Positions 1 to 64,000 of a stretch of DNA of 64,000 bases are shown in pieces. The DNA comes from Methanosarcina acetivorans C2A. GTDB taxonomy: Archaea > Halobacteriota > Methanosarcinia > Methanosarcinales > Methanosarcinaceae. Below the pieces are notes generated by a model, which worked only from the letters and a program-made list of their open reading frames with translations, was not told the DNA's origin and searched no databases. The DNA is taken from assembly GCF_000007345.1 (NCBI RefSeq), contig NC_003552.1, positions 1,178,001 to 1,242,000 of the forward strand, in the 5' to 3' direction. Positions within the stretch are counted from its first letter, which is position 1. Every line of letters begins with the position of its first letter. The position numbers and the translations under genes are program-made.

Positions 1-382
1 CTGTACCAGAACCAATGATTGCACTTTCATTGTCCACGCTTCCTTATATGTTTTGAAAAGTTAAAAGATTTTTTGTTTCACCCAGCACCCTTAGACTTGA
101 TAAACCTTATTTTATCTCCAGTGGAAAAGTGAGATTTAGAAATCCGTAATCATCGTCTGTCTCTGATCCCTCTCCCTCAGTCTTGAAACCGTCAGTTGAG
201 CTGATAGCTATCGAATATGTTCGCAGCAGTAACCATCTTATTGCCTGGTTGAGGATCTAATCAATCCTATTACATGCTCTTTTATTGGAGACAGTACGAA
301 TCGGAAAACAATAGAAATCATCAAAGAGACGAATAGTCAGACTAAACATCAAGTACTGCATTATAAGAGGTAATGGGGGATT
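1..382. other. No gene seen; upstream region
   Basis: I see no convincing coding frame, RNA gene or repeat here. The sequence leads up to the CDGSH protein gene, whose ribosome-binding GGGG/GAGG-type stretches lie just before its start. Confidence 0.4.
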
Positions 383-1108
383 ATGATAATGGCAGCCAAT
401 GAAAAAGAAATGAGGATTAAGATAGTCAAAGACGGACCGTATCGGGTTACAGGTGGAGTGCCGCTTTTGGAACAGGTAATTGTTACCGATGACGCCGGCC
501 ACACCAGGGAATTAATTGATATAAAGGAATACCCCCGGCGGGAATCCTATATTTTATGCCGCTGTGGCTCATCCGAAAACAAGCCCTTCTGTGATGGGAC
601 CCACAGCAAGATCGGTTTTGACGGTAGCGAAACAGCCAGCAGAAAGCCTTACATGGAAAAAGCGGAAACGGTTGAAGGTCCTGATCTAAAGCTCACCGAT
701 GCCCCCGAGCTCTGTGATCATTCCCGTTTCTGCCAGCGGTCTGGCGGAATAAGGGATCTTATACAAAAATCAGATGACCCGGAAGCCAGACAAACCGCCA
801 TAGAGGAAGCCATGATCTGCCCGTCGGGACGGCTGGTCCTGTGGGACAAGAAGACAGGCAAACCCTTTGAAAAAGAATTTGAACCATCTATTGTACTGGT
901 TCACGACAAACAAAAAAATTGTGAAGGCCCCCTCTGGGTTCGAGGTGGTATCCCCATTGAATCTGCAGATGGCAGCATGTACGAATCCCGAAACAGAGTT
1001 ACCCTCTGCCGCTGCGGGAAGTCAGAGAACAAGCCCTACTGTGACGGCAGCCACTGGATGAACAGTCAGCAGAAGCTCGAGTTCAGGAAGAAGTGGGGCC
1101 TGGAATGA
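383..1108 (+). CDS. Double CDGSH-type iron-sulfur protein
   Basis: The 241-residue protein has two CDGSH (mitoNEET-type) motifs. The first has C59, C61, C70 and H74, and the second, at the C-terminus, has C209, C211, C220 and H224. Each three-Cys, one-His set is expected to hold a redox-active [2Fe-2S] cluster. Between them (about residues 110-150) is a cysteine-bearing stretch resembling the divergent mono-cluster 4Fe-4S domain often found in these proteins. No signal peptide or membrane segment is seen, so it should be cytosolic. The family is linked to electron transfer or iron-sulfur handling, but no substrate can be named. Three ATG codons lie close together at the start (383, 389 and nearby); the first is used. 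It stands alone, with no operon partner. Confidence 0.85.
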   Translation: MIMAANEKEMRIKIVKDGPYRVTGGVPLLEQVIVTDDAGHTRELIDIKEYPRRESYILCRCGSSENKPFCDGTHSKIGFDGSETASRKPYMEKAETVEGPDLKLTDAPELCDHSRFCQRSGGIRDLIQKSDDPEARQTAIEEAMICPSGRLVLWDKKTGKPFEKEFEPSIVLVHDKQKNCEGPLWVRGGIPIESADGSMYESRNRVTLCRCGKSENKPYCDGSHWMNSQQKLEFRKKWGLE

Positions 1109-1198
1109 GTGAGTTCCTTGATTCATAGAGATTCTTAACTTGTTGAAATAGTAGTCTCGCGTAACATTCAGGCAATCCAGAAGCCAATATGAAAGCAA

Positions 1199-1429
1199 TC
1201 AATGGGCTATTCCGCGATAAAAAATAGAGAATTCGAGGGTATCCTTCTTTATTTCAATATATCCTCGAACTCCTTCTGGATCTACAAATGCTGCCAAAGT
1301 CTCATCAGCCTGCAGCAAGCTCAGAGGAATATTTTCGTTTGCCAGCAGGCGCATCAGTCTACTTACTGATAAATCTCTACAAGAGAAACCCTTTCTGTCC
1401 TGAGTAAATCGCTCGCATACATCAGACAT
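1199..1429 (-). CDS. Small hypothetical protein
   Basis: A 76-residue frame with plausible composition (mixed helix-forming start, then charged strand-like end). I do not recognise a family. It lies convergent to the CDGSH gene with no obvious Shine-Dalgarno sequence. It may be real or a chance frame. Confidence 0.3.
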   Translation of the reverse strand: MSDVCERFTQDRKGFSCRDLSVSRLMRLLANENIPLSLLQADETLAAFVDPEGVRGYIEIKKDTLEFSIFYRGIAH

Positions 1430-1873
1430 GCTTGAGTATCATTATGGGCCAGGCCGGGATAGTTCCGGAGGATCTCCGACTCAGTCCTCATGAGCTAGCA
1501 GGTCGATAATAAACTCTACTGCAAGGCGTGTACCTTTGATAATATGCTTGCCTGTAAGGACTGCGGGGTCGATAACATATGTTTTCTCCAGTTCATAGAT
1601 CTCTACAATGCTTTTTTTATACACAAATTGATTCAGTTAAGATTCTGCCAGGCAGTGTGCCAATTTTCTGTAAAATTCCAAATTTTAAGAGGTTTTTGAG
1701 TCAAGAATTCGAAATCAATAGATTAGTTTCACGTACAGTATCCAAAAATTTGACATTGAATTTACAGCAAATTCGCGACACCGCCAAAATAACAGAAAGT
1801 GGGTTAATGACTCTATGAATACTTTTTTAAGGCAGAATTTTAATTTGAGAACCTCTTAGAGGTGAAGTAGATT
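1430..1873. other. No gene seen
   Basis: A 79-codon frame at 1579-1818 has no recognisable content and looks accidental. The end of this stretch, before 1874, becomes AT-rich and carries a GAGGTG-like ribosome site at about 1859-1864 for the next gene. Confidence 0.4.
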
Positions 1874-2614
1874 ATGGAAAAAGAAAATGATGAAAATATA
1901 ACTAAGAAATTAAGTCTAAAAAAGGTGCTATTCAATAGTTTATTTGTTTCTTTATCAATTTTAGTATTAGGATTTGTTATAAATTATAAATATGCAGTAG
2001 GATATATATTTATTCTTGTTATTCACGAATTAGGTCATTATATTATAGCAAAATTTTTAAAAGTAAGTGTTGCTTTTGGAGGATTCACTCCTGTTGGAGC
2101 ATATATAATTCATGAAAATCCTAAAAATTGTAAAGAAAATGCACTTATTGCAATGGGAGGGCCGTTATTTGGAGGCCTACTTGGGCTCATTTACTACATA
2201 GTTTATTATGTTACAGGGAATAATACATTTTTAGTATTAACTTTTACTTCAATAATACTAAATTTAGGTAATCTAATACCTGTAAGCCCTCTTGATGGTG
2301 GTCAGATAGCTGAAGCAATCTCTCCTACTCTATGCTATATCGGATTTCCAGTTTTAATATATTTGTTTATATTATTAAATAGTTTAAAAAGTAAGATACT
2401 ATTGCTTTTTATTATAGTAGCAGGTATTTATCAAACATATTATTTTACTATGAAATACAAAACTGATCCTTATTACAAGCTGGATAAACCCAGTAAAATA
2501 AAGTTTATATTTATATATAGTATATTGGTTTTATCTTTAACAATTAGTGCAATATATCTTTATAATTCGTTTGATTTTAAAGATATATTCCATAGCATTG
2601 CCAGATTTAAATAA
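1874..2614 (+). CDS. Site-2 protease family (M50) membrane metalloprotease
   Basis: The 246-residue hydrophobic protein has the zinc-binding HELGH motif at about residues 51-55, inside a transmembrane helix. A downstream segment ending PLDGGQ (about 137-143) matches the third zinc ligand region of M50 proteases. Four to six further membrane helices are visible. The family cuts substrates within the membrane, but the substrate here is unknown. The gene is markedly more AT-rich than its neighbours, which suggests separate ancestry or transfer. It has no operon partner. Confidence 0.8.
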   Translation: MEKENDENITKKLSLKKVLFNSLFVSLSILVLGFVINYKYAVGYIFILVIHELGHYIIAKFLKVSVAFGGFTPVGAYIIHENPKNCKENALIAMGGPLFGGLLGLIYYIVYYVTGNNTFLVLTFTSIILNLGNLIPVSPLDGGQIAEAISPTLCYIGFPVLIYLFILLNSLKSKILLLFIIVAGIYQTYYFTMKYKTDPYYKLDKPSKIKFIFIYSILVLSLTISAIYLYNSFDFKDIFHSIARFK

Positions 2615-2734
2615 TTATATATCATTAAAAATTATGTATGGATCAGATTATCGGTAATTTATTATTAAATTTCAACATAATATTAAAACATAGCCGTATA
2701 TTTGATAGTTATACCAAAAGGAAACGAATAATAA

Positions 2735-3283
2735 TTACCTCTTTTCAAGAAATTCTATGAACGAATCTAAATTATGCTCTTTCATTTCAATACAAAAATC
2801 ATTATTTTTGTCTATGTTTTTATACTGTTCGTACAAGGCATTTAGTCGACTATGCATTGTCGAGTTTACCGATTCATACCACTGCGCATAATCCTGAATT
2901 ATGTTAACGGACATAGGGCACAATAACAACGTTAAACCGAATCCTGCTTCCTCATCCGGAATAATTACAAAAGGAAAACTTCTACATGCTTCCGGCCTAT
3001 TATCGTATATTCTGCATTTCGAATTTATCAATAATGGACAATTCCCGACGATCGCTTTATAACATCCTTCCAACTCTGACTTTACCGCATTCGATTTTAA
3101 TATATTCGCACTTTCCTTATCTACATTTTTTAAGATTCTCTCATATTCTTTTCTACGAAAATCAATAATATGAGTTTTGCAGCAACTCGCATTGCATGAT
3201 TCAGGACAGCTATAATGTTCAAGTATGCTTTGAGTTTTTGAGATTAACCAGTCGTGTTTTTTAAAACGTTGTCTTCTATCCAT
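2735..3283 (-). CDS. YkgJ-type zinc/iron cysteine-cluster protein
   Basis: About 182 residues. It has the cysteine pattern of the YkgJ/CxxCxxCC family: CxESCNASCC near the N-terminus, then a Cys within a small-residue loop, then CRIYDNRPEACRSFP. The family is thought to bind zinc or iron-sulfur, but its function is not established. The ATG at 3283 is preferred because a GGGTGA ribosome site lies about five bases upstream; the frame stays open 18 codons further, to 3337. The C-terminal third is charged and may be helical. Confidence 0.75.
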   Translation of the reverse strand: MDRRQRFKKHDWLISKTQSILEHYSCPESCNASCCKTHIIDFRRKEYERILKNVDKESANILKSNAVKSELEGCYKAIVGNCPLLINSKCRIYDNRPEACRSFPFVIIPDEEAGFGLTLLLCPMSVNIIQDYAQWYESVNSTMHSRLNALYEQYKNIDKNNDFCIEMKEHNLDSFIEFLEKR

Positions 3284-3615
3284 AGCATTCACCCGATTGA
3301 AAGAAAAAAGAGATGCTAAGTTTATAATTGCTATCAATTGCCCTATATTATGAGGACTTTAGATGCCGATAAAAACTTATTTATCCCAAAATTATTTCCC
3401 ATTTCCTATTTGCCTGTAAAAGTGCCTATTGTTCAAGGCTGACGCAGTCGAATACTTTGTAAAGCCTGTACGACTTCATAATTAAAGATATAACGCAGCT
3501 GTTTTTAACCATTTGTAGAGGCTTTTACTCCTTTCTTCTTCGTTCACACGAAGTTTCCCCCAGGGAAAAGTAAGGCAGTTTATCTAATTTCAGGACAATT
3601 GAGGTTTTGAGCAAG

Positions 3616-4470
3616 ATGCTAATCGATCAAATTCCAATTGGTAAGTTTTCCTTTATGACTCGTCTCTCCCGGAAAGCTCTCAGGCTCTACGACAGGAAGG
3701 GGCTGCTCGTTCCGGAAATAAAAGATTCCTTTACAGGTTACCGTTATTACACGGTTCCTCAGATCGAGCAGGGAATGAAGATCAAGACCTTTACTTTCCT
3801 GGGATTTTCCCTTGAGGAAATTTCCACGCTTCTGGACGCAGAAAGCAAAGGAAATTCCGAGTTTATTGAGACCTGTTTCAGGAAGAGGCTTGAGGAGGTC
3901 CGGCTGGAGGCTGTGCAGCTGCAGAGGATTGAGAGCATTTTGCAGGGCGCCTGCAAACATAGTGGAAAAGTTATGGAGATATTCAAAATGTCAGTTACAG
4001 AACCCGTAATTAAAGAGATTCCAGAGCTTCGAGTCCTGGGCAAGCGTGAAAAAGGAACTTTTGTAGTAACCATAGGAAAGCTAATAAATGAAATCTGTGC
4101 ATGCGTCAGCAGTCCTGAAAACCAGCGTAACCGCGTAAAAACTACAGGCCCTATAATGTTCCTCTGCCACGATGAGGAATACAAAGAAACAGGTGCGGAC
4201 ATAGAGATCACACTTCCGGTCTCAGGCAGGGTCTCAGTTGAAGACCCAAAAATGGAGATAAAGACACTGCCGGCTATGAAGGCCATTTCAGTTATCTATC
4301 GAGGCCCGTACCATGAAGTTGAAGTAGCATACAACAGGATTTTCTCCTTTGCAGAGGAAAATAGCCTGGAAACAATTCTGCCAAGCAGGGAATTATATTT
4401 TAATGACCCTGCTGAAGTCCCGGAAGAAGAACTAATGACTGAAGTCCAGGTTCAGTTCAGAGAGAGGTAA
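3616..4470 (+). CDS. MerR-family regulator with GyrI-like effector domain
   Basis: The N-terminal 70 residues form a MerR winged helix (SRKALRLYDRKGLL, then a TGYRYY wing), followed by a dimerisation helix. The C-terminal part (about residues 130-284) resembles the GyrI/BmrR ligand-binding domain, with the usual strand around YRGPYHEV. This is the layout of BmrR-type multidrug-sensing activators, so the ligand is probably a small hydrophobic or cationic compound. The ATG at 3616 is chosen, with TTG at 3607 as an alternative; GAGG at 3601-3604 could serve either. No transporter gene is adjacent, so the target is unknown. Confidence 0.85.
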   Translation: MLIDQIPIGKFSFMTRLSRKALRLYDRKGLLVPEIKDSFTGYRYYTVPQIEQGMKIKTFTFLGFSLEEISTLLDAESKGNSEFIETCFRKRLEEVRLEAVQLQRIESILQGACKHSGKVMEIFKMSVTEPVIKEIPELRVLGKREKGTFVVTIGKLINEICACVSSPENQRNRVKTTGPIMFLCHDEEYKETGADIEITLPVSGRVSVEDPKMEIKTLPAMKAISVIYRGPYHEVEVAYNRIFSFAEENSLETILPSRELYFNDPAEVPEEELMTEVQVQFRER

Positions 4471-4511
4471 TTCTTCTGCAGTATATTTCCTGTATTGCGT
4501 AGTTTTCGTAC

Positions 4512-4545
4512 AGCTCCGGAATTCTGGAGCAGTTTTCTTTTTTGT
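4512..4545 (+). terminator. Hairpin plus T-run after MerR gene
   Basis: GCTCC pairs with GGAGC around GGAATTCT and is followed by TTTTCTTTTTTG. It lies 40 bases after the regulator stop codon. Confidence 0.55.
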
Positions 4546-4613
4546 CTAATCAGTGCAGATGAGATTAGAAAAAATTCTCTATTTCAATCCCGGATTAAGT
4601 AATTTCCAGTATT

Positions 4614-5333
4614 TCAATCTCGGATTACGTAATTTCCAGTCGCCAATAATTCATCTACTGTTACAAAATTAAACCCCTTTTGCTGTAATTCCGGGATCGC
4701 TCTGTCTAAAGCCGATACAATCCCGAAATTTGCGTCGTGGGTTCCACTGTGTCCATCATGACATAAAATAATAGATCCGTTTTCAGTGTTTCTCATTATG
4801 TTGTTGTAAATCTCTACTGGTCCGTATTTGTATTTGAGCGCTCCGTCAAGAATAATACCATGTTCGGTAGAACTATCTGCTGAGCGACAGCTCCATAAAA
4901 TGATTTTTAGATCAAACGCCTTTGCTATATTATTTACTCTATCGTCAACACTTCCATATGGAGGTCGAAAGTACACAGGGGTTTTTCCGATCAAATCAGT
5001 GATTATATTTTTGGTTCTGGCCAATTCTTTGTTAAGGATTTCTTCATCAGCAAGTTCTGGAAGAGCTCGATGATCATAAGAATGAACGGCTATGAGATGG
5101 CCTTCGCCATTTGAACGTTTGACAACTTCACTGCCCGTTATGTATTTTCCATCATGATTTTGAGCAGCAATGTTTTTCTCAATACAGCAGCCAAGACAAA
5201 AAAATGTAGCTTTAACTCCATACTTTCGAAGTAAATCAAGAATACACGGAGTTACTCTGCCAGGACCGTCATCAAAGGTCAGAGCAATATTAGGGCTGTC
5301 AGGATTGCCTTTTACAATTATTTTGTTTGACAT
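4614..5333 (-). CDS. Polysaccharide deacetylase (NodB domain)
   Basis: The 239-residue protein has all the NodB/CE4 motifs in order: TFDDGPG (about 17-23, catalytic and metal Asp), HSYDH (metal His pair), RPPYGSVDD, and a late LCHDGHSG. The family removes N- or O-acetyl groups from sugars using a divalent metal. No signal peptide or membrane anchor is visible, so it may act inside the cell or on lipid-linked glycans. The start at 5333 places the NodB motif close to the N-terminus, as in short archaeal members. It has no sugar-biosynthesis neighbours. Confidence 0.88.
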   Translation of the reverse strand: MSNKIIVKGNPDSPNIALTFDDGPGRVTPCILDLLRKYGVKATFFCLGCCIEKNIAAQNHDGKYITGSEVVKRSNGEGHLIAVHSYDHRALPELADEEILNKELARTKNIITDLIGKTPVYFRPPYGSVDDRVNNIAKAFDLKIILWSCRSADSSTEHGIILDGALKYKYGPVEIYNNIMRNTENGSIILCHDGHSGTHDANFGIVSALDRAIPELQQKGFNFVTVDELLATGNYVIRD

Positions 5334-5369
5334 CGTAAATACCTGTGTAAGTTCTTGCTTGACTTTCCT

Positions 5370-5450
5370 TCCTTTTTGCCAGCAGCCTTCTGATATCTGC
5401 TCACTTCGTGAGTATGCGGACGCGGAGAGAATTTTTTAGAGGTTTGTATA
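5370..5450 (+). repeat. Dispersed hairpin repeat, copy 1
   Basis: One of four related ~80-base sequences in the window (also 8111-8200, 21151-21235, 24725-24810). The shared core includes ATATCTGC, then CTCACTTCGTGAG (a CTCAC/GTGAG hairpin), then a GGAG...AAGTTTT-like tail. All copies are intergenic and have the same orientation. Confidence 0.65.
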
Positions 5451-5745
5451 CTCTCCAGGGGTTGGAAGAAATTTTCCCTCCAGCACGATACCCTCTGCAC
5501 GGACTGCACGACCGTAAGTTTACTTGCCGAAAACGAGATTGAGCGCATCTACCAGCTTAACTGGCATCGAACTCTGCGGCGAAGAAGAAGTCCCCCTCTT
5601 CCCTCGGAGCGGTTTTTTCCGGTTTTGTCATTCAACAGTGCACGATGCACATTTCCCTCTGACATAACAATATCCTTTCAATTTGTTGCACAGATTCTTT
5701 TGCGCTCCCCTCTCTTTCTGCTTCTGTTGAAAATTATTTATTGAC

Positions 5746-6234
5746 TTATTTGCTCACTGGTATGCGTTTCCATAGATCTGCAAGGGAGATAGTATCCAAG
5801 AACGCCACTACCTTTACAATACGTCCGTTTTTCATGGTCATGTACCAGGAATAAGTGTTGTTGTATGGTTTGCCGTCTTTGGCTGTGGCCTTTCCATCCC
5901 ATAGGGCAATTACCATGTCTCCATCGGCATAAATGCCTCTCACTCTGGGCACTATTTTCACGCTTAATCGTTCGTTGAGCGGTGTTATGACTTCTTCCAG
6001 GAACTGCTTGCGGTTGGTGTAGGTCTTGGAAACAGGACTACTACCGATAATCGTCCATTCCATATCATCAGCCAGCAGGTCGAAAACGTCGCCAGTACCA
6101 TTTGCCCATTTGGTAAAGCCTTCGTGCACTATTTCTTTATTCTTGTCCTCGTCGGATTGTGTTTGAGCCATCATCTTATTCTTCCTGTTGGATTGTGTTT
6201 GAGCTGCCATTATGTCTGTCGTGGTCGCGATCAT
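5746..6234 (-). CDS. SnoaL/NTF2-like protein
   Basis: A 162-residue protein. About 130 residues match the SnoaL/ketosteroid-isomerase fold: a helical start (KEIVHEGFTKWANG), DMEWTIIGSSP, and the strand ending DGKPYNNTYSWYMTMKNGRI typical of polyketide-cyclase-like members. Function cannot be set from the fold. The N-terminus has a doubled Met-Ala-Gln-Thr-Gln-Ser stretch, apparently from a small duplication, so the original start may be the second copy. The gene looks bacterial in origin, like its neighbours to 8.9 kb. Confidence 0.75.
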   Translation of the reverse strand: MIATTTDIMAAQTQSNRKNKMMAQTQSDEDKNKEIVHEGFTKWANGTGDVFDLLADDMEWTIIGSSPVSKTYTNRKQFLEEVITPLNERLSVKIVPRVRGIYADGDMVIALWDGKATAKDGKPYNNTYSWYMTMKNGRIVKVVAFLDTISLADLWKRIPVSK

Positions 6235-6245
6235 GGGTCAAAAGT

Positions 6246-6281
6246 CAGATATACTGTCAGATATACTGTCAGATATACCGT
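6246..6281. repeat. Three tandem 12-base units
   Basis: AGATATACTGTC occurs twice, followed by a third copy with two changes, directly upstream of the SnoaL-like gene. Confidence 0.8.
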
Positions 6282-6347
6282 AAATAGGCGTTTAGCGCGT
6301 TTGATGGCGATGCGAAAGTGGCCTAACAGTAGTATCGTTACATATCG

Positions 6348-6843
6348 TCACATCGCAGATTCACGAAGAAAGTTCTTGATTTTCGAATCCAGATATAGGG
6401 CGATAGCAAGAGCATCAGGGTTTCCGTAAGGGTCCAGGAGACTGACCATCTTATCATATGGCAAATTCACGCCGTCTAGCCCCTCATCCCCCGAAATTGT
6501 GACCGGAGCATAAGATCCAGTGTCGGGGATATGCTTTGCCATTTCTTTCATGATAAGCGGATTGCCGATCAAAAAGCGCACGATTTTCGGCGTGTCGAGC
6601 TCAGTCTCCTTACGCAGAATTTCGCCGTGATCGAGTTTCATGAACATCGCCATCTTCGTCCTGCCGAGACCCCCTGTGGACCGTACTTTCCAGTTCGGCA
6701 AAGGTCCTTACGCTTTGAGTTGCCTTCACGAACTCGACCATATCCGGATGCCCAATAGCCTCTTCGAGCGCTGTCACGACTAACTCGAAAGGCTTGGAAG
6801 ATGTCACGCTAAGCCGTTCAATCTCTACCTTTCTGATCCTCAC
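6348..6843 (-). pseudogene. DUF302-domain protein, frameshifted
   Basis: Two overlapping minus-strand frames make up one protein. The first (from 6843) holds the start of a DUF302-like domain, with SSKPFELVVTALEEAIGHPD. The second (to 6348) continues with KMAMFMKLDHGEILRK and the terminal ALYLDSKIKNFL. The reading frame changes near 6670-6690. DUF302 proteins are small and of unknown function, with bacterial homologues. The gene lies 30 bases downstream of an alpha/beta hydrolase on the same strand, so the two may have been acquired together. Confidence 0.7.
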
Positions 6844-6874
6844 GTTGTTTTCCTTTCCACTTTATTATCCGACC

Positions 6875-7696
6875 TTACGCTTTGAAAAAAGCTAGCAGGT
6901 CCTCGTTGACTTGGTCCTTATGAGTTGTGCACATACCGTGAGGTGCACCTTTGTAGACTTTCAGCGTGGCGTCCTTGACAAGCTTGGATGAGAGCATGGC
7001 TGAGGCGCCGATCGGCACAATCTGATCGTCATCGCCATGCAGGATCAGAGTCGGAACATCGAATTTTTTGAGATCCTCCGTCAGATCCGTTTCGGAAAAA
7101 GCTTTGATGCAAAAGTATGAGGCCGGAAATCCGGCCATCAGCCCCTGGAGCCAGAATGAATCACGCACGCCTTCCGAGATTTTGGCGCCCGGCCTGTTGT
7201 AGCCGTAGAACGGCAGGCTGAGATCCTTCCAGTACTGCGAACGATCGGCTTTGACGCTTGCACGAATCTGGTCGAACACTTCGATCGGAGTGCCTGCCGG
7301 ATTAGCTGGTGTCTTGAGCATCAGCGGAGGCACAGCGCCGATCAACACAGCTTTGGCCACACGATCTGTGCCGTAGCGACCAATATAGCGGGTGACTTCA
7401 CCGCCTCCCGTTGAGTGTCCAACAAGGATTGCATCCTTCAGGTTGAGCGTTTCAATAAGCTCCGCGAGGTCGTCTGCATATGTATCCATGTCGTTACCGT
7501 TCCACGGTTGGCTCGAACGCCCGTGACCACGGCGATCGTGGGCGATGCATCGATATCCTCGGGAAGCCAGAAAGAACATCTGGTCTTCAAAAGCATCCGA
7601 ATTCAGCGGCCATCCGTGGCTGAAGACCACCGGCTGTCCACTGCCCCAGTCCTTATAATAGATTCTCGTACCGTCTTTAGTCGTAATCGCGGTCAT
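6875..7696 (-). CDS. Alpha/beta hydrolase, non-heme chloroperoxidase-like
   Basis: The 273-residue protein is a full-length alpha/beta hydrolase of the cofactor-free haloperoxidase/esterase group. The oxyanion region is FSHGWPL (about 30-36), the nucleophile elbow is GHSTGG (Ser near residue 95), the acid is in [12 protein letters not shown] (about 220-231), and the catalytic His is in GAPHGM (near 253). Members hydrolyse esters and show perhydrolase activity in vitro. The true substrate is unknown. It is bacterial-like and heads the gene pair with the broken DUF302 gene. Confidence 0.88.
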
Positions 7697-8238
7697 GAAA
7701 CGATATCTGTCACCAAATCATATAATATCTCAAGAATAACTTCTTCTTAATATTAATAGTCTTTAAAAAAACTGGGCAAATCTGTCACTGAAATGCGAGT
7801 TTTCTTTTAAATTTAATTCACAGCTTTGGTTTTTCGAACTAGTCTGGAGCTTCAGATCCGTTTCTGATTTCTGTACCTCAAAGTAAGCAAGGGCTTCAAT
7901 GCTACCCACCTACCATAGCTGCCAATGTTTCTACGATAGATAGATTTTGCAGCAGCTCCTGAGGCAGACTGTGCCGCTTCATTAAGTAGTCCGGACTGTT
8001 GTAAGAAACCCAAACTTTCTCCTGGCTATCTCCTCAAATAAGAACCTTCAAAGGAAGATTCTGCTAACAATGCACATATACCACACTTTTTATGGCAGCA
8101 ACGGATTCTACTTTTCTTCTTTCTTGTCAATGGCTGCCAGATATCTGCTTACTTCATGAGCATGTGGGCGTGGAGGGAAGTTTTCAGAGGAACTATATAA
8201 TGGCTTAGCTTAGTCAGAAGCTGTTTGCATGTCAGGAT
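7697..8238. other. Intergenic; holds dispersed repeat copy 2
   Basis: No coding frame is supported. Positions 8111-8200 are the second copy of the ~80-base dispersed repeat, with CTTACTTCATGAG in the hairpin position. Confidence 0.5.
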
Positions 8239-8870
8239 TCATTGCGAGGCAGCATCGACCTCTTTTAGGAAAGTGCACGCCGTTGCATTGAACTCGGCTG
8301 GCTTCTCCAGGTGAACGAAGTGGCGCGTATCGAACATGGCCACCTTCGCCCCGGGGATTTGCGAGGTGATCCAGGGCATCACCTCGGGCCCAAGGTGGCT
8401 TTCTTTTCCGCCGATGCAGAGCGTGGGCCTCTGGATCAGGGGTAGCACATCCCGGAAGTCTGCCTGCATCACGCTGAGCAGGAGTTTTGCCGCGGCACTG
8501 CGTGGCATTTTCAGACTGCCCTCAGTGACCCTGGCAATGTCGGCTTTCGGGAACTCCGGAGTGAACATGCTGGCCAGGAAATTACGTAGCATCTGCTCGC
8601 CTTCCCGTCCGGCGATGGTGGCAGCCAGGGCCAGAGCCTCGTCTCCGCCGCTCGATGCCCAGTACCGCCTGCACTCTGCCTCGGACCACACTCGGGTCGC
8701 CTTATTCCCGCGATCATCTCGTCGCAGAACACCAGCGCACGAATGCAGTCCTGCCCAAACAGGTCGATGAAGCTCCAAATTACGGTACAACCAGCCGAAT
8801 GACCGAGTAACACCGCATCGTGCAGTCCTAGATGATCGAAGAAGTCAAAGCAGTCTCCGGCAAACCGCAC
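8239..8870 (-). pseudogene. Alpha/beta hydrolase remnant, truncated and frameshifted
   Basis: The first frame, entered at about 8870, has the nucleophile elbow GHSAGC within a hydrolase core and runs to about IAGI. The second frame, overlapping from about 8720, carries the cap and C-terminal half with PTLCIGGKES and the final RHFVHLEKP containing the catalytic His. The first ~70 residues of a normal hydrolase are missing upstream, and the frame shifts near 8700-8720. It is not functional as read. Confidence 0.75.
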
Positions 8871-9000
8871 AGTACCCTGAAAGTCACTTTATGAAGAGTA
8901 AAATCAGTGAAGTACTGAAATTGGCTATTTCAGCCATTCGGAACTATATCCTATCGGAACTACTGATAATATGAGTTATCTAAAAATATGAGTTATCTAA

Positions 9001-9065
9001 AGCTCGGTCATTGTCTTAGGGTCAAGGGCATCGGGAATTTTCACTATATGAAACCAAACGCATGC
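9001..9065 (+). repeat. Cassette repeat R1 (3' part only)
   Basis: CTCGGTCATTGTCTTAGGG followed by GGGCATCGGGAA matches the end of the longer repeats at 12486-12768 and 13662-13925. It precedes the first cassette gene. Confidence 0.55.
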
Positions 9066-9125
9066 GACATCATGCCGCTAATTACTTAAGAATGGTTTCG
9101 TAGACTTATTTATCGTGGAGATGAA

Positions 9126-9881
9126 TTGATGAAATCCAGTAAATTAGAACAATACATAAGATATATAGAGTTAGATAGAGAAAAGGTACCCTCGTTTTCT
9201 GAATATCCGTTTAATTTGCCTGCGGTAAAAGATCTACAGTCACTATCATTTCATCCCAAAGTTACATTCATTATTGGAGAAAATGGTTCCGGGAAATCTA
9301 CAATTTTAGAATCGATAGCTGTTGCATATGGGTTTAATGCAGAAGGCGGAACAAAGAATTTTAATTTTACCTCCAGAGCAACACATTCTAAATTAAGTAG
9401 TTATATAAAAGTTGTTAAAGGTACCAAAAAACCCCGGACTGGTTTTTTCTTAAGGGCAGAAAGCTTTTATAATTTTGCTTCAAACGTTGATGACCTGGAT
9501 AATGAAGCATCTTTCGGGCCTCCCATAATTAATTCTTATGGTGGCCGTTCGTTACACGAACAATCTCATGGAGAATCGTTTTTCGCAGTATTTTTAAATA
9601 AATTTACCGGTGAAGGTATCTATATATTGGACGAGCCTGAAGCAGCGTTATCACCATCGCGGCAAATGTCTATGCTTACCAGAATGCATGACTTAGTAAA
9701 AGAAGGATCCCAGTTTATTATTGCAACGCATTCACCAATAATAATGGCATATCCCCAGGCCGTGATCTACCAAATTAAAGAAGGATTTGAACAAATAGGT
9801 TACAAAGAAACGGAACATTATCAGGTTACGCAGTCTTTTCTAAATAATACACAGAAGATGCTTAGCATCTTACTGGAATGA
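9126..9881 (+). CDS. AAA/ABC-type ATPase (COG3910-like)
   Basis: The 251-residue single-domain ATPase has a Walker A motif in GENGSGKST (about 53-61), a Walker B in YILDEPEAALSP (about 170-181) and a switch His in ATHSP (about 208). The stretch SHGESFF sits where ABC proteins carry the signature. It resembles stand-alone predicted ATPases related to the SMC/RecF and OLD groups. No membrane or nuclease domain is attached, so the role is unknown. Such proteins are sometimes defence or repair components. It is the first gene of the repeat-separated array and is more AT-rich than the repeats flanking it. Confidence 0.8.
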   Translation: MMKSSKLEQYIRYIELDREKVPSFSEYPFNLPAVKDLQSLSFHPKVTFIIGENGSGKSTILESIAVAYGFNAEGGTKNFNFTSRATHSKLSSYIKVVKGTKKPRTGFFLRAESFYNFASNVDDLDNEASFGPPIINSYGGRSLHEQSHGESFFAVFLNKFTGEGIYILDEPEAALSPSRQMSMLTRMHDLVKEGSQFIIATHSPIIMAYPQAVIYQIKEGFEQIGYKETEHYQVTQSFLNNTQKMLSILLE

Positions 9882-9888
9882 TAAGGGG

Positions 9889-10055
9889 GTGAAGTTCAAG
9901 ACTCGGTCATTCGTGGACGACCCGGTTTTGTGGGGAGTTCGGTATCAGATAACACTATGCTCCCGCGAGGGCACAAACCCGGAAAGAAGATTTGAAAATG
10001 CGGGTGTGCCGGTGACGCACCACACCTTTTGGCGCAGGAATAATATGTTTTTGGA
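9889..10055 (+). repeat. Cassette repeat R2
   Basis: GACTCGGTCATTCGTGGACG matches the CCGGTCATCG block of the other copies. Near the end a hairpin-forming stretch, GTGTGCC...GGTGACGCACCACACC, lies 25-30 bases before the next gene. The start is degenerate. Confidence 0.5.
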
Positions 10056-10063
10056 GGGAAAGT

Positions 10064-10804
10064 ATGCAACCACAAAATATATTTGATAATGAAGTTTTTT
10101 TTCAGGGCTATAAAAAGCTTCGCGAAAATCCTAACAGCGCAAATATATTGGAAGAAAAACCAGCTATTTTTAGCCTGCTACCAGAATTGAAAGGGAAAAA
10201 AGTACTGGATTTAGGGTGCGGTTATGGAGAAAATTGCAGCATGTTTTCCAAAATGGGTGCTAATAAGGTAGTCGGTATAGATGTTTCTTCAAAAATGCTT
10301 GCTATCGCCAATAATGAAAACAGTGGAGATAATATTTTTTATGAGAATATGTGTATGGAAGATATTTTCTGCATTAATGAGAAGTTTGACGTAGTTGTAA
10401 GCTCTTTGGCAGTGCACTATATTAATGATTTTAATAAATTGGTCTGTAATGTGAACTCATTGTTGAAAGATAATGGCATTTTTGTTTTTTCTCAGGAACA
10501 TCCGCTTACAACAGCACCAAAAAACGGTGCGAAATGGTTTAAGAACGTAGATGGAAGGATCACTCACTATGCATTGACCGATTATGCGATCAGTGGAGAA
10601 CGAACTGTATCGTGGATAGTGGACGGGATCACGAAATACCATAGGACTTTTTCGGATATTATCAACGCTTTAATTGATGCTGGCTTCATTATCGAAAAAA
10701 TGCTGGAACCCGTTCCTACAAAGGAAACAATCGAAAGAGACCCTTCTTCTGCAAAAGACTTACATAAACCCAACTTTTTAGTTACTAGGGCGCGAAAGAA
10801 ATAA
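10064..10804 (+). CDS. Class I SAM-dependent methyltransferase
   Basis: The 246-residue protein has the SAM-binding motif VLDLGCGYGENC (about 48-59), then GIDVS with the acidic residue after the second strand (about 73-77), and VVVSSLAVHYI (about 112-122). This is the Methyltransf_11/25 type acting on small molecules. The C-terminal half includes HRTFSDIINALIDAGF, typical of this group. Substrate is unknown. It is preceded by a GGAGGG ribosome site at about 10054-10059 and lies between cassette repeats R2 and R3. Confidence 0.85.
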   Translation: MQPQNIFDNEVFFQGYKKLRENPNSANILEEKPAIFSLLPELKGKKVLDLGCGYGENCSMFSKMGANKVVGIDVSSKMLAIANNENSGDNIFYENMCMEDIFCINEKFDVVVSSLAVHYINDFNKLVCNVNSLLKDNGIFVFSQEHPLTTAPKNGAKWFKNVDGRITHYALTDYAISGERTVSWIVDGITKYHRTFSDIINALIDAGFIIEKMLEPVPTKETIERDPSSAKDLHKPNFLVTRARKK

Positions 10805-10965
10805 CACAAGGCCGCAGGACCCGGCTTTCTGGTCTAAACATAAGAACTATGTAAGGCCCGAGCATCGCTTTAGGACAGGGGGTGCTGGGAAGACGCGGGA
10901 AGTTCTACGAAATGTGGCCGTATAGGTGCTCGGGTTCAGCCGTCGGGCACACAGAGAAATGGTAA
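10801..10965 (+). repeat. Cassette repeat R3
   Basis: It begins in the stop codon of the methyltransferase. The core GGCCGCAGGACCCGGCTTTC, the CATAAGAACTATG hairpin, GTAAGGCCCGAGCATCGC and the final hairpin (GTGCTCGG...CGGGCAC) align in order with R4b and R5. The first ~120 bases of the full repeat are absent. Confidence 0.7.
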
Positions 10966-11119
10966 ATACACTTTGATGTATATGTGTTTGATTTTGTGAA
11001 GCTAATTTATGCTTTTTTTATTCATTCATCCTGCGTGTTTTGTCCTGAGGTAATTTTAACAAAGCAATTCAAGTAAACATTAGTAGTTTTATGTTACTCT
11101 TTATACAGGAGGAGAAAAA

Positions 11120-11518
11120 GTGGATAGTTGGGAATAGATAAATGCTGTTCAACGTATGTAGGATTATATTGATGAGCATATTACAGATTCAATATCCTAC
11201 ATATAATTGCAAAAGCAGAAAAATATTCACCCTGACATTCTGCAAGGATTTTCAAGGAATTAACAGGTAAAACGCCGTTTGAACATATTTGAACTTCGGC
11301 TGTCCCATCAGCTATCAAGTTGAGAGATGATAATGCAAAAATAATTGATGTGGCGTTTGACTTTGTTTTTGATTCTCGTGAAGGCTTTTACAAGAGTATT
11401 TTCCAAGCAATTAGGAATGACACCGCAATATTATTGCAAAAATGAGCCTCTGTTGAAGCTTTTTATATCTGGCTGTATCCTGGAACGCTACCTCATGTTA
11501 CAAAATGGAGGAAATAAC
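11120..11518 (+). pseudogene. AraC-type DNA-binding region, decayed
   Basis: From a GTG with a strong AGGAGGAG site, the frame reads like a Firmicute-type AraC regulator (MDSWE..., then DYIDEHITD). It is broken by two TAG codons, a TAA and at least two frameshifts. Later pieces, LRDDNAKIIDVAFDF and SREGFYKSIF, match the second helix-turn-helix. The next gene is the effector domain that would have been its C-terminus, so this is half of a split regulator. Confidence 0.75.
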
Positions 11519-12037
11519 ATGAACCAAAATACTAATACAAACACCGTTTTTGTTCAAGTCGTTGATCGTCCTGCAAGAAGACTAATTTTAAAACGAGGTA
11601 TTAAAGCAACAAATTACTTTGAATACTGCGAAGAAGTAGGGTGCGATGTGTGGGAAACGCTTTCAAATATTGAAGGGGCTATCTATGAACCTATTGGAAT
11701 GTGGATGCCAGAAAATCTGCGCAAGCCGGAGACGTCGATATATGCTCAAGGCGTTGAGGTTCCGCATGATTATACTGGCGAAATTCCCGAAGGGTTCGAA
11801 TTGATAGATCTTTCACCATGTAAGATGCTGGTATTCCAGGGACAGCCTTTTGAAGATTCAAAGTTTGGTGAAGCAATACATGAGTTATGGGAAGTTATGA
11901 AAAGTTATAAACCTGAGATTCATGGATTTGAATGGGCGGATGAAGATGGACCAAGGTTCCAACTTGCTCCAATGGGATATAGAGGTTATATCGAAGCAAG
12001 ACCTGTGAGATGGTTAAACAGAAAGCAGATCTACTAA
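11519..12037 (+). CDS. GyrI-like small-molecule-binding protein (former AraC effector domain)
   Basis: About 172 residues from the ATG at 11519, which has a well-placed GGAGG site. The sequence (VVDRPARRLILKRG at the start, GMWMPENLRKP in the middle, GFEWADEDGPRFQLAPMGYRGYIE at the end) is the GyrI-like/SOUL-type ligand domain that follows the DNA-binding part in AraC regulators of this group. The upstream frame joins it to the wrecked DNA-binding half, so it now probably stands alone. GyrI-like proteins bind or hydrolyse small ligands. Its own start signal suggests it is still translated. Confidence 0.75.
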   Translation: MNQNTNTNTVFVQVVDRPARRLILKRGIKATNYFEYCEEVGCDVWETLSNIEGAIYEPIGMWMPENLRKPETSIYAQGVEVPHDYTGEIPEGFELIDLSPCKMLVFQGQPFEDSKFGEAIHELWEVMKSYKPEIHGFEWADEDGPRFQLAPMGYRGYIEARPVRWLNRKQIY

Positions 12038-12064
12038 TATTAGCATGTTAGGGGGAATATTTAA

Positions 12065-12290
12065 AGGGTGCACCATCCGTGGTGCACTCTGAATAATGGG
12101 GCAGGATACGTCATCGAACACTGAATTCACACAAGGGACGCGGGAAGAAGGGACAAGAAGAACTTGCCGCGCCACATTCCTTCACCGGGTGCGAAGCACC
12201 TCACCGCCAGGGGCGATTCCGGCTGATCCGGTTCAGGGACATTGTGACTGCAGGCCGTTAGACAAAAGGTGGCAGCCCCCTGAATAAGGT
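12065..12290 (+). repeat. Cassette repeat R4a
   Basis: It starts 28 bases after the stop codon with a strong hairpin, GTGCACCATCCGTGGTGCAC, then CTCTGAATAATGG. The first ~80 bases align with the start of R5 (13662 onward). The remainder is GC-rich but diverged. Confidence 0.6.
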
Positions 12291-12485
12291 ATAGTGGTAA
12301 TTGGAATATTATATCATTGTACATGTGTCGAGGTGCAAAAAGGGCCAGTGCTAATCCATTATGTCCCTCGAAATATTAATTTTGTCGGAGAGAGACTGAG
12401 GCGTCATTGAACGTTTCAGTATGGAAATGTTAATTCCTCTCATCATAATGTACACGCTGTATTAAGGAAATTTGTGATTTACAGT
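12291..12485. other. Gene-less spacer between two repeats
   Basis: AT-rich and without a frame. It lies where a cassette gene would be between R4a and R4b, so it may be a decayed or empty cassette. Confidence 0.35.
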
Positions 12486-12768
12486 TGAAGGGTGCCGCCC
12501 ATCCGTCTAACAGTAAGTCTTCCCGCAATGTGCGGATAAGCTTGTTCAGATGGGGGCCGGATTTAAGGAAGGGCTGAAGATGTCCGGCATATCCTCCGAC
12601 TCAAGGCCGGCAGGACCCGGCTCATCCGGGCCTAGCATAAGAGTTATGTAAGGCCTGGTCATCACCGCCTTAAGGTCAGAAGACGTCGGAAGTGCGAAAA
12701 TGTTCTCTGGGATTCGACATAAAGGCGCGCCTGTCCACGGGCGTAAATGGTATTTAAGGGGCTATGAA
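12486..12768 (+). repeat. Cassette repeat R4b (full length)
   Basis: About 280 bases. The shared blocks in order are CCATCCGTC, GCGGATAAG...GTTCAG, GAGG/AAGGAAGGGCTGAAGA, GCAGGACCCGGCTC with a CCCGG/CCGGG hairpin, CATAAGAGTTATG hairpin, CTGGTCATC, and a last hairpin GCGCCTGTCCACGGGCG directly before the next gene. Confidence 0.75.
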
Positions 12769-12770
12769 TA

Positions 12771-13658
12771 ATGAGTGAGTATTATTGGGATACAAAACTT
12801 GATTATTTAAAAACAAGTAGATACTTATATTTTAATGATGACTATCTCGAATTTCTGATTTACAAAGTATGGGGCTTTACTAATCCAATCAAAATCATTG
12901 ATTTTGGTTGCGGTTCAGGTTATTTGGGTTTAAAGTTTTTACCGCTACTTCCAAAAGGGTCAACATACATTGGAATTGATAAGGGAGAGAAATTAATTGA
13001 AGAAGCAAAAAAAATATTTTCAAAGTTACCTTATGATACTGAGTTTATTGTAAGTGATGTAGAGCAGGTTCAGTTATGGGAAATGAAATATGATGTTGCT
13101 ATTTGCCAGGCGTTACTATTGCATTTACCTGACCCCAAGGAAGTACTACTAAACATGATTAATTGTGTAAAAAATAATGGGAAAATTATTTGCATTGAAC
13201 CCCATTGGAACTCATGTATGGCTAATTTCTATATTGATGAGCTGGAAGAGTTTAAGTCTATAAACTTAGGATTACTTCAAAAACTTTATAAAATGGATAA
13301 AAATAGAACTGGCAAAGATGGCAATATTGGGATTAAGCTACCTGTTTATATGAGGGAGTTAGGATTGAAAAATGTAAATAGCCGGGTTAGCGATTGTGTG
13401 AGATATCTAAATCCTGATTTGTGCCTTGAAAATAGGGAGTTACTATATAATTTACTGTGTAATGAAGGATTTGGCAGCATTTGTAACAATTTAGACAATG
13501 CTGTAAAAGGTTTGGTAAATAGAGGACTGACTATTGAAGAAGCACAAGAACAGGTAGAGTCAGAGAACTACATAAGCAGGTGCTTTAGAGAAAAAGGGCT
13601 TGAATATAACACTATATTTGCGCCAACGATGATAATTTCATATGGAACAAAGGGATAA
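12771..13658 (+). CDS. Class I SAM-dependent methyltransferase
   Basis: The 295-residue protein has the motif IIDFGCGSGYLG (about 42-53), GIDKGEKLI (about 69-77) and VAICQALLLHLPDP (about 110-123), all of the class I small-molecule type. The C-terminal ~130 residues are unusual for the short members and may form a substrate lid. It is unrelated in detail to the methyltransferase at 10064, so the two are not recent duplicates. The gene begins within a few bases of repeat R4b and ends a few bases before R5. It is AT-rich against GC-rich flanks. Confidence 0.85.
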   Translation: MSEYYWDTKLDYLKTSRYLYFNDDYLEFLIYKVWGFTNPIKIIDFGCGSGYLGLKFLPLLPKGSTYIGIDKGEKLIEEAKKIFSKLPYDTEFIVSDVEQVQLWEMKYDVAICQALLLHLPDPKEVLLNMINCVKNNGKIICIEPHWNSCMANFYIDELEEFKSINLGLLQKLYKMDKNRTGKDGNIGIKLPVYMRELGLKNVNSRVSDCVRYLNPDLCLENRELLYNLLCNEGFGSICNNLDNAVKGLVNRGLTIEEAQEQVESENYISRCFREKGLEYNTIFAPTMIISYGTKG

Positions 13659-13661
13659 TTT

Positions 13662-13925
13662 AAGGGCAGCCGTCCGTGGCTGCTCTGAATATATAGCCTG
13701 CCGCACATCAGAGAGGATGCACTCCCACAAGGCGCGGATTAGTAAGTTCAGCGGGGTAGTATTTGAGGAAGGGCTGAAGACCAGCCGTGCCCACCTCCCA
13801 GCCCAAGACCGCAGGATCCGGCTCGCCGGGCCTAACATAAAAGGTATGTAAGGCCCGGTCATCGCTTTTAGGGCCGGGGGACGTTAGGAACACCATACCG
13901 TTATACGAAATCCTGGGTCTAATAC
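13662..13925 (+). repeat. Cassette repeat R5 (full length)
   Basis: It starts three bases after the methyltransferase stop with the hairpin GGCAGCC...GGCTGCTC and CTCTGAATA. It aligns with R4b along its length: GCGGATTAG, GTTCAG, GAGGAAGGGCTGAAGA, GCAGGATCCGGCTC, CCTAACATAAAAGGTATG, CCCGGTCATCGC and GGGCCGGGGG. Confidence 0.75.
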
Positions 13926-13966
13926 AAAGTTATCATAGTTTGGATTGGTCAAGTGCTGAAGGAAGA

Positions 13967-14548
13967 ATGTGCATGGATATGCAATCAGCTATAGTTATTT
14001 ATATCGTACTAACGGTAACTGGCCGTTTTCTTTCCCAAAGGCAACGAAAAAATAATAGACGAAAACAGCTCTCACAATGGAGAAATATAGTTAAAGATTA
14101 TACTGCAATAGTTGCTGTGATTGCAACAGCCTTCGCAATGGGGCTGGCATTGTTAGAAGCTGCATTACGAGAAGATACTGTATTGCCTATAACATCGATT
14201 ATTATTGGGACAGTAATTGTGACAGGTGGTTGGGTTGTTGCATGGTTTGCTAATAGAAAAATTGGAACAAACTGGTCACCTATTATTGAAAAGACCAACA
14301 GGCAAGAATTAGTCACCTCAGGCATTTACAGTTTAGTCAGACATCCATTGTATTTTTCTGGTTTTTGTATCCTGATAGGGACAAATATATATTTTTGTAG
14401 CAAATGGGCATGGATTGGAACAGGCATAGCACTAATAACAATTTTATTTCGCATTCCAATTGAGGAAAAAAAGTTAAAAGAAAGGTTTGGGGATGAATAC
14501 ATTGCATATATGCATAAAACTAAAGCACTCATTCCCTGGGTTTTTTAA
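13967..14548 (+). CDS. Isoprenylcysteine carboxylmethyltransferase family membrane protein
   Basis: About 193 residues from the ATG at 13967, which follows a GAAGG site; the frame opens at 13940. Four or five hydrophobic helices are followed by GIYSLVRHPLYFSG (SAM-binding and catalytic region) and a C-terminal EEKKLKERFGDEYIAYMHKT, the signature of the ICMT/PEMT-like group. Prokaryotic members methylate various small or lipid substrates; the substrate here is unknown. It is the last gene of the repeat-separated array. Confidence 0.85.
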   Translation: MCMDMQSAIVIYIVLTVTGRFLSQRQRKNNRRKQLSQWRNIVKDYTAIVAVIATAFAMGLALLEAALREDTVLPITSIIIGTVIVTGGWVVAWFANRKIGTNWSPIIEKTNRQELVTSGIYSLVRHPLYFSGFCILIGTNIYFCSKWAWIGTGIALITILFRIPIEEKKLKERFGDEYIAYMHKTKALIPWVF

Positions 14549-14569
14549 AGTATGCATTTTTTGTAGGTC

Positions 14570-14745
14570 TTCGCATAACACTAGCTTCACGCAACGAGTG
14601 CAAGTAGCGGTTCTCACGGGGGGTGTACGCCGCAGCTCCCCTACCGAACTGCAGCAGTGGCAGGCTCGCCCAGGCCTAATAAATGAATCTGATAAACAAA
14701 ATCAGGCCGGTCCGATGCAGAACTCATTCCGGGATATACAACCAT
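14570..14745 (+). repeat. Cassette repeat R6 (degenerate)
   Basis: GGCAGGCTCGCCCAGGCCTAA, then an AT-rich loop, then TCAGGCCGGTCCGATG, mirrors the central block of R4b and R5. The first part (hairpin-rich, with GGGGGGTGTACGCC) does not align clearly. Confidence 0.45.
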
Positions 14746-15194
14746 TTCTTCCGTGATAGACAATTAGACATCAAAAAAACTCTGGCAGAATAAAATCCCC
14801 ATTGTCATACAAAGTCTTTATCGTCTTGGTGATAAAAAGGTATGAAGATATCAGTACCTGCTTAAGGCAAAGAGGCAATTTGTAGTCTGGGGGAATTCTG
14901 CAAAGTCTTCGGGGATGAGAATTTTTTCAAGCTAGTACATCGATTCCATATATCCTCAATAAACCATGAATAAAAACAAGTGAACACAAATATTTTCAAT
15001 TCGTGTTTATTCTTGTCCGCTTGTAGTTTTCTCATAGAAAAAACATTGACCAGTGCTGATTTCAAAGTCCAATTCTTCCCATAATTTGGAATCGATGTAC
15101 TAGTGTAGAGCCCATAAATATACCCATTCCCAGAATACCTTACAGTACCGAATGTCTAAATAAATAACAAAAGAAAATCGGTAAAGTTATACTT
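14746..15194. other. No gene seen
   Basis: A 67-codon minus-strand frame at 14862-15065 has no recognisable family and no good start site. It may be transposase debris, but I cannot support that. Confidence 0.35.
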
Positions 15195-16691
15195 CTACTC
15201 TGAAGCCAGCTTCAGGTCGTGTCGCGGATCCCCAACCATCTTCTTCGGATCCACAATCCTGTCAAAATCCTCCGCGCTGATGAAACCTCCTTTCACTGCA
15301 GCTTCCCTCAGTGTCGTATTCTCGTCCAGTGCTCGCTGGACAATTGCGGAAGCCTTGTCGTAGCCTATGACAGGGCTAAGCGCTGTCACTAACATGAGGG
15401 AGGTGCCCACAAATTTGTCGATACGACTCCTGTCGAGCATGATTCCATTGATTCCGTACTCACGGAACTTTACGCAAGCATCGCCGAGAGTGCGCGCAGA
15501 ATGTAAGACATTATTTATGATTATCGGGCACATTGCGTTAAGCTCGAAGTTTCCCTGTGACCCGGCAAATGCGACGGCATTATCTTCCCCAATCACCTGG
15601 ATGCAAACCATTAACATGGCTTCCTCCTGAGTCGGATTGACTTTCCCAGGCATGATTGAGCTTCCCGGCTCGTCACTTGGGAGGATAAGCTCGTGGAGAC
15701 CCGACCTCGGTCCCGAACCAAGCCATTGCAGGTCATTTGCAATCTTCATCAGTGCGACTGCTAATGTACGCAGTGCCGCGCTTGAGGTTACCATTGCATC
15801 AAGGGAGCCCTGAGCTGCGAATTTATTTGGAGCTGTGACAAATGGATGACCTGTGAGCCTGGCAATCTCATCTGCAACCTTTTCACCGAAGTCTGGTGGG
15901 GTATTGATGCCGGTCCCGACCGCAGTGCCTCCGATGGCCAACCGATATAATCCCCGGAGAGAATGCTTGACAAACGCCAACGCGTCATCGAGCTGTGTGG
16001 CGTAGCCAGACCACTCCTGGCCCACTGTAAGTGGGGTTGCGTCCTGAAGATGTGTTCGGCCTATCTTGACGATATCCACCCATTCCCGTGCTTTGGCCCA
16101 TATGGACTCTTCAAGAACGGTAACTGCGGGAATGAGGCGGTTGCTGAATTCGAGCACAGTTGCAATGTGCATGGCCGTTGGAAAGGTGTCGTTGGACGAC
16201 TGACTCATATTAACATCGTCATTAGGATGGACAGGGTGCTTACTGCCGAGGCTTCCGCCCACGAGCTGGATGGCGCGATTGCTGATGACTTCATTCACGT
16301 TCATGTTCGACTGAGTGCCTGAGCCAGTCTGCCAGACATAGAGCGGGAATTCGCTGTCGAGTTTACCGGCGATAACTTCATCTGCAACCCTTGCTATCAA
16401 TTCAGCTTTCCACGGCGGTATTATTCCGGCGGCTTCGTTGACCAGAGCAGCTGCCTTTTTCACGTACCCATAAGCATGATAGACCTCCTTTGGCATGTAG
16501 TCGTCGCCGATGGAAAAGTGAATCAGAGACCTCTGGGTCTGAGCCCCCCAGTAATGGTCGGCTGGAACCTCAACCTCCCCCAAAGAATCGCTTTCTTTTC
16601 GTTTGCCAGTCGCTCCAGTACCGATAGGCAGGTCGAGGATTGAAGGCACTTTTTCGGCATTTTTTCGTTGTATATCCACGTTAATCGGCAA
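15195..16691 (-). CDS. fumC: Class II fumarate hydratase
   Basis: The 498-residue protein converts fumarate to malate without an iron-sulfur cluster. It carries the fumarase/aspartase signature [11 protein letters not shown] (about 340-350), the substrate-binding [13 protein letters not shown], and [11 protein letters not shown] with the usual His. The family is normally about 460 residues. The first ~35 residues here are extra, and the typical start ([21 protein letters not shown] region) begins inside, so the real start may be downstream or the leader is new. Methanogens generally use the oxygen-sensitive class I enzyme, so a class II gene next to malic-enzyme debris suggests transfer from bacteria. 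Confidence 0.95.
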
Positions 16692-16713
16692 ATTCTGCCC
16701 TCCTATAGATGGA

Positions 16714-17106
16714 TTAGCTGTATTGGGGTTTGTAGAGCGTCGCTCGGAGCCAGACGTTGATGTCCTCTGGCTGATCCACTCTCGCTAGATCCCGATTGAA
16801 AATTAAAGTGGCAATTTGTACGGCGGTGCGTACTTCGGTCTCCAGAATACTGCTTTGAGGTGGGAATAGCAAACCTTTCTTGAGCTGTTCATCGGTTCTC
16901 TGGTTTGCCGTTGCCCTCGCGGCCTTGATGAACATCTCGTCAGTGGCGCGTTTTGCTCGCGTGACGTAGACCGCGAGGCCAACCGCCGGATATGTGTAAA
17001 AATTATTCGCTTGCCCGGGCAGAAAAATGTCACCATTATAATGAACTGGAGGGAATTGAACACCGGCTGCATTAATAGCTCTGCCACCTGCAGGGTCGCA
17101 GGTCAT
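16714..17106 (-). pseudogene. NAD-malic enzyme, C-terminal fragment
   Basis: The frame matches the last ~125 residues of the long (about 540-residue) NAD-dependent malic enzyme: PGQANNFYTYPAVGLA, RATDEMFIKAARA, DEQLKKGLLFPP, and a basic end. The catalytic and NAD-binding parts are absent. The break lies at about 17106, where the sequence joins a short-chain dehydrogenase fragment. It sits only about 20 bases upstream of fumC, so an ancestral malic enzyme-fumarase operon is likely. Confidence 0.75.
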
Positions 17107-17128
17107 GCTGGTCGAGGACTATCTCCAG

Positions 17129-17317
17129 CTACCGTCCGCCGGCATCATTGACAATCCTGCCTGTCTCTTTCAAGTCTTCTGGGATCGAAGGCTTGACACC
17201 TGAACGCGGGTAAACCAGCGCACAGATGTCGATGCCGATTACGCTCGCCCCCTCGTGGGCAGAGGCGATAACCGTAGCACTGCCGATTTCGCGGAAAGCA
17301 CCTGTGACAACAACCAT
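17129..17317 (-). pseudogene. Short-chain dehydrogenase, N-terminal fragment
   Basis: About 60 residues match the start of an SDR: VVVTGAFREIGSATVIASAHEG followed by a GIDI-type strand end with Asp. The normal glycine pattern TGxxxGxG is altered (TGAFREIGSA). The rest of the ~250-residue enzyme is missing, and malic-enzyme sequence follows, so a deletion joined the two genes. Confidence 0.6.
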
Positions 17318-17553
17318 CTTTCCTTGCAGGCACCCCTCCTGTCCTTAAATTGCTTTGCTTAATATTGTTCCTCCATCTGAGCAACTCGTATGACCAGGAA
17401 TTGATACTTCATCACAGCTTAGTTTACAGATTTTTTACTAACGAGTACCATGTAGTTTACGGAGGCTGCGATAAATTTTCAGTAAGCTCTGAAGCCAGTC
17501 GAAGGTTAGCCCCGCAAACTATACATATCTACAGTACCACGCTTTGAGCCCCG

Positions 17554-18654
17554 TCATCTATTGACCAGTGCCGGATAGTCCGTATAGCCTTTCTCTCCGC
17601 CCACGTAGAAGGTATCCAATTTTGGCTCGTTCAGAGGCGCATTCTGCCTGAAACGCTCTGGCAGGTCAGGATTGGCCAGGAAAGGCACTCCAAAGGCTAT
17701 CAGGTCAGCTTCACCGCTGTCAATGGCTTCATTCCCGCTTTGGAGGCCATAGCCACCGTTCAGTATGAACGTCCTTTCAAAAATTCTGCGCAGAATAGGC
17801 CCAAGCCGTGCCTCGGGTGGCACGAACCCCGACCGGCCTCCTATGGGTTCGATTAAATGAAGGTATCCCAGACCCGTTTTGTTCAGCTCCTTGGCAAAAT
17901 AGGAAAAGGTCTCCCCGGGATTTGCGTCCGACATAGAGTGTGCGATGTTGTGCGGAGAGATACGGTAGCCGACACGGTCGCCACCCCATACCTCTATGAC
18001 GGCTTTTGTGACCTCAAGCGGCAGACGGGCCCGGTTCTCAAGGCTGCCACCGTATTTGTCGGTTCGTTTGTTGGACCCGCTCCGCAGAAATTGATCCAGC
18101 AGGTAGGTATTAGCGCCATGGATCTCTACACCATCGAAGCCGGCGGCTCTGGCGTTCTCTGCCGCCTGCCGGAACTGCCTGACAATGTCCGGCACCTCGT
18201 CGGTTTTTAGGGCTCTGGGCACCGGAATTGGTTTTTTTCCACCCGGTGTGTGGATATAGCCTTCGACGGGTAGTGCGGATGGAGCGACCGGCAGAGCGCC
18301 ACCAAGTAAGTCGGAGTGGGAAACTCTTCCTACGTGCCAGAGCTGGATGAAAATCCTGCCTCCAGCCTTGTGGACGGCATCCGTTATCTTCTTCCAGCTG
18401 GCGGCCTGTGCTGCAGAGTATATGCCCGGTGTATGCATGAAGCCTACACCCTGCGGGCTAACCTGCGAACCCTCGGTGATAATCATGCCGGCCGAGGCTC
18501 GCTGCACGTAGTAAGTGGCCGTCAGTGGGACCGGGATGTCGTCATCCCCTGCGCGGCTGCGAGTCATCGGCGCCATCACCATGCGGTTTGGCAGCGTTAA
18601 ATCGCCCATCCGATACTGTGAAAAAAGGTCCGTGTCTTCTGCCATGATGACCAT
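17554..18654 (-). CDS. Old Yellow Enzyme family alkene reductase
   Basis: The 366-residue FMN enzyme is of the NemA/OYE type, which reduces activated C=C bonds or nitro groups with NAD(P)H. Visible are the FMN-binding start NRMVMAPMTRSRA (about 22-34), QLWHVGRVSH (about 103-112), the paired ligand residues of EIHGANTYLLDQFL (about 177-190; in this family usually HxxN), RISP, and FILNGGY with the following glycine near the FMN phosphate site. Length is normal. It is bacterial in character and lies with other acquired enzyme genes. ATG at 18645 is an alternative start. Confidence 0.92.
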   Translation of the reverse strand: MVIMAEDTDLFSQYRMGDLTLPNRMVMAPMTRSRAGDDDIPVPLTATYYVQRASAGMIITEGSQVSPQGVGFMHTPGIYSAAQAASWKKITDAVHKAGGRIFIQLWHVGRVSHSDLLGGALPVAPSALPVEGYIHTPGGKKPIPVPRALKTDEVPDIVRQFRQAAENARAAGFDGVEIHGANTYLLDQFLRSGSNKRTDKYGGSLENRARLPLEVTKAVIEVWGGDRVGYRISPHNIAHSMSDANPGETFSYFAKELNKTGLGYLHLIEPIGGRSGFVPPEARLGPILRRIFERTFILNGGYGLQSGNEAIDSGEADLIAFGVPFLANPDLPERFRQNAPLNEPKLDTFYVGGEKGYTDYPALVNR

Positions 18655-19324
18655 CTCATTAAGCCTGCAAAATCAATAGCTATCTTTTTACCCGGATTCT
18701 TAGAATCTCATTGATCTCTTCAATGCTCCCCCAGTCATTGAACTGGTTCTGGTTATTGTCTCAGCGCCTGGTACAATCCCCATTGCGCAACGCATACAAT
18801 TTAACCCTGAATCACTAAATACGAGCTCCGGGTGAAAACTTATATGATAATTATTATGGAATTTTTATTTAAATATTCGTAGCTTGCCTGATGAATTATC
18901 GGGTGTTTAAACCACCAAATTACATTTTGAAAAGTCAAAGATGGCGTTTTGTAAAAGTGGTAGTGAGTCTATAAAATAGAGTGTCATTCGATACTTAGAG
19001 TGTCATTCGATACTTAGAGTGTCATTTGGTACTTTGAGTGTCATTCGGTACTGTGTAATCTGAGGAGGATGAGAATTCTTTCCAGCTACGGTCGGGTTTA
19101 TAAATTGTCCATCCTTCGTAGCTGCACAGTACTCACAACTCAAGTTTAAAAGTTGAGCCAGGGAGTCCTTCGGATTTCGCATCTTCTTATTAGGGGGTGC
19201 TCCTGGGGGTTCACTGGTTTCCGCTCCACGGCCCTCCCTCCGCCTCCAGATGCTCCTGGTCTGTGGTTCCCTGAAGAAAATTGTCATCACTCAATAAACA
19301 TAAATTAATAGAGTGAGAGGAATC
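18655..19324. other. Intergenic with tandem repeat
   Basis: No supported gene. A 95-codon minus-strand frame at 19003-19290 runs through the tandem repeat and looks accidental. See the repeat at 18979-19054. Confidence 0.4.
18979..19054. repeat. Four tandem 19-base units
   Basis: GAGTGTCATTCGATACTTA occurs twice exactly, then twice with a few changes. Confidence 0.9.
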
Positions 19325-20263
19325 TCACCAGATACTTGGACTGTAATTTAATTCGATTTCATCAACTTTCTCGACAGGTAGGCCAAGGTTTTCGAACATT
19401 TCCCTGAATACTGTTCTGTACTCCTCTTCAGGGATTTCTTTTCCGGCGCTGCCTGCAGGCATTGCAATATTTAGACGTATAAGTCCCGAACTGCTCACAT
19501 AGATATTGTATTTATTGGAATTATGTATCCGGCTGATGGTAGTTTCAGGGATAACAAACCTTACGTACCCAATCTTTTTATTATTTCTATAAAATTTGTC
19601 CTCATATTTGTCTTCGTTCCACGTATCAGGTCCAGTGACAGTTTTTGTGCTGCTTTGATTCAGGTAGGCATAGATTGCTGGAAAATCCACATTTTCATTT
19701 GTAGCCAGACTCACAAACCCCTTCTGGTCTGGTGCCTCAGTCTTTAGCTTTTTAAGAAATTCCTCAGAATCAGTTTCGTTAAGTTCTAAACTCATTCCGA
19801 GCGTTTTAAGCATCCAGGAGTCGTCCGGAAACATGGAAGGCATCTGAGGCGTAATAGCGCCGGCGTCATTATGATGAGAATAATTATAGAGTGTTACAAG
19901 TGTCTGCTTATTCTCATCTTTTTTAAATTCGAGATACGTGTTTAAGTTGTAGTAGAGCTCGACTCTTGATGCCCTGTAGTCTATTTTAAACCTTTTCTCA
20001 AGCGATTCGACATTTCCGGGTTCTATTAAATTTGCTTCGTCCAGTCTGGTATATGGTCCATTGAGGTCATATCCTGCTTTCTCTGCTTTTGTGACAATGG
20101 AATTGTAATCGATGGGTCCGATATCAACCATATCCCCATAATAAGAGGCTTGATCAGAACTACCAATTAACATAAAAAGCACAAATAGGCTCCCATAAAA
20201 AAGCACAATCAAACCTATAGATATCAACAGCAAATATTTTAAAATTTTGGGGAGTTTATTCAT
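19325..20263 (-). CDS. Membrane-anchored protein of unknown function
   Basis: The 312-residue protein has one N-terminal membrane helix (about residues 9-34) after a short basic stretch (in-out topology), then a soluble domain of about 275 residues. The soluble part is rich in acidic residues, Asn and Tyr, without cysteines, repeats or known motifs, and has the look of an externally exposed domain. I do not recognise the family. It stands alone. The start at 20263 places the basic residues directly before the helix. Confidence 0.6.
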   Translation of the reverse strand: MNKLPKILKYLLLISIGLIVLFYGSLFVLFMLIGSSDQASYYGDMVDIGPIDYNSIVTKAEKAGYDLNGPYTRLDEANLIEPGNVESLEKRFKIDYRASRVELYYNLNTYLEFKKDENKQTLVTLYNYSHHNDAGAITPQMPSMFPDDSWMLKTLGMSLELNETDSEEFLKKLKTEAPDQKGFVSLATNENVDFPAIYAYLNQSSTKTVTGPDTWNEDKYEDKFYRNNKKIGYVRFVIPETTISRIHNSNKYNIYVSSSGLIRLNIAMPAGSAGKEIPEEEYRTVFREMFENLGLPVEKVDEIELNYSPSIW

Positions 20264-21150
20264 CTGAGGAACCTCTGATTTTATATTATTTAGCAGGATA
20301 TACCTTTCTTAAAACCTGAAATATCAAAAAAAATTCAAAATACATTTACTCAAACATGGCTAAAATTAACCACTACATGATGATCTGTTTTCTGAGGATC
20401 ACTAAATAGTTTATTACTTATTATAACTCTTTGTAACTATTCCACAATTCCAAATAGTCTGAACTTTTATATGATTACAGGACATAAAATAGACACTAAA
20501 TATTCAATACCGCGTCCGCCTCGATTATGTCTCCAATCTGGGTGACATATCAACCAGCTCGGCCGGGAGCCCGGCCAGCTCTTTACCGTTTCAAGACTCA
20601 ATGATCAGGAGTGGTAGAGTCCAAAAAAGGCAAAACAAAAATCTTAATACTCTAACTCAAATTTGACAGATTCTGGTAATCAATATAGTATATGATTAAA
20701 AAAGCACATCGTGTCAAGGCATATATTTAGAAATGTACAAAGTAGCAAGGAATTTACAAACACAATATATAATGTGTATCTGTTTGCCAAAAACAAAAGC
20801 AACCAGCCCATTTATACATTACAAATTGTATGCTTCTGTCAAAGTAGAGCTCTAATCATCAAAATGAAATATGTTGACAAAATTCTGTGAAGTCCACAGA
20901 TACTAAGTAGTTACTCTTTTTGTATAATATACTGTATCGATACTTAGAACCGATCTGAAAATTCAAAATGGAATGTTGCAAATGTTACTGCAGTCTGTAT
21001 TATCGAATGCTTGCTTCAGCTATGCATATTATATTTTAAAGTTACTGTAGATTGCAGATTTTCGGATAGGTTCTGGTCCAGACTGGTTATCATAGACGCT
21101 ACTATTGATGTGCCATCATTAACACGCTTTTTATTTCATCTGCAGACTCT

Positions 21151-21235
21151 ATTTTTTCCTTTTTTCAGTGGTCGCCCGATATCTGCTCACTTCGTAATCA
21201 TGCGGACATGGAGAGAAGTTTTCAGAGAGTTTTGT
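21151..21235 (+). repeat. Dispersed hairpin repeat, copy 3
   Basis: ATATCTGCTCACTTCGTAAT, then GCGGACATGGAGAGAAGTTT, aligned with the copies at 5370, 8111 and 24725. Confidence 0.65.
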
Positions 21236-21553
21236 GTACCTTGCCTATTTCGTGTACATTGCCTTTTATTAGACACAGAGAGAACAACACTTCTCGGATA
21301 GATTCTTAGTTGATTCTCTCAAAAGACAACGTTAAAATCTGGATCTATATTTCAATTAAAGCCTTAAAAGACTGTATATTCGATTGAAAAGGTTTTAAAT
21401 CCCTCTTATTTCTATTAAAATCCAAAATTGCTCTTTTTTAGTGTTCTTTAGTGGGAACAACTGTAATTCACGGCATTAGGAAAAGAAGGCAGTTACATTC
21501 CTTCTCTGAGTAAAGAAATACAGAAGATGATAGCAATTGTTAAATAACAATTA

Positions 21554-21573
21554 ATATCATTTAGTAATGAATA
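21554..21573. promoter_or_regulatory. Possible Fur/PerR-type operator
   Basis: An inverted repeat, TATCATTTAGTAATGAATA, lies about 50 bases upstream of the regulator gene. Its TCATT/AATGA arms are symmetric and AT-rich like Fur-family boxes. Autoregulation is inferred only from this. Confidence 0.35.
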
Positions 21574-21624
21574 TCATATATGTTGGAATAAACCTGTTTT
21601 CACAGGTAATTTAGGTGGACGACA

Positions 21625-22038
21625 ATGAAGCCCACAGAGAAAGCTGACATGAAATACACAAACCAGAGAGTCGAAATACTTGATTTCCTGCGTGAACACG
21701 ACGGTCATCCCACTGTAGACGAAGTTTATGATGGGGTTAGAAAAAAACTGACGCGTATCAGCAAGGCTACCGTTTATAAGAATCTTAAATTCCTTACGGA
21801 GAAAGGGTTACTGGAGGAGGTGAATGTAAAAGGGGTCTCAAGATTTGAAGCGAACTTCATTCCACATCACCATCTCATCTGCCGGGAATGCGGAAAGATG
21901 GAGGATTTTAATTCGGAACAATTGCTGGATTACTCAATGAAGATAGCTGAGGGAATAGAAGGATTTACTATTGTTTCAACGAGCACTAACTTCTATGGGA
22001 TATGTAAAAAGTGTAAGGAGCTTAAGGAGGAAACATAA
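21625..22038 (+). CDS. Fur-family regulator, PerR-like
   Basis: The 137-residue protein has the Fur winged helix (YTNQRVEILDFLREHDGHPTV, KATVYKNLKFLTEKGLL). It is followed by the metal-binding dimerisation domain with HHHLICRECGKMEDF (His cluster plus CxxC) and a second CKKC near the C-terminus for structural zinc. The pattern is closer to PerR, the peroxide sensor, than to iron-sensing Fur, but Asp/His ligands cannot be settled by eye. It lies 220 bases upstream of cydAB in the same direction, so it may control oxygen defence. ATG at 21649 is an alternative start. Confidence 0.85.
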   Translation: MKPTEKADMKYTNQRVEILDFLREHDGHPTVDEVYDGVRKKLTRISKATVYKNLKFLTEKGLLEEVNVKGVSRFEANFIPHHHLICRECGKMEDFNSEQLLDYSMKIAEGIEGFTIVSTSTNFYGICKKCKELKEET

Positions 22039-22258
22039 CCTGAGCAGAGCGTCGAGTGGGAACAGTGTGTTATCCGGCTGTACAATGGTATCTCTTTCAG
22101 ATAGTTAAAGATAAAAATCGGATGATACACGACATTCCATTTCAGATTTTCATTTATTAGATTGAGCATGAATAATCTGCAAGCCATGCCGGAAGACATC
22201 GGCTTGCTTCAGCGTAAATATGATCTTGTGCAGTAAATAAAAAAACGAGGGATAACGA

Positions 22259-23575
22259 ATGGTTGAGTTACTTTTATTGAGCCGGCTTCAGTTTGCCATA
22301 ACGGTTGCATTCCATTTCCTGTTCGTTCCACTAACACTGGGACTCGCATTCCTGGTGGCGGTCATGGAAACGGTATACTATAAAAACAAAGATGAAACCT
22401 GGCGAAGGATGGCTGACTTTTGGGGAAGAATATTCAAGATAAACTTTGCAATAGGTCTGGTAACAGGTCTTGCAATGACTTTTCAGTTCGGTACTAACTG
22501 GGGCGCCTATGCGGAATTCATGGGAGATGTCTTCGGACCGCCTTTAGCGGTGGAAGCGTTACTGGCTTTCTTTCTTGAAGGCACTTTCTTTGGCGCATGG
22601 ATATTCCTTGACCGCTCCCGTCAGAAACTGAAGGCGTTTTCCATGTGGATGGTCGCTCTGGGTACCAACATCTCTTCATTATGGATTATCACTGCTAACG
22701 GTTTTATGCAGAACCCCGTAGGGTATGAGATGGCTGCTGATGGGAGCAAGGTGATTATGACCGATTTCCTTGCTCTGGTTACAAACGGTTATGTGTGGTA
22801 CATGCTGGTACATACTCTGCTTTCAGCATATCTTCTGACAGCATTCCTGATCATGGGGATCTGTGCATATCATTTCCTTAAAAGGAACAATAGCGAAGTG
22901 TTCAGGAAGTCTTTTGGCATAGCAGTTGTCATAGCACTCGTTACTGCGGTCATGCTTCCGGTTCTCGGTCACGGTTATGCACAATATGTTGCTGAACTTC
23001 AACCAGCTAAAGGAGCGGCAATGGACGCGATATGGGAAACAGGGACTTCAGTGCCCATGTATCTGATACAGGCACCTGATTCGAGCACCGGTTCCAATAG
23101 TGTTCAGTTGCTGGGAATTCCAGGGCTTGCAAGTTTCCTGTATACGGGAAGTTTCAGCGGGACGATAACAGGACTTAACCAGCTAGCTCAGGATGAATTG
23201 CCGCCTGTAGGAATGGTATTCTGGAGCTTTCGGCTGATGACAATTCTCGGGTCCCTATTCATCATAGAGGCTCTTTTAGGTTTATATCTTCAAAAGTCAG
23301 GCAAGCTGTACACATCGGATAAGTATCTGAAGCTGCTGATGTGGTCTATTCCTCTTCCGTATATTGCCATTACTGCCGGCTGGATTGTAACCGAGGTAGG
23401 AAGGCAGCCATGGATAGTATACGGGCTGCTAAAGACAGTTAACGGGATATCATCGGTCCCCGTATCGGATGTGTTGTTAAGTGTTGTCCTTATCAGTGCA
23501 TTCTATCTGGTCCTTATAGTCTTTGAGATATACCTCATAAAGAAAACCGTAGTCAATGCAACAGGAGTTGAGTGA
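22259..23575 (+). CDS. cydA: Cytochrome bd oxidase subunit I
   Basis: The 438-residue membrane protein carries haems b558, b595 and d and reduces oxygen to water with electrons from a quinol-like carrier. Seen are the haem His19 near the N-terminus, TFQFGTNW (about 75-82), the conserved Glu in EALLAFFLEGTFFG (about 98-111), a His in the region MLVHTLLSAY, and the GRQPW motif (about 380-384). About nine membrane helices are expected. The length and short Q-loop fit the cyanide-insensitive/short form. In a methanogen the electron donor could be methanophenazine rather than quinol. It overlaps cydB and follows a Fur/PerR-type gene. Confidence 0.95.
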   Translation: MVELLLLSRLQFAITVAFHFLFVPLTLGLAFLVAVMETVYYKNKDETWRRMADFWGRIFKINFAIGLVTGLAMTFQFGTNWGAYAEFMGDVFGPPLAVEALLAFFLEGTFFGAWIFLDRSRQKLKAFSMWMVALGTNISSLWIITANGFMQNPVGYEMAADGSKVIMTDFLALVTNGYVWYMLVHTLLSAYLLTAFLIMGICAYHFLKRNNSEVFRKSFGIAVVIALVTAVMLPVLGHGYAQYVAELQPAKGAAMDAIWETGTSVPMYLIQAPDSSTGSNSVQLLGIPGLASFLYTGSFSGTITGLNQLAQDELPPVGMVFWSFRLMTILGSLFIIEALLGLYLQKSGKLYTSDKYLKLLMWSIPLPYIAITAGWIVTEVGRQPWIVYGLLKTVNGISSVPVSDVLLSVVLISAFYLVLIVFEIYLIKKTVVNATGVE

Positions 23576-23577
23576 AG

Positions 23578-24621
23578 ATGTTCGATTTCCTTACTCATGA
23601 TATGCTTGCTGTTGTCTGGTTCTTCCTGTGGTGTGTAATATGGGGAGTTTACTTCATTGCAGACTCCTTTTCCCTTGGAGCAGGGCTTTTGACACCCTTC
23701 ATTGCCGCAGATAAGGTGCAGAGGATCCAGATCCAGAGCTCTGTTGGTCCTTTCTGGGGCGGTAATGAAGTATGGCTAATCCTTGCTGCAGGAGGAACAT
23801 TTGCTGCATTCCCTCTGGTATTCTCGAAGATGTTTACTTTCCTCTATCTGCCTATGATGTTGCTGCTCATCGGCCTGATCGCAAGGGGCATTTCCGTGGA
23901 ATATCTCCACAAGGATGATAATCCCCGGATACAGCAGTTCCTGATGTGGGGATGGTTCGCTGGAAGCCTGCTGGTCTCTCTGGTTCTGGGAGTTGCATTT
24001 GCAAACTTCTTCAAGGGGCTCGAAATCGCTTCAGGAGGAGTTTATAAAGGTACTCTTCCCGGACTTTTCGGCCCGTATGCATTGATTAGCGGTGTCCTGT
24101 TCGTGCTTATGAGTGTTACATCAGGTGCGCTCTGGATCAATGTCAAAACTGAAGGCGCCGTAGCTGCAAAAGCAGGGGATCTGGCAAAAAAGAGCGCTCT
24201 TCTTGTACTCATATTTGCTCTGGTCTATCTGGCATACTCCTTTGCGGGTGTAGAAGGCTTTGCAACCAACTATTCGTCCATGCCGGTTCTGTACTTATTG
24301 CCGGTTCTTGCTGTAGGGGGTGCTGTCCTATCGGTATTTTTCGCAAAAAAGGGCAGGGCGTTTCCGGCCTTTTGCAGCAACCTCCTGGCGTTTCTTTTCA
24401 TAGTTGAAGGCGGGCTTGCAAGTATCTATCCTTATATGCTCAAATCCTCCATCTCTCCTGAGTACGGGATAGATATCTTTGAGGCTGCATCAAGCCATAT
24501 GACTCTGAGCGTCATGTTAGGGGGTGCACTGGTATTCGTGCCCATAGTTATCATCTACCAGCTGTGGGCGTATACGCTGTTCAGGGAAAAGATAACAGAA
24601 ACAGAACAGGTCGAATACTGA
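23578..24621 (+). CDS. cydB: Cytochrome bd oxidase subunit II
   Basis: About 347 residues from the ATG at 23578, directly after the cydA stop; a GTG at 23572 would overlap it. It has eight or nine membrane helices and family features such as DSFSLGAGLL near the N-terminus, FWGGNEVWLILAAGG and FPLVFSKMFT. CydB pairs with CydA to form the oxidase core and has no haem of its own. No small CydX-type frame was noticed after it; a terminator overlaps the stop codon. Confidence 0.95.
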   Translation: MFDFLTHDMLAVVWFFLWCVIWGVYFIADSFSLGAGLLTPFIAADKVQRIQIQSSVGPFWGGNEVWLILAAGGTFAAFPLVFSKMFTFLYLPMMLLLIGLIARGISVEYLHKDDNPRIQQFLMWGWFAGSLLVSLVLGVAFANFFKGLEIASGGVYKGTLPGLFGPYALISGVLFVLMSVTSGALWINVKTEGAVAAKAGDLAKKSALLVLIFALVYLAYSFAGVEGFATNYSSMPVLYLLPVLAVGGAVLSVFFAKKGRAFPAFCSNLLAFLFIVEGGLASIYPYMLKSSISPEYGIDIFEAASSHMTLSVMLGGALVFVPIVIIYQLWAYTLFREKITETEQVEY

Positions 24622-24645
24622 CCTGTTTTCTTTCATTTTTTATTT
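24605..24645 (+). terminator. Terminator after cydB
   Basis: AACAGGTC pairs with GACCTGTT around the cydB stop codon, followed by TTTTCTTTCATTTTTT. Confidence 0.65.
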
Positions 24646-24724
24646 CTTTTGTCATTTTATCTATGAAACGTGGATTTATCATAAATAATGAAAAATCAAT
24701 TTGGGGGTAGCTACCGATTCCGCT

Positions 24725-24810
24725 TCTTCTCTTTTTTGCCAGCAACCGTAACATATCTGCTTACTTCGTGAGCAGGCGAGCTTTGAGGGGAGTTTTGAAT
24801 GAAAATTTAA
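24725..24810 (+). repeat. Dispersed hairpin repeat, copy 4
   Basis: TTTTTTGCCAGCAACC, CATATCTGCTTACTTCGTGA and a GAGGGGAGTTTTGAATG tail align with the other three copies. It lies upstream of the release factor gene. Confidence 0.65.
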
Positions 24811-24908
24811 AAAATGTTTTTTAAACGATAAATCATAAATGAACACTATAGTTTTATGTCATTTTGAGGTCCCTTAACTATTTTAAATGAGAGAAGGAGG
24901 AAGCTGGA

Positions 24909-26156
24909 ATGGCTGAATACTGTACATATGAAAAATATGTATTTAAAAAGCAGCTTGAAACTCTAAAAAGTAAAAATGGGAGGAGCACAGAATTAATTTC
25001 CCTTTATATCCCTCCTGATAAACAGATCTCAGATGTTACAAAGCATTTGAGAGAAGAACATGAGCAGGCTTCGAACATAATATCCAAACTTATCCGCAAT
25101 AATGTACAGGAAGCACTTCATTCTTTGCTGGCAAAGTTAAGGTCTCTTCACAAAATCCCGGAAAATGGGATCGTCTATTTTACAGGAACTGTCGATACCG
25201 GAGCTAACAGGACAGGCATGGTAAACGAAGTTCTTTTTCCTCCTGAACCTGTTGCAGATTACATATATCGCTGTGATTCCGTTTTTTATCTTGAGCCTCT
25301 TGAAGAAATGCTCAGGGAGTGTACAACTTATGGGCTTTTACTTCTTGATCTGAGAGAAGCGACTATCGGAATGCTTGTAGGCAGGCAAACTGAAGTTATT
25401 AAGCATCTTCACTCTACCGTTCCAGGCAAACAACGAAAAGGAGGGCAGAGTGCGCATCGTTTTGAACAGCTCAGGCGCATTGCGATTCATGATTTCTACA
25501 AGAGAATAGGGGATGCTACAAGTGAGGCATTCCTTGAACTGGATCCGGCTGAGCTTAAAGGCATTCTTATAGGGGGGCATTCCCCAACTAAAGAAGAGTT
25601 CAATGAAGGCGGATTTCTGCATTATGAACTTCAGAAAAAGGTTCTTGGACTGTTTGATACGGGGTATACGGATGAATCGGGTTTTTCAGAGTTAATAAAT
25701 GCAGCAGAGGAAACGCTCCAGAGTATTGACTTACTTAAGCAAAAGAAAGATATGGAAATCTTTTTTAAAGAAATCGCTACCGAGTCCGGTAAAATATCTT
25801 ATGGAGAGGACAACGTACGGGCAAATCTTGAGATAAAGGCGGTTGATGTGCTTTTGCTTTCTGAAGAACTGCGGGCTGAAAGAGTAACTCTCAAGTGCAG
25901 GGTTTGCGGATATGAGAATAAACGGACAAGAAAATGGAAAACCGGTGAAGCTGTTCCTGCGATTGGACATTGTCCTGAATGCGATTCTGAACTTGAAGTC
26001 ACGGATGTTATCGATACAGTTGGTGAACTCTCAGAACTCGCTGATAAAGGCGATGCAAGGATTGCTTTTATATCAACAGATTTCGACGAAGGCTCTCAAC
26101 TTATGATAGCTTTTGGCGGAATTGCTGCAATCCTTAGATATAACACGGGGGTGTAG
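24909..26156 (+). CDS. prf1: Archaeal peptide chain release factor aRF1, divergent paralogue
   Basis: A 415-residue class I release factor. Domain 2 has the GGQ motif (residues 178-180) that triggers peptide release, and the YxCxxxF stop-codon motif is intact (YRCDSVF, 120-126). The NIKS loop, which contacts the first base of the stop codon, reads NIIS (56-59), with Ile in place of the near-invariant Lys. Domain 3 has the usual four-cysteine zinc site (CRVCG ... CPEC) and ends with an FGGIAAILRY tail. A strong GGAGGAAG site precedes the ATG. Some Methanosarcina are reported to have an extra aRF1, and this may be that copy. Whether the usual copy exists elsewhere cannot be seen here. Confidence 0.9.
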   Translation: MAEYCTYEKYVFKKQLETLKSKNGRSTELISLYIPPDKQISDVTKHLREEHEQASNIISKLIRNNVQEALHSLLAKLRSLHKIPENGIVYFTGTVDTGANRTGMVNEVLFPPEPVADYIYRCDSVFYLEPLEEMLRECTTYGLLLLDLREATIGMLVGRQTEVIKHLHSTVPGKQRKGGQSAHRFEQLRRIAIHDFYKRIGDATSEAFLELDPAELKGILIGGHSPTKEEFNEGGFLHYELQKKVLGLFDTGYTDESGFSELINAAEETLQSIDLLKQKKDMEIFFKEIATESGKISYGEDNVRANLEIKAVDVLLLSEELRAERVTLKCRVCGYENKRTRKWKTGEAVPAIGHCPECDSELEVTDVIDTVGELSELADKGDARIAFISTDFDEGSQLMIAFGGIAAILRYNTGV

Positions 26157-26166
26157 GTCGGTTCAC

Positions 26167-26246
26167 GGGTTTGATAGTTAATGGGTTTGATAGTTAATGG
26201 GTTTGATAGTTAATGGGTTTGATAGTTAATGGGTTTGATAGTTAAT
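26167..26246. repeat. Five tandem 16-base units
   Basis: GGGTTTGATAGTTAAT is repeated five times without change between the release factor gene and the IS605 element end. Confidence 0.95.
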
Positions 26247-26264
26247 GAATTCACGTGAACTACC

Positions 26265-26353
26265 ACTCAGCTAAAGACTGAGTTGCTTCTTGGTTCATTC
26301 TTCCCTCTATTGAGGGCAAGTCCCCAAGCTCTTCCCCACGTTCCGTAGGTGTT
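26265..26353 (-). ncRNA. Probable TnpB guide RNA (omega/reRNA) 3' end
   Basis: The segment between the tnpB stop codon and the element end includes a 26-base block (26328-26353) that is identical to positions 57631-57656, next to the tnpB relic at 57.6 kb. TnpB guide RNAs are encoded at this place. The RNA would extend into the end of tnpB and beyond the element end. Boundaries are not determined. Confidence 0.45.
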
Positions 26354-27464
26354 ACAATCCAATTAGATTTTGATCTATGAGAGCGAATTTCTTGATATTG
26401 ATAGCGGCATTTATGTCTCTATCATGTTTTGTTTTACAATCAGGACAAGTCCATTCTCTGTCTTTTAACTGAAGCTCTTTATTATGGTATCCACACACGT
26501 TACAGAGCTTAGAAGAAGGTTCAAATTGTCCTGTCCTTAATACGCCTTTTCCAAACCATTCTGCTTTATATTCTAACTTTGTTACAAAGCTGCTCCATGC
26601 TGAATCACTTAAAGCCTGTGCCAAATGATGAATTTTAACCATACCTTTAACATTCAGAGTTTCCAGAGCTACAGCTTGGTTTTCGCTAACAAGTCTAAAA
26701 GAGAGTTTGTTCTGGAAGTCATTCCTCTGATTTGTTATTTTGTCGTGGAGTACAGCAAGCCTCTGTTTGGCTTTTGCCCTATTTTTAGAGCCTTTTTGTT
26801 TCCTTGATACTCTTTTCTGAAGGACCTTTAACCTTTGCAAAGAGTTTTTCAGGTATTTAGGATTCTCAATCTTTTCTCCTGTGGAAAGGACGGCAAAATC
26901 TTTGATACCTACATATATTCCTACTGTTGTTGATTCTGAGAATCCCTGTTTTTCAGGAAGTTCTTTACCGTCTTCAACAAGGACGCTGATGTAGTAATGC
27001 CCTTTACAAGTCCTTGATACCCTAGCTGTTTTAAGTTCTCCATCAAACTTTCGGTGAAGAACTGCTTTAATCTCACCAATTTTAGGAAGTTTAACGGTAT
27101 GGTTTTCAAAATTCACAGAATAGTGTTGGGGTACGGGAAAAGACTGGATAGGATTTTTCTTTGACTTAAACTTCGGAAATCCATTCTTCTCTCGGAAAAA
27201 TCGAGTGAAAGCAGACTCAACCTGCTTAGTCATCCCCTGTAATAATTGAGAGTTGACTTCCCCTAACCATTCATTAGAAGCCTTCAGAGTAGGAATTAAT
27301 TTGTTTAAGTCAAATCTGGAAATTGATTTCCCAGTTTGTTCGTAAGTTTTAATTTTTTGATCTAACGCCCAATTGTAGACAAACCTGCAACTACCTATAT
27401 GCTGATTCAATTGAACAGCTTGTGTAGTTGTAGGATAGAGTCTAAATTTGAACGTTTTCATCAT
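26352..27464 (-). CDS. tnpB: TnpB RNA-guided nuclease homologue with altered RuvC site
   Basis: The 370-residue OrfB/TnpB protein starts with the helix-turn-helix region MMKTFKFRLYPT and ends with the four-cysteine zinc ribbon (CNVCGYH ... CPDC) and HDRDINAAINI with the third RuvC Asp. The second RuvC acid is in ALETLNVKGM. The first RuvC Asp, normally in GIDxGxKDF, is Tyr184 here (GIYVGIKDF, codon TAT at 26913-26915). The decayed relative at 61.9 kb keeps Asp at this place. The frame is otherwise full-length, so the protein may bind guide RNA and DNA without cutting, or the mutation is just early decay. Confidence 0.9.
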   Translation of the reverse strand: MMKTFKFRLYPTTTQAVQLNQHIGSCRFVYNWALDQKIKTYEQTGKSISRFDLNKLIPTLKASNEWLGEVNSQLLQGMTKQVESAFTRFFREKNGFPKFKSKKNPIQSFPVPQHYSVNFENHTVKLPKIGEIKAVLHRKFDGELKTARVSRTCKGHYYISVLVEDGKELPEKQGFSESTTVGIYVGIKDFAVLSTGEKIENPKYLKNSLQRLKVLQKRVSRKQKGSKNRAKAKQRLAVLHDKITNQRNDFQNKLSFRLVSENQAVALETLNVKGMVKIHHLAQALSDSAWSSFVTKLEYKAEWFGKGVLRTGQFEPSSKLCNVCGYHNKELQLKDREWTCPDCKTKHDRDINAAINIKKFALIDQNLIGL

Positions 27465-27516
27465 TCAAAGTATTATATGCTTTAACAATATGTATAGTTT
27501 CTGGTAAATATAAAGT

Positions 27517-27904
27517 ATGAAACGAGAAATCATAGCAAATTTCTGTTAATGTACCATGTTATCTTTGTTTGCAAATATCAAAAAGTCATACTTGAACCGA
27601 TTAGCGAAGAACTCAAACAGATTATATTTGATATTGCGGAAGAATCTAATTTTGAAATCATGGAAATGGAAACAGACAAAGATCACATCCATTTCCTGAT
27701 AAGAGTGAACCAAAGGTTAGTGTCCTATCAATTGTCCGAAAATTGAAACAAGAATCTACTAACAGGTTATGGAAATCACAAAGGGAATATCTGGAAAAGT
27801 ATTATTGGGGCGAAAATACGTTATGGAGTGATGGATATTTTGCTTCTACAATCAGAAATGTTAGTAAAGAGGCAGCAGAATATTACATAAGGAATCAGGG
27901 TTGA
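27517..27904 (+). pseudogene. tnpA: IS200 Y1 transposase, frameshifted
   Basis: The single-stranded-DNA transposase of the element, normally about 130-140 residues, with YHVIFVCKYQKV near the start and DHIHFLI (HUH motif region). Two frame changes are visible: a two-base insertion near 27526, and a one-base loss near 27712, after which the protein continues with SIVRKLKQES, LWSDGYFAST and a normal end. The enzyme is not functional as read. Confidence 0.85.
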
Positions 27905-28039
27905 AGTTGACGCTTATATCCCCTGAGCTAAAGACTCAGGGGTTTTACACTTCTTTATATAAATTACCCAATTTGATACCGTCAACTACCGGGAAGGTAA
28001 TTTATGGGTTCGATTTTTGCTGTAGTCGAAAATTGAGCT

Positions 28040-28080
28040 TTTAAAAAAATAGAAAAAGTACCGTGTCTTTTCGACACGGA
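28040..28080 (-). terminator. cdh operon terminator
   Basis: CCGTGTC/GACACGG form a stem just downstream of cdhE on the minus strand, followed by a U-rich run (TTTTTCTATTTTTTT). Confidence 0.7.
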
Positions 28081-28106
28081 ATCTTAACTTTCAATTTTTT
28101 CTGTCT

Positions 28107-29513
28107 TTATTTAGGCGGCCAGTTCTTTTCCATCCATCCCGGGATACGGCCTGAGTCCATTGGGCCTACTTTGACATTTGCACCGAGCTTGTCCTCAAGG
28201 TCACCCTGGAGGCGAGCTGCCAGTCCCGGAGTAACTACAGTGTTGTGGTTTACGGCTGTCTTGAGGTCAAAGCCTGCCTTGTCAAATGCATCCTTTACCT
28301 TGTCAGCGGTCAGCTGTCCACCTGCAACTGCTGCTTCCACACCTATCCCGTCGGTGTCAACTGCAAGTAACCAGCAGTCAATGCCGTTGGACGAGATATC
28401 GCTCTCCACAGTGTAGTATGTGAGTGCGAAGTTTGTTGTAAAGAGCACCGGGGAGTCTGCTGTCGGGCTTCCGACCTTGTACATGCCTCCGTCCACGGAG
28501 ACAGGTGTCCTCGGGTCAGTGTAGATTGTCTCTGCCAGGTGTACCTCAGGCAGGGTTGCATATGGCTCCAGACTGTGGAGAATCATTATGTCTCCGTACC
28601 TGATCGTAAACACCGAAGCCATCACGGTTTCCCAGTATGATGCACTAACAGGGTCTGCAATTCCAGCCATCCATGCAGTGAACGGGAGAGCCATTATCGG
28701 GTATGCGATCTCGGTATCTCCCATAATTCCCGCTCTCCTTATCTTCAAGAAGTTGGTGAATGTATCCTTCAGGCCCTTTCCTGTCGGGTAGGTTCCGGGG
28801 TCAAGCACAATGTCCTTAATTCCTGCCTCTGCATATGTCTTTGCAAGGGTCTTGAGGGCATCAAGGTCATTGAAAGCTGACACAACCACAGGGACCTTGT
28901 ACTCAATTGCGAGTTCTCCTACTTCCTTCCAGTTGTCCTTGTTTGCGGCATAGAGCAGCGGTTTCAGGTCCTTTGCTGCTTCCAGTCCTGCCTTCAGGAC
29001 CGCAGGGTTGAAAGAACAGAAGATCATGGGCAAGCCTGCTTCAGCTACCTTCTTTACAGCCGCTGCAAACTTTGCCGGATCATTGGAAACAGCTCTGATA
29101 GCCACCCCATCGAGGAGCAGGTTTCGGCCTACATAGAACTTTCTGAAGTTAGCGATGCTGTTAACTCTCTCAACAAGGGCAGCTTCATCCATATTGTCTG
29201 CCACATCGAAGAACATCTTCGTCTTATTAAAGAATGTGAGTTTGTGGCGGTACAGGACATCGTCCCCACCAATATTGACTGCCTTCTCTCCTACTCCTAT
29301 GGTTACCTGGCGAATTTCCGGTGCAAGGAGCCTGTCGAGTTCTGCAAGTTTCTTTGCAAATTTCTTCTCCTTAATAAGGGGTGGACAGTCTGATGTCTTT
29401 CCTGATCTGTCTATCAGCTTGGAGGCAAAAGCCATACATGTAGCTTCACCACACTCTCCACAGTTTGTCTGGGGCAAGTACTTGTAAGCTTCTAATGGGC
29501 TGTTTATTTTCAT
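28107..29513 (-). CDS. cdhE: ACDS corrinoid iron-sulfur protein, large (gamma) subunit
   Basis: The 468-residue gamma subunit of the acetyl-CoA decarbonylase/synthase complex carries the methyl group on a corrinoid. The N-terminal [4Fe-4S] motif is CGECGEATC...C (about 18-42), used to reactivate the cobalt. A TIM barrel (about 80-310) precedes the C-terminal corrinoid-binding domain. It is the last gene of the operon and lies 3 bases after cdhD. The protein works with CdhD to exchange methyl groups with tetrahydrosarcinapterin. Confidence 0.95.
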   Translation of the reverse strand: MKINSPLEAYKYLPQTNCGECGEATCMAFASKLIDRSGKTSDCPPLIKEKKFAKKLAELDRLLAPEIRQVTIGVGEKAVNIGGDDVLYRHKLTFFNKTKMFFDVADNMDEAALVERVNSIANFRKFYVGRNLLLDGVAIRAVSNDPAKFAAAVKKVAEAGLPMIFCSFNPAVLKAGLEAAKDLKPLLYAANKDNWKEVGELAIEYKVPVVVSAFNDLDALKTLAKTYAEAGIKDIVLDPGTYPTGKGLKDTFTNFLKIRRAGIMGDTEIAYPIMALPFTAWMAGIADPVSASYWETVMASVFTIRYGDIMILHSLEPYATLPEVHLAETIYTDPRTPVSVDGGMYKVGSPTADSPVLFTTNFALTYYTVESDISSNGIDCWLLAVDTDGIGVEAAVAGGQLTADKVKDAFDKAGFDLKTAVNHNTVVTPGLAARLQGDLEDKLGANVKVGPMDSGRIPGWMEKNWPPK

Positions 29514-29516
29514 GTT

Positions 29517-30827
29517 TTACACCTCCGCTCCGATCCAGTTAGCGACATCAACCTGCTCTGTGTCGATCATACCGAATAGGGTCTGGGTTATCTGTTTCAG
29601 GACAGCAACCGATGTTGGGTGCATCATCATGAAGAGATCGTTTCCTGCAATTGCAAGTGACAGTCCTGTAACGATTTCCCATATCGGACCTCTGTACTCT
29701 CTCGGGCCCCAGTCGGAGTCTTCCTTTAGTGGGGAGCTGACCATCCATGACTCACGGGCACCCCATGCGTTTGTGGTCCCTGAAGACATCGGGAATGTCA
29801 GTTCGTCGTCACCCATTAGGGCTGCAAGTCTGATACGCTCCATGTTGGTGTAAGCGTAGTCGAGACCATATCCGAGGGCTGCAGTGGTCGGGTCCATGAT
29901 GATTCTGTCTCTTGGGACGTTGCACTGCTTCATGAGTTTCCTGTTTAGTTCCTTCTGGGCGTTCATGTCCAGCTGTGTCCAGGAAAGCACATCGTGATCG
30001 TATTTTAGTGCTGCTTCTGCTATTGCTGCATAGTCCAGGTTCAGGCTGGCCGATGCAAGCAGGCAGCGCTCTCCTTCCGAAACTTCTGCTGCTCTTGCCA
30101 GTACTTCTGGGTCCTTCTGTGGGTTCCCTGATCCGCCGATGGCAATTGGCACATCAACAGCCTGGAGCACTTCTTCTACTGTCTTGGCTGCTTCCTTTGC
30201 AGGAGTGTCTTTGATAAGCGGGTCTGTTGAAATCAGGTGTATGGTGATCATGTCAGCGTTGAATTTCTCAACGTTCTTCTTTGCCCATTCTCCCGGGCTG
30301 TCCATGACTTCATCATAGTTCTCCTTGACAGCTTTTGCAAGCCCTATCCTCATGTCGAACACGTCAATAGTGACCTGGTTCCTGTTCGGCATTGGTGCGT
30401 CAAAGTAGAACGGAAGGGCTTTCTCTCCACCCAACATCACTCTCTTTCCACGGCTTCCGCCGTCTGCCGAGGTGTTTCCTATAGGTACTTCCTGGATCTC
30501 GGTTGCCCACTCAGCGATGTTAGCAACATCGAACTTTGCAGGGATTAGATCCTTCAGTTTCGGGGCTGCCAGAGCAGGGGAAACCGCCGGAGCTGCTGGT
30601 GCGCCAATTCCCACAGGGTATCCGAACATGCCTGCAAGTCTTGCGAAGTGCTGGGCAAGTACTGCGCTCTCCTGCCCAAGAGCTGCGGCAAGCATCGGGT
30701 CAAAGCCGCCTCCGAGTCCACCGAGATCTATCTCAATGTCCCCTTCAATAGTCACACCTTCGAGGGCTTCTACATCCATCCCCGCGAACATGTTTGTTAT
30801 ATCAGATAACTTCATTTTCTTTGCCAT
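29517..30827 (-). CDS. cdhD: ACDS corrinoid iron-sulfur protein, small (delta) subunit
   Basis: The 436-residue delta subunit is the partner of CdhE in methyl transfer between tetrahydrosarcinapterin and the acetyl synthesis site. The TIM-barrel part runs from about residue 130, with stretches such as [13 protein letters not shown] and [10 protein letters not shown]. The N-terminal 100 residues are rich in Gly, Ala and Pro (a linker region around 80-95). The gene is separated from cooC by 236 bases containing a GC-rich hairpin, so it may be expressed partly apart from the upstream genes. Confidence 0.95.
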
Positions 30828-31063
30828 GTAAACCTCACCGTTTCCGTAATTTGTCCGTTTTTACGAGTGACTGTATAATAAAGGATGTAATACAGGATTT
30901 GTTTCCACTTTTTCCCTTTATAAACAGGGATCGGGGCAGGAATTTCCCTGTCCCGTTACTCTTATTACTTTAAATGCCGTTTCAAGCTCTTAAACTGGCC
31001 CTGGTCTCCTCACATTTGATTCAGGTATGGTTCAGCATCATCCACAGGTTCAAACTTATGGGC
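30828..31063 (-). promoter_or_regulatory. Structured spacer inside the cdh operon
   Basis: A GGGACAGGG...CCTGCCCC stem lies at about 30932-30954. This is the only large gap in the operon and could be a processing or attenuation site; no promoter is clear. Confidence 0.35.
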
Positions 31064-31825
31064 TCAGTACCCCAGTTTTTGTACTATTTTTTCGATTTCC
31101 ATTGCAGCAACCGAATCATCCGTTATTTCATAGAGAGGTATTCCCTTTATGTCCATTTCCTCAATTTTTGGATCTAATGGTATCATACCTATCAGGCTTA
31201 GTTTCAACTCCTCTGCCAGTTTAGTGAGCTCTTCGCGGTTAGCATCTGTAACTTTGTTTGCAATAACGTGAATTCTTCCCACATTTGAATCCAGTTCACT
31301 CACCAGTTCCCTTATCCTTTCGGCAGTCCGAAATCCCCTTCGTGAAGCGTCAGTTACTACAATAAGGTCATCTATGTCCCGGATAATCTTTCGGCTGAAA
31401 TGCTCAAGCCCTGCTTCCGCGTCAATTACAACCACCTCATAATTCGTGATCAGTTTGTCCATTATTCCGCGTAGCAGGTTGTTTACATAGCAATAGCATC
31501 CTGAGCCTTCCGGCCTTCCCATTACAAGGAGGTCGTATCCCGGCATCTCTTCAATTATCTCATAGACCTTGCTTTTAAGTATTGACTCTTTGTTCATATC
31601 GGGGTTATCAGGTCTCGGTTTTGTAATCTCGGCCTGTAGAAACTCTTTTGCATCCCCGATTGTTTTTACATTCTCACATCCCAGGGTTTCAGGAAGGTTA
31701 GTATCTGCATCCGCATCAACTGCCAGTAGAAACTTCCCTTTTTTGGAAAGGTAGCGGATCAGAAGAGCCGCTACCGCTGTTTTACCAGTCCCACCTTTTC
31801 CCGTTATTGCAATTACTTTGGTCAC
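31064..31825 (-). CDS. cooC: CooC-type nickel-insertion ATPase
   Basis: A 253-residue MinD/ParA-type ATPase that helps load nickel into the carbon monoxide dehydrogenase active site. It has the deviant Walker A GKGGTGKT close to the N-terminus, the GCYCYVNNLL cysteine pair (CxC, metal binding in CooC), and VVIDAEAGLEHFSR as switch region. A GTG start at 31825, behind GGGGT, puts the P-loop near the N-terminus as in the family. The frame is open to 31876. It lies between cdhC and cdhD, as in other Methanosarcina cdh operons. Confidence 0.9.
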   Translation of the reverse strand: MTKVIAITGKGGTGKTAVAALLIRYLSKKGKFLLAVDADADTNLPETLGCENVKTIGDAKEFLQAEITKPRPDNPDMNKESILKSKVYEIIEEMPGYDLLVMGRPEGSGCYCYVNNLLRGIMDKLITNYEVVVIDAEAGLEHFSRKIIRDIDDLIVVTDASRRGFRTAERIRELVSELDSNVGRIHVIANKVTDANREELTKLAEELKLSLIGMIPLDPKIEEMDIKGIPLYEITDDSVAAMEIEKIVQKLGY

Positions 31826-31880
31826 AGCATACCCCTTTTTATTGTTTTTCGGTTTTAGGCAATTGCCTGTCGTCACTCAG

Positions 31881-33290
31881 TTATTTCTTTTCCTTCTTCT
31901 CGCTGATGATCATTTTGTCAATGGTGATCTTTGCGTTCTTGAAGGTCAGCTTAATTCCGCCGCTTGAACCGCCTGACATCATTGGCATTGCAGGCATCTG
32001 GAAGCCGGCTGCTGGCATCATCATTGGAGCTGCTGCAACTGCTACTTCCTCTTCTTCTTCCTCTTCTTCCTCTTCTTCTTCCTCTGCTGCCCAGGTAGCA
32101 ACTACCGGGTGTCCCTTCTCCTGGAGGAAGGCTTTCAGGGATTCAATGTCAGTGGAGTCGTTCTCGGTTGCAATCTTGTCTTTGAGGTCTTCAGGAATGG
32201 TGTCTATAATCTTGTCCTTCAGCATCGAGGGGAGCCAGACAACCCTGTTCCATCCACCGTCAGCCTGGATGAACTTCGGGGAGTAGAAATAGTTGATACC
32301 GATGCCAAGGAAACCTACGATCTGCTTACCGCCACCGGTCTGACCTGCCATTGTTGAGAATCCGATCCCGTTCGGGGCCATTCCCTGGTATTCCCTGTTA
32401 ACCCAGCCTATACCGTCTACTTCAGGGATATAGAACCCTACTACTTCGAAGCATCCACAGGAGGTGTGTGGGGAATCAAAGAAGGAGTGGAGTTTGATTT
32501 TGTCGAATTCTCCGGCTGAGAGTTTCTTTGCAATATCGTTGACCCCGGTGTATTCCCCGGTGTTGGCATCAAGAAGATCACCCTTGGCGATTTCAAACTG
32601 TGGGCCTTCGGGGTCTACTTTTGCTGCTGCTCGGCCGTCGAACCAGTTGATTGCACCACAGAGGGAGACCCTGTCAGGGGAGACAACACAAACGTTGGTC
32701 GGAGCAAAGGACTGGCAGAGGGTACATCCGTAGAAGACGTCCACATCTTCATCATGGAGGTCCTTTGTCCTCTCGTCTCTTGCCTTGAAGATTTCCTTTG
32801 CTGTCTCCATCTGCTTTTCAACTTCAGCCTGTTCGGTGTAGAATGTAACCTGCATCTTCTCGATAAAGGGCAGTTCTGTCTTGAAGAGCATCATGACGGC
32901 CTGTCCGAAGGGCTCAAACGAGTCCATCTTTGCAGCGGTGTCCTTGGACACTCTCATCCAGACATCGTACCTCTGGTTGAGGTGCATAATGCCCTGGCAG
33001 TAGTTGATGAAGTCGTGGACACGCCTTTCGACTACAGACTCAAGGTCAGGCTCTACAAGTTCTCCACCTATGTTAAAGATCATTGCCCAGGGGTAGGTCT
33101 TTCCCTCTTCCATTTCTTTGAGGTCAGGACCGACGATTGTTACTTTATCGTCTTCAATCTCATCCATAGGCTTTGCACGGACAAGTTCGAGACCGAGGGA
33201 TTTGGGGCCTCCAAGTTCGACGAACATTCCTTCTTTCCTTACTCTTTCTCCTTCAAACATTGGGGAAATCTCAAATGGAAATTCTACCAT
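31881..33290 (-). CDS. cdhC: ACDS acetyl-CoA synthase (beta) subunit
   Basis: The 469-residue subunit holds the nickel-iron-sulfur A-cluster where CO, methyl and CoA form acetyl-CoA. Its cysteines are in YGCTLCQSF and VSLCGAINWF (about 190-220) and HTSCGCFEV (about 275). The archaeal form lacks the N-terminal domain of bacterial AcsB, which agrees with this length. A run of about 13 Glu (near 405-417) forms a flexible linker before the Ala/Met/Pro-rich and basic C-terminus. The gene lies 24 bases after cdhB. Confidence 0.96.
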   Translation of the reverse strand: MVEFPFEISPMFEGERVRKEGMFVELGGPKSLGLELVRAKPMDEIEDDKVTIVGPDLKEMEEGKTYPWAMIFNIGGELVEPDLESVVERRVHDFINYCQGIMHLNQRYDVWMRVSKDTAAKMDSFEPFGQAVMMLFKTELPFIEKMQVTFYTEQAEVEKQMETAKEIFKARDERTKDLHDEDVDVFYGCTLCQSFAPTNVCVVSPDRVSLCGAINWFDGRAAAKVDPEGPQFEIAKGDLLDANTGEYTGVNDIAKKLSAGEFDKIKLHSFFDSPHTSCGCFEVVGFYIPEVDGIGWVNREYQGMAPNGIGFSTMAGQTGGGKQIVGFLGIGINYFYSPKFIQADGGWNRVVWLPSMLKDKIIDTIPEDLKDKIATENDSTDIESLKAFLQEKGHPVVATWAAEEEEEEEEEEEEEVAVAAAPMMMPAAGFQMPAMPMMSGGSSGGIKLTFKNAKITIDKMIISEKKEKK

Positions 33291-33314
33291 AATATTTCGC
33301 CTCCTAAATCAAAA

Positions 33315-33827
33315 TTATAATAAGTCAATTAGCTCGTCCAGGGCAGCGTAGTGATCTGCCTTGCTAAGGTTTCCGAAAGACATCGTTGCGTTCTGGATAT
33401 AGCCTCTTTCAATTGCAATTGTTTTTAAGTTGCTGAAGTTCTTTGCTGCGGACAATACCTGGTTGATGTAGAATTTCTTGAATCCTAAGACTATGACGGT
33501 GTCATAGTTCCCATTTCCATCAAGGCCGGGCCAGTTTGGGTCAGTGAGGTAGAAGCCGAGCATGTGGGCGTTGATGTACTCTGCATCCACGTCTTTATCA
33601 GCAAGGCTTGCAAGAGAACTCCCAGTTGCAGCAATCGGGATGTTTGCAGTCTTTGAAATTTTTACCACACGGTCAAGGAGTTCCGGATCAAGGGTCAGGG
33701 TCCCTACCATAAGGAGTGGTCTCTTTGCTTTTGATATCAGCTTTGCAGCTATTTCAGGCGTAACAGTTTTTGAGGTACTCACTCCATAACTGGTAAATAA
33801 CTTTGTATTCTTGGCAGTATCAACCAT
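33315..33827 (-). CDS. cdhB: ACDS epsilon subunit
   Basis: The 170-residue subunit binds CdhA in the CO dehydrogenase (alpha2epsilon2) component and has a Rossmann-like fold. Visible are a [14 protein letters not shown] strand-turn region and [14 protein letters not shown] later. The start at 33827 (MVDTAKNTK) leaves two bases after cdhA; the frame could start at 33923 inside cdhA, but that would be unusual for the family. Confidence 0.93.
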
Positions 33828-33829
33828 TT

Positions 33830-36250
33830 TCAGGCCTCCTTGCAAAGTCTCTTGAGGTTTGTGGGCTGTGCCGAGACATCGAATTTGATCTTCGGACCGG
33901 AGATAATCTTCTTCTTCTTCCAATCAATTTCCCAGCCGTGTTTGGACTCGAGCTCCTTGAGAAGCGCTTCACGCTTGGCGAGCGGGAGGTCAGCCTCATT
34001 CCTGACGAACTTCCACCAGTCTTCCGGATCTTTTCCAAGGTACTTCTTGTGGAGTTCCATCCAGTGGGTCAGCTTAATGGACCTTCCCATACTGTTATCG
34101 GACGGGCGGATGCAGGCCTTTGCCATCATCGGGATTGCTTCCTGCCAGGTCTCTGCAGTGGTCAGGAGGAATTCGGGAGCTGGCGGGATTGGCATTTCCT
34201 GGCCGTTCCTTGCATCGTAGACTTTCCACTTGTCTTCTTCATAGGTCTTTGCGATCAGAGCTCTCCTGTACTTGGAGGAGTGGGGACCCAGTACTGCAGG
34301 GATACCAAGGATGTTACACCCAGTACCGATTGAGGAAGCCTTCTGAGAGAATGCACCCCAGGCAAGTCCGCAGGCACCTACACGGTTCAGGATGTAGTCT
34401 GAGATTTCTGCGAGGTTGCCTTCAAGAGTCCTCTGGGCAAAGATAGCCGCAACTTTCTCGGCTGCACCGGTGATGTGAGCGTTTGAAACACAGGATCCGA
34501 TGTTGACAAGTCCACCGCATTCGAATCCGCCGGGGAACCTCTCATAGAGAGTCTTGCCGTCTTCATCCTTGAACATACCAATGTCCATTGCTCCACAGCC
34601 CGTGGTAACCACAATGAAGTTCCTCTTCAGGAATTCTTCTGCGATATAGTAGACGTCCTTTGTGCCTTCTGCATAGTTCGGGCATCCGATGATTGCAATA
34701 ATACCCGGAGTGGTACCCATGACAAGGTTCAGGCCTTCTGCACGGATTTCAGCATCAGAAACCTGTCCTCTGCCGGCTCTCATCCAGCCTTTCTCTTCTG
34801 CAATCTGCTTCTGGGCAACCTTTTCTATTATGTTGAGGATCGGGATCTCTTTCTTACAGACCTGTTCGCAGCGGCGGCAGCCAATGCACTGGTCGTGGAG
34901 TTCCTCAAGATATGAGAAGTCCCCTTCCTTTGCAAAGCCCATGGCTTCCGGGATGTCGAGTTCTTCCGGACAGGCAATCATACAGGCTCCACAGTCTGCA
35001 CATTTTGCGACCCAGTCTGCGAATTCCTCATCAGTGGGAATTGCAGTAATGCCTTCTGCATCACGGATCGGGCCCATTTCCATAGTAAGCCTGATACAGA
35101 GTTCACCGAGTTTGTCGTAGTCCAGCATCACACAACCCGGAATTGCTCCTGACTTGAGTTCCTCAACGACATCATCGACATTGGCATCGGTCCTGTTCGG
35201 AAGTCCGTACATGATCTTTGCGTTGGACGCGATAACCGGAATCTTAAGTTTCTGGGCTTCAGGTACAATATCCCCGCGGACGCACTGTTCATCCACAACA
35301 ATAACATCAGGCATTCCGGAGCGAATGACTTTCAGTTCCTTGGACATGGAACCGATAACCTTGGCATATGGGGGTCTCCTGTCAGCTTCCTTGTACCTGG
35401 AAAGGTCTATTGCGGTACAGCAGAGCCCGGCAATTTCCATCTTGTCGGTGAGGTCGTGTTCTTCCATGTAATCCATCATGTAGGTGACACCGCCTACATT
35501 ATGCCCGATCACACACAGGAAAGGCTTGGACTTGTCAATCGTCCCCATCCCAATCTCTATCAGAGGAGCCTCTGGATCAGCTTTTGGGAAGTCGTATGCT
35601 GCAACCTGCACAACATCGGAAATTTCCATACCTACGTGGTCCAGGCTGCCGCTGAAGAGAGCTTTTGAGTCATAGTCGATCTCTGCGGATTCCTGACCTG
35701 CATGGACTGTTGCAAGCAGCTGGGTCAGCTGTTCTTCTACGAATTCCATGGCTGGTTTTATTTCACCAAGGTTCTTTGGACTGAGTCCTGTGCTGATTGT
35801 GATATTCGGAGTAAGCACATTTGACTGCCCGAGGTTGAGGGGTAAGTCTTCTCCGAAGGTTTCAATCAGGTGGTCAAGCAGGTGGCGGCCGTGGGCAGCG
35901 TGGCAGGCAGTACCTGTAATCACACGGAGGAAGAATTCTCTTCCATTGTGGCCCAGCATGTCAATACCACAAGCACCTCTCTTGTTCCCTGAGAGATCAC
36001 AGGGGCCGTAGGTACAGTAGCAGCACTGGTCACACATGGGGGTGATGACAGGCTCGTAGCGGTCAAGCAGTTTGAAGTTCCAGTCATCCCTGTAGGACTC
36101 GAGTCCTGGGAAAAGTGTGGGACCTGCTTTCTCGAGCTCCTTTGCTTTTTCTTCAGCAGCCTCCTTTGCTGCCCCTACAATATTATTGATAGTGATCTGA
36201 ACGGATTCAAGATCTTCTATTGAAAAACTCCCAGTAGTTAATTTGCTCAT
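33830..36250 (-). CDS. cdhA: ACDS carbon monoxide dehydrogenase (alpha) subunit
   Basis: The 806-residue catalytic subunit oxidises CO or reduces CO2 at a nickel-iron-sulfur C-cluster. The N-terminal [12 protein letters not shown] region (about 73-84) holds clusters B and D. Two ferredoxin-type motifs in the middle ([11 protein letters not shown] near 417 and [11 protein letters not shown] near 457) are typical of the archaeal form. Later cysteines such as [17 protein letters not shown] and GACGLAWG belong to the C-cluster domain. A strong GGAGG site precedes the ATG. It heads the operon. Confidence 0.97.
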
Positions 36251-36674
36251 TTTAGCTTTACCTCCTAAATGCGCTTAAAGTCACTTTATTCAACGATTCT
36301 TGAAAGTTCCAGCTATTTAAATGACTTTTTTTTAGAGATCGTTTTTTATTTTTTTATAGAAATTACACACTTACAAACAAAATTAAGTACAGTAAATTAA
36401 GCAGTTAAAACTTGAATTTTTATGGAGTTGGGAGTTCACTGCTTTTATTTTAGACATCAAGTGGGTAAGTCCTATATTCGTAAACGTTGTGATCTCAGAA
36501 TAATAAAAGAGATCTTAGAGACTACCCGAAAAGCTCTATGCGTGTTGTAAAATTTACAATTAGATAATTAGTGTTTATTATCCGGAATCCGTTCATTTAT
36601 GATCCGCCAATTGTAGAAGTTACCGTAGGTCACAGCACTTTTCGGATATACCCTTAAATTACACATTAGCGACG
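36251..36674 (-). promoter_or_regulatory. Long untranslated leader of the cdh operon
   Basis: About 400 bases separate the best TATA box from cdhA. Long cdh leaders of roughly this size are reported for Methanosarcina, where they affect expression. The leader contains the inverted-repeat unit 36518-36653. The same region exists again as 37394-37878. Confidence 0.6.
36518..36653. repeat. MITE-like inverted repeat in the cdh leader, copy 1
   Basis: The ends GAGACTACCCGAAAAG and CTTTTCGGATATACCC are inverted. TTA flanks both sides (36515-36517, 36654-36656), as in a three-base target duplication. As RNA, it would fold as a long-range hairpin. The duplicate is at 37722-37855. Confidence 0.55.
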
Positions 36675-36689
36675 TATTATAAATAATTT
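36675..36689 (-). promoter_or_regulatory. Probable cdh TATA box
   Basis: AAATTATTTATAATA on the minus strand, just beyond the inverted-repeat unit. The same GCGACGTA-TATAAATA context occurs in the duplicate at about 37871-37888. No start site mapping can be done here. Confidence 0.45.
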
Positions 36690-37149
36690 GCACTTTTGTT
36701 CTGTTTAAATATAAAAATAAACAATTCCGTTGTATAAATCTTATCTAAACTCTTACAAGTCGTTGACTCGTGACGAAGCCTGAAAAACGGCATCATCTGC
36801 TCATTTTTCATAAGATAAGATCATGAAATTATTCGGATGAGAGACAAAGTAAAAGTACCTGTAATTAGCAGAACTTTTACATTAAATCAGGTATAATAGG
36901 CAGAAAATAGCTACTGGATTAACGGACATGTGGCGCAAAACTGGTAGGTAAACATCATAGTTATAATCGTATTTTATTCAGTTATGAGTTTAATGCTATT
37001 GGTTTTGCACCTAAAATACAGAATCCTGAAAATGGATTCATAATTTATTTATTTTACCAATAGTTGTATTATTGAAGCATTAGTTATTTATACTTCGTCT
37101 CTTTTGTGTATTTTGACAGTGAGCCGAGTTAAGTGGAATATCAAGAAGC

Positions 37150-37335
37150 CAAAAAGCTACCTATTGCAAACTCAAAGAAATTCGGATAAATGTTCTCGTA
37201 TTTATTAACGGGTCCTGGAAGAGCTTGAAACATTCGTCTTTACGACCTTCTCCAGGTAGAGCAGAATGAGGCTACCGGCTGAATGGAGTATCCTGGAAAA
37301 CTTTCAGGAACGACTTCCAAAAAAATCATTGGCAC
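37150..37335 (+). pseudogene. DUF134 gene remnant
   Basis: Positions 37205-37335 closely match 39270-39390 of the intact DUF134 gene (GAAGAGCTTGA, CGACCTTCTCCAG, GAGCAGAATGAGGCT, AAAACTTTC). A TAG and other changes break the frame. It marks the end of the first duplicated unit. Confidence 0.75.
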
Positions 37336-37344
37336 TGGTCTGGA

Positions 37345-37393
37345 CTGATTCAAGATTTTCTATAGAAAAATTCCCTGTAGTTAATTTGCTTAT
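37345..37393 (-). pseudogene. cdhA 5' end remnant
   Basis: Sixteen codons match the start of cdhA (SKLTTG, SIE, LESVQ), but the ATG is now ATA at 37391-37393. The GGAGGT ribosome site upstream survives. It ends abruptly against the DUF134 remnant. Confidence 0.75.
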
Positions 37394-38335
37394 TTTAGCT
37401 TTACCTCCTAATATGCTTAAAGTCACTTTGTCAAAGCCACTTTATCAGAGGATTGTTTTATGATATCTAGCATACCGATAATGACTGTGCAATTTATATT
37501 GACATCTGCTTGAATGTTCCGGCTATTTTAATGGCATCTTTAGTAGATCGTTTTTAACTTTTTATCAAATTTGCACACTTACACTCCAAAATCAAGCACA
37601 GTAAATTAAGCAGTTAAAACTTGAGTTGTTATGGAGTTGGAAGTTTACGGCTTTTGTTTTAGACTTTTAGTGGGTAAACCTCATATTAGTGAACGTTCTG
37701 ATCTCAGAAAAAGAGATATTGGAGACTATCCGAAAAGTCTATGCATGTTGTAAAATTTACAATTGGACAATTAGTGTTTATTATCCGGAATCCGTTCATT
37801 TATGATCGATGATTGTAGAAGTTACAGTAGGTCACAGCGCTTTTCGGATAGACTCCTAAATTACACATAAGCGACGTACTATAAATAGTTTTCATTTATG
37901 TCCGGTTTAAATATAAAAATAGGAAAAAGTCCGTTATATAAATCCTATCTACATTCTTAATGTCTCTGACTCGTGACGAATCATGAAAAACGGTATCATC
38001 TGCCCATTTTTTATAAGATAATAAATGAGTTTATTCGGATAAGTGGCAAAACGAAAGTACCAGTGATTTACAGAAATTTTACGTTAAATCAGTTGTCAAA
38101 GGCAGAAAATAGCCACAGGACTAACGGATATATGATACAAAACTATCAGGTAAATGTCATAGTTTTAATTGATTTTTATACAGTTGAGTGTTTATTGATA
38201 TTGGTTTTGTATTTAAATTACAGAATCCTGAAAATGGATCCGAATTTTTTAGTTTTATCAATATCTAATTTCCCTTGGCGTTATTTATTTATACCACCTC
38301 GCTTTTGTGTAGTTTGACGGTCGGTTGAGTTACAC
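37394..38335 (-). repeat. Second copy of the cdh leader and promoter region
   Basis: It aligns with 36251-37140 along its length with many small changes, including the inverted-repeat unit (37722-37855), TATA box (37879-37888) and a distal conserved TATAAATA (37087-37094 and 38283-38297). No cdh gene follows this copy. Confidence 0.75.
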
Positions 38336-39170
38336 GGAGTATCAAGATTCTACAAGTTGCACTATAAATTTTTTCCAAATTATTCTTAAGAAACAATTTT
38401 GAAAGTATGCTACCATGGATACAGGTGACGAAAATTTGTCGACTGTCAAGCTGATCTAAAAAACCTTCAGTTTAAATGTAATATATTTGATTTCAGGTTT
38501 GCTTCTGATTTCTAGAGCCCATTCAAAATGATGAAATAACCATAGCTGAGGTTAAGAGGATTTTAAAACCTTGAGGTATAGCAATTCTTCCAATCCAGAT
38601 TATCTCTAAAAAAACGATTGAGTACTTGTATAACTCATATGGATCATACCATTTAGAGCATTTGGAGCAGGCTATTTTGAGAAGTATATTCCTGATTTGA
38701 CAGAATCCTAAATATTATAATGAAAAATGCGCTTTTTTGTATGGCCTTTCCGTATCAATTCGTAGAATCTGTCAAATTAAGGTCATACGTTGGAATCTGT
38801 CAAATTAAGGTCATATGTTGGAATAAGCCACCCTGGGCTCTCGGTGGCTACACAGGGTTGAATACTTTTATCTTTAATATGTGATACTCGAAAGCATGTT
38901 CACGATACTTGTAGCTAGAAAAAAACGATTTCTGATCCGTTTCCAGCAAAACACTTATGACTGTTATATGCGGAGATTTTTTGGCAACTTTAATCGTCTC
39001 AAATTTTTGGATTCCCGGTTTGGTGGCATTCTGCTGAGTATACACTTTTGGTGTTATTATGGTAGTTTGTGTTCACTCTAATCCTTAATGACGATGTTAC
39101 AGTCAATACTTTGAACGCTTTCTAAAAATTAATCGATGGATATTTATTACGTGTCGCATTAGTTAATTTG
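38336..39170. other. No gene seen; short direct repeat
   Basis: Two 28-base copies starting GAATCTGTCAAATTAAGGTC lie at 38765-38792 and 38793-38820. A CACCCTGGG/... hairpin-like stretch follows near 38828-38860. Frames at 38848-39081 have no recognisable content. Confidence 0.45.
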
Positions 39171-39683
39171 ATGGTCAATAAAGTTAAGCGCAGGGTTTCT
39201 TGCTTTCCAAAGGCCACCTATTACAAGCCCAGAGAAATCCCTCTTTGCTGTCTTGAAATCGCCAATATATCCATAGAAGAGCTTGAGGCTATTCGTCTTT
39301 GCGACCTTCTCCAGATCGAGCAGAATGAGGCTGCTGACCGGATGGGAATATCCCGAAAAACTTTCTGGAGCGACCTCCAAAGGGCACGGCAAAAAGTAGC
39401 TGATGCTCTTGTCAACGGAAAAGCGATCGAGATATCTGGAGGAGAATACATTAATACTGGTGAATGTAGGGTCAATTTTCTCTGCAAAGAATGCGATCAT
39501 ATGTGGGAACCAAAGTTCGACCAGAACCGTCCGACAAACTGCCCGAGTTGTGGTTCAAGTCTAATTTTCCGACTCGGCGGCGATGGAAGAGGAAAGAGAT
39601 TTGTCGAGAATGATTACTGTTGTCCTAAAGAAAAGGGAAGCAGCAGGAATACTAGTGAAGGAAGCAAAAAAAAGTTACAATAG
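39171..39683 (+). CDS. DUF134 putative DNA-binding protein with zinc ribbon
   Basis: About 170 residues from the ATG at 39171 (TTG at 39168 is possible). The N-terminal ~95 residues form a DUF134 domain with a sigma-like helix-turn-helix (LEAIRLCDLLQIEQNEAADRMG, ISRKTFWSDLQRARQK). Then a zinc ribbon (CKECDHMW ... CPSCGSS, about 104-125) and a basic, low-complexity tail follow. It is transcribed away from the cdh operon and is the gene whose 5' half was duplicated with the cdh leader. It could regulate cdh, though only position suggests so. Confidence 0.8.
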   Translation: MVNKVKRRVSCFPKATYYKPREIPLCCLEIANISIEELEAIRLCDLLQIEQNEAADRMGISRKTFWSDLQRARQKVADALVNGKAIEISGGEYINTGECRVNFLCKECDHMWEPKFDQNRPTNCPSCGSSLIFRLGGDGRGKRFVENDYCCPKEKGSSRNTSEGSKKKLQ

Positions 39684-39951
39684 CTATACTATCGACAAGT
39701 GATACTGGACTGGAGTCTTATGTATGAGCCCATTTTGGCTCATGGGTGCATTGGGTTTTTAATGTCGAGTTTCCGGATTCAAATTTGACCTGATGATACC
39801 CCCTGTTCAGGGAGGATTTCTACGGAGCCAGAATCTCAAAATCCCGAACTTGAGCCTTCGAATCCGAAACAAAACTCCGGATATCCAGATTGAATATCCG
39901 GAATCTTCAAAAGCCGGGATTTCCATAGAGGCTTATAGTCCAAAGTCTTTA

Positions 39952-40959
39952 TTACATTCCAAGAGCTTTATTAGTTTTCTCGATCGACTTTGCACCGTCA
40001 CTTTCCAGTTCCATCATGGCCCTGATAGCGTCCACATTTTCGGGAACTACTATGGATTCCTGGTGGATGGCCTGGAAAAAGTAGAATTCTTTTTCGTCCA
40101 CTGTTATGGACTCGGGCCAGATACAGTTCTCCCACATGTCGTTTCTGGGGCGTTTGATGTCTCTGGCAACTTCCATAATTTCTGCTGTCGAAGTAATCCC
40201 CTGTCCAATGAACCGGATTCTGGACTGGGAAGAGAAAATTTTCTTGATGTCTTCTGCAGTACAATCCGTGTCGACTTCCATATTTACGGTGTGCAGGTGC
40301 ATGAGAGTTGTCGGGACCAGCAGGGCTGCAGATGTGATATTTATATGCGGGATCACACTTCTTACGTCGGGTCCGTGGTGGGACGGAAGTTTGACAGGGT
40401 GAAGTACTATTGCATTAATCGGGCCTTTTTTAATATCATTGGGATCGGTTGCTCTTCTTGCAAGAATCGCCCTTACTTTCTTTACCCCGAGTTCCCTGTC
40501 TATCGGTGTGATAGTCCTGCAAAGCCCTGTGGTGTTGCAGGAGACAACCCTTACCAGATCGCGGCCCAGAGCCCCCTCGTAATTGCTGACTGCATTAAAG
40601 GAAAAACCCGCAATCGGGTGGCTCTCCCCTCCCTGCCAGATCGCTTTTACCCCTGCTTTCTCATATAAAGGCTTATTCTTTTCCCCGACTCCCCCTGGCG
40701 TACAGTCCACAACCAGGTCAGCCTTCTCTATCATTTCTTCAACGGATCCGGCTGCAGGCATCCCTGCCTTCTCAAAAGCTCCGACATTCTCAGCAGGGGC
40801 ATATATATCATACCCCAACTGATGGGCCACTGCAGCTTCATAGTTTGGCGTCCTCTTGGAAATTCCGACAACTTCCATATCGTCCTGAGCCTTAACGGCG
40901 TCTGCAACTCTTTTCCCTATGGTTCCGTAACCGTTTACTGCAATCTTTGCTTTAGCCAT
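39952..40959 (-). CDS. gap: Type II glyceraldehyde-3-phosphate dehydrogenase (archaeal)
   Basis: A 335-residue NAD(P)-dependent enzyme of the archaeal class. The Rossmann start is KIAVNGYGTIGKRV (about 5-18), and the catalytic Cys is in VSCNTTGLCR (about 138-147). The following RRATDPND and the substrate region with HHGPDVR (about 192-198) fit. It works in glycolysis/gluconeogenesis with 1,3-bisphosphoglycerate. The length is normal. It lies alone, with a possible hairpin (AGTGCAA...TTGCACT) upstream at 41020-41047. Confidence 0.95.
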   Translation of the reverse strand: MAKAKIAVNGYGTIGKRVADAVKAQDDMEVVGISKRTPNYEAAVAHQLGYDIYAPAENVGAFEKAGMPAAGSVEEMIEKADLVVDCTPGGVGEKNKPLYEKAGVKAIWQGGESHPIAGFSFNAVSNYEGALGRDLVRVVSCNTTGLCRTITPIDRELGVKKVRAILARRATDPNDIKKGPINAIVLHPVKLPSHHGPDVRSVIPHINITSAALLVPTTLMHLHTVNMEVDTDCTAEDIKKIFSSQSRIRFIGQGITSTAEIMEVARDIKRPRNDMWENCIWPESITVDEKEFYFFQAIHQESIVVPENVDAIRAMMELESDGAKSIEKTNKALGM

Positions 40960-41251
40960 TTGTCATCCTGTCCTGTATTTATTCTATCCTGAAACCTATG
41001 TATTCTTATGTCTTAAATCAAGTGCAATAGTCGTTATTGTTGCACTTTTTGGGCAATTTCAGGTTTAACGATATTGATTTTTCAGCCCAATCTCGTAACT
41101 TATATCGTGAAAACTTATATCGTGAACAATGCACGATCCGAATATTGAACCAGTCTTGAATAACTCAAAGAGATCCGGAATCCTGTTTACCCCCATGAAA
41201 TCAGGCACTGGAAGATAATTTTGATTATCTGTTTGGCTCTTGCCGGAATAT
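40960..41251. other. Spacer between gap and the flavoprotein gene
   Basis: It contains a hairpin with a T-run (41020-41050) and two copies of AACTTATATCGTGAA at about 41096-41126. No frame is supported. Confidence 0.4.
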
Positions 41252-42592
41252 TTACAGCATATAAGGAATATCCGAACATACAGTTGGATAGGAAAAAATC
41301 ATCTTTTTCATATCAGATGCCTTGAGTCCAAGCCTCATTACTGCAGCGAAAATGTTGATAGCTTCTCCGGCATTCGGACCCAGAATATGAGCTCCCATTA
41401 TACGGTCATTTGCTTCATCGATAATTACCTTTGAAGCCACAAAATCCGCTCCTTCGCTCCGGCCTGTTTTTTCGCTGCTCCTGTCCCGGAAGATTATCTT
41501 ATACTTATCGCTATCTTTAACGGTGCTGATTCCTACCGAAGCCAGGACAGGCATGGTGTGGACCGCACTTGGAATGCCTTTGTAGTCAGCCTCGACACTA
41601 TCTTCGGTAAGGATGTTAACTGCTGCAACTTCTCCCTGATAGGCTGCCACAGGAGTAAGCTGCATACCCTCCGAGGCGCAGTCCCCACCTGCATAGATTC
41701 GGGGATTTGAAGTCCTCATGTGCTTATCAACTTCAATAGCTCCCCCTTCAACCCTGACCCCGGCTTTTTCGAGATGCAGCTCCTCTATATACGGAACACG
41801 ACCTGCTCCATGAACTACCATATCCGCACGGAAACTCCGGATTTCGGATTCAGACCCGGCCCTGACCAGAAAGCTGTTGCCTTCTTTTTCGACCGCAATC
41901 ACCGGCTTATTTGTGAAGATTTTGATTCCTGCAGCTTCGGATTCATTTATAAGAAAATTTACCATGTCGGAATCAAAGGATTTAAGGAGTTTTTCACTCC
42001 TGTGCAGAATTATAGCTTCTGATCCGGCTTTCAGTGTAATATGAGAAAACTCCATGGATATATGCCCGCCTCCGATGAAAATAATTCTTTCAGGGAGTTT
42101 TTCGGTTTCCATAAATTCCCCACTCGTAATTATGTATTCTTCCCCGGGAATGTTGAGTTTTCTTGGCTTTGCACCTGTAGCAAGAAAAATATATTCTCCT
42201 TTAAGCTTATCCTCCCCGACAGCGACCGTATTCTTATTTTCAAAATAAGCTTTTCCGTGATATGTATCAATTCCCAGTTCCACAAAATGGTTCTCAGTTT
42301 TTCTGGAACATTTTTCCGTAAATGTCCTCCTGAACTCGATAAGCGAAGGCCAGTCAATCTTTAATGGATTTTGAGTTCCCGCACCCTTCCCTATAAGTCG
42401 ATTATTCCAGTCCGTAATCTCTGCGATATCTACAAACATCTTTTTCGGATCACAACCTATGGGAGGAGAGACACCCCCGTATTCCCTCGAGTCGATAATA
42501 GCTGTTTTTAATCCTGAGCTTGCAACTTTGTCCGCAAAAGTCCTGCCTGAGGTTCCGGTCCCGATAATTATAATATCGTAGTCCTTTTCCAT
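41252..42592 (-). CDS. Flavoprotein of the disulfide reductase family without the redox disulfide
   Basis: The 446-residue protein has the FAD-binding GTGTSG (11-16), the NAD(P)-binding IIFIGGGHISMEFSHI (about 171-186) and the second FAD motif RIYAGGDCA (about 296-304), like dihydrolipoamide dehydrogenase and mercuric reductase. The active-site pair normally in GGTCxxxGC is GGVSPPIGC here: Cys47 remains but the other is Ser42. The C-terminus lacks the usual His-Pro-Thr. It can therefore bind flavin and NAD(P)H but not perform ordinary disulfide exchange. It might be an NAD(P)H oxidase- or quinone-reductase-like enzyme. No lipoyl partner genes are near. Confidence 0.85.
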   Translation of the reverse strand: MEKDYDIIIIGTGTSGRTFADKVASSGLKTAIIDSREYGGVSPPIGCDPKKMFVDIAEITDWNNRLIGKGAGTQNPLKIDWPSLIEFRRTFTEKCSRKTENHFVELGIDTYHGKAYFENKNTVAVGEDKLKGEYIFLATGAKPRKLNIPGEEYIITSGEFMETEKLPERIIFIGGGHISMEFSHITLKAGSEAIILHRSEKLLKSFDSDMVNFLINESEAAGIKIFTNKPVIAVEKEGNSFLVRAGSESEIRSFRADMVVHGAGRVPYIEELHLEKAGVRVEGGAIEVDKHMRTSNPRIYAGGDCASEGMQLTPVAAYQGEVAAVNILTEDSVEADYKGIPSAVHTMPVLASVGISTVKDSDKYKIIFRDRSSEKTGRSEGADFVASKVIIDEANDRIMGAHILGPNAGEAINIFAAVMRLGLKASDMKKMIFSYPTVCSDIPYML

Positions 42593-43135
42593 AGTTTCCT
42601 TCCTTTTTATTCGCGACTTCCCGGAAAAACGATAGTGTGAAATAGCTACTCCCCTGTATCCTTTTATTCATTTTATTTATAGGAATAAGTAATTCACCTG
42701 AACTTTTTTCCTGAAAAAAGTTCCTGATACAATGAAGAAAGGAGGAAAGATTTCTATTACGGCTTGAATCAGGGAGTTTCAGTTCTTCGAGTTCAGCAGA
42801 TCTAAAAAGAATACATGCGTCTTCGGTTAAGTAAGGAATCATGATAAATTGCCTCCATTTTCGTAATAGTTCTCAAAAACTGTATCCCATCGGGAGTTGG
42901 AACTGGGTATCGATTTCATGTAAATAGGACAAAATTTAAGGCGACTTTTGGTGCGAAATCGATATCCTTCAGGCAAGAAAATTCCTTAACCGATGACCAA
43001 TGGAAAAGAATACAATGATACTGATCAGGAACATACAATGATACTGATCTGGAACATACAATGATACTGATCAGGAGCTTCGTACTGGAGAAAATCCTTG
43101 TTGACCGGGAAACGGTTTTTTAAATCCTGTAAATT
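42593..43135. other. Intergenic with tandem repeat
   Basis: No gene is supported (a 130-codon frame overlapping the flavoprotein is a shadow). Three units of 23 bases, each beginning TACAATGATACTGATC, lie at 43011-43074. Confidence 0.5.
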
Positions 43136-44293
43136 TCAAACCTTTTCCGGATTTTTGTTTTCCAGAATTTCCTTCAATTCCTTTTCCAGTTTTTTCCTCC
43201 TTATATCCAGGTGATCGGCTTTCAGGTTAAGGCTTTGAAGCTGTCTTGAACGCATTTCCGGCTCAATTATTTCCTCTGTTTCTTCCATTTGTTTTTTCAT
43301 GGATTCGAACTCGGTTTTGACCTCTTCTTTCCGGGCTTTTAAGAATTCCAGTTTTCCTGAAAGTTCTGCTTTTCTATTCTGTTCCGGTACACTGCTTACC
43401 TGCTGTTTCAGGTCCTTTTCTTTTCTTTCCAGGTTCAGGAGAACAAGTTCGATCTTGCCCAGGATTTCGGCTTCTATTGCTTTGTCAAAGATGATTTCTT
43501 CAGGCTTCTTTTCCTGAGGTTTTTCAGGCACTTCGGCTTTCAGGGGCTCTTTTGGGGGGATGAAAACGGTCCCTTCTTTCAGGATCCTCTGGTTCATGAA
43601 GTTGGGGGAGACGATTTCTACATCAGCTTCGTGCAGGGAGTCCAGGACAGCTTTTTTGAAGTCCGATCGAGCTGTGATAAGGCTCTCAATGTTCTTTAAG
43701 AGCCCTCCGACCTTGTACGTGACCGAAAAGTCCCCGAGTTCCAGGACGTGGACGAAAGGGTTTTCAAGCCCTATTTTTTCTGCGGCCAGGAGCAGGTTTT
43801 TTTCGATTTTCTGGCGGGGGACATCGTAGCCAAGGGAGACGCAGGTAGAGATAATGGTTCCCGAAGTCCTGATTGTTTTTAATGGGTTTGAGACCAGTTT
43901 GAGGTTCGGAAAGGTTACCAGGTCCCTGTCTATCGACTGGACCTCCGTGTGCAGGATGTGGATGTCGGTAACTCTCCCGAAGAAGTTCCCGCTTTCAATG
44001 TAATCTCCTGCCCGGAAGGGCTTTATAACTTTCAGCATGATCCCGGACATCGCATTTGCAATAAAAGTGGTGGAGGAAAGCGCAACTGCAGCCCCGGCAA
44101 TAATTCCGAGCAGGCTGAGAATCGACTCCTTGTACTGGACTGCAATCGGAAGGCTGAACACGACAAAAATGAGGCCGATACTGAGGATGACAAACTGGAT
44201 TAGCTGCTTTGCAAATTTCACGTCTGTGTGGAGAAGCTTTGTCCTGGCAAGCAGGCGGTCAACTGCAAAAATCAGAAAAAGGGTAACCGCCAC
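43136..44293 (-). CDS. MscS-family mechanosensitive channel
   Basis: The 385-residue membrane protein has three hydrophobic helices in the first ~95 residues. The pore helix is GIIAGAAVALSSTTFIANAMSGI, followed by the MscS beta domain (FRAGDYIESGNFFGRVTDI). The C-terminal ~120 residues are highly charged (Glu/Lys/Arg-rich) and should form coiled coils, an extension beyond the standard channel. Such channels release solutes on osmotic shock. The frame start may be a few residues too early or late, since the first membrane helix begins at once. It stands alone. Confidence 0.88.
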   Translation of the reverse strand: MAVTLFLIFAVDRLLARTKLLHTDVKFAKQLIQFVILSIGLIFVVFSLPIAVQYKESILSLLGIIAGAAVALSSTTFIANAMSGIMLKVIKPFRAGDYIESGNFFGRVTDIHILHTEVQSIDRDLVTFPNLKLVSNPLKTIRTSGTIISTCVSLGYDVPRQKIEKNLLLAAEKIGLENPFVHVLELGDFSVTYKVGGLLKNIESLITARSDFKKAVLDSLHEADVEIVSPNFMNQRILKEGTVFIPPKEPLKAEVPEKPQEKKPEEIIFDKAIEAEILGKIELVLLNLERKEKDLKQQVSSVPEQNRKAELSGKLEFLKARKEEVKTEFESMKKQMEETEEIIEPEMRSRQLQSLNLKADHLDIRRKKLEKELKEILENKNPEKV

Positions 44294-44799
44294 TGTAATA
44301 ATACTTACAAGATAGTCCCCAAGAATCTGGGATAAATAGCTCAGCTTCTTTTCCCCCTCTAATTTCTTCCTCTAATTTCTTCCTCTAATTTTTAACTTCT
44401 CCTTTTTTCTTTTTTGCCGTCATGATTCCCTTAAATAATTTTTTTCTGTCAAGCTCGGCTATATCTTCTTACATCCTGTTATACCCTATTACGTCCTGTT
44501 AGCTCTTTTCGTATCCTGTCAATTACTGTTAATTTGTTTCTGATGCTTGATATTATTAACTTCAAAACTTGTGGGTGAAGCAGGGGCTCAGGTCTGGGTC
44601 TTGTCTTTGTCAAAAAATTCGTAGAAATGCATGGGGGGAAGGTATGGGTAAACTCCTATCTGAAAAGGAAAGTACTTTTACTTTTACTCCTACCTGATCT
44701 CGTGGGCCGTAATTTTCTTCTTCCCGTCCTGCGGGAAATAACTTTAAAAGCTCTTAAATAAATTATTGTGGATAAATTCTTGTGATAGGTGAACTGGAT
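44294..44799. other. Intergenic
   Basis: It contains short tandem CTCTAATTTCTTC units (44357-44395) and an AT-rich region before the CooC-like gene. I see no frame. Confidence 0.4.
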
Positions 44800-45591
44800 A
44801 TGAAAATCGCAGTATGCGGGAAAGGCGGAAGTGGAAAGAGCACGATTTCTGCGCTCCTGGCAAAGCAGATGGCAAAAACAAAGAACGTGCTTGTGCTCGA
44901 TACCGATGAATCCAACTACGGGCTACATGGCCAGCTCGGGCTTGCGGCTCCAAGGGACCTTATGGAGTACTTCGGAGGAAAACAGGGTTTCAAGCAAAAA
45001 CAGAGAGCTCCGAAGACTGCTCCTCTAGGCGGGCTTGCAGTTCCTGGGGCTTTGGGAGGCCAGCCGAAGTCCCGCTTTTTTGAAGAGAGGTGGAGCTTTT
45101 CCGACCTGCCTCCGGAATTCGTGGAAGAGAGGGGAAAGATAAGGCTCATGGCAATTGGAAAAATCCATGAGTTCGGGGAAGGCTGTGCCTGTCCTATGGG
45201 GGTCCTCACACGGGAATTTCTCGAAAACTTGGATCTTGCAGAAGATGATATCGTTCTCGTGGACACGGAAGCTGGCGTGGAGCATTTCGGGCGAGGAGTT
45301 GCAAAGGATTTTGACACGATCCTGGTTGTGGTAGACCCCTCCTTTGAATCCCTTAAGTTGTCCAAAAAGTTCGATGAGCTCGGGGAACAGGCCGGAAACA
45401 GGGTTTTCTTTGTGCTGAACAAAGTTGAGGAGGACATTAAAGGCGAGCTACTTGAAGCGGTTGATTCCTCGAAAGTTGCCGCGGTGATTCCGGCAGACAG
45501 GGAACTTTTCAGGGCGTCCCTGAAAGGTGCGGAATTCGATATTGAACTTGATGGAATCGCAGAACTTGCGGAGTTCCTGGATCAGAATTGA
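44800..45591 (+). CDS. CooC/MinD-like ATPase, orphan paralogue
   Basis: About 263 residues from the ATG at 44800 (GTG at 44782 is in frame). It has Walker A GKGGSGKST right at the start, DTDESNYGLHGQLG, GEGCACPMGVL with the CxC pair that binds nickel in CooC proteins, and VDTAGVEHFGRG-type switch II (VDTEAGVEHFGRG). It is only distantly similar to the cooC at 31064 and lies 400 bases upstream of iorA in the same direction, not in the cdh operon. It may mature another metal enzyme. The partner cannot be named. Confidence 0.85.
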   Translation: MKIAVCGKGGSGKSTISALLAKQMAKTKNVLVLDTDESNYGLHGQLGLAAPRDLMEYFGGKQGFKQKQRAPKTAPLGGLAVPGALGGQPKSRFFEERWSFSDLPPEFVEERGKIRLMAIGKIHEFGEGCACPMGVLTREFLENLDLAEDDIVLVDTEAGVEHFGRGVAKDFDTILVVVDPSFESLKLSKKFDELGEQAGNRVFFVLNKVEEDIKGELLEAVDSSKVAAVIPADRELFRASLKGAEFDIELDGIAELAEFLDQN

Positions 45592-45995
45592 TTCATGAAC
45601 CGGGCCTGTGAACCAGTACATTTAATTTTGCCCATTTTAATTTTTCCGGGCAGCCCTTCTCTTTTTTTGATACTTTACTTTCAGGGACTCAGCCCTGAGT
45701 GAATTTTCTTTCTTATTAGTCTGCTTAAGCGAGTGAAGACGATGAAACGGACGGAGCACTGACGAGCCTTAACTCGACTAGTGCAACTCCACGGGAAAAT
45801 TCCGGACAATTATCCGAAAGTATATTATTGATCGTGTTATTTGAATAATGCAAAAGTTTTACTTAGTCTATGGACAGCAGGTCTTGTTTACCGGAGCTGT
45901 CTTTTCCTGGATTTCTTACTTATTTAACACTGATTAACAGGGAAATGCATTTTTAGAATTGCATTTTCCCTGTTTTAATTGTGGAGATGATGATT
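45592..45995. other. Intergenic before iorA
   Basis: No gene is supported. Near the end are AATGCATTTTTAG and GCATTTTCCCTG, and GGAGATGATG provides the ribosome site for iorA. Confidence 0.4.
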
Positions 45996-47798
45996 ATGAC
46001 TACACGCGAGTACATGCTTGGAAACGTGGCAATCGCCCGGGGCCTTCTGGAAGGCGGCGTACAGCTAGCTGCAGGCTATCCGGGAACTCCTTCTTCGGAG
46101 ATTATAGACACGCTTGCTTCCCGGGAGGGCCGGGACTACTATATAGAATGGTCCGTGAACGAAAAGGTTGCAATGGAAGTGGCAGTCGGAGCCGCCTGGG
46201 CCGGGGTGCGTTCGGTGGTGACCATGAAGCACGTCGGGTTAAATGTTGCAGCCGACCCCTTCATGACCCTCGCCTATGCAGGGACAAAAGGCGGGTTGAT
46301 CGCAATTGTGGCTGATGACCCTTCCTGCCACTCTTCCCAGAACGAGCAGGATACAAGGCGTTATGCCCAGTTTGCCCTTGTGCCCTGTTTTGATCCCTCA
46401 ACCCCTCAGGAAGCCAAGGATATGATTCCTTATGCTTTTGAGTTTTCTGAAAAATTTGAAATTCCGGTTATCTTCCGACCCACAACCAGGATCTCCCATG
46501 GGAAATCCGATATCGAGCTAGGGGGAATTCCGACAGACAAACCCGAGCCTAATTTTGAAAAACTGCTCGACCGCTGGGTCATGCTGCCCAAGAATGCTCG
46601 GCCCCGCCATACCCATCTCCTCTCGATCCAGAAGGCAATGGAGGACGCGCTTGCCGAATCCCCCTGGAACTCCCTGGAACTGAAACCTGATGCAAAACTC
46701 GGGGTAATAGGAGCAGGTATCGCATCCGTTTATGCAAAAGAGGCCCTGGAGGAACTGGGGCTTGAAGCATCCTTCCTGAAGATAGGGACCTATCCTGTCC
46801 CGAAAAAGCTTATTCTGGAAATGCTTGAAACAGTAAATGCTGTTCTTATCTTTGAAGAACTCGAACCGATTGTGGAAGAGCAGGTAAAGCTGATTGCGCA
46901 GGAAGCCGGCCTTCCGGTTACGGTCATGGGAAAAGCTGGCAGCTTTGTCCCGCGGGAAGGAGAACTGGACATCAGCGCTTTCCTCGAAGCCCTGAAGAAA
47001 GCTTTTGACTTGGATGTCGAACCCGAAACAGGAAGCATTTCCCTTGAACTTGCTCCCCGCCCGCCTGCCCTCTGCGCCGGCTGTTCTCACAGGGCAACTT
47101 TCTATTCCATGAAGAAGGTTTTTGGAAAAGATGCTATCTACCCGAGCGATATCGGCTGTTATACCCTCGGGATTCAGAGCGGAACCGTTGAGACCACGCT
47201 CTGCATGGGCTCAAGCATAAGCATTGCATCGGGGCTTTACCATGCAGGAGAAAAGCGCCCGATCTGCTGTTCCATCGGGGATTCAACCTTTTTCCATACA
47301 GGTATGAACTCGCTTTTGAATGCGGTCTTCAACAAAGCCAATATTACGGTCACAATTCTTGACAACCGCATCACGGCCATGACCGGGCACCAGCCAAACC
47401 CCGGAGTCGGCTATACGATTACCGGAGAGCCAACTGTTGAGGTCTCGCTTGCCGAACTCTGCAGGGCTATGGGAACCGGATCCGTGGCGGTTGTTGACCC
47501 CTACAACCTGGAAGAGACTCAGGAAGCTTTCAAAGCCGCAAAGGATTTCGAAGGCACAGCCGTGGTTATTGCAAAACAGCCCTGTGTAATCTCAGGCAAG
47601 AGGGCGGGGATCAAAAGGATCCCGTATGTCGTTGATCCTGAAAAGTGCGAAGGCTGCAAGCAATGTGTTAAGTTCGGCTGCCCTGCAATCGAATTTGATG
47701 AGGAAAACAAGCGTGCTGTTATTACTGCCCTCTGCAGCGGGTGTGGAGTCTGTGCGCAAATCTGCAAGTTTGATGCTATCCGGGAGGTGAAGAGATGA
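45996..47798 (+). CDS. iorA: Indolepyruvate:ferredoxin oxidoreductase, alpha subunit
   Basis: About 600 residues. It oxidatively decarboxylates aryl pyruvates (from aromatic amino acids) to acyl-CoA with thiamine diphosphate, reducing ferredoxin; in methanogens the reverse reaction also makes aromatic amino acids from aryl acetates. Seen are GYPGTPSSEIID (about 36-47), the TPP-binding segment GDSTFFHTGMNSL...N (about 426-445), and two [4Fe-4S] motifs at the end (CEGCKQCVKFGC and CSGCGVCAQIC). The ATG at 45996 is chosen because GGAGA lies 8-12 bases before it. The gene overlaps iorB by four bases. Confidence 0.95.
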   Translation: MTTREYMLGNVAIARGLLEGGVQLAAGYPGTPSSEIIDTLASREGRDYYIEWSVNEKVAMEVAVGAAWAGVRSVVTMKHVGLNVAADPFMTLAYAGTKGGLIAIVADDPSCHSSQNEQDTRRYAQFALVPCFDPSTPQEAKDMIPYAFEFSEKFEIPVIFRPTTRISHGKSDIELGGIPTDKPEPNFEKLLDRWVMLPKNARPRHTHLLSIQKAMEDALAESPWNSLELKPDAKLGVIGAGIASVYAKEALEELGLEASFLKIGTYPVPKKLILEMLETVNAVLIFEELEPIVEEQVKLIAQEAGLPVTVMGKAGSFVPREGELDISAFLEALKKAFDLDVEPETGSISLELAPRPPALCAGCSHRATFYSMKKVFGKDAIYPSDIGCYTLGIQSGTVETTLCMGSSISIASGLYHAGEKRPICCSIGDSTFFHTGMNSLLNAVFNKANITVTILDNRITAMTGHQPNPGVGYTITGEPTVEVSLAELCRAMGTGSVAVVDPYNLEETQEAFKAAKDFEGTAVVIAKQPCVISGKRAGIKRIPYVVDPEKCEGCKQCVKFGCPAIEFDEENKRAVITALCSGCGVCAQICKFDAIREVKR

Positions 47799-48397
47799 GC
47801 GAGAGAGCCGGAGTAAAGAAAATCGACCTTTTGATCACGGGTGTTGGCGGGCAGGGGGCAATCCTTGCATCGGACATTATCGGAAAAGCCGCAGTCGTTT
47901 CAGGGATTCCCATTCGGGCAGCCGAGACCCATGGCATGGCACAGCGCGGAGGTTCGGTTGTAAACCACATAAGGCTGGGTTCCGATTTCGGGTCAATGAT
48001 CCCTAAAAAAGGAGCCGATATCATGCTTGCCCTTGAACCCATGGAAGCGGTTCGGTACCTTGATTTCCTGAAAGACGGCGGAGTGATTATAGTTAATACT
48101 CAACCTATCATCCCCGTAACCGTTACTTCCGGAATGGCAAAGTACCCGGATGTCCAGGAAATCCTTGACACCCTTTCGGAAAAATACATAGTCAAAGCCT
48201 TTAATGCAGACGACCTGGCTTATGAAGCCGGGAGCAGGCTTGCAATGAACGTGGCAATGGTTGGGGCAGTTTCCGGTTACCTGCCTGTTCCGAAAGAATC
48301 CCTGCTTGAGAGCGTGAAGGCTCTTGTACCGCAGAAAACAATCGAGATTAATGTCAGGGCTTTTGAGATGGGGAGAAGAAAAGTAGAGGAAAGCTGA
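47795..48397 (+). CDS. iorB: Indolepyruvate:ferredoxin oxidoreductase, beta subunit
   Basis: The 200-residue gamma-type subunit pairs with IorA. The typical glycine-rich start GVGGQGAILASDIIG (about 17-31) and ETHGMAQRGGSVVNHIRLG (about 46-64) are visible. Start overlaps the iorA stop (ATGA-type), meaning translational coupling. A terminator follows. Confidence 0.95.
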   Translation: MSERAGVKKIDLLITGVGGQGAILASDIIGKAAVVSGIPIRAAETHGMAQRGGSVVNHIRLGSDFGSMIPKKGADIMLALEPMEAVRYLDFLKDGGVIIVNTQPIIPVTVTSGMAKYPDVQEILDTLSEKYIVKAFNADDLAYEAGSRLAMNVAMVGAVSGYLPVPKESLLESVKALVPQKTIEINVRAFEMGRRKVEES

Positions 48398-48398
48398 A

Positions 48399-48432
48399 AG
48401 TAGGGAAGACTTCAGTCTTCTACTTTTTTCTC
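48399..48432 (+). terminator. Terminator after iorB
   Basis: AGTAGGGAAGAC pairs with GTCTTCTACT, followed by TTTTTTCTC. Confidence 0.7.
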
Positions 48433-48710
48433 TATTTTGTTTTGTATCTTTCATTCGGAAGGTAAACATATAGATTAATATTATTAATTTTATACCTCTT
48501 TCCCGGTCTTCCCATGACAGAGAAAAACAGCAGTAGAAGAGTTGAATCCTCCTTAAAACGTACAAGGTTCTTAGGTAACCTCGGCCTTATCAGGCTGTCC
48601 TACAATTACCTCCGGTAATAAATGAAATCCTTCTTTTTTGATTTAAAGGGCTTATTTGCTTTCTTTTTAGCACTTTTTTATTACTACCAATAATTGTCGG
48701 ACATCCCCTT

Positions 48711-50263
48711 ATGACTGGAGTTTTCAGAGAACTTGAAGTTGACAAACTGATCGATGAGAAACTTCCAAAAGAAAGAGATCACACCGTCCCTCACTCAGTT
48801 TGCATCTTTGCCATGGTAATCAATGGTCTTGGTTTCATAGGGCAACGTCTGTACCTGTTCCCTGATTTTTTCAAAAACATTTCTACGGAAAGGCTTTTAG
48901 GAGACGGTATGACAAGAGAAGACCTGAATCAATACGTTATCGGAGAGACTCTTGACAGAATCGTCAGATACGGCCCTACAAAACTGTTTACGGAAATTAC
49001 TCTTCACATTATGGCTCGTCTACCTATTCCTGTTCACTGTTTACACGCTGACACTACAAGTGTCAGCGTTTATGGGGATTATGATGACGAAGAAACTGAG
49101 TTTATTGACATTACTTTTTGAGTTCCTGAAAACGGAAGATAGGATCTCAAGCAGTTTGTGCCGAGCTTGATTGTTAATCAGCATGGGATACCTCTTTTCA
49201 TGAATACACATTCAGGAAATGCTTCAGACAAAAACACAATTCTGGAAGGAATAAAATCTCTTAAATCAGTTTTAAGACCTGAAAGCAAAGTGTACTATGC
49301 CGCTGATAGTTCCTTTTATACAGACAATAATATCCAGAACATAGGAAGGTCATTATGGATCAGTCGTGTTCCTGCAACAATTACCGAGGCAAAGGAACTG
49401 ATAGCTTCAAATATGAACTTGCAAACGCTAAAAAGTGATGAGAGGTACTCATTCTATCGAACTTTTGTGGAATATGGCGGAATAAAACAAAAGTGGGTTT
49501 TGTTGCTTTCTCACAAGATGAAAGAGAAGAAAGAGCAAACTCTAAGGATGAAGCTTGACAGAGAGGTTGAAAAAGCAGAGAAGTCTTTTAAAAAGCTGAA
49601 AGGAGAAAATTTCTTCTGCGAAGAGGATGCATTAAAAGCCGCAGAGAAATGGATTGCAGATTTCCCTTCTGTCTCACTTGAAAAAGTAGATGTGAAATCC
49701 ACTAAAAAACGTAAATCGGGTAAAAGAGGAAGACCTTGAAAAGATGAGGAATTAAAGACTTATTACAGGATAGATGGCAGCATAAAGGTTAATGATGCTT
49801 TTTTTTGAAAAAAATGGAGAAAATGGGACTTTTCATCCTTGCGAGTAATGTTATCAGTCTTTCTCCTGAAGAGATGCTGAAGTATTACAAAGGTCAGGAT
49901 AACGTGGAAAAAGGATTCAGCTTCTTGAAAAGTGATACATTTAGCATATCGAAAGTTTACCTCAAGAACAAAAAGAGAATTGAAGCGCTGACTATGATAA
50001 TGGTTCTCAGCTTAATGATTTATTCAATTGCAGAATGGAAATTATGGACAAAATTAGACGAAGAAAATGAAACGGCTCCAGATCAAAAAGGGAAACCAAC
50101 AAAAAGACCTACAATGAGATGGATATTTTTCAATTTCCAGGGAATTACAGAACTTATTTCTCAGAACGAAGGACAAATGAAATCAGAAATATTGAATATG
50201 GAGGAGATTCACTGGATGATATTGAGGCTAATGGGGAAGAAATATGAAAATGTCTATCTCTGA
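48711..50263 (+). pseudogene. IS1634-type (DUF4277) transposase, inactivated
   Basis: The N-terminal part matches DUF4277 (FRELEVDKLIDEKLP, DHTVPHSVCIFAMVINGLGF) and includes HADTTSVSVYG with the first DDE Asp. The second part has IPLFMNTHSGNASDKN, and the third has EKGFSFLKSDTF with the catalytic Glu region. There is an in-frame TGA at 49119 and TAG at about 49140, a second TGA at 49737, and a poly-T frameshift at about 49800. Ends and target duplication were not found. The frame is beyond repair. Confidence 0.85.
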
Positions 50264-50491
50264 TTAAGTTAACATGCCGAATAAACGTTATATATCCACA
50301 TTAAATAATTATATTACTTTAATTATTTTAATTATCTCCTATTAATATAAAGTGTAGAAGTTTTTTGTAATTAAAGACTAGGTTTTTAATTAAATAGTAA
50401 AAAATATATTCAATTAATATGAAATTAACTTTAAAGAGTGCGATTACTAAACTCTATGACCCTTAAGTGAAAATGAAGGAGATAATGGTGG
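50264..50491. other. AT-rich spacer upstream of the biosynthetic cluster
   Basis: Very AT-rich; several TATA-like words such as TTATATAT at 50289-50296 could serve as promoter. GAAGGAG at 50476-50482 is the ribosome site for the carrier protein. Confidence 0.35.
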
Positions 50492-50737
50492 ATGGAACAG
50501 ATAAAAAACTGTTTAATTGATTATCTGAAAGCCAATTCTTTTATGGATAAAGATACTCACCTGGAAGACAGCGATTCTCTTACTCAAAACGGCATCATAG
50601 ATTCGATTGGCCTTCTGGAACTAATTGACTATATTACTGAGAAATACTCTATCGAAATTCCAGAAGAAATGTTGACACCGGAAAATTTTGACACTCTACA
50701 GGGAATTAGCAATATGATACACAAACTGGCGAAGTAA
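50492..50737 (+). CDS. Acyl carrier protein
   Basis: The 81-residue protein has the phosphopantetheine site D37-S38 in IIDSIGLLEL, with the helix II sequence typical of stand-alone carrier proteins and an acidic overall charge. Archaea do not make fatty acids with carrier protein cycles, so a stand-alone carrier next to an adenylating ligase points to secondary or glycan metabolism. A phosphopantetheinyl transferase would be needed and none is nearby. First gene of a six-gene plus-strand cluster. Confidence 0.88.
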   Translation: MEQIKNCLIDYLKANSFMDKDTHLEDSDSLTQNGIIDSIGLLELIDYITEKYSIEIPEEMLTPENFDTLQGISNMIHKLAK

Positions 50738-50743
50738 AAAGAA

Positions 50744-52231
50744 GTGAAAAATATGCGAATTGATGCGTATATATCAGAATACGCCAGAAAAACTCCTCAA
50801 AGCGTTGCCCTGGAAGATAGCAAAAACTCGGTTTCCTATGGCTGTCTCGAGAAGGACATAAGTAATATAGCTTTATATCTGAAGGATTTTAAACGTTCCA
50901 GATTTACAATACTTGCAGAATCCGATATACAGTATGTAAAACTTCTCCTGGCTGTATACCGGTCTGAAAATATTGCAATCCCACTGCCAATAGAATTTCC
51001 CAGGTTCAGCCTTGAACGAATTCTTGATTCTGCCCATGTCAACAATATAATTACAACAGATACTCAGTACTCAAGGTTTGGGAAGAGCTTTTTTGAGCGT
51101 TTCGGAACTGTCGTTGTTACTTACAATGATATGTCAGTAAATATCCTCCGTAAGGAGATTAAAGACGAAACCAACAATCCTGAACTGAGATTGGTTCTCT
51201 ATACTTCCGGCACAACAGGTACTCCAAAAGGGGTCATGTTGAGTGACAGGAACCTGATAGCAAACGGAGAATCAATAATAGGAGTGCTTGGCATAACTTC
51301 TGAAGATAAAGGAGCGCTTGTGATATCTCCGCATCACGCTTTTGGAAACTCTATTCTCAATTCCCATCTGATGGCTGGAGGTTCTGTCCGAATAGGAACA
51401 ATGAATTTTATGAATTCTGTTTTTAATCTGATAGGGTCAGGAGTATCAATTTTTTATGGCGTGCCCAGCACCTATCGCATGCTTCTCAAGTATCCAGATA
51501 GGTTCAGGCAGGTTTTTACCGGTGTCAGAACCGCTGCTTCAGCAGGCGGAGGTATGGATAGGTCAATCGTAAAAGAGATCCGAGAGCTTGCTCCGTGGCT
51601 TGAAATTCTGCCAATGTATGGGCAGACCGAAGCTACGGCAAGGCTTGCCTATGTGCCGGCAGAAGACGTGGATAAATTTATTGATACGATAGGAAAAGCA
51701 ATTCCTGGAGTTACTCTGGACGTCTTTGACTTTGAGTGCAGATCGGTAGAGCCAAACATAGAAGGTGAGCTGGTTGCCAGAGGGGAAAATATCCTGATAG
51801 GTTATCTTGATGATGAAATTGCTACTAAGAGTAAGGTTGTAAACGGATGGCTTCATACAGGAGATCTTGCACAAAAACTGCCCAATGGATATATCCGGCT
51901 GCTTGGGCGCAAAGATGACATTATAAAAATCGGGGACCATCGTGTGAATCCCAGAGAAATTGAAAGATATATAGAGGAGAATAACACGGTCTCCAGGGTT
52001 TTTGTTGTGCCTGTATCTCATGAACTTATGGGGACTGCTATTAGCCTCATGGTCATGCCTGCGGAAGGGACAGAAATTGAAGCCCTTTATGCTTTTTGCA
52101 GGAAGAATTTTCCAGGTTATCTCTGCCCAAGAGAAATACTTTTTATCGATTATATCCCGTTGAGCGAGAACGGGAAAATATCCAATAGATCAATAATAGA
52201 GGAATACCAGCATGTCAAAAGTAGTATGTAA
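50744..52231 (+). CDS. Acyl-adenylating (AMP-dependent) ligase
   Basis: The 495-residue ANL enzyme has the phosphate loop YTSGTTGTPKG (about 153-163), the adenine motif MYGQTEA (about 290), the ribose-binding Asp in LHTGDLAQ (about 370-377) and the GRKDDIIKIGDHRV hinge (about 387-400). The final Lys is in LSENGKISNRS (about 483). It should activate a carboxylic acid as adenylate and load it on the neighbouring carrier protein (spacing 6 bases). GTG 50744 is used, ATG at 50753 is an alternative. The frame overlaps the next gene by 20 bases. Confidence 0.92.
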   Translation: MKNMRIDAYISEYARKTPQSVALEDSKNSVSYGCLEKDISNIALYLKDFKRSRFTILAESDIQYVKLLLAVYRSENIAIPLPIEFPRFSLERILDSAHVNNIITTDTQYSRFGKSFFERFGTVVVTYNDMSVNILRKEIKDETNNPELRLVLYTSGTTGTPKGVMLSDRNLIANGESIIGVLGITSEDKGALVISPHHAFGNSILNSHLMAGGSVRIGTMNFMNSVFNLIGSGVSIFYGVPSTYRMLLKYPDRFRQVFTGVRTAASAGGGMDRSIVKEIRELAPWLEILPMYGQTEATARLAYVPAEDVDKFIDTIGKAIPGVTLDVFDFECRSVEPNIEGELVARGENILIGYLDDEIATKSKVVNGWLHTGDLAQKLPNGYIRLLGRKDDIIKIGDHRVNPREIERYIEENNTVSRVFVVPVSHELMGTAISLMVMPAEGTEIEALYAFCRKNFPGYLCPREILFIDYIPLSENGKISNRSIIEEYQHVKSSM

Positions 52232-53228
52232 AAAGTGTATTCTGGATTCTGATATTCCAGGTATAACTATTAATATGGAAACTGGTTTCTGCCATTTTTG
52301 TGAAACTTATGCTCCTCTCTCTCTTCAGGAAAAGGGCGAGTACTTGGCAAAAATTGAAGAACTTTTTGAAAAACACCGGGGAAAAGGCAACTACGATGTT
52401 ATCTATGCACTTTCCGGTGGGAAAGACTCTTCATACACGCTTTACAAACTCAAAAAAGACTATCCTTTCCTGAAGGTTCTTGCTGTCCAGTTTAATAACG
52501 GATTCATTTCCGAAGGCGCAGTAAAAAACGCAAAAAAAATATGCAAAATAACAGGCTCCGACTACTACCAGCTGACAATGCAAAATAAGATTCTTTATGA
52601 TACATTCCGAAAGGCAGCCGAATCATATGATGCGTTTCCCAAGTTCGCTAAGTATAGAGCCAGCGACATATGCAATATCTGTATAACTATCATCAAACAG
52701 AAACTGATAGAGCAGGCAATTGTTCAGAAAGTACCTTTTATTGTATTTGCTTTCACGGCCGGGCAATCTCCAAACCCCATAATAAACCTTTCACCTAATT
52801 TTATAAAATGGTCCAGAAACATGTTTGAAACACAACTTCAAAAGATAGGCATCCATGACAAGGACGAACTTTTCCTGGTCAAAAATAAAGTTATTGAAGA
52901 TCTGGAGGGAAGTGCTCCGAGTATCCTTCACCCACTTTGTCTATGGGAATATAGCGAGGATAAAGTACTTGAGACACTTCTGGAGATCGGATGGGAACCA
53001 CCTGGAATCAATGACAGTAACTCAACCAACTGTACATTAAACTCTTTTGCCTGCTATAACCATCTGGAAAAATATGGGTTCCATCCATATACCTTTGATA
53101 TAGCAGGGCTTGTCAGAAGCGGAGAAATGTCAAGGGAAGAAGGGCTTGAAAAAATTAATCAGGAACTTTCAAGACCGTTAATAGAAGAAGCTGCAAAGAA
53201 GCTTAAGTTGAATCTCAAAGAAGATTAA
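52212..53228 (+). CDS. PP-loop ATP pyrophosphatase, sugar amidotransferase-like
   Basis: The 338-residue protein has a four-cysteine N-terminal zinc site (C6, C9, C27, C30) and a PP-loop SGGKDS (68-73), which adenylates a carbonyl or amide. It resembles the WbpG/PseA group, which works with ammonia to turn N-acetyl sugars into acetamidino sugars, and more distantly the ExsB/TtuA enzymes. A second metal site is possible from CNIC. No HisH/HisF-like ammonia supply is in the cluster. The overlapping start with the ligase implies coupled expression. Confidence 0.8.
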   Translation: MSKVVCKKCILDSDIPGITINMETGFCHFCETYAPLSLQEKGEYLAKIEELFEKHRGKGNYDVIYALSGGKDSSYTLYKLKKDYPFLKVLAVQFNNGFISEGAVKNAKKICKITGSDYYQLTMQNKILYDTFRKAAESYDAFPKFAKYRASDICNICITIIKQKLIEQAIVQKVPFIVFAFTAGQSPNPIINLSPNFIKWSRNMFETQLQKIGIHDKDELFLVKNKVIEDLEGSAPSILHPLCLWEYSEDKVLETLLEIGWEPPGINDSNSTNCTLNSFACYNHLEKYGFHPYTFDIAGLVRSGEMSREEGLEKINQELSRPLIEEAAKKLKLNLKED

Positions 53229-53306
53229 GTTGAGTTTTAAAGAAGCTCAAAATAAACACTCAAATTCTTTTAATTGAACATTAAAATCACTTCAGGAGAA
53301 AATATT

Positions 53307-54299
53307 ATGCAGGAAACGGAAGAACCCAGTGTTAAGATAACGGAAGAACTCAACAAGGATATTGAAAATCTGGCATTAAACATCAGGGGTTTTATTAAAA
53401 GCCAGATCTCAGGTTTTAAGAAAAAAGGAGCTGTTCTGGGAGTATCGGGTGGAATTGATTCAGCTGTAGCCCTTACCCTCTGCGTACAGGAACTGGGAAA
53501 GGAACATGTTTATGGTCTTATACTTCCTGAGAAAGAGTCAGCCCCTTCAAGTAAAGTTCTGGGCGCAGAAATCTGTGAAAGCCTGGGTGTAGCATACGAG
53601 GAAGTCCCAATCTCTCCAATTGTGGAATCCCTTAACATTTATGAGAAGAAAGAGCAGGTTATAAAGAGAGCCTGTCCTGAATACGATCCTGCAATACACA
53701 AAACTTCGCTAATCTTCCCGGATTTCCTTGACCAGGAACTCCTGAACGTTCCTTATATCCGGCTGATAAAGGACGGCGAGACGGTCGGAAAGTACAGGTT
53801 GAAGGCTAATGACTATCTGGAGCTGATCGGGTTGCAGGGTGTCAAACAGCGGTCCAGAATGATAGTCCAGTACATGTATGCTGAGAAGATGAATTACGCT
53901 GTGTGCGGCACAACCAACAAGACTGAAGTTGCCCTTGGTCAGTTTGTCAAATATGGAGATGGAGGTGTGGACCTCGAACCTCTGGCTGACTGTTATAAGA
54001 CCCAGATCTATGCTCTTGGAAAACATTTGAATATCAATGACGAGATCATGAGACGCCCCCCAAGTGCTGACACATGGAGCCATTATACGACTGATGAGGA
54101 ATTCTACTGGCGTATGCCCATGCACATCATGGATCAGCTGCTGTATTCTCAGGAACACGATTTACCTCCTGGTGTTATTAGTGAAAACACAGATCTGTCA
54201 ACGGATAAGATAGAGAAGGCTTTAAAGCACATCAGAAGAATTAAAAACACCACAGAATATATTAGGGCTGTTCCGCCTGTATATTATCTTAATAGATAA
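53307..54299 (+). CDS. NAD-synthase-like ammonia-dependent ATP pyrophosphatase
   Basis: About 330 residues from the ATG at 53307, which has AGGAG 9-13 bases upstream. The P-loop SGGIDS is at 47-52 and GTTNKTEVALGQFVKYGDGGVDLEPL (about 201-226) is the NadE active region. True NH3-dependent NadE proteins have about 250-275 residues. This one carries an extra stretch of about 50 residues between the two motifs (about 115-165), so another substrate is likely. Being next to another PP-loop enzyme, a ligase and a carrier protein, it probably makes an amide in the same pathway. Family nadE identity is not certain. Confidence 0.75.
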   Translation: MQETEEPSVKITEELNKDIENLALNIRGFIKSQISGFKKKGAVLGVSGGIDSAVALTLCVQELGKEHVYGLILPEKESAPSSKVLGAEICESLGVAYEEVPISPIVESLNIYEKKEQVIKRACPEYDPAIHKTSLIFPDFLDQELLNVPYIRLIKDGETVGKYRLKANDYLELIGLQGVKQRSRMIVQYMYAEKMNYAVCGTTNKTEVALGQFVKYGDGGVDLEPLADCYKTQIYALGKHLNINDEIMRRPPSADTWSHYTTDEEFYWRMPMHIMDQLLYSQEHDLPPGVISENTDLSTDKIEKALKHIRRIKNTTEYIRAVPPVYYLNR

Positions 54300-54571
54300 T
54301 TATCTTAATAGATAAATTGAAGGCAACGGGTAGAAAAAATGATTTTTTAGCCAGAGCCAGAAATAAATTATTATGGTCATAAATAAGGTTTTTACGGCTT
54401 TGCCTTCTGTAAGAACACCATAAAACCAACCATTAACGTATCTGAACAATCTGTACTTGAGAAGATGTTTCAAACATAAATTTTTTTCTTTAAGACAGAT
54501 AACTTGAATTTAATTAAAGGTGAACTGTTATAGCCTAACATAAATTAATTCAGTAGCTCAAGTGTGTAACT
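54300..54571. other. Spacer within the cluster
   Basis: It begins with a repeat of TTATCTTAATAGATAA from the end of the NadE-like gene. No frame is supported; a separate promoter for the last two genes is possible. Confidence 0.35.
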
Positions 54572-55705
54572 ATGAATACCAGGGTTTCTATTGTCCGCTG
54601 CAATGACTATTCGGAAGCAAAAGATGCGATCAGAGAATCACTAAGCCTGATAGGCGGTCTTGAGACTATCATATCTCCCGGCAACCAAGTACTGCTTAAG
54701 CCAAATGTCCTTTCCATTCGACCTCCAGAGGACGCTGTCACCACTCATCCGGCAGTAGTCGCTGCAATGTGCGAACTGGTTAAAGAGGCAGGAGGTGTTC
54801 CGGTAGTAGGTGATGGGTCCGGAATTATAAGGCCCGGGTCTACCAGTACTTCTCAGGCGTTGAAGGTGTCAGGTATTGAAGCTGTTGCTTTCAGTTGCGG
54901 GGCAGAACTCATCAATTTTGAGACTTCAGGATATGTAGAGGTTGATGTTCCTGGCTCAAGGCAGTTCCCTCGTCTGCACATAGCAAAAGCAGTACTTGAA
55001 GCAGATGTAGTAATTTCCCTTCCTAAACTCAAGACACATGAGCTCACGCTCTATACGGGAGCGGTCAAAAATTTCTTTGGGGCCATTCCTCAGAAAACAA
55101 GAAAACAGGCACATGCCCTTGAAGACCGTAACCGTTTTGGAAATGCCATTGTTGATATATACTCGGTTGTCAAGCCTCAGATCTCAGTTATGGATGGCGT
55201 GATCGGAATGGAAGGAAATGGCCCTTCGGGAGGTACGCCTGTAAAGGCAGGAGTGATAATGGCAAGTCATGACTGCGTGGCTCTGGATATCATAGCTTCC
55301 GAGCTTATAGGGATCGACCCTATGAAAGTTCCTACAAACAGAGCTGCAATCTCAAGAGGGTTTGGGACGGAACATCCAGAGGTTGTTGGTACACCTTTTG
55401 AAGAAGTAAAAGTCAGGTTTAAAAGCCCTGAGGGTGGAGTTACTGCTTATGTCCCCTCTTTTCTAATGAGGATACTTCGAACTCAGTTAACTGTAAAACC
55501 TTTTATCAATACCTCAAACTGTAAACTTTGCAAAGCTTGCGTTTTGAACTGTTCGGTACATGCCATTGAAGAAACAGGCAGTGCACTCAAAATCAACCAG
55601 GAAAAATGTATCCAGTGTTACTGCTGCCGGGAACTATGTCCTAGCGACGCGGTGGAAATAAAGAAATCGATGCTTTTAAAGCTTGTGACCAGGATTAAAC
55701 GCTAA
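54572..55705 (+). CDS. DUF362 protein with two 4Fe-4S ferredoxin motifs
   Basis: The 377-residue protein starts with a DUF362 domain (about 1-285), visible as LLKPNVLS, TTHPAVVAA, VISLPKLKTH and VKNFFGAIP. At the C-terminus are two [4Fe-4S] motifs, CKLCKACVLNC and CIQCYCCRELC (about 315-365). The family occurs in many anaerobes, and the function is unproven, although a redox role is likely. It follows the NadE-like gene after 270 bases in the same direction. Confidence 0.88.
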   Translation: MNTRVSIVRCNDYSEAKDAIRESLSLIGGLETIISPGNQVLLKPNVLSIRPPEDAVTTHPAVVAAMCELVKEAGGVPVVGDGSGIIRPGSTSTSQALKVSGIEAVAFSCGAELINFETSGYVEVDVPGSRQFPRLHIAKAVLEADVVISLPKLKTHELTLYTGAVKNFFGAIPQKTRKQAHALEDRNRFGNAIVDIYSVVKPQISVMDGVIGMEGNGPSGGTPVKAGVIMASHDCVALDIIASELIGIDPMKVPTNRAAISRGFGTEHPEVVGTPFEEVKVRFKSPEGGVTAYVPSFLMRILRTQLTVKPFINTSNCKLCKACVLNCSVHAIEETGSALKINQEKCIQCYCCRELCPSDAVEIKKSMLLKLVTRIKR

Positions 55706-55846
55706 AGAAAAGTTTATTTAAATATCAGTTTCTGTATCAATATTCTCTCACATTTCGAATACTGGACGCAGGAAAAGGGTACTTTCTGGTGAAAGAGTAT
55801 GATAAGCAACAATTATTTTTCATTATAAAATTGGGAAGGCAACACC

Positions 55847-56371
55847 ATGATATCCAACAGAGATAAAGTGACTTTTGGTGAAGTATCCAATCACTATCAT
55901 AGTAATAAAATCTTATTTGGATTCAGGTATCTGAAGAACTGGTTTTTAGAACAGCTTGCATCAGTTTTTCCTGTTCCTTCCTGGAGAGCAAAATTGCACA
56001 AAATGAGGGGAGTAAATATTGGGAAAAACGTATACGTCGGTTATGGTGTGGTTTTTGATCGGCTCCACCCTGAGCTAATCACAATTGGAGATTATGCAGA
56101 GATTGGTGACCGGTGTATACTGTCTGCCCATACAAGAGGCAGTTTAACTACAAGACAAGCGTATCCGAGAACCATGGCTCCAATCAAAATAGGATCCGGA
56201 GTTTCTATTAACCCGGGATGTATCATTATACAGGGAGTCGAGATTGGTGAAAACTCGATAATAGGAATAGGGTCCGTAGTTACGAGAGATATCTCCCCAA
56301 ACAGTCTTGCTCTTGGCTACCCTGCCAGAGTTGTTAAAAAGCTTGATGGCGTAGGTGAGCTCCAAACCTGA
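55847..56371 (+). CDS. Hexapeptide (left-handed beta-helix) acyltransferase
   Basis: The 174-residue protein has hexapeptide repeats of the LbetaH fold (VNIGKNVYVGYGVVFDRL, ITIGDYAEIGDRC, IKIGSGVSINPGC, VEIGENSIIGIGSV), as in maltose and serine O-acetyltransferases. The catalytic His is probably in SAHTRGS. It would transfer an acyl group from CoA or carrier protein to a sugar or amine. The N-terminal 50 residues are not part of the helix. It is the last gene of the cluster and supports a surface glycan or modified sugar as product. Confidence 0.88.
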   Translation: MISNRDKVTFGEVSNHYHSNKILFGFRYLKNWFLEQLASVFPVPSWRAKLHKMRGVNIGKNVYVGYGVVFDRLHPELITIGDYAEIGDRCILSAHTRGSLTTRQAYPRTMAPIKIGSGVSINPGCIIIQGVEIGENSIIGIGSVVTRDISPNSLALGYPARVVKKLDGVGELQT

Positions 56372-56539
56372 TTTTGATGTTTCCTGCTTATTTTTTGAGT
56401 CTCGATACTTTTTTCTTTTATTCAAACTTTGGAGGTTCAAATTCTTTCTTCTATTTTTTGTCCTGTAAATTCTGAGCCAAATTTTATTGTTTTTTGTTAT
56501 AACTCAGCCCCGAATACTCTTATAAAAATAAAGTGGAAA

Positions 56540-56700
56540 ATAAATTAGAAAAATGAGATAAGAAAACAAGAAATTAGAAACGAAAAAAAGATAACTGGAA
56601 AAGATAACTGGAAAAGAGAAATGAAAAGAGAAATGAAAAGAAAATGAAAAGAAAATGAAAAGAAAATGAAAAAAAGATAATAAAAATAAGCTGAAAGATT
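56540..56700. repeat. Purine-rich low-complexity tract
   Basis: Repeats of GAAAAGAAAAT and GAAAAGAGAAAT units with hardly any pyrimidines for about 160 bases, between the acyltransferase and a convergent membrane protein gene. Confidence 0.85.
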
Positions 56701-56711
56701 AAAAGGAAAGT

Positions 56712-57296
56712 TCACTTTTCGGGCCTGTATTTGAACTCAAAACCAAGATGACTCAGGGCAAAGAGCGCCATCATTATCACCGAACAGATAAAAAAGACCG
56801 ATGCAAGAGATGCTGTCATATAATAAAGAATTCCATTTTCCTGAAAGCCCACGTCCATCAACGAAAATACACTCACCTTTTCTTCATATAAAGGGAATAA
56901 ATATTCAGTACCACCTTCTCCTATATCATCAAGCAATAAATGCGTAAGGAAAGCAGCTTCTCCAAAGAGCCCCAGGTAAATTGCTTTTCCGAGGTTTCTG
57001 TATGCAATGTATCCTACTAGCGTTCCGAAAAGGATTGCAGTAGAGCTGAACAGAATCGAATGTGTTGCAATCGGACCGATCCAGCAGTGTTCTAGAGTAC
57101 CTTTTACGGGTAAATTATACAGGATCATAATGTCCGGAAATAACGTGCACAGACTGCCTACAAACAGGAGTAACAGGGGCTGCCGCAGTCTCCTGAATGA
57201 AAGCTCTTTAAGGGAAGTTAACCTGAATATGGCGTAGACAGCTACTGCGCTCATGCAGAATATAAAGAACAGAACATGTGCAACGGGATAGGGCAT
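56712..57296 (-). CDS. DUF457/YdjM-type membrane-bound metal-dependent hydrolase
   Basis: About 194 residues from the ATG at 57296, which leaves MPYPVAHVLF as the start, typical of the group; the frame is open to 57329. Four or five membrane helices with the motif set PYPVAH, LFPD, THSILF and HLLLDDIGEGG provide His and Asp residues for metal binding. The proteins are called LexA-binding or inner-membrane hydrolases, with no proven substrate. The gene is convergent with the preceding cluster. Confidence 0.75.
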   Translation of the reverse strand: MPYPVAHVLFFIFCMSAVAVYAIFRLTSLKELSFRRLRQPLLLLFVGSLCTLFPDIMILYNLPVKGTLEHCWIGPIATHSILFSSTAILFGTLVGYIAYRNLGKAIYLGLFGEAAFLTHLLLDDIGEGGTEYLFPLYEEKVSVFSLMDVGFQENGILYYMTASLASVFFICSVIMMALFALSHLGFEFKYRPEK

Positions 57297-57329
57297 GACA
57301 AGACACTTTTTGAAATATATATATGTCAA

Positions 57330-57600
57330 AAAGAATATGTTTCGAAAATATATAAGATTTATTACAAATATTCTTTGAGAATTTAATAAAAATTATTTAT
57401 TTTCAATAAATTATAACTCATTTTATTTATTTTATCTGAGGATTAGAACTTAATAGAAAGTCTGCCATCTTCGTTTTGATCTATTTTCAGATTAAGTGCC
57501 GAAGTGATCTACAACCGGCTATCATAACAATTGAAATAAAGTAATAGTGAATTGCTCCTTCATGCTTTCTTCAAAAGAGAAGACGGAGCTTCCTACTTCA
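57330..57600. other. AT-rich intergenic region
   Basis: No gene is seen. The end (from about 57545) already resembles the IS605 end region and its hairpins. Confidence 0.4.
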
Positions 57601-57630
57601 TTCCCTCTTCTTCTGAAGACGAGTCCATAG

Positions 57631-57656
57631 GCTCTTCCCCACGTTCCGTAGGTGTT
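57631..57656 (-). ncRNA. Conserved 3' end of the tnpB guide RNA region
   Basis: The 26 bases are identical to 26328-26353. The block lies just beyond the tnpB stop in both places, while flanking sequence differs much more. Confidence 0.4.
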
Positions 57657-57802
57657 GAATTATAATTCAGACTGTAATTAGATTTTGATCTTGAAGTGCA
57701 AATTTCTTAATGTTGATTGCAGCATTTACATCCCTCATGCAATGTATTACATTCAGGACAAATCCATTCCCTATCTTTAAGGCTAGTACCTTGACAGCTT
57801 AG

Positions 57803-58717
57803 TTGTGTTTTATCCCGAAATTATTTCGCGCTAAATATGTCGGTTGTAATCCCTTATCTTTTTCGACGATAGCTGAGATCCAGGGGATCTCAGCCCGTCG
57901 AGTTCAGCAGATCTACAAAGAATACGTTGAAACTGGTCAGCTTCCTCAAGTTGGCATTAATCTTGGAAGACCAAAGAACCCCTTATCCTCCTCTGATAAG
58001 GAATTGATTGACCAAACTTACTCTGATTATAAGTTTGGAGCCTGTTACCTTGAGATTCTCATCGAAGGCAAATATAATCGTAAGATATCTCATAACAGAA
58101 TCCATAACTATCTACTTAGCATGGACCTTGCCAAGGAAAACCGAAAAAAGAAACAGAGAAGAAAATGGTGTAGATACGAACGCGAACACAGCATGTCTGC
58201 TGCACACATCGATTGGCATGAGAATCCCCTGTTAGGACTTCAAGTCTGTGCCATTCTTGATGATTCATCAAGAATGATAATTGCAGGTGGAGAGTACGTT
58301 CATTGCAACACGGAGAACACCATTAAAGTGATTGATGAACTTGTTAAAGAGTACTGGGACATATACCCTTTAAGAGAGCTCATTATGGATCATGGAAGTG
58401 AATTCGGAGCTCACAGGATTAATAAGGATAGTTCATGGGATAGTGACTTTAAAAGATGCATTGAAGAACTTGGAATCAAACCAATACTTGCAAGGGTAAG
58501 ACATCCTCAGACAAACGGAAAAATAGAGAAATGGTTCGATACATATCAAAGGTTTAGAGGAGAGTTTGAATCATTTGAAGAATTCGTACAGTGGTATAAC
58601 AAGAGGCCTCATGGAGCTTTGAAACTTGAACAGTTAGAATCGCCACAGGAAGCATTCTGGAATAGATTACCAGTTGAGGCAAAGTTCAGAATAGGAGTGA
58701 GATTGTTTGGGTGGTGA
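57803..58717 (+). CDS. IS481-family transposase
   Basis: The frame of 304 codons holds the IS481 helix-turn-helix (TIAEIQGISARRVQQIYKEY) and an rve-type DDE core: Asp in HIDWHENP, Asp in LIMDHGSEFG, and Glu in NGKIEKWFDTY. The C-terminus ends normally (GVRLFGW). The first ~16 codons lie in the terminal repeat, so the true start is probably inside, and about 20 residues of the usual N-terminus may be missing. It could be active. Confidence 0.88.
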   Translation: MCFIPKLFRAKYVGCNPLSFSTIAEIQGISARRVQQIYKEYVETGQLPQVGINLGRPKNPLSSSDKELIDQTYSDYKFGACYLEILIEGKYNRKISHNRIHNYLLSMDLAKENRKKKQRRKWCRYEREHSMSAAHIDWHENPLLGLQVCAILDDSSRMIIAGGEYVHCNTENTIKVIDELVKEYWDIYPLRELIMDHGSEFGAHRINKDSSWDSDFKRCIEELGIKPILARVRHPQTNGKIEKWFDTYQRFRGEFESFEEFVQWYNKRPHGALKLEQLESPQEAFWNRLPVEAKFRIGVRLFGW

Positions 58718-58771
58718 AAACATGGACAAGAGGAAAAAAGTTTCAAAGCGAAATTATTTCAGGACAAAACA
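57806..58771. mobile_element. IS481-family element inside the IS630 left end
   Basis: It is 966 bases long, with 24-base terminal inverted repeats (TGTTTTATCCCGAAATTATT... and its imperfect complement). The flanking 15 bases TTGACAGCTTAGTTG occur at both 57791-57805 and 58772-58786, a target duplication. Confidence 0.9.
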
Positions 58772-58823
58772 TTGACAGCTTAGTTGTGAGTCACTTATAT
58801 ACTTTGAGTTCTTTTTATATCTT

Positions 58824-59921
58824 ATGTTAAATATTAATCTTAACAATAATGAAGTGAAATTCCTTACAAACTTTATAAAAAAAGGACTGAAAAGTGCAAG
58901 ATCAATTACCAGAGCACGTATTCTACTACTGGCAAATCAGGGAAAAGGAGACACCGAGATTGCAAAAACGTTAGGTGTTGGTAGGAGCACCGCTTTAAGG
59001 ATAAGGAAAAGATATCTTGAAGAAGGTCTACAAAGTGCTTTGGTAGATAAGCCAAGATCAGGTCAACCTAAAAAATATAATGAAAGGCATACTGCAGAAA
59101 TAGTAGCTTTAACATGCACCAAGCCTCCTGAAGGAAGAAAGAGATGGTTGCTTGCACTGCTCTGTGAGGAATTGAGAAAAAAAGAAGGCTTTGAAACGAT
59201 AAACAAAGAAACTATCAGACTTATTTTGAAAAAGAATAAAATTAAACCCTGACTGAAAAAAATGTGGTGCATTGAAACGATTAATTCTGAATACAGAAAG
59301 AGAATGTACGACGTTCTTGACCTGTACGAAGAAGATTACGACCCGAAAAGACCTATTATCTGTCTCGATGAGAAACCCATACAACTTATCGAAGATAAGC
59401 GAAAGCCCATTCCAATGAAGCCTGGAAGTCCAGAGAAGTATGATTATGAGTACACCAGGAATGGAGTGGCAAACATATTCATAGCTGTAGAATTCAAAGC
59501 AGGAAAAAGGGTCACTCAAGTTACTCAAAGAAGAACAATGACAGATTTTGCACGATTCATGAAACTTCTTGTCATCGATGAATATTCAGAAACTGAAGTA
59601 GTCCGGGTAGTTACAGATAATCTCAATATCCACAAAGAGAAATCATTCTATGAAACATTCAGCGAAGATGAAGCTGAAAAGATTCTGGAAAAGATAGAAT
59701 TTCATTACACGCCAAAACATGCAAGTTGGCTCAATGCAGCCGAAATAGAGATTAGTGTGATGGATGAAGAATGTACTGATAGGCGAATAGGTGACATTGG
59801 AATGCTGACGAATGAAGTGGATGCTTGGACCAGGAGAAGAAATGAAGATAAAAAGAAAATAAACTGGAAGTTCACAAAGAAAATTGCTAATGAGAAGATG
59901 TCCAAATATTATGTTTCATAA
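58824..59921 (+). pseudogene. IS630-family transposase with an in-frame TGA
   Basis: The N-terminal half is a homeodomain-like helix-turn-helix (SARSITRARILLLA, GDTEIAKTLGVGRSTALR). The second half has the DDE core: Asp in ICLDEKPIQL, Asp in RVVTDNLNIHK, and Glu in SWLNAAEIEISVM. Both halves lie in the same frame, separated only by one TGA at 59250-59252 where Trp (TGG) is expected (KIKP-stop-LKKMW). Nothing else is damaged, so this is a recent nonsense mutation or, less likely, read through. Confidence 0.88.
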
Positions 59922-60209
59922 TTAAATTGTCAAGGTACTAGGTTAGAGTTATGGAATCCACAAACATGGCAGATTTTAGTTGATGGCTCGAACTGTCCTG
60001 TTCTTAAAACGGTTTTGCCTAACCATTCAGCTTTATGTTCCATTTTTGTCACAAAACTGCTCTATGATGCATCAGAAATTGATTGTGCAAGGCAATGATT
60101 TTTCTGCATACCTTTTACATTCAGAGTTTCCAGTGCAATAGCTTGGTTCTCGCTAACAAGTTTAGAAGAGAGTTTATGCTGGAAATCGTTTCTCTGATTG
60201 TTAATTTTC

Positions 60210-61806
60210 GAGACTTTTTATTATTTTCTGGTTTTTCGTTTTCCCTCTATATCGTGCAAAACAATAAAATTTTAATTATATTGATATATTTTTTCTATTT
60301 ATGGGAAAAGGAAACATTGCAATAGATAAATCTATGATAAAAACGATAGTTGACGGCAAAATAATAATTCCTTTGCCAAAAGTTTTGGTTGAAAATCGAT
60401 ACTATCCTATGTTCTCTATATTCTCCCCTACTCAGTGTGATAGTTGTGGAAGTAAATTACATGTTAACTCTCATCACACTCGTTTTATTATATCACGTTA
60501 CGGCACTATATCTCTCAATGTTACATACTGGCTTTGTCCCACTTGTAAGAAACATTATCATGATCGGGTTATTGGTGTTCAGGGTTCTGCAAATTACAGT
60601 TCTGAATATTATGATACACAAATAAATGTCAGATACGATGGACGATGCAGTCTGCACAATTCTCGGCGAATTGGGGAAACATATACAGAAGGAGTAATAA
60701 ATGTCTGTGGAAGAGCTCCTTGTCCCACTTCATTGTGGTTATATGAACAGAAACTAGCAAAACTTTCAAAGCAAGAACTTTTGAACCAAGGAGTTAGCTT
60801 TGAAGAAACATTGTATGTTGATGGGAATTGGATCAAGAATGGATGGAAAAAAAAGCTTGAAGAATTTATTGGAACGAAACTCACAAAGAAAGAATGGAAA
60901 AAAATGCGATATAAATCTGTTTACGTTGTTGCTACCAAAGAGAAGGTCATTTTAGATTTTGAAGTAACTGAGAGGTTACCAACAATTGAGGCTCTGATGC
61001 CTCTTTTCATACGAATAAAGAACCGATTTCCTGAAGATAAAATCAAAAAGATTGTTTCTGATGAGGATAAAGCGATCATTGGAGCCGTAAAAATGGTCTT
61101 TCCTGAAGTGACTCATTCTTTTTGTGTGTTTCATCAATTAAAAAACGTTAGTAAGAGGTATTATGAGGAATTCAGTTCTGTTGAAGAGATTCCAGATAAC
61201 GATAAGATTACCTACAATGAGATATCTCAATTGATACTTTCTGATACGGTTATCAGTGCTGTTGCGCATATTCAGAAGATACGAGAATTTAACTCTGATC
61301 TTGAACTTTCTGAAGCGTCTCATAAAGCGATTTCTTATGCCGAAGAGATTTTCAGCAAGAATGTGAGCTTCTTGAAAAAAGGTTTTACACCTGAGACAGA
61401 TAATACAATGGAACAAATATTTTCTTTGATATGTGATATAGTAGACAAAGTAAGGTCATTCAAAACCGATAATGGACTAACTAATTTTTGTTACAATCTA
61501 TTTACTTTTTTCAACAAACGGTGTTTCAGCACTGGAAAATGGAAAGGTTTCTCACCTTTAATGAGAGCAAGATTCCAATATGGATAATGCTAGAATTGGA
61601 GAATAATTAGTTCTTAAACTTGATGGCTTATAGCTGTAGCTGTCGGAAATTCCCACAAAAATAGTTCCACAATTTGGAAAATTTTGGTGAATGCTTGTGT
61701 AAATGAATCAACATTTTTAAATGAGTGAATTGATTTGCTCAAATTGGGATGAAATTTTGTGGTTGTCTTGAAATTGAAGAAAAACCAGAAAAAATTAAAA
61801 AGACTC
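60210..61806. mobile_element. MULE-like insertion sequence with 8-base target duplication
   Basis: It is 1597 bases long, with ~30-base inverted ends (GAGACTTTTTATTATTTTCT and complement-like right end). TAATTTTC occurs on both sides (60202-60209 and 61807-61814). Confidence 0.88.
60301..61587 (+). CDS. MULE-domain DDE transposase
   Basis: The 428-residue protein has an N-terminal zinc-finger region (CDSCGSKL, CPTCKKHYH), then a MULE-type DDE core: Asp in LYVDGNWIK (about 176-180), Asp in KIVSDEDKAIIGA (about 250-262) followed by THSFCVFHQLKN with the CxxH, and the Glu in TDNTMEQIFS (about 365-372). It is intact and ends before the right repeat, so the element might be active. I cannot match it to a named IS family; an ISNCY or ISH6-like group is a candidate. 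Confidence 0.85.
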   Translation: MGKGNIAIDKSMIKTIVDGKIIIPLPKVLVENRYYPMFSIFSPTQCDSCGSKLHVNSHHTRFIISRYGTISLNVTYWLCPTCKKHYHDRVIGVQGSANYSSEYYDTQINVRYDGRCSLHNSRRIGETYTEGVINVCGRAPCPTSLWLYEQKLAKLSKQELLNQGVSFEETLYVDGNWIKNGWKKKLEEFIGTKLTKKEWKKMRYKSVYVVATKEKVILDFEVTERLPTIEALMPLFIRIKNRFPEDKIKKIVSDEDKAIIGAVKMVFPEVTHSFCVFHQLKNVSKRYYEEFSSVEEIPDNDKITYNEISQLILSDTVISAVAHIQKIREFNSDLELSEASHKAISYAEEIFSKNVSFLKKGFTPETDNTMEQIFSLICDIVDKVRSFKTDNGLTNFCYNLFTFFNKRCFSTGKWKGFSPLMRARFQYG

Positions 61807-62054
61807 TAATTTTCTCATGCAAAATTGATAATCTGTGTTTTGCTTTATCTCTGTTCTTTGAGCCTTTCGGTTTTCTTGAAAACCTCTTTTGAAGAACTTT
61901 AAGCCTTTGAAGTGAGTGTTTCAGGATTTAGGATTCTTAATTTTTTCACCCGTAGAAAGAACTGCAAAATCTTTGATACCTACATCTAGACCTACCGTAG
62001 TTGATTCTGAAAACTCCTGTTTCTCAGGTATTTTTTATTGCATTCAACAAGAAT

Positions 62055-63217
62055 GATGGTCAATTTGTATTTGATTGGTATTATATATTAGAAATTATAT
62101 GTTCATATTATGGGAAAAAGAGGTCCTAAACCACAATTTACTGACGTTGCCTGTCCGAACAAAAGCTGCGAGCTCTACGGCCTTACTGGTCAAGGCAATG
62201 TTACTGGAAATGGAACTTACATCAGCCGTGGAGAAAAAACAAGAATATATCGTTGCAATGAATGTGGCAAAGCATTTTGCGACCATACAGGCACTTTTTA
62301 TCATGATCTTCGCAAAGATGATAAAACAATCGATTTAGCTTTAAAAATGTCTATGAAAGGTATGAGCATTCAAGCCATTGCCGAAGTTTTAGAGGTACAA
62401 CCTGCCAGTGTAAAGCGCTGGCTAGCCCGTGCAGCTGAACAATGCGATAAACTAAATGATACTCTGATGAAGAACGTGGATGTGTTAAAGGTAGAAATGG
62501 ACGAACTATGGGTTATAATCCAAAAAAATAGTTCCAAGAATGAAAAATTATGAAGATGATGGGCCCTGGATGTGGGTAGCTTTTGTACCAGGTTGCAGGC
62601 TAATACTTGACTTTGTAATAGGGCCAAGAAAGCAGTATGTTGCGGATAAGTTTATTGAGTTAGTTAATAAGCATATTTCGGATAAAATCCCTGTTTTTGT
62701 CACAGATGGGTTGAACTTTTATAGAGAAGCGCTTTTGAAACAATTTGGAGTTTTGAGAGAGTTTCCAAGAACTGGGAAAAGAGGAAGACCAAAGAAACCA
62801 AAAATAGTTCCCTCTGAGGATTTGAGGTATGCTCAGGTAGTCAAAACAAGAGTAAATGGGGTGCTTGAGAAAGTAGAGAAGAAGATCATTTTTGGAGAAA
62901 ACATTGAACAAAGCGAAATCTCAACAACTTTACTGGAAAGACAAAACCTAACCTTCAGGCAGGATAACAACAGAGTGTCAAGGAAAACAATAGGGTTTTC
63001 AAAAATGAAAGAATGGTTAGAAATACAGATGAAGCTCTATTGCACGCATTTTAACTTCTGTAGAGGGCATGGAGGATTAAGGTACAAAGATGAAAGAGGG
63101 GTTGAATGCAAAAATACACCTGCAAGAAAAGCAGGAATTGCGGATTCAAAATGGACTTTGAAGGAGCTGATGAAATTCAGGTGTTTTAAAACATCAATCG
63201 GATAAAGATGGACCATC
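62055..63217. mobile_element. IS1-like element
   Basis: It is 1163 bases long, with inverted ends starting GATGGTC(A/C)AT and TTTATTTGATTGG-like continuation. ACAAGAAT flanks both sides (62047-62054 and 63218-63225), the 8-base duplication typical of IS1. Confidence 0.88.
62110..63205 (+). pseudogene. IS1-family transposase, two frames
   Basis: The first frame (62110-62553) has the InsA-type zinc finger (CPNKSCELYG ... YRCNECGKAFCDHTGT) and helix-turn-helix (MSIQAIAEVLEVQPASVKRWL). It ends at KNSSKNEKL. The second (about 62540-63205) starts at ...DDGPWMWVAFVPG and has the catalytic Asp of FVTDGLNFYREAL and a final R-rich end. IS1 naturally uses frameshifting between frames, but the shift here is +1, unlike the -1 of IS1. 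A run of seven A lies at 62521-62527. It is probably a mutation, though programmed shifting is not excluded. Confidence 0.8.
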
Positions 63218-63299
63218 ACAAGAATGCTAATGAAATATTTCCCTGTAGAAGTTTTTGAACTAGTTGCTACTCGCAAATCTCCTTCAAACTTTCTGTGAA

Positions 63300-63558
63300 C
63301 TTACATTCGGCAGCAAGCACATTCTAATATTTAAATATCATTTATCATTATTTTTTGTAGTTTCAGTTATGAATCAGTATCATGAGGACTAGATATCTGC
63401 TCCGATTTGTTATTTCTCTCCTTTTGTTATAAACATATATTAATGATTTTATGGTCAACATTTAGTAATATTTAATTTAAATTTAATTTAAAACGTTCTG
63501 AAAAAAACGATATCAATAGAAAAATTGAATGGATTTTTTGTCGACCTGCCGAAAGCAG
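63300..63558. mobile_element. MITE-like insertion in the tnpB relic
   Basis: About 259 bases, AT-rich and without a gene. The ends (C-TTACATTCGGCAG and CTGCCGAAAGCAG) are inverted, and TGTGAA lies on both sides (63294-63299 and 63559-63564). The tnpB homology resumes directly. Confidence 0.7.
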
Positions 63559-63709
63559 TGTGAAGAATAGCTTTAACTTCTCCTATTTTAGGAAGTTTAA
63601 TAACATTTCTTTCAAAATCTACTACATAATGTTGAGGAACGGGAAATGATTGAACAGGGTTTTTCTTAGATTTAAACCTTGGAAATCCATGTTTCTCTCG
63701 AAATTTCAA

Positions 63710-64000
63710 TTATGGATTTGCGTAAATGGTGAGATTGATTAAACTTTTTGAGGCCTCATAAGTATTTCCATATCTTCCAATGTTGGTCCGGTCTCCGTTA
63801 TTTTCAGGTTCATTTGAATAATCAGATGACAGGTACCCTGCATCAATACAGGGGGAACTTACGTTATCAGTTATCCATCCGGTATTACTCCATCTTCCGG
63901 CTTTTGATTTGAGGTGGTAATCATGATTTGAGATGTCAGCGTACAATGGATCGACATTTATGTCTGTAGTCGGGGTAACGTTTACGTAATTTCCTGCGGC
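63710..64000 (-). CDS. Parallel beta-helix surface protein, C-terminal end (partial)
   Basis: The frame enters from beyond the window end and reads DPLYADISNHDYHLKS, PCIDAGYLSSDYS and INIGRYGNTYEASKS-like, the hallmark ending of right-handed beta-helix (NosD/disaggregatase-type) surface proteins common in Methanosarcina. Such proteins usually continue beyond this motif. Here the frame stops after about ten more codons, exactly where the tnpB relic begins. The IS605 relic may therefore have truncated it. Confidence 0.75.
   Translation of the reverse strand, partial: AAGNYVNVTPTTDINVDPLYADISNHDYHLKSKAGRWSNTGWITDNVSSPCIDAGYLSSDYSNEPENNGDRTNIGRYGNTYEASKSLINLTIYANP

Follow-up and report, generated by a model that had tools for sequence, protein, structure and literature searches.

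Rescue hydrolases of the ArfB/ICT1/mtRF-R kind have a bacterial-type fold, act through a GGQ motif and have been freed from stop-codon reading, with a basic tail serving ArfB/ICT1 as the device for an empty mRNA channel. We are aware of no archaeal factor described so far that carries out rescue by means of an aRF1-derived hydrolase with a decayed stop-codon reader. Here we describe a paralog of archaeal release factor aRF1, called aRF1-2, encoded in a 64,000-nucleotide stretch of the Methanosarcina acetivorans C2A genome (the window). It would resemble the ArfB/ICT1/mtRF-R enzymes in the way it works, although the folds are unrelated and the paralog has no basic tail.

The paralog shares with archaeal aRF1 (TIGR03676; PDB 4af1, 3agk) its three domains, the YxCxxxF and GGQ motifs and the zinc-ribbon cysteines, but differs in a drifted NIKS motif, a decoding domain relaxed about tenfold and, according to review passages, inactivity at stop codons. 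The ciliate eRF1-2 paralogs (PMC2613156) are likewise extra eRF1s with a variant NIKS in which YxCxxxF and GGQ are kept, but they derive from an unrelated duplication and occur in hosts with changed genetic codes. Pelota/Dom34 belongs to the same superfamily, also binds the A site and has the rescue role that we propose for the paralog, whereas its N domain is different and it contains neither GGQ nor NIKS. Finally, the baeRF family 10/VLRF1/Balon-like proteins, some of which have been proposed to act in rescue or hibernation (PMC6514570, PMC10901736), have an eRF1-like M domain as the paralog does but are far more divergent (27-32% identity), the paralog being a much more recent aRF1 duplicate.

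Reviews citing Alkalaeva 2009 state that Methanosarcina has two release factor homologs, of which just one is active in termination (PMC2933860, PMC2943090). In the relevant passages, the two reviews disagree on the species holding the pair, and this literature of 2009-2010 treated the role of the second aRF1 as an open question; a role in UAG/pyrrolysine decoding had already been proposed (via PMC2933860). The window paralog appears to be this second homolog or its ortholog. The passages on the second aRF1 contain no description of loop drift or domain-wise selection, and a 2025 M. acetivorans ribosome paper has aEF2/PurH, not aRF1, as its subject. The gene is already known; what we add is that selection has separated decoding from catalysis.

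A second aRF1 in M. acetivorans

The first-pass annotation of the window described a release factor with NIIS in place of NIKS and with YRCDSVF and GGQ intact, and translation of the open reading frame bore this out (Table 1). The loop lies within EQASNIISKL, with I58 and the codons AAC ATA ATA TCC for NIIS; the translation also contains PGKQRKGGQSAHRF, and GGQ occupies residues 178-180. The annotation further considered that the protein may be a second release factor in addition to a canonical aRF1, a view that the absence of another aRF1 would contradict. A canonical aRF1 with NIKS, 69% identical to aRF1-2, is present at C1:53371-54615 of the same 5.75 Mb genome. Pelota is encoded at C1:765841, and PylB was found as well (601.8 bits), in line with the description of the host as a carrier of pyrrolysine genes. 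A fourth eRF1-superfamily protein of this genome is baeRF10-like (L116, G000:C1:1535227-1535631), and such proteins also occur in relatives (L049-L059); they are possibly among the 'potential Balon' proteins reported for Methanosarcinia (PMC13324472). A complementary distribution of aRF1-2 and the baeRF10-like protein was ruled out, as G000 carries both.

Table 1. Coordinates of the aRF1-2 gene and associated features in the window
Feature	Coordinates	Strand	Remarks
Terminator-like hairpin, cydB end, upstream of paralog	24603-24629	+	Consensus match only
Shine-Dalgarno-like AAGGAGG	24894-24900	+	8 nt 5' of ATG; recurs upstream of several orthologs
aRF1 paralog (aRF1-2) CDS	24909-26156	+	415 aa, stop TAG; TIGR03676 586.5 bits; tree clade 100/100
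N (decoding) domain, aa 1-139	24909-25325	+	Relaxed, dN/dS 0.445 (partner canonical genes: 0.046); limits approximate
NIIS, aa 56-59, at position of stop-codon loop NIKS	25074-25085	+
YRCDSVF (YxCxxxF motif), aa 120-126	25266-25286	+	Motif intact in window protein
M (peptidyl-tRNA hydrolysis) domain, aa 140-272	25326-25724	+	dN/dS 0.11; limits approximate
GGQ loop region STVPGKQRKGGQSAHRFEQ, aa 169-187	25413-25469	+	GGQ itself 25440-25448
C domain, aa 273-415	25725-26153	+	Conserved Cys 330, 333, 355, 358; limits approximate
UAG stop codon	26154-26156	+	Next in-frame stop TGA 26172-26174, after VGSRV

The protein exceeds the cut-off (234.7 bits) of the TIGR03676 aRF1_eRF1 equivalog model and contains all three Pfam eRF1 domains (PF03463, PF03464, PF03465). 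Its score with the Pelota model (58.8 bits) is under the cut-off of 177.65 and GGQ is present, so it is not Pelota/Dom34. Among the hallmarks of class-1 release factors, the three domains, GGQ and YxCxxxF were found and NIKS was not. As judged from its sequence, aRF1-2 is a member of the aRF1/eRF1 class 1 by descent, not by stop-codon-reading function. A structure predicted from 25 sequences has the eRF1 fold (mean pLDDT 79.8; an earlier model from 11 close sequences had a pLDDT of 37), with the archaeal aRF1 4af1 as the top PDB match in a fold search and the NIIS loop placed between helices 40-54 and 60-79. The 415-residue protein shows no large gaps in alignment with canonical aRF1s and has no Balon-like insertions, and neither a new basic tail, nor an obvious empty-mRNA-channel device, nor an insertion for sensing stalled ribosomes was found in it.

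Loop drift and domain-wise selection

Across 15 orthologs the loop reads NIKS, NIIS, NIES, NIQP, NIKP, KIKS, GIKS or DIKS, with variation at N56, K58 and S59, while all 49 canonical aRF1s of the order have NIKS. Because K58 is invariant in these 49 proteins and parsimony counts nine changes at the NIKS sites in the paralog tree against none in the canonical trees, NIIS is not a chance matter. Of the genomes examined, M. acetivorans alone has Ile58; K, E or Q occupies this position in other orthologs, and a split copy in G174 reads NIVS, with V there. Since loop sequences differ among orthologs, the Ile of NIIS is best read as one instance of lost constraint and not as a conserved feature or specificity switch, and a conserved new codon specificity was rejected on the same ground. 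The rate of the loop is high by the standard of the N domain but not exceptional, as 21 of the 135 windows of four residues in this domain are as variable or more so. YxCxxxF is broken in two orthologs (C122 to S in G154, F126 to Y in G170). The GGQ loop region, residues 169-187, has a single change (R176K) in the 15 orthologs, and GGQ is invariant.

To estimate selection, a one-ratio codon model was fitted, with the trees fixed, to the 15 paralogs and to the canonical genes from the same genomes. The paralogs gave dN/dS values of 0.445 (N), 0.112 (M) and 0.209 (C), compared with 0.046, 0.049 and 0.075 in the partner canonical genes; this is about tenfold the canonical value in the N domain and four times canonical overall. 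All six values lie significantly below 1, and the paralog is therefore not a neutral pseudogene. Around GGQ (residues 160-200) the value falls to 0.061. Leaving out the basal copy of G159, which looks partly canonical in codons 91-150, left the result essentially unchanged (N 0.455, M 0.111). Sites invariant in the 49 canonical aRF1s were kept in the paralogs at 22/48 positions in N, 50/61 in M and 26/32 in C, and the N to M comparison gave a Fisher p of 1e-4, a guide only because the sequences are related. With N at about tenfold the canonical rate and M staying at 0.11, the selection pattern indicates that the constraint on decoding has been lost and that on peptidyl-tRNA hydrolysis kept, a combination that could also stem from fold constraints in slow decay.

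The G159 paralog (L018) shows a peculiarity of its own: in codons 91-150 its DNA is 80-87% identical to its own canonical aRF1, compared with about 70% in other paralogs, and both genes share CNST within YxCxxxF. The canonical gene may have served as donor for gene conversion in this stretch.

Origin, distribution and neighborhood

A full-length paralog occurs in 15 of 185 genomes of the order (12 of 30 Methanosarcina genomes and 3 of 4 of one sister genus), in every case alongside a canonical aRF1. No copy was found in 16 of the 30 Methanosarcina genomes, several of them incomplete, nor in one of the four sister-genus genomes. Remains are present in two further genomes, G174 (UBA8098), where the copy is split, and KYL-1 (G169), where it is truncated after about residue 81; an interpretation of the former as a frameshift pseudogene was withdrawn, since the break falls on an ambiguous assembly base. 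Genomes carrying the paralog are larger than those without it. Given its absence from many relatives and the truncation in KYL-1, the gene is dispensable. The 15 paralogs form one clade (support 100/100), which is nested in the canonical Methanosarcina group and set off by a long stem (0.29), and the aRF1 duplication is a single event in this lineage. Among 390 genomes of the phylum, the sole other aRF1 duplicate seen belongs to archaeon G472 and keeps NIKS in both copies. These two genes (L149, L150), which also have GGQ intact, represent either a real duplication or a mixed assembly.

In the window, genes for a Fur-like regulator, cydA and cydB (21625-24621) are followed by the hairpin and then by the paralog. 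The hairpin, itself a consensus match, suggests a separate transcription unit. The paralog lies beside fur-cydAB in seven carriers, M. acetivorans and six others in which it is upstream of fur-cydAB, on the side opposite to that in the window; the remaining carriers have it in other contexts, some of them shared. cydA is found in 9/15 carriers and 5/24 other genomes (p = 0.02, uncorrected for phylogeny). Because six carriers are without cydA, we leave a connection to cytochrome bd or oxygen stress as a lead. On the other side, the paralog is separated from the cdh operon by a TnpB/IS605 OrfB-like reading frame (26352-27464, minus strand), noticed by eye. TAG is the stop codon of 7/15 orthologs (including the window copy and L010-L015) and of 0/16 canonical genes, and it makes up about 6% of the stops of sampled ORFs in the Pyl-using genomes of paralog carriers. 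The readthrough tails past this codon are short and not conserved, and the TAG stop may be one inherited event.

Possible functions of aRF1-2

In the simplest account, selection still acts on the protein for peptidyl-tRNA hydrolysis in the A site and selection for stop reading is gone; aRF1-2 would then be a rescue-like release factor that works independently of the codon. The paralog probably releases proteins in a situation other than normal stop-codon reading, and we see an even chance that it acts as an aRF1-derived, codon-independent peptidyl-tRNA hydrolase, as the selection pattern suggests. An aRF1 copy would have arisen once in the Methanosarcina lineage and then lost stop-codon reading; the duplication and the drift of the decoding motif are observed, and the stop-codon inactivity comes from the literature. 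The domain-wise selection is likewise observed, and the duplicate may have been retained as a GGQ-dependent peptidyl-tRNA hydrolase. We infer that it would enter the A site, most likely with the usual partners aEF1A and ABCE1 and with no particular codon needed, and that codon-independent hydrolysis would free nascent chains from ribosomes unresolved by normal termination or Pelota. The retention of E50, I57, Y120 and most of YxCxxxF speaks against this explanation. More tentatively, and with somewhat less than even confidence, we propose an archaeal ribosome-rescue hydrolase made by aRF1 duplication and decay of the stop-codon reader, a counterpart of ArfB/mtRF-R in logic and not in fold.

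Since the rescue reading leaves the sensing of stalled ribosomes unexplained and many relatives dispense with the gene, a serious rival, although we consider it unlikely, is that aRF1-2 is a dispensable duplicate in slow decay, whose role overlapped that of aRF1, whose decoding part eroded first and which some lineages have lost. The truncated KYL-1 copy, the Methanosarcina and sister-genus genomes with no copy found, the larger genomes of carriers and the fourfold overall dN/dS all fit such a course. On the other hand, 15 full-length frames have stayed open through a long shared history, and decay would not be expected to spare the catalytic loop or to leave dN/dS at 0.11 in the M domain and 0.06 around GGQ.

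There is little likelihood that aRF1-2 is a hibernation factor parked in the A site of idle ribosomes like bacterial Balon. Balon shares its superfamily and A-site geometry, is likewise without NIKS (PMC10901736) and is represented by structures among the fold-search matches. However, Balon is recognized by the absence of both NIKS and GGQ (PMC10901736), whereas aRF1-2 has GGQ, which with its surroundings is the most conserved part of the protein, and the Balon-like insertions are absent.

Equally improbable is a release factor whose stop-codon specificity has changed and which adjusts the balance between UAG termination and pyrrolysine insertion. The pyl genes of the host, the proposal relayed by PMC2933860, and ciliate eRF1s with variant NIKS (PMC2613156) and changed specificity (PMC4698671) lend it some plausibility. 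However, the loop shows no conserved new sequence, and the review passages describe the second homolog as inactive (PMC2933860, PMC2943090). The pyrrolysine link suggested by the first-pass annotation was rejected on distribution, since 17 relatives that have pylB carry no intact paralog. Its suggestion that the protein could ignore some stop codons or serve ribosome rescue fared better, as it agrees with the reported inactivity, the relaxed decoding domain and a GGQ domain still under selection; its proposal of a specific altered decoding found no support. A non-catalytic regulator, for example a decoy that rivals aRF1 in binding aEF1A or in occupying the A site, would fit a full-length protein with all three domains and a still constrained C domain but would have no need of an almost invariant GGQ loop, and we regard it as very improbable.

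If the rescue reading is true, archaea have a second route of rescue in addition to Pelota, one that relies on GGQ, and the paralog would be a natural example of stop-codon recognition split from peptide release. The suggested tie between the aRF1 duplicate and pyrrolysine decoding is weakened, and the split of selection between domains makes stop-codon-free peptidyl-tRNA hydrolysis directly testable.

Follow-up and report, generated by a model that had tools for sequence, protein, structure and literature searches.

From its sequence features, a six-gene cluster of Methanosarcina acetivorans, a genetically tractable model archaeon, reads with slight preference as a thiotemplated pathway in which sulfur would be inserted into an acyl group attached to a carrier protein, probably as an amide, with the product then transferred by an acyltransferase. 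To our knowledge, thiotemplated sulfur chemistry has so far been shown only in one anaerobic bacterium and has not yet been described in archaea. The cluster is located in the 64,000-nucleotide stretch of DNA that was analysed as a whole (the window), where all six open reading frames proposed in an earlier note were recovered at their coordinates on the + strand and matched the families it had named. They are listed here together with the insertion-sequence region that precedes them:

48451..50491, + strand: insertion-sequence region, transposase with DUF4277 in several open reading frames (PF14104, 118.6 bits)
50492..50737, + strand: stand-alone acyl/peptidyl carrier protein (ACP), 81 aa (Pfam PP-binding, 24.1 bits, over the cut-off)
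50744..52231, + strand: AMP-forming acyl ligase, 495 aa (AMP-binding, 172.8 bits, plus C-terminal domain)
52212..53228, + strand: PP-loop enzyme, here called PPL, 338 aa (WbuX/NASAT-like, 119 bits)
53307..54299, + strand: predicted NadE-like ATP-dependent amide synthetase, PRK00876 subfamily (NCBIfam NF002048, 487 bits)
54572..55705, + strand: DUF362 protein with C-terminal 2x[4Fe-4S] ferredoxin domain (PF04015, 216 bits, two Fer4)
55847..56371, + strand: left-handed beta-helix (hexapeptide) acyltransferase (PF00132, 46 bits)

Tight spacing is limited to the first four genes, as ACP and ligase are separated by 6 bp, ligase and PPL overlap by 20 bp, and PPL and the NadE-like gene lie 78 bp apart, whereas the DUF362 gene follows after 272 bp and the hexapeptide gene after a further gap of 141 bp. 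The conserved start of the ligase is probably the ATG at 50753. All six genes are under purifying selection, with dN/dS values against relatives of 0.05-0.12 in comparisons with unsaturated dS.

Of 112 Methanosarcinaceae genomes, 51 contain the core of the cluster (ACP, ligase, PPL and NadE-like gene), which also occurs, with gene order and strand rearranged, in a few archaea outside this family. All 40 orthologous loci that were fetched contain ACP, ligase and PPL, with the ligase ortholog always adjoining ACP; 38 have the NadE-like gene, 26 the hexapeptide gene and about 25 the DUF362 gene. This recurrence is far above chance, and the conserved neighbourhood that the earlier note had proposed to look for does exist, both in the Methanosarcinaceae and in other archaea, while the DUF362 protein and hexapeptide transferase occur as accessories in some lineages only and do not belong to the core. 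In other lineages a GNAT takes the place of the transferase, and some archaeal loci encode a GNAT homologous to that of the rhizobial cassette described below. A phylum-wide search detected the NadE subfamily in only two of the sampled genomes beyond the Methanosarcinaceae, and the system is therefore patchy and not general. We found no paper on the cluster. A role in methanophenazine metabolism was considered and dropped, as the cluster is missing in many Methanosarcinaceae yet is found in Methanoregula, for which we know of no use of methanophenazine.

A carrier-dependent pathway needs a phosphopantetheinyl transferase (PPTase), the presence of which the earlier note had made decisive for its proposal. 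A search of the M. acetivorans genome with PF01648 gave zero matches even at E<5, and PF01648 alone would therefore lead to a false rejection of the pathway, since next to the second cluster copy of the same genome (locus L031) lies the gene for a divergent Sfp-type PPTase which this model does not detect. The PPTase profile matches Bacillus subtilis Sfp at 1.5e-11, the motifs G-I/V-D-x-E and W-T-x-x-E-x-Y-x-K are present, and in most relatives the gene adjoins that of the carrier. The PPTase is found in 50 genomes and PPL in 51, with both in 49; one genome has the PPTase and no cluster, and all mismatches are in incomplete genomes. In the window, the insertion-sequence region lies between iorB and the carrier gene and has no counterpart in the loci of the 40 fetched relatives. 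The idea that this element displaced a PPTase gene upstream of the carrier gene was rejected, because L038 and L032, two iorAB-linked relatives with iorB immediately 5' of ACP, have neither PPTase nor insertion sequence there. The carrier itself has the motif GIIDSIGLLEL with S38 as its serine, and both D37 and S38 are invariant from archaea through rhizobia; the adjoining ligase is predicted to load it. With the neighbourhood conserved and the PPTase present, the proposed conserved pathway, in which an acid is activated and loaded onto a carrier protein, is supported.

PPL contains the ATP-site loop SGGKDS at residues 68-73 (D72, S73), with the S-G-G-x-D-S pattern of AANH/PP-loop proteins invariant, an invariant N-terminal tetracysteine (C6/C9/C27/C30), and an invariant cysteine triad (C154/C157/C274), for which we predict a role as [4Fe-4S] ligands. 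In profile alignments its CxxC aligned with the [4Fe-4S] CxxC of the tRNA thiolase NcsA at 97-98% probability; the C-terminal halves of the two proteins did not align, and C274 was not placed as third Fe-S cysteine. Across the PPL family the triad is all-or-none, and none of the members that have a glutaminase as neighbour or fusion partner carries it; a further nine triad-less members had no glutaminase partner in the region examined. The nearest bacterial relatives of PPL are located inside an NRPS adenylation domain beside a carrier domain, or are fused to a condensation domain. Plasmid searches gave only three carrier-linked bacterial relatives.

The best precedent for PPL is CtaC from the closthioamide pathway of Ruminiclostridium cellulolyticum, a likeness drawn from the published description of CtaC and not from its sequence. 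CtaC is a carrier-dependent Fe-S thioamide synthetase with cysteines C154/C157/C284 and ATP-site residues D77/S78 (PMC6772006), and like the predicted system it combines an SGGxDS ATP site and an Fe-S-type triad with thiotemplate genes nearby (for PPL, the adjacent ACP and the co-occurring PPTase), in an NRPS-independent assembly on free carrier proteins in an anaerobic host. The distance to the third cysteine is 117 residues in PPL, about 89 in related thiolases and 127 in CtaC, which is nearer to PPL; the tRNA thiolases NcsA, TtuA and TtcA share the PP-loop and the aligned CxxC, but not an alignable C-terminal half. Unlike the closthioamide genes, the Methanosarcina cluster has no ATP-grasp, transglutaminase, HBA or beta-alanine genes, and has instead the NadE-like enzyme, the DUF362 ferredoxin and the hexapeptide or GNAT transferase. 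A GNAT-AsnB-ACP-ligase-NadE cassette of rhizobia, of which we found no description in the literature, shares the NadE subfamily and the logic of carrier and ligase, but contains AsnB in place of PPL, with no PPTase seen adjoining; the NadE step therefore need not supply the sulfur step.

The earlier note had viewed PPL as a WbpG-like amidotransferase, and its suggestion of amidine formation corresponds to an alternative in which PPL and the NadE-like enzyme would form an amidine on a carrier-bound or sugar amide, with the product decorating a glycan. The closest solved structure to PPL is indeed the NASAT 8WEX (TM 0.70, with no thiolase closer), the tetracysteine is shared with the N-terminal Zn motif described for NASAT-type enzymes (PMC10607449), WbuX is its top NCBIfam family, the NadE partner handles ammonia, and some relatives are found in glycan loci. 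However, homology to the N-acetyl-sugar amidotransferases is distant: PPL scores 119.2 bits against a curated WbuX cut-off of 203.2, and its clade (100/99) falls outside the NASAT clade (99/98). The cluster lacks the HisH/HisF or glutaminase genes of classical NASAT/WbpG members, and PPL is carrier-linked and keeps the triad that all glutaminase-linked members have lost. Given its position beyond the NASAT clade, its lack of a glutaminase partner and its retained cysteine triad, we do not consider PPL a WbpG-type enzyme; amidine formation is unsupported, the triad resembling those of NcsA and CtaC, and we give this alternative a modest chance.

A small chance goes to sulfur chemistry with a different product, namely a carrier-bound thiocarboxylate or other thio group destined for a sulfur-donating or metal-binding small molecule and not for a glycan. 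It would follow the same Fe-S logic and agrees with the lack of glycosyltransferase genes seen adjoining the Methanosarcina copies, but the amide-forming NadE-like or AsnB partner fits a route from amide to thioamide, and transferase genes are part of the cluster. It is very improbable that the NadE-like gene simply encodes an ordinary NAD synthetase, with the other genes forming a loose assembly or decaying remnant. Decaying copies do exist, as L038 has a broken ligase and no NadE-like gene, and the second M. acetivorans copy a broken DUF362 gene, but conservation appears largely to refute this explanation: a canonical NadE (288 bits) is encoded elsewhere in the genome, the subfamily of the NadE-like protein, for which it scores 487 bits against a cut-off of 313, has an insertion of approximately 56 residues compared with canonical NadE (alignment to 3p52), dN/dS is as given above, and the identical gene set recurs in unrelated gene orders.

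In the thiotemplated pathway that we slightly favour, the divergent PPTase from the second cluster copy would prime the carrier, as predicted from its sequence and co-occurrence, and the ligase, judging from family and conserved gene order, would load this carrier with a carboxylic acid that it first adenylates and that is probably no alpha-amino acid. The NadE-like enzyme would, judging from its family, form an amide from an ATP-activated carboxylate and ammonia. PPL may then use ATP to activate the oxygen of the carrier-bound amide or acyl group and replace it with sulfur, giving a thioamide or related thio group in the manner of CtaC. C154/C157/C274 would carry a [4Fe-4S] cluster that delivers this sulfur, with cellular sulfide as the simplest source; NcsA functions with inorganic sulfide in a methanogen. 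The DUF362 protein has a poor predicted structure (pLDDT 43). The hexapeptide transferase is a candidate for acyl transfer, and it, or a GNAT in other lineages, might pass on the finished acyl group, with an amino sugar in a surface glycan as one conceivable acceptor.

Two archaeal loci and one roseobacter relative lie within polysaccharide loci, which makes a glycan product, as suggested in the earlier note, plausible, but no glycosyltransferase genes were seen adjoining either M. acetivorans copy, and for M. acetivorans itself such a link is one that we only infer. The complete sequence of an amide made by the NadE-like enzyme, CtaC-like Fe-S thionation on a free carrier and placement of the thioamide acyl group onto a surface sugar is a tentative proposal, which we hold with considerable doubt; we know of no organism with a thioamide acyl group on a cell-surface sugar.

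If the main reading is true, archaea perform thiotemplated sulfur chemistry, using a carrier pathway with its own cryptic PPTase from a family that escapes the standard model PF01648. It would also offer a simple, testable sequence rule for the large family whose members are all labelled 'N-acetyl sugar amidotransferases', in which presence of the triad would indicate sulfur, and its absence together with a glutaminase would indicate nitrogen.

All six open reading frames of the window cluster were borne out in position and family, namely an acyl carrier protein, a ligase, the PP-loop enzyme here called PPL, a NadE-like protein, a DUF362 ferredoxin and a hexapeptide acyltransferase; the window (1178001-1242000) lies within a closed genome of 5,751,492 bases. 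The tight spacing that the earlier note described for the first four genes is borne out (a gap of 6 bp, an overlap of 20 bp and a gap of 78 bp); the DUF362 gene comes after a gap of 272 bp, and the hexapeptide gene after one of 141 bp. Pairwise dN/dS was 0.05-0.12 for all cluster genes wherever dS was unsaturated. M. acetivorans has a second cluster copy at ~4.592-4.599 Mb (L031), in which a phosphopantetheinyl transferase (PPTase) gene is intact and DUF362 is split into several ORFs, whereas the window copy has an intact DUF362 gene and no PPTase, so that the two copies are complementary. Together with loci L038 and L032, the window copy makes up an iorAB-linked type, and is the only one of these three with the following arrangement:

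Window 48451-50491: IS element, between iorB and the carrier gene.

Several transposase-like genes are present on both flanks of the window cluster (48711-50263 and 57803-61587). L038, the iorAB-linked copy of a relative (G080:C1:3963001-3983000), is decaying, with a fragmented ligase gene and NadE gone, while the other copy in that genome (L037) retains both.

PPL orthologs (67-85% identity) were detected in 51/112 Methanosarcinaceae genomes from 5 of the 14 genera, and carrier, ligase and PPL occurred together in 40/40 loci fetched around PPL orthologs, with NadE in 38, the hexapeptide acyltransferase in 26 and DUF362 in 25. A GTDB contig scan gave 38 loci, among them two from Methanoregula MAGs (L137, L143) and one on a contig labelled Thermoplasmata (L141), while a phylum-wide search added two archaeal genomes from other families (G274, G393). 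The conserved neighbourhood presupposed by the earlier note is present, with the core genes kept across the 40 loci and in these five archaeal loci or genomes beyond them; in the latter the order and orientation vary, and recurrence in such varied arrangements speaks for a functional link within the core set, beyond the simple passing down of a single operon. As the flanks of L141 are similar to those of L137 and of a further archaeal locus, L184, it may have been binned wrongly, in which case the cluster may be less widespread than it seems. In 15 loci, most of them from genera other than Methanosarcina, a FabG-like reductase gene comes after NadE, a hint that the acyl group may be of the beta-oxo or beta-hydroxy kind.

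The Pfam PPTase model gave no match in the M. acetivorans genome, even at E<5. Immediately upstream of the carrier gene, 29/40 loci contain an ORF of ~231 residues, in which the motifs G-x-D-x-E and W-T-x-x-E-x-Y-x-K are invariant and whose profile matches B. subtilis Sfp at 1.5e-11. The PPTase, the absence of which had been taken as decisive against a carrier pathway, is found in M. acetivorans as a divergent Sfp-type ORF:

C1:4598323-4599018: PPTase of M. acetivorans, adjoining the second cluster copy.

Within the Methanosarcinaceae, the PPTase was detected at high score in 50 genomes and PPL in 51, with both in 49, and the three mismatches (G101, G093, G068) are genomes of 60, 81 and 86% completeness. 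Where a genome has two or three copies of the cluster, the PPTase is still single (for example M. acetivorans itself, G079, G080 and G103). Together, the co-occurrence and the single PPTase per genome indicate that the carrier is very probably primed, by a PPTase dedicated to it. Three Methanococcoides loci have a single in-frame TAG at one shared site in the PPTase (L043:13278-13280, L047:7609-7611, L048:7782-7784), beyond which the frame is still conserved; either a shared pseudogene or read-through of UAG as pyrrolysine could account for this. At L046:13249-14409, in Methanococcoides sp. SMBSF09, the usual PPTase site directly upstream of the carrier gene is taken by a GNAT gene, and an intact PPTase is encoded elsewhere in the genome.

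A precedent for PPL is CtaC of closthioamide biosynthesis, an Fe-S protein of the same superfamily which thioamidates carrier-bound substrates only, and which requires D77/S78 of its PP-loop and has lowered activity upon mutation of C154, C157 or C284 (PMC6772006). PPL has D72/S73, C154, C157 and C274 as counterparts, with 117 residues separating the CxxC from the third cysteine (127 in CtaC). In the sequence and context features compared, by way of CtaC's published residues, PPL agrees with the CtaC type and is a candidate member of its family. The closest bacterial relatives of PPL, both with the cysteine triad kept, are a domain inserted within an NRPS adenylation domain with an adjoining carrier domain in Roseovarius, and, in Streptomyces sp. 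NBC_01216, a condensation-domain fusion with an A-T protein and AsnB alongside; Pseudohalocynthiibacter has the same neighbours as Roseovarius, in a polysaccharide locus. Such incorporation into an NRPS carrier context makes it likely that substrates of the PPL lineage are bound to a carrier.

The AlphaFold model of PPL (pLDDT 91.5) best matches the Legionella N-acetyl-sugar amidotransferase (NASAT) 8WEX (TM 0.70), followed by the [4Fe-4S] thiolases NcsA and TtuA (TM 0.32-0.40). PPL shares the N-terminal Zn tetracysteine described for NASAT (PMC10607449), and in addition has C154xxC157 and C274. Profile-profile alignment placed C154xxC157 on the CxxC of NcsA (97.5-98%), with no match obtained for C274; in NcsA three conserved cysteines hold the [4Fe-4S] cluster, and inorganic sulfide is usable (PMC10067955). 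Across ~40 NASAT-like proteins the triad is either wholly present or wholly absent, and it is absent from every member with adjacent HisH/HisF (8) or a fused glutaminase (3). No triad-bearing member has either partner; in one, a glutaminase of the unrelated AsnB type is encoded at a distance of 6.4 kb. Since nine triad-less members are without a partner in the region examined, the association, among related sequences, is strong but incomplete. In a tree whose midpoint root fell on the NcsA branch, all NASATs group in a single clade (99/98) with PPL (100/99) outside, and within the NASATs about three losses of the triad seem to have occurred. Most simply, the triad would be an ancestral feature tied to sulfur chemistry that was dropped when some lineages turned to glutamine-derived ammonia. 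M. acetivorans also encodes a separate NASAT-like protein inside the NASAT clade (C1:4459205-4460245; L239, L187), with the triad kept and no HisH/HisF partner; despite its amidotransferase annotation, this protein may likewise transfer sulfur.

The cluster NadE-like protein belongs to the PRK00876 subfamily and has ~56 extra residues between two halves matching canonical NadE, which M. acetivorans encodes at C1:4360949-4361677 (288 bits). PRK00876-type NadE is found on 116 rhizobial and azospirilla plasmids, with the order GNAT-AsnB-ACP-ligase-NadE in three annotated examples, and asnB-ACP-ligase-NadE with GNAT further along in Sinorhizobium americanum. The rhizobial GNAT has weak homology to that beside four archaeal clusters (L141, L143, L183, L184), and the shared NadE, carrier and GNAT set points to a common theme of an amide-forming step plus an acyltransferase, albeit with AsnB in rhizobia at the place of PPL in archaea. 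The rhizobial cassette looks like an undescribed carrier pathway; cassettes L149, L150, L151 and L152 are annotated just as NAD(+) synthase and asparagine synthase, and that of Sinorhizobium adjoins min genes. Another divergent NadE-like paralog (184-194 bits) lies outside carrier clusters in two genomes (G088:C81:353-1228, near tat genes, and G086:C19:296045-296932).

From gene content, conservation, motifs and co-occurrence, all read from sequence, we infer a pathway in which the PPTase would prime the carrier, the ligase would load an acid onto it, the NadE-like enzyme would make the amide, PPL would exchange the amide oxygen for sulfur via a predicted Fe-S cluster, and a transferase would hand on the acyl group. 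A link to glycans is raised because L183, L184 and the roseobacter plasmids sit in such loci (flippase, glycosyltransferases and DegT-type aminotransferase near L183; polysaccharide deacetylases, acetyltransferase and glycosyltransferase near L184; names assigned by eye from sequence), while the genes around the Methanosarcina copies give it no support.

To our knowledge, a single bacterial pathway is known to carry out thiotemplated thioamidation, and an archaeal counterpart with a NadE-like partner and a cryptic PPTase of its own was absent from the literature searched, most of it outside subscription journals.
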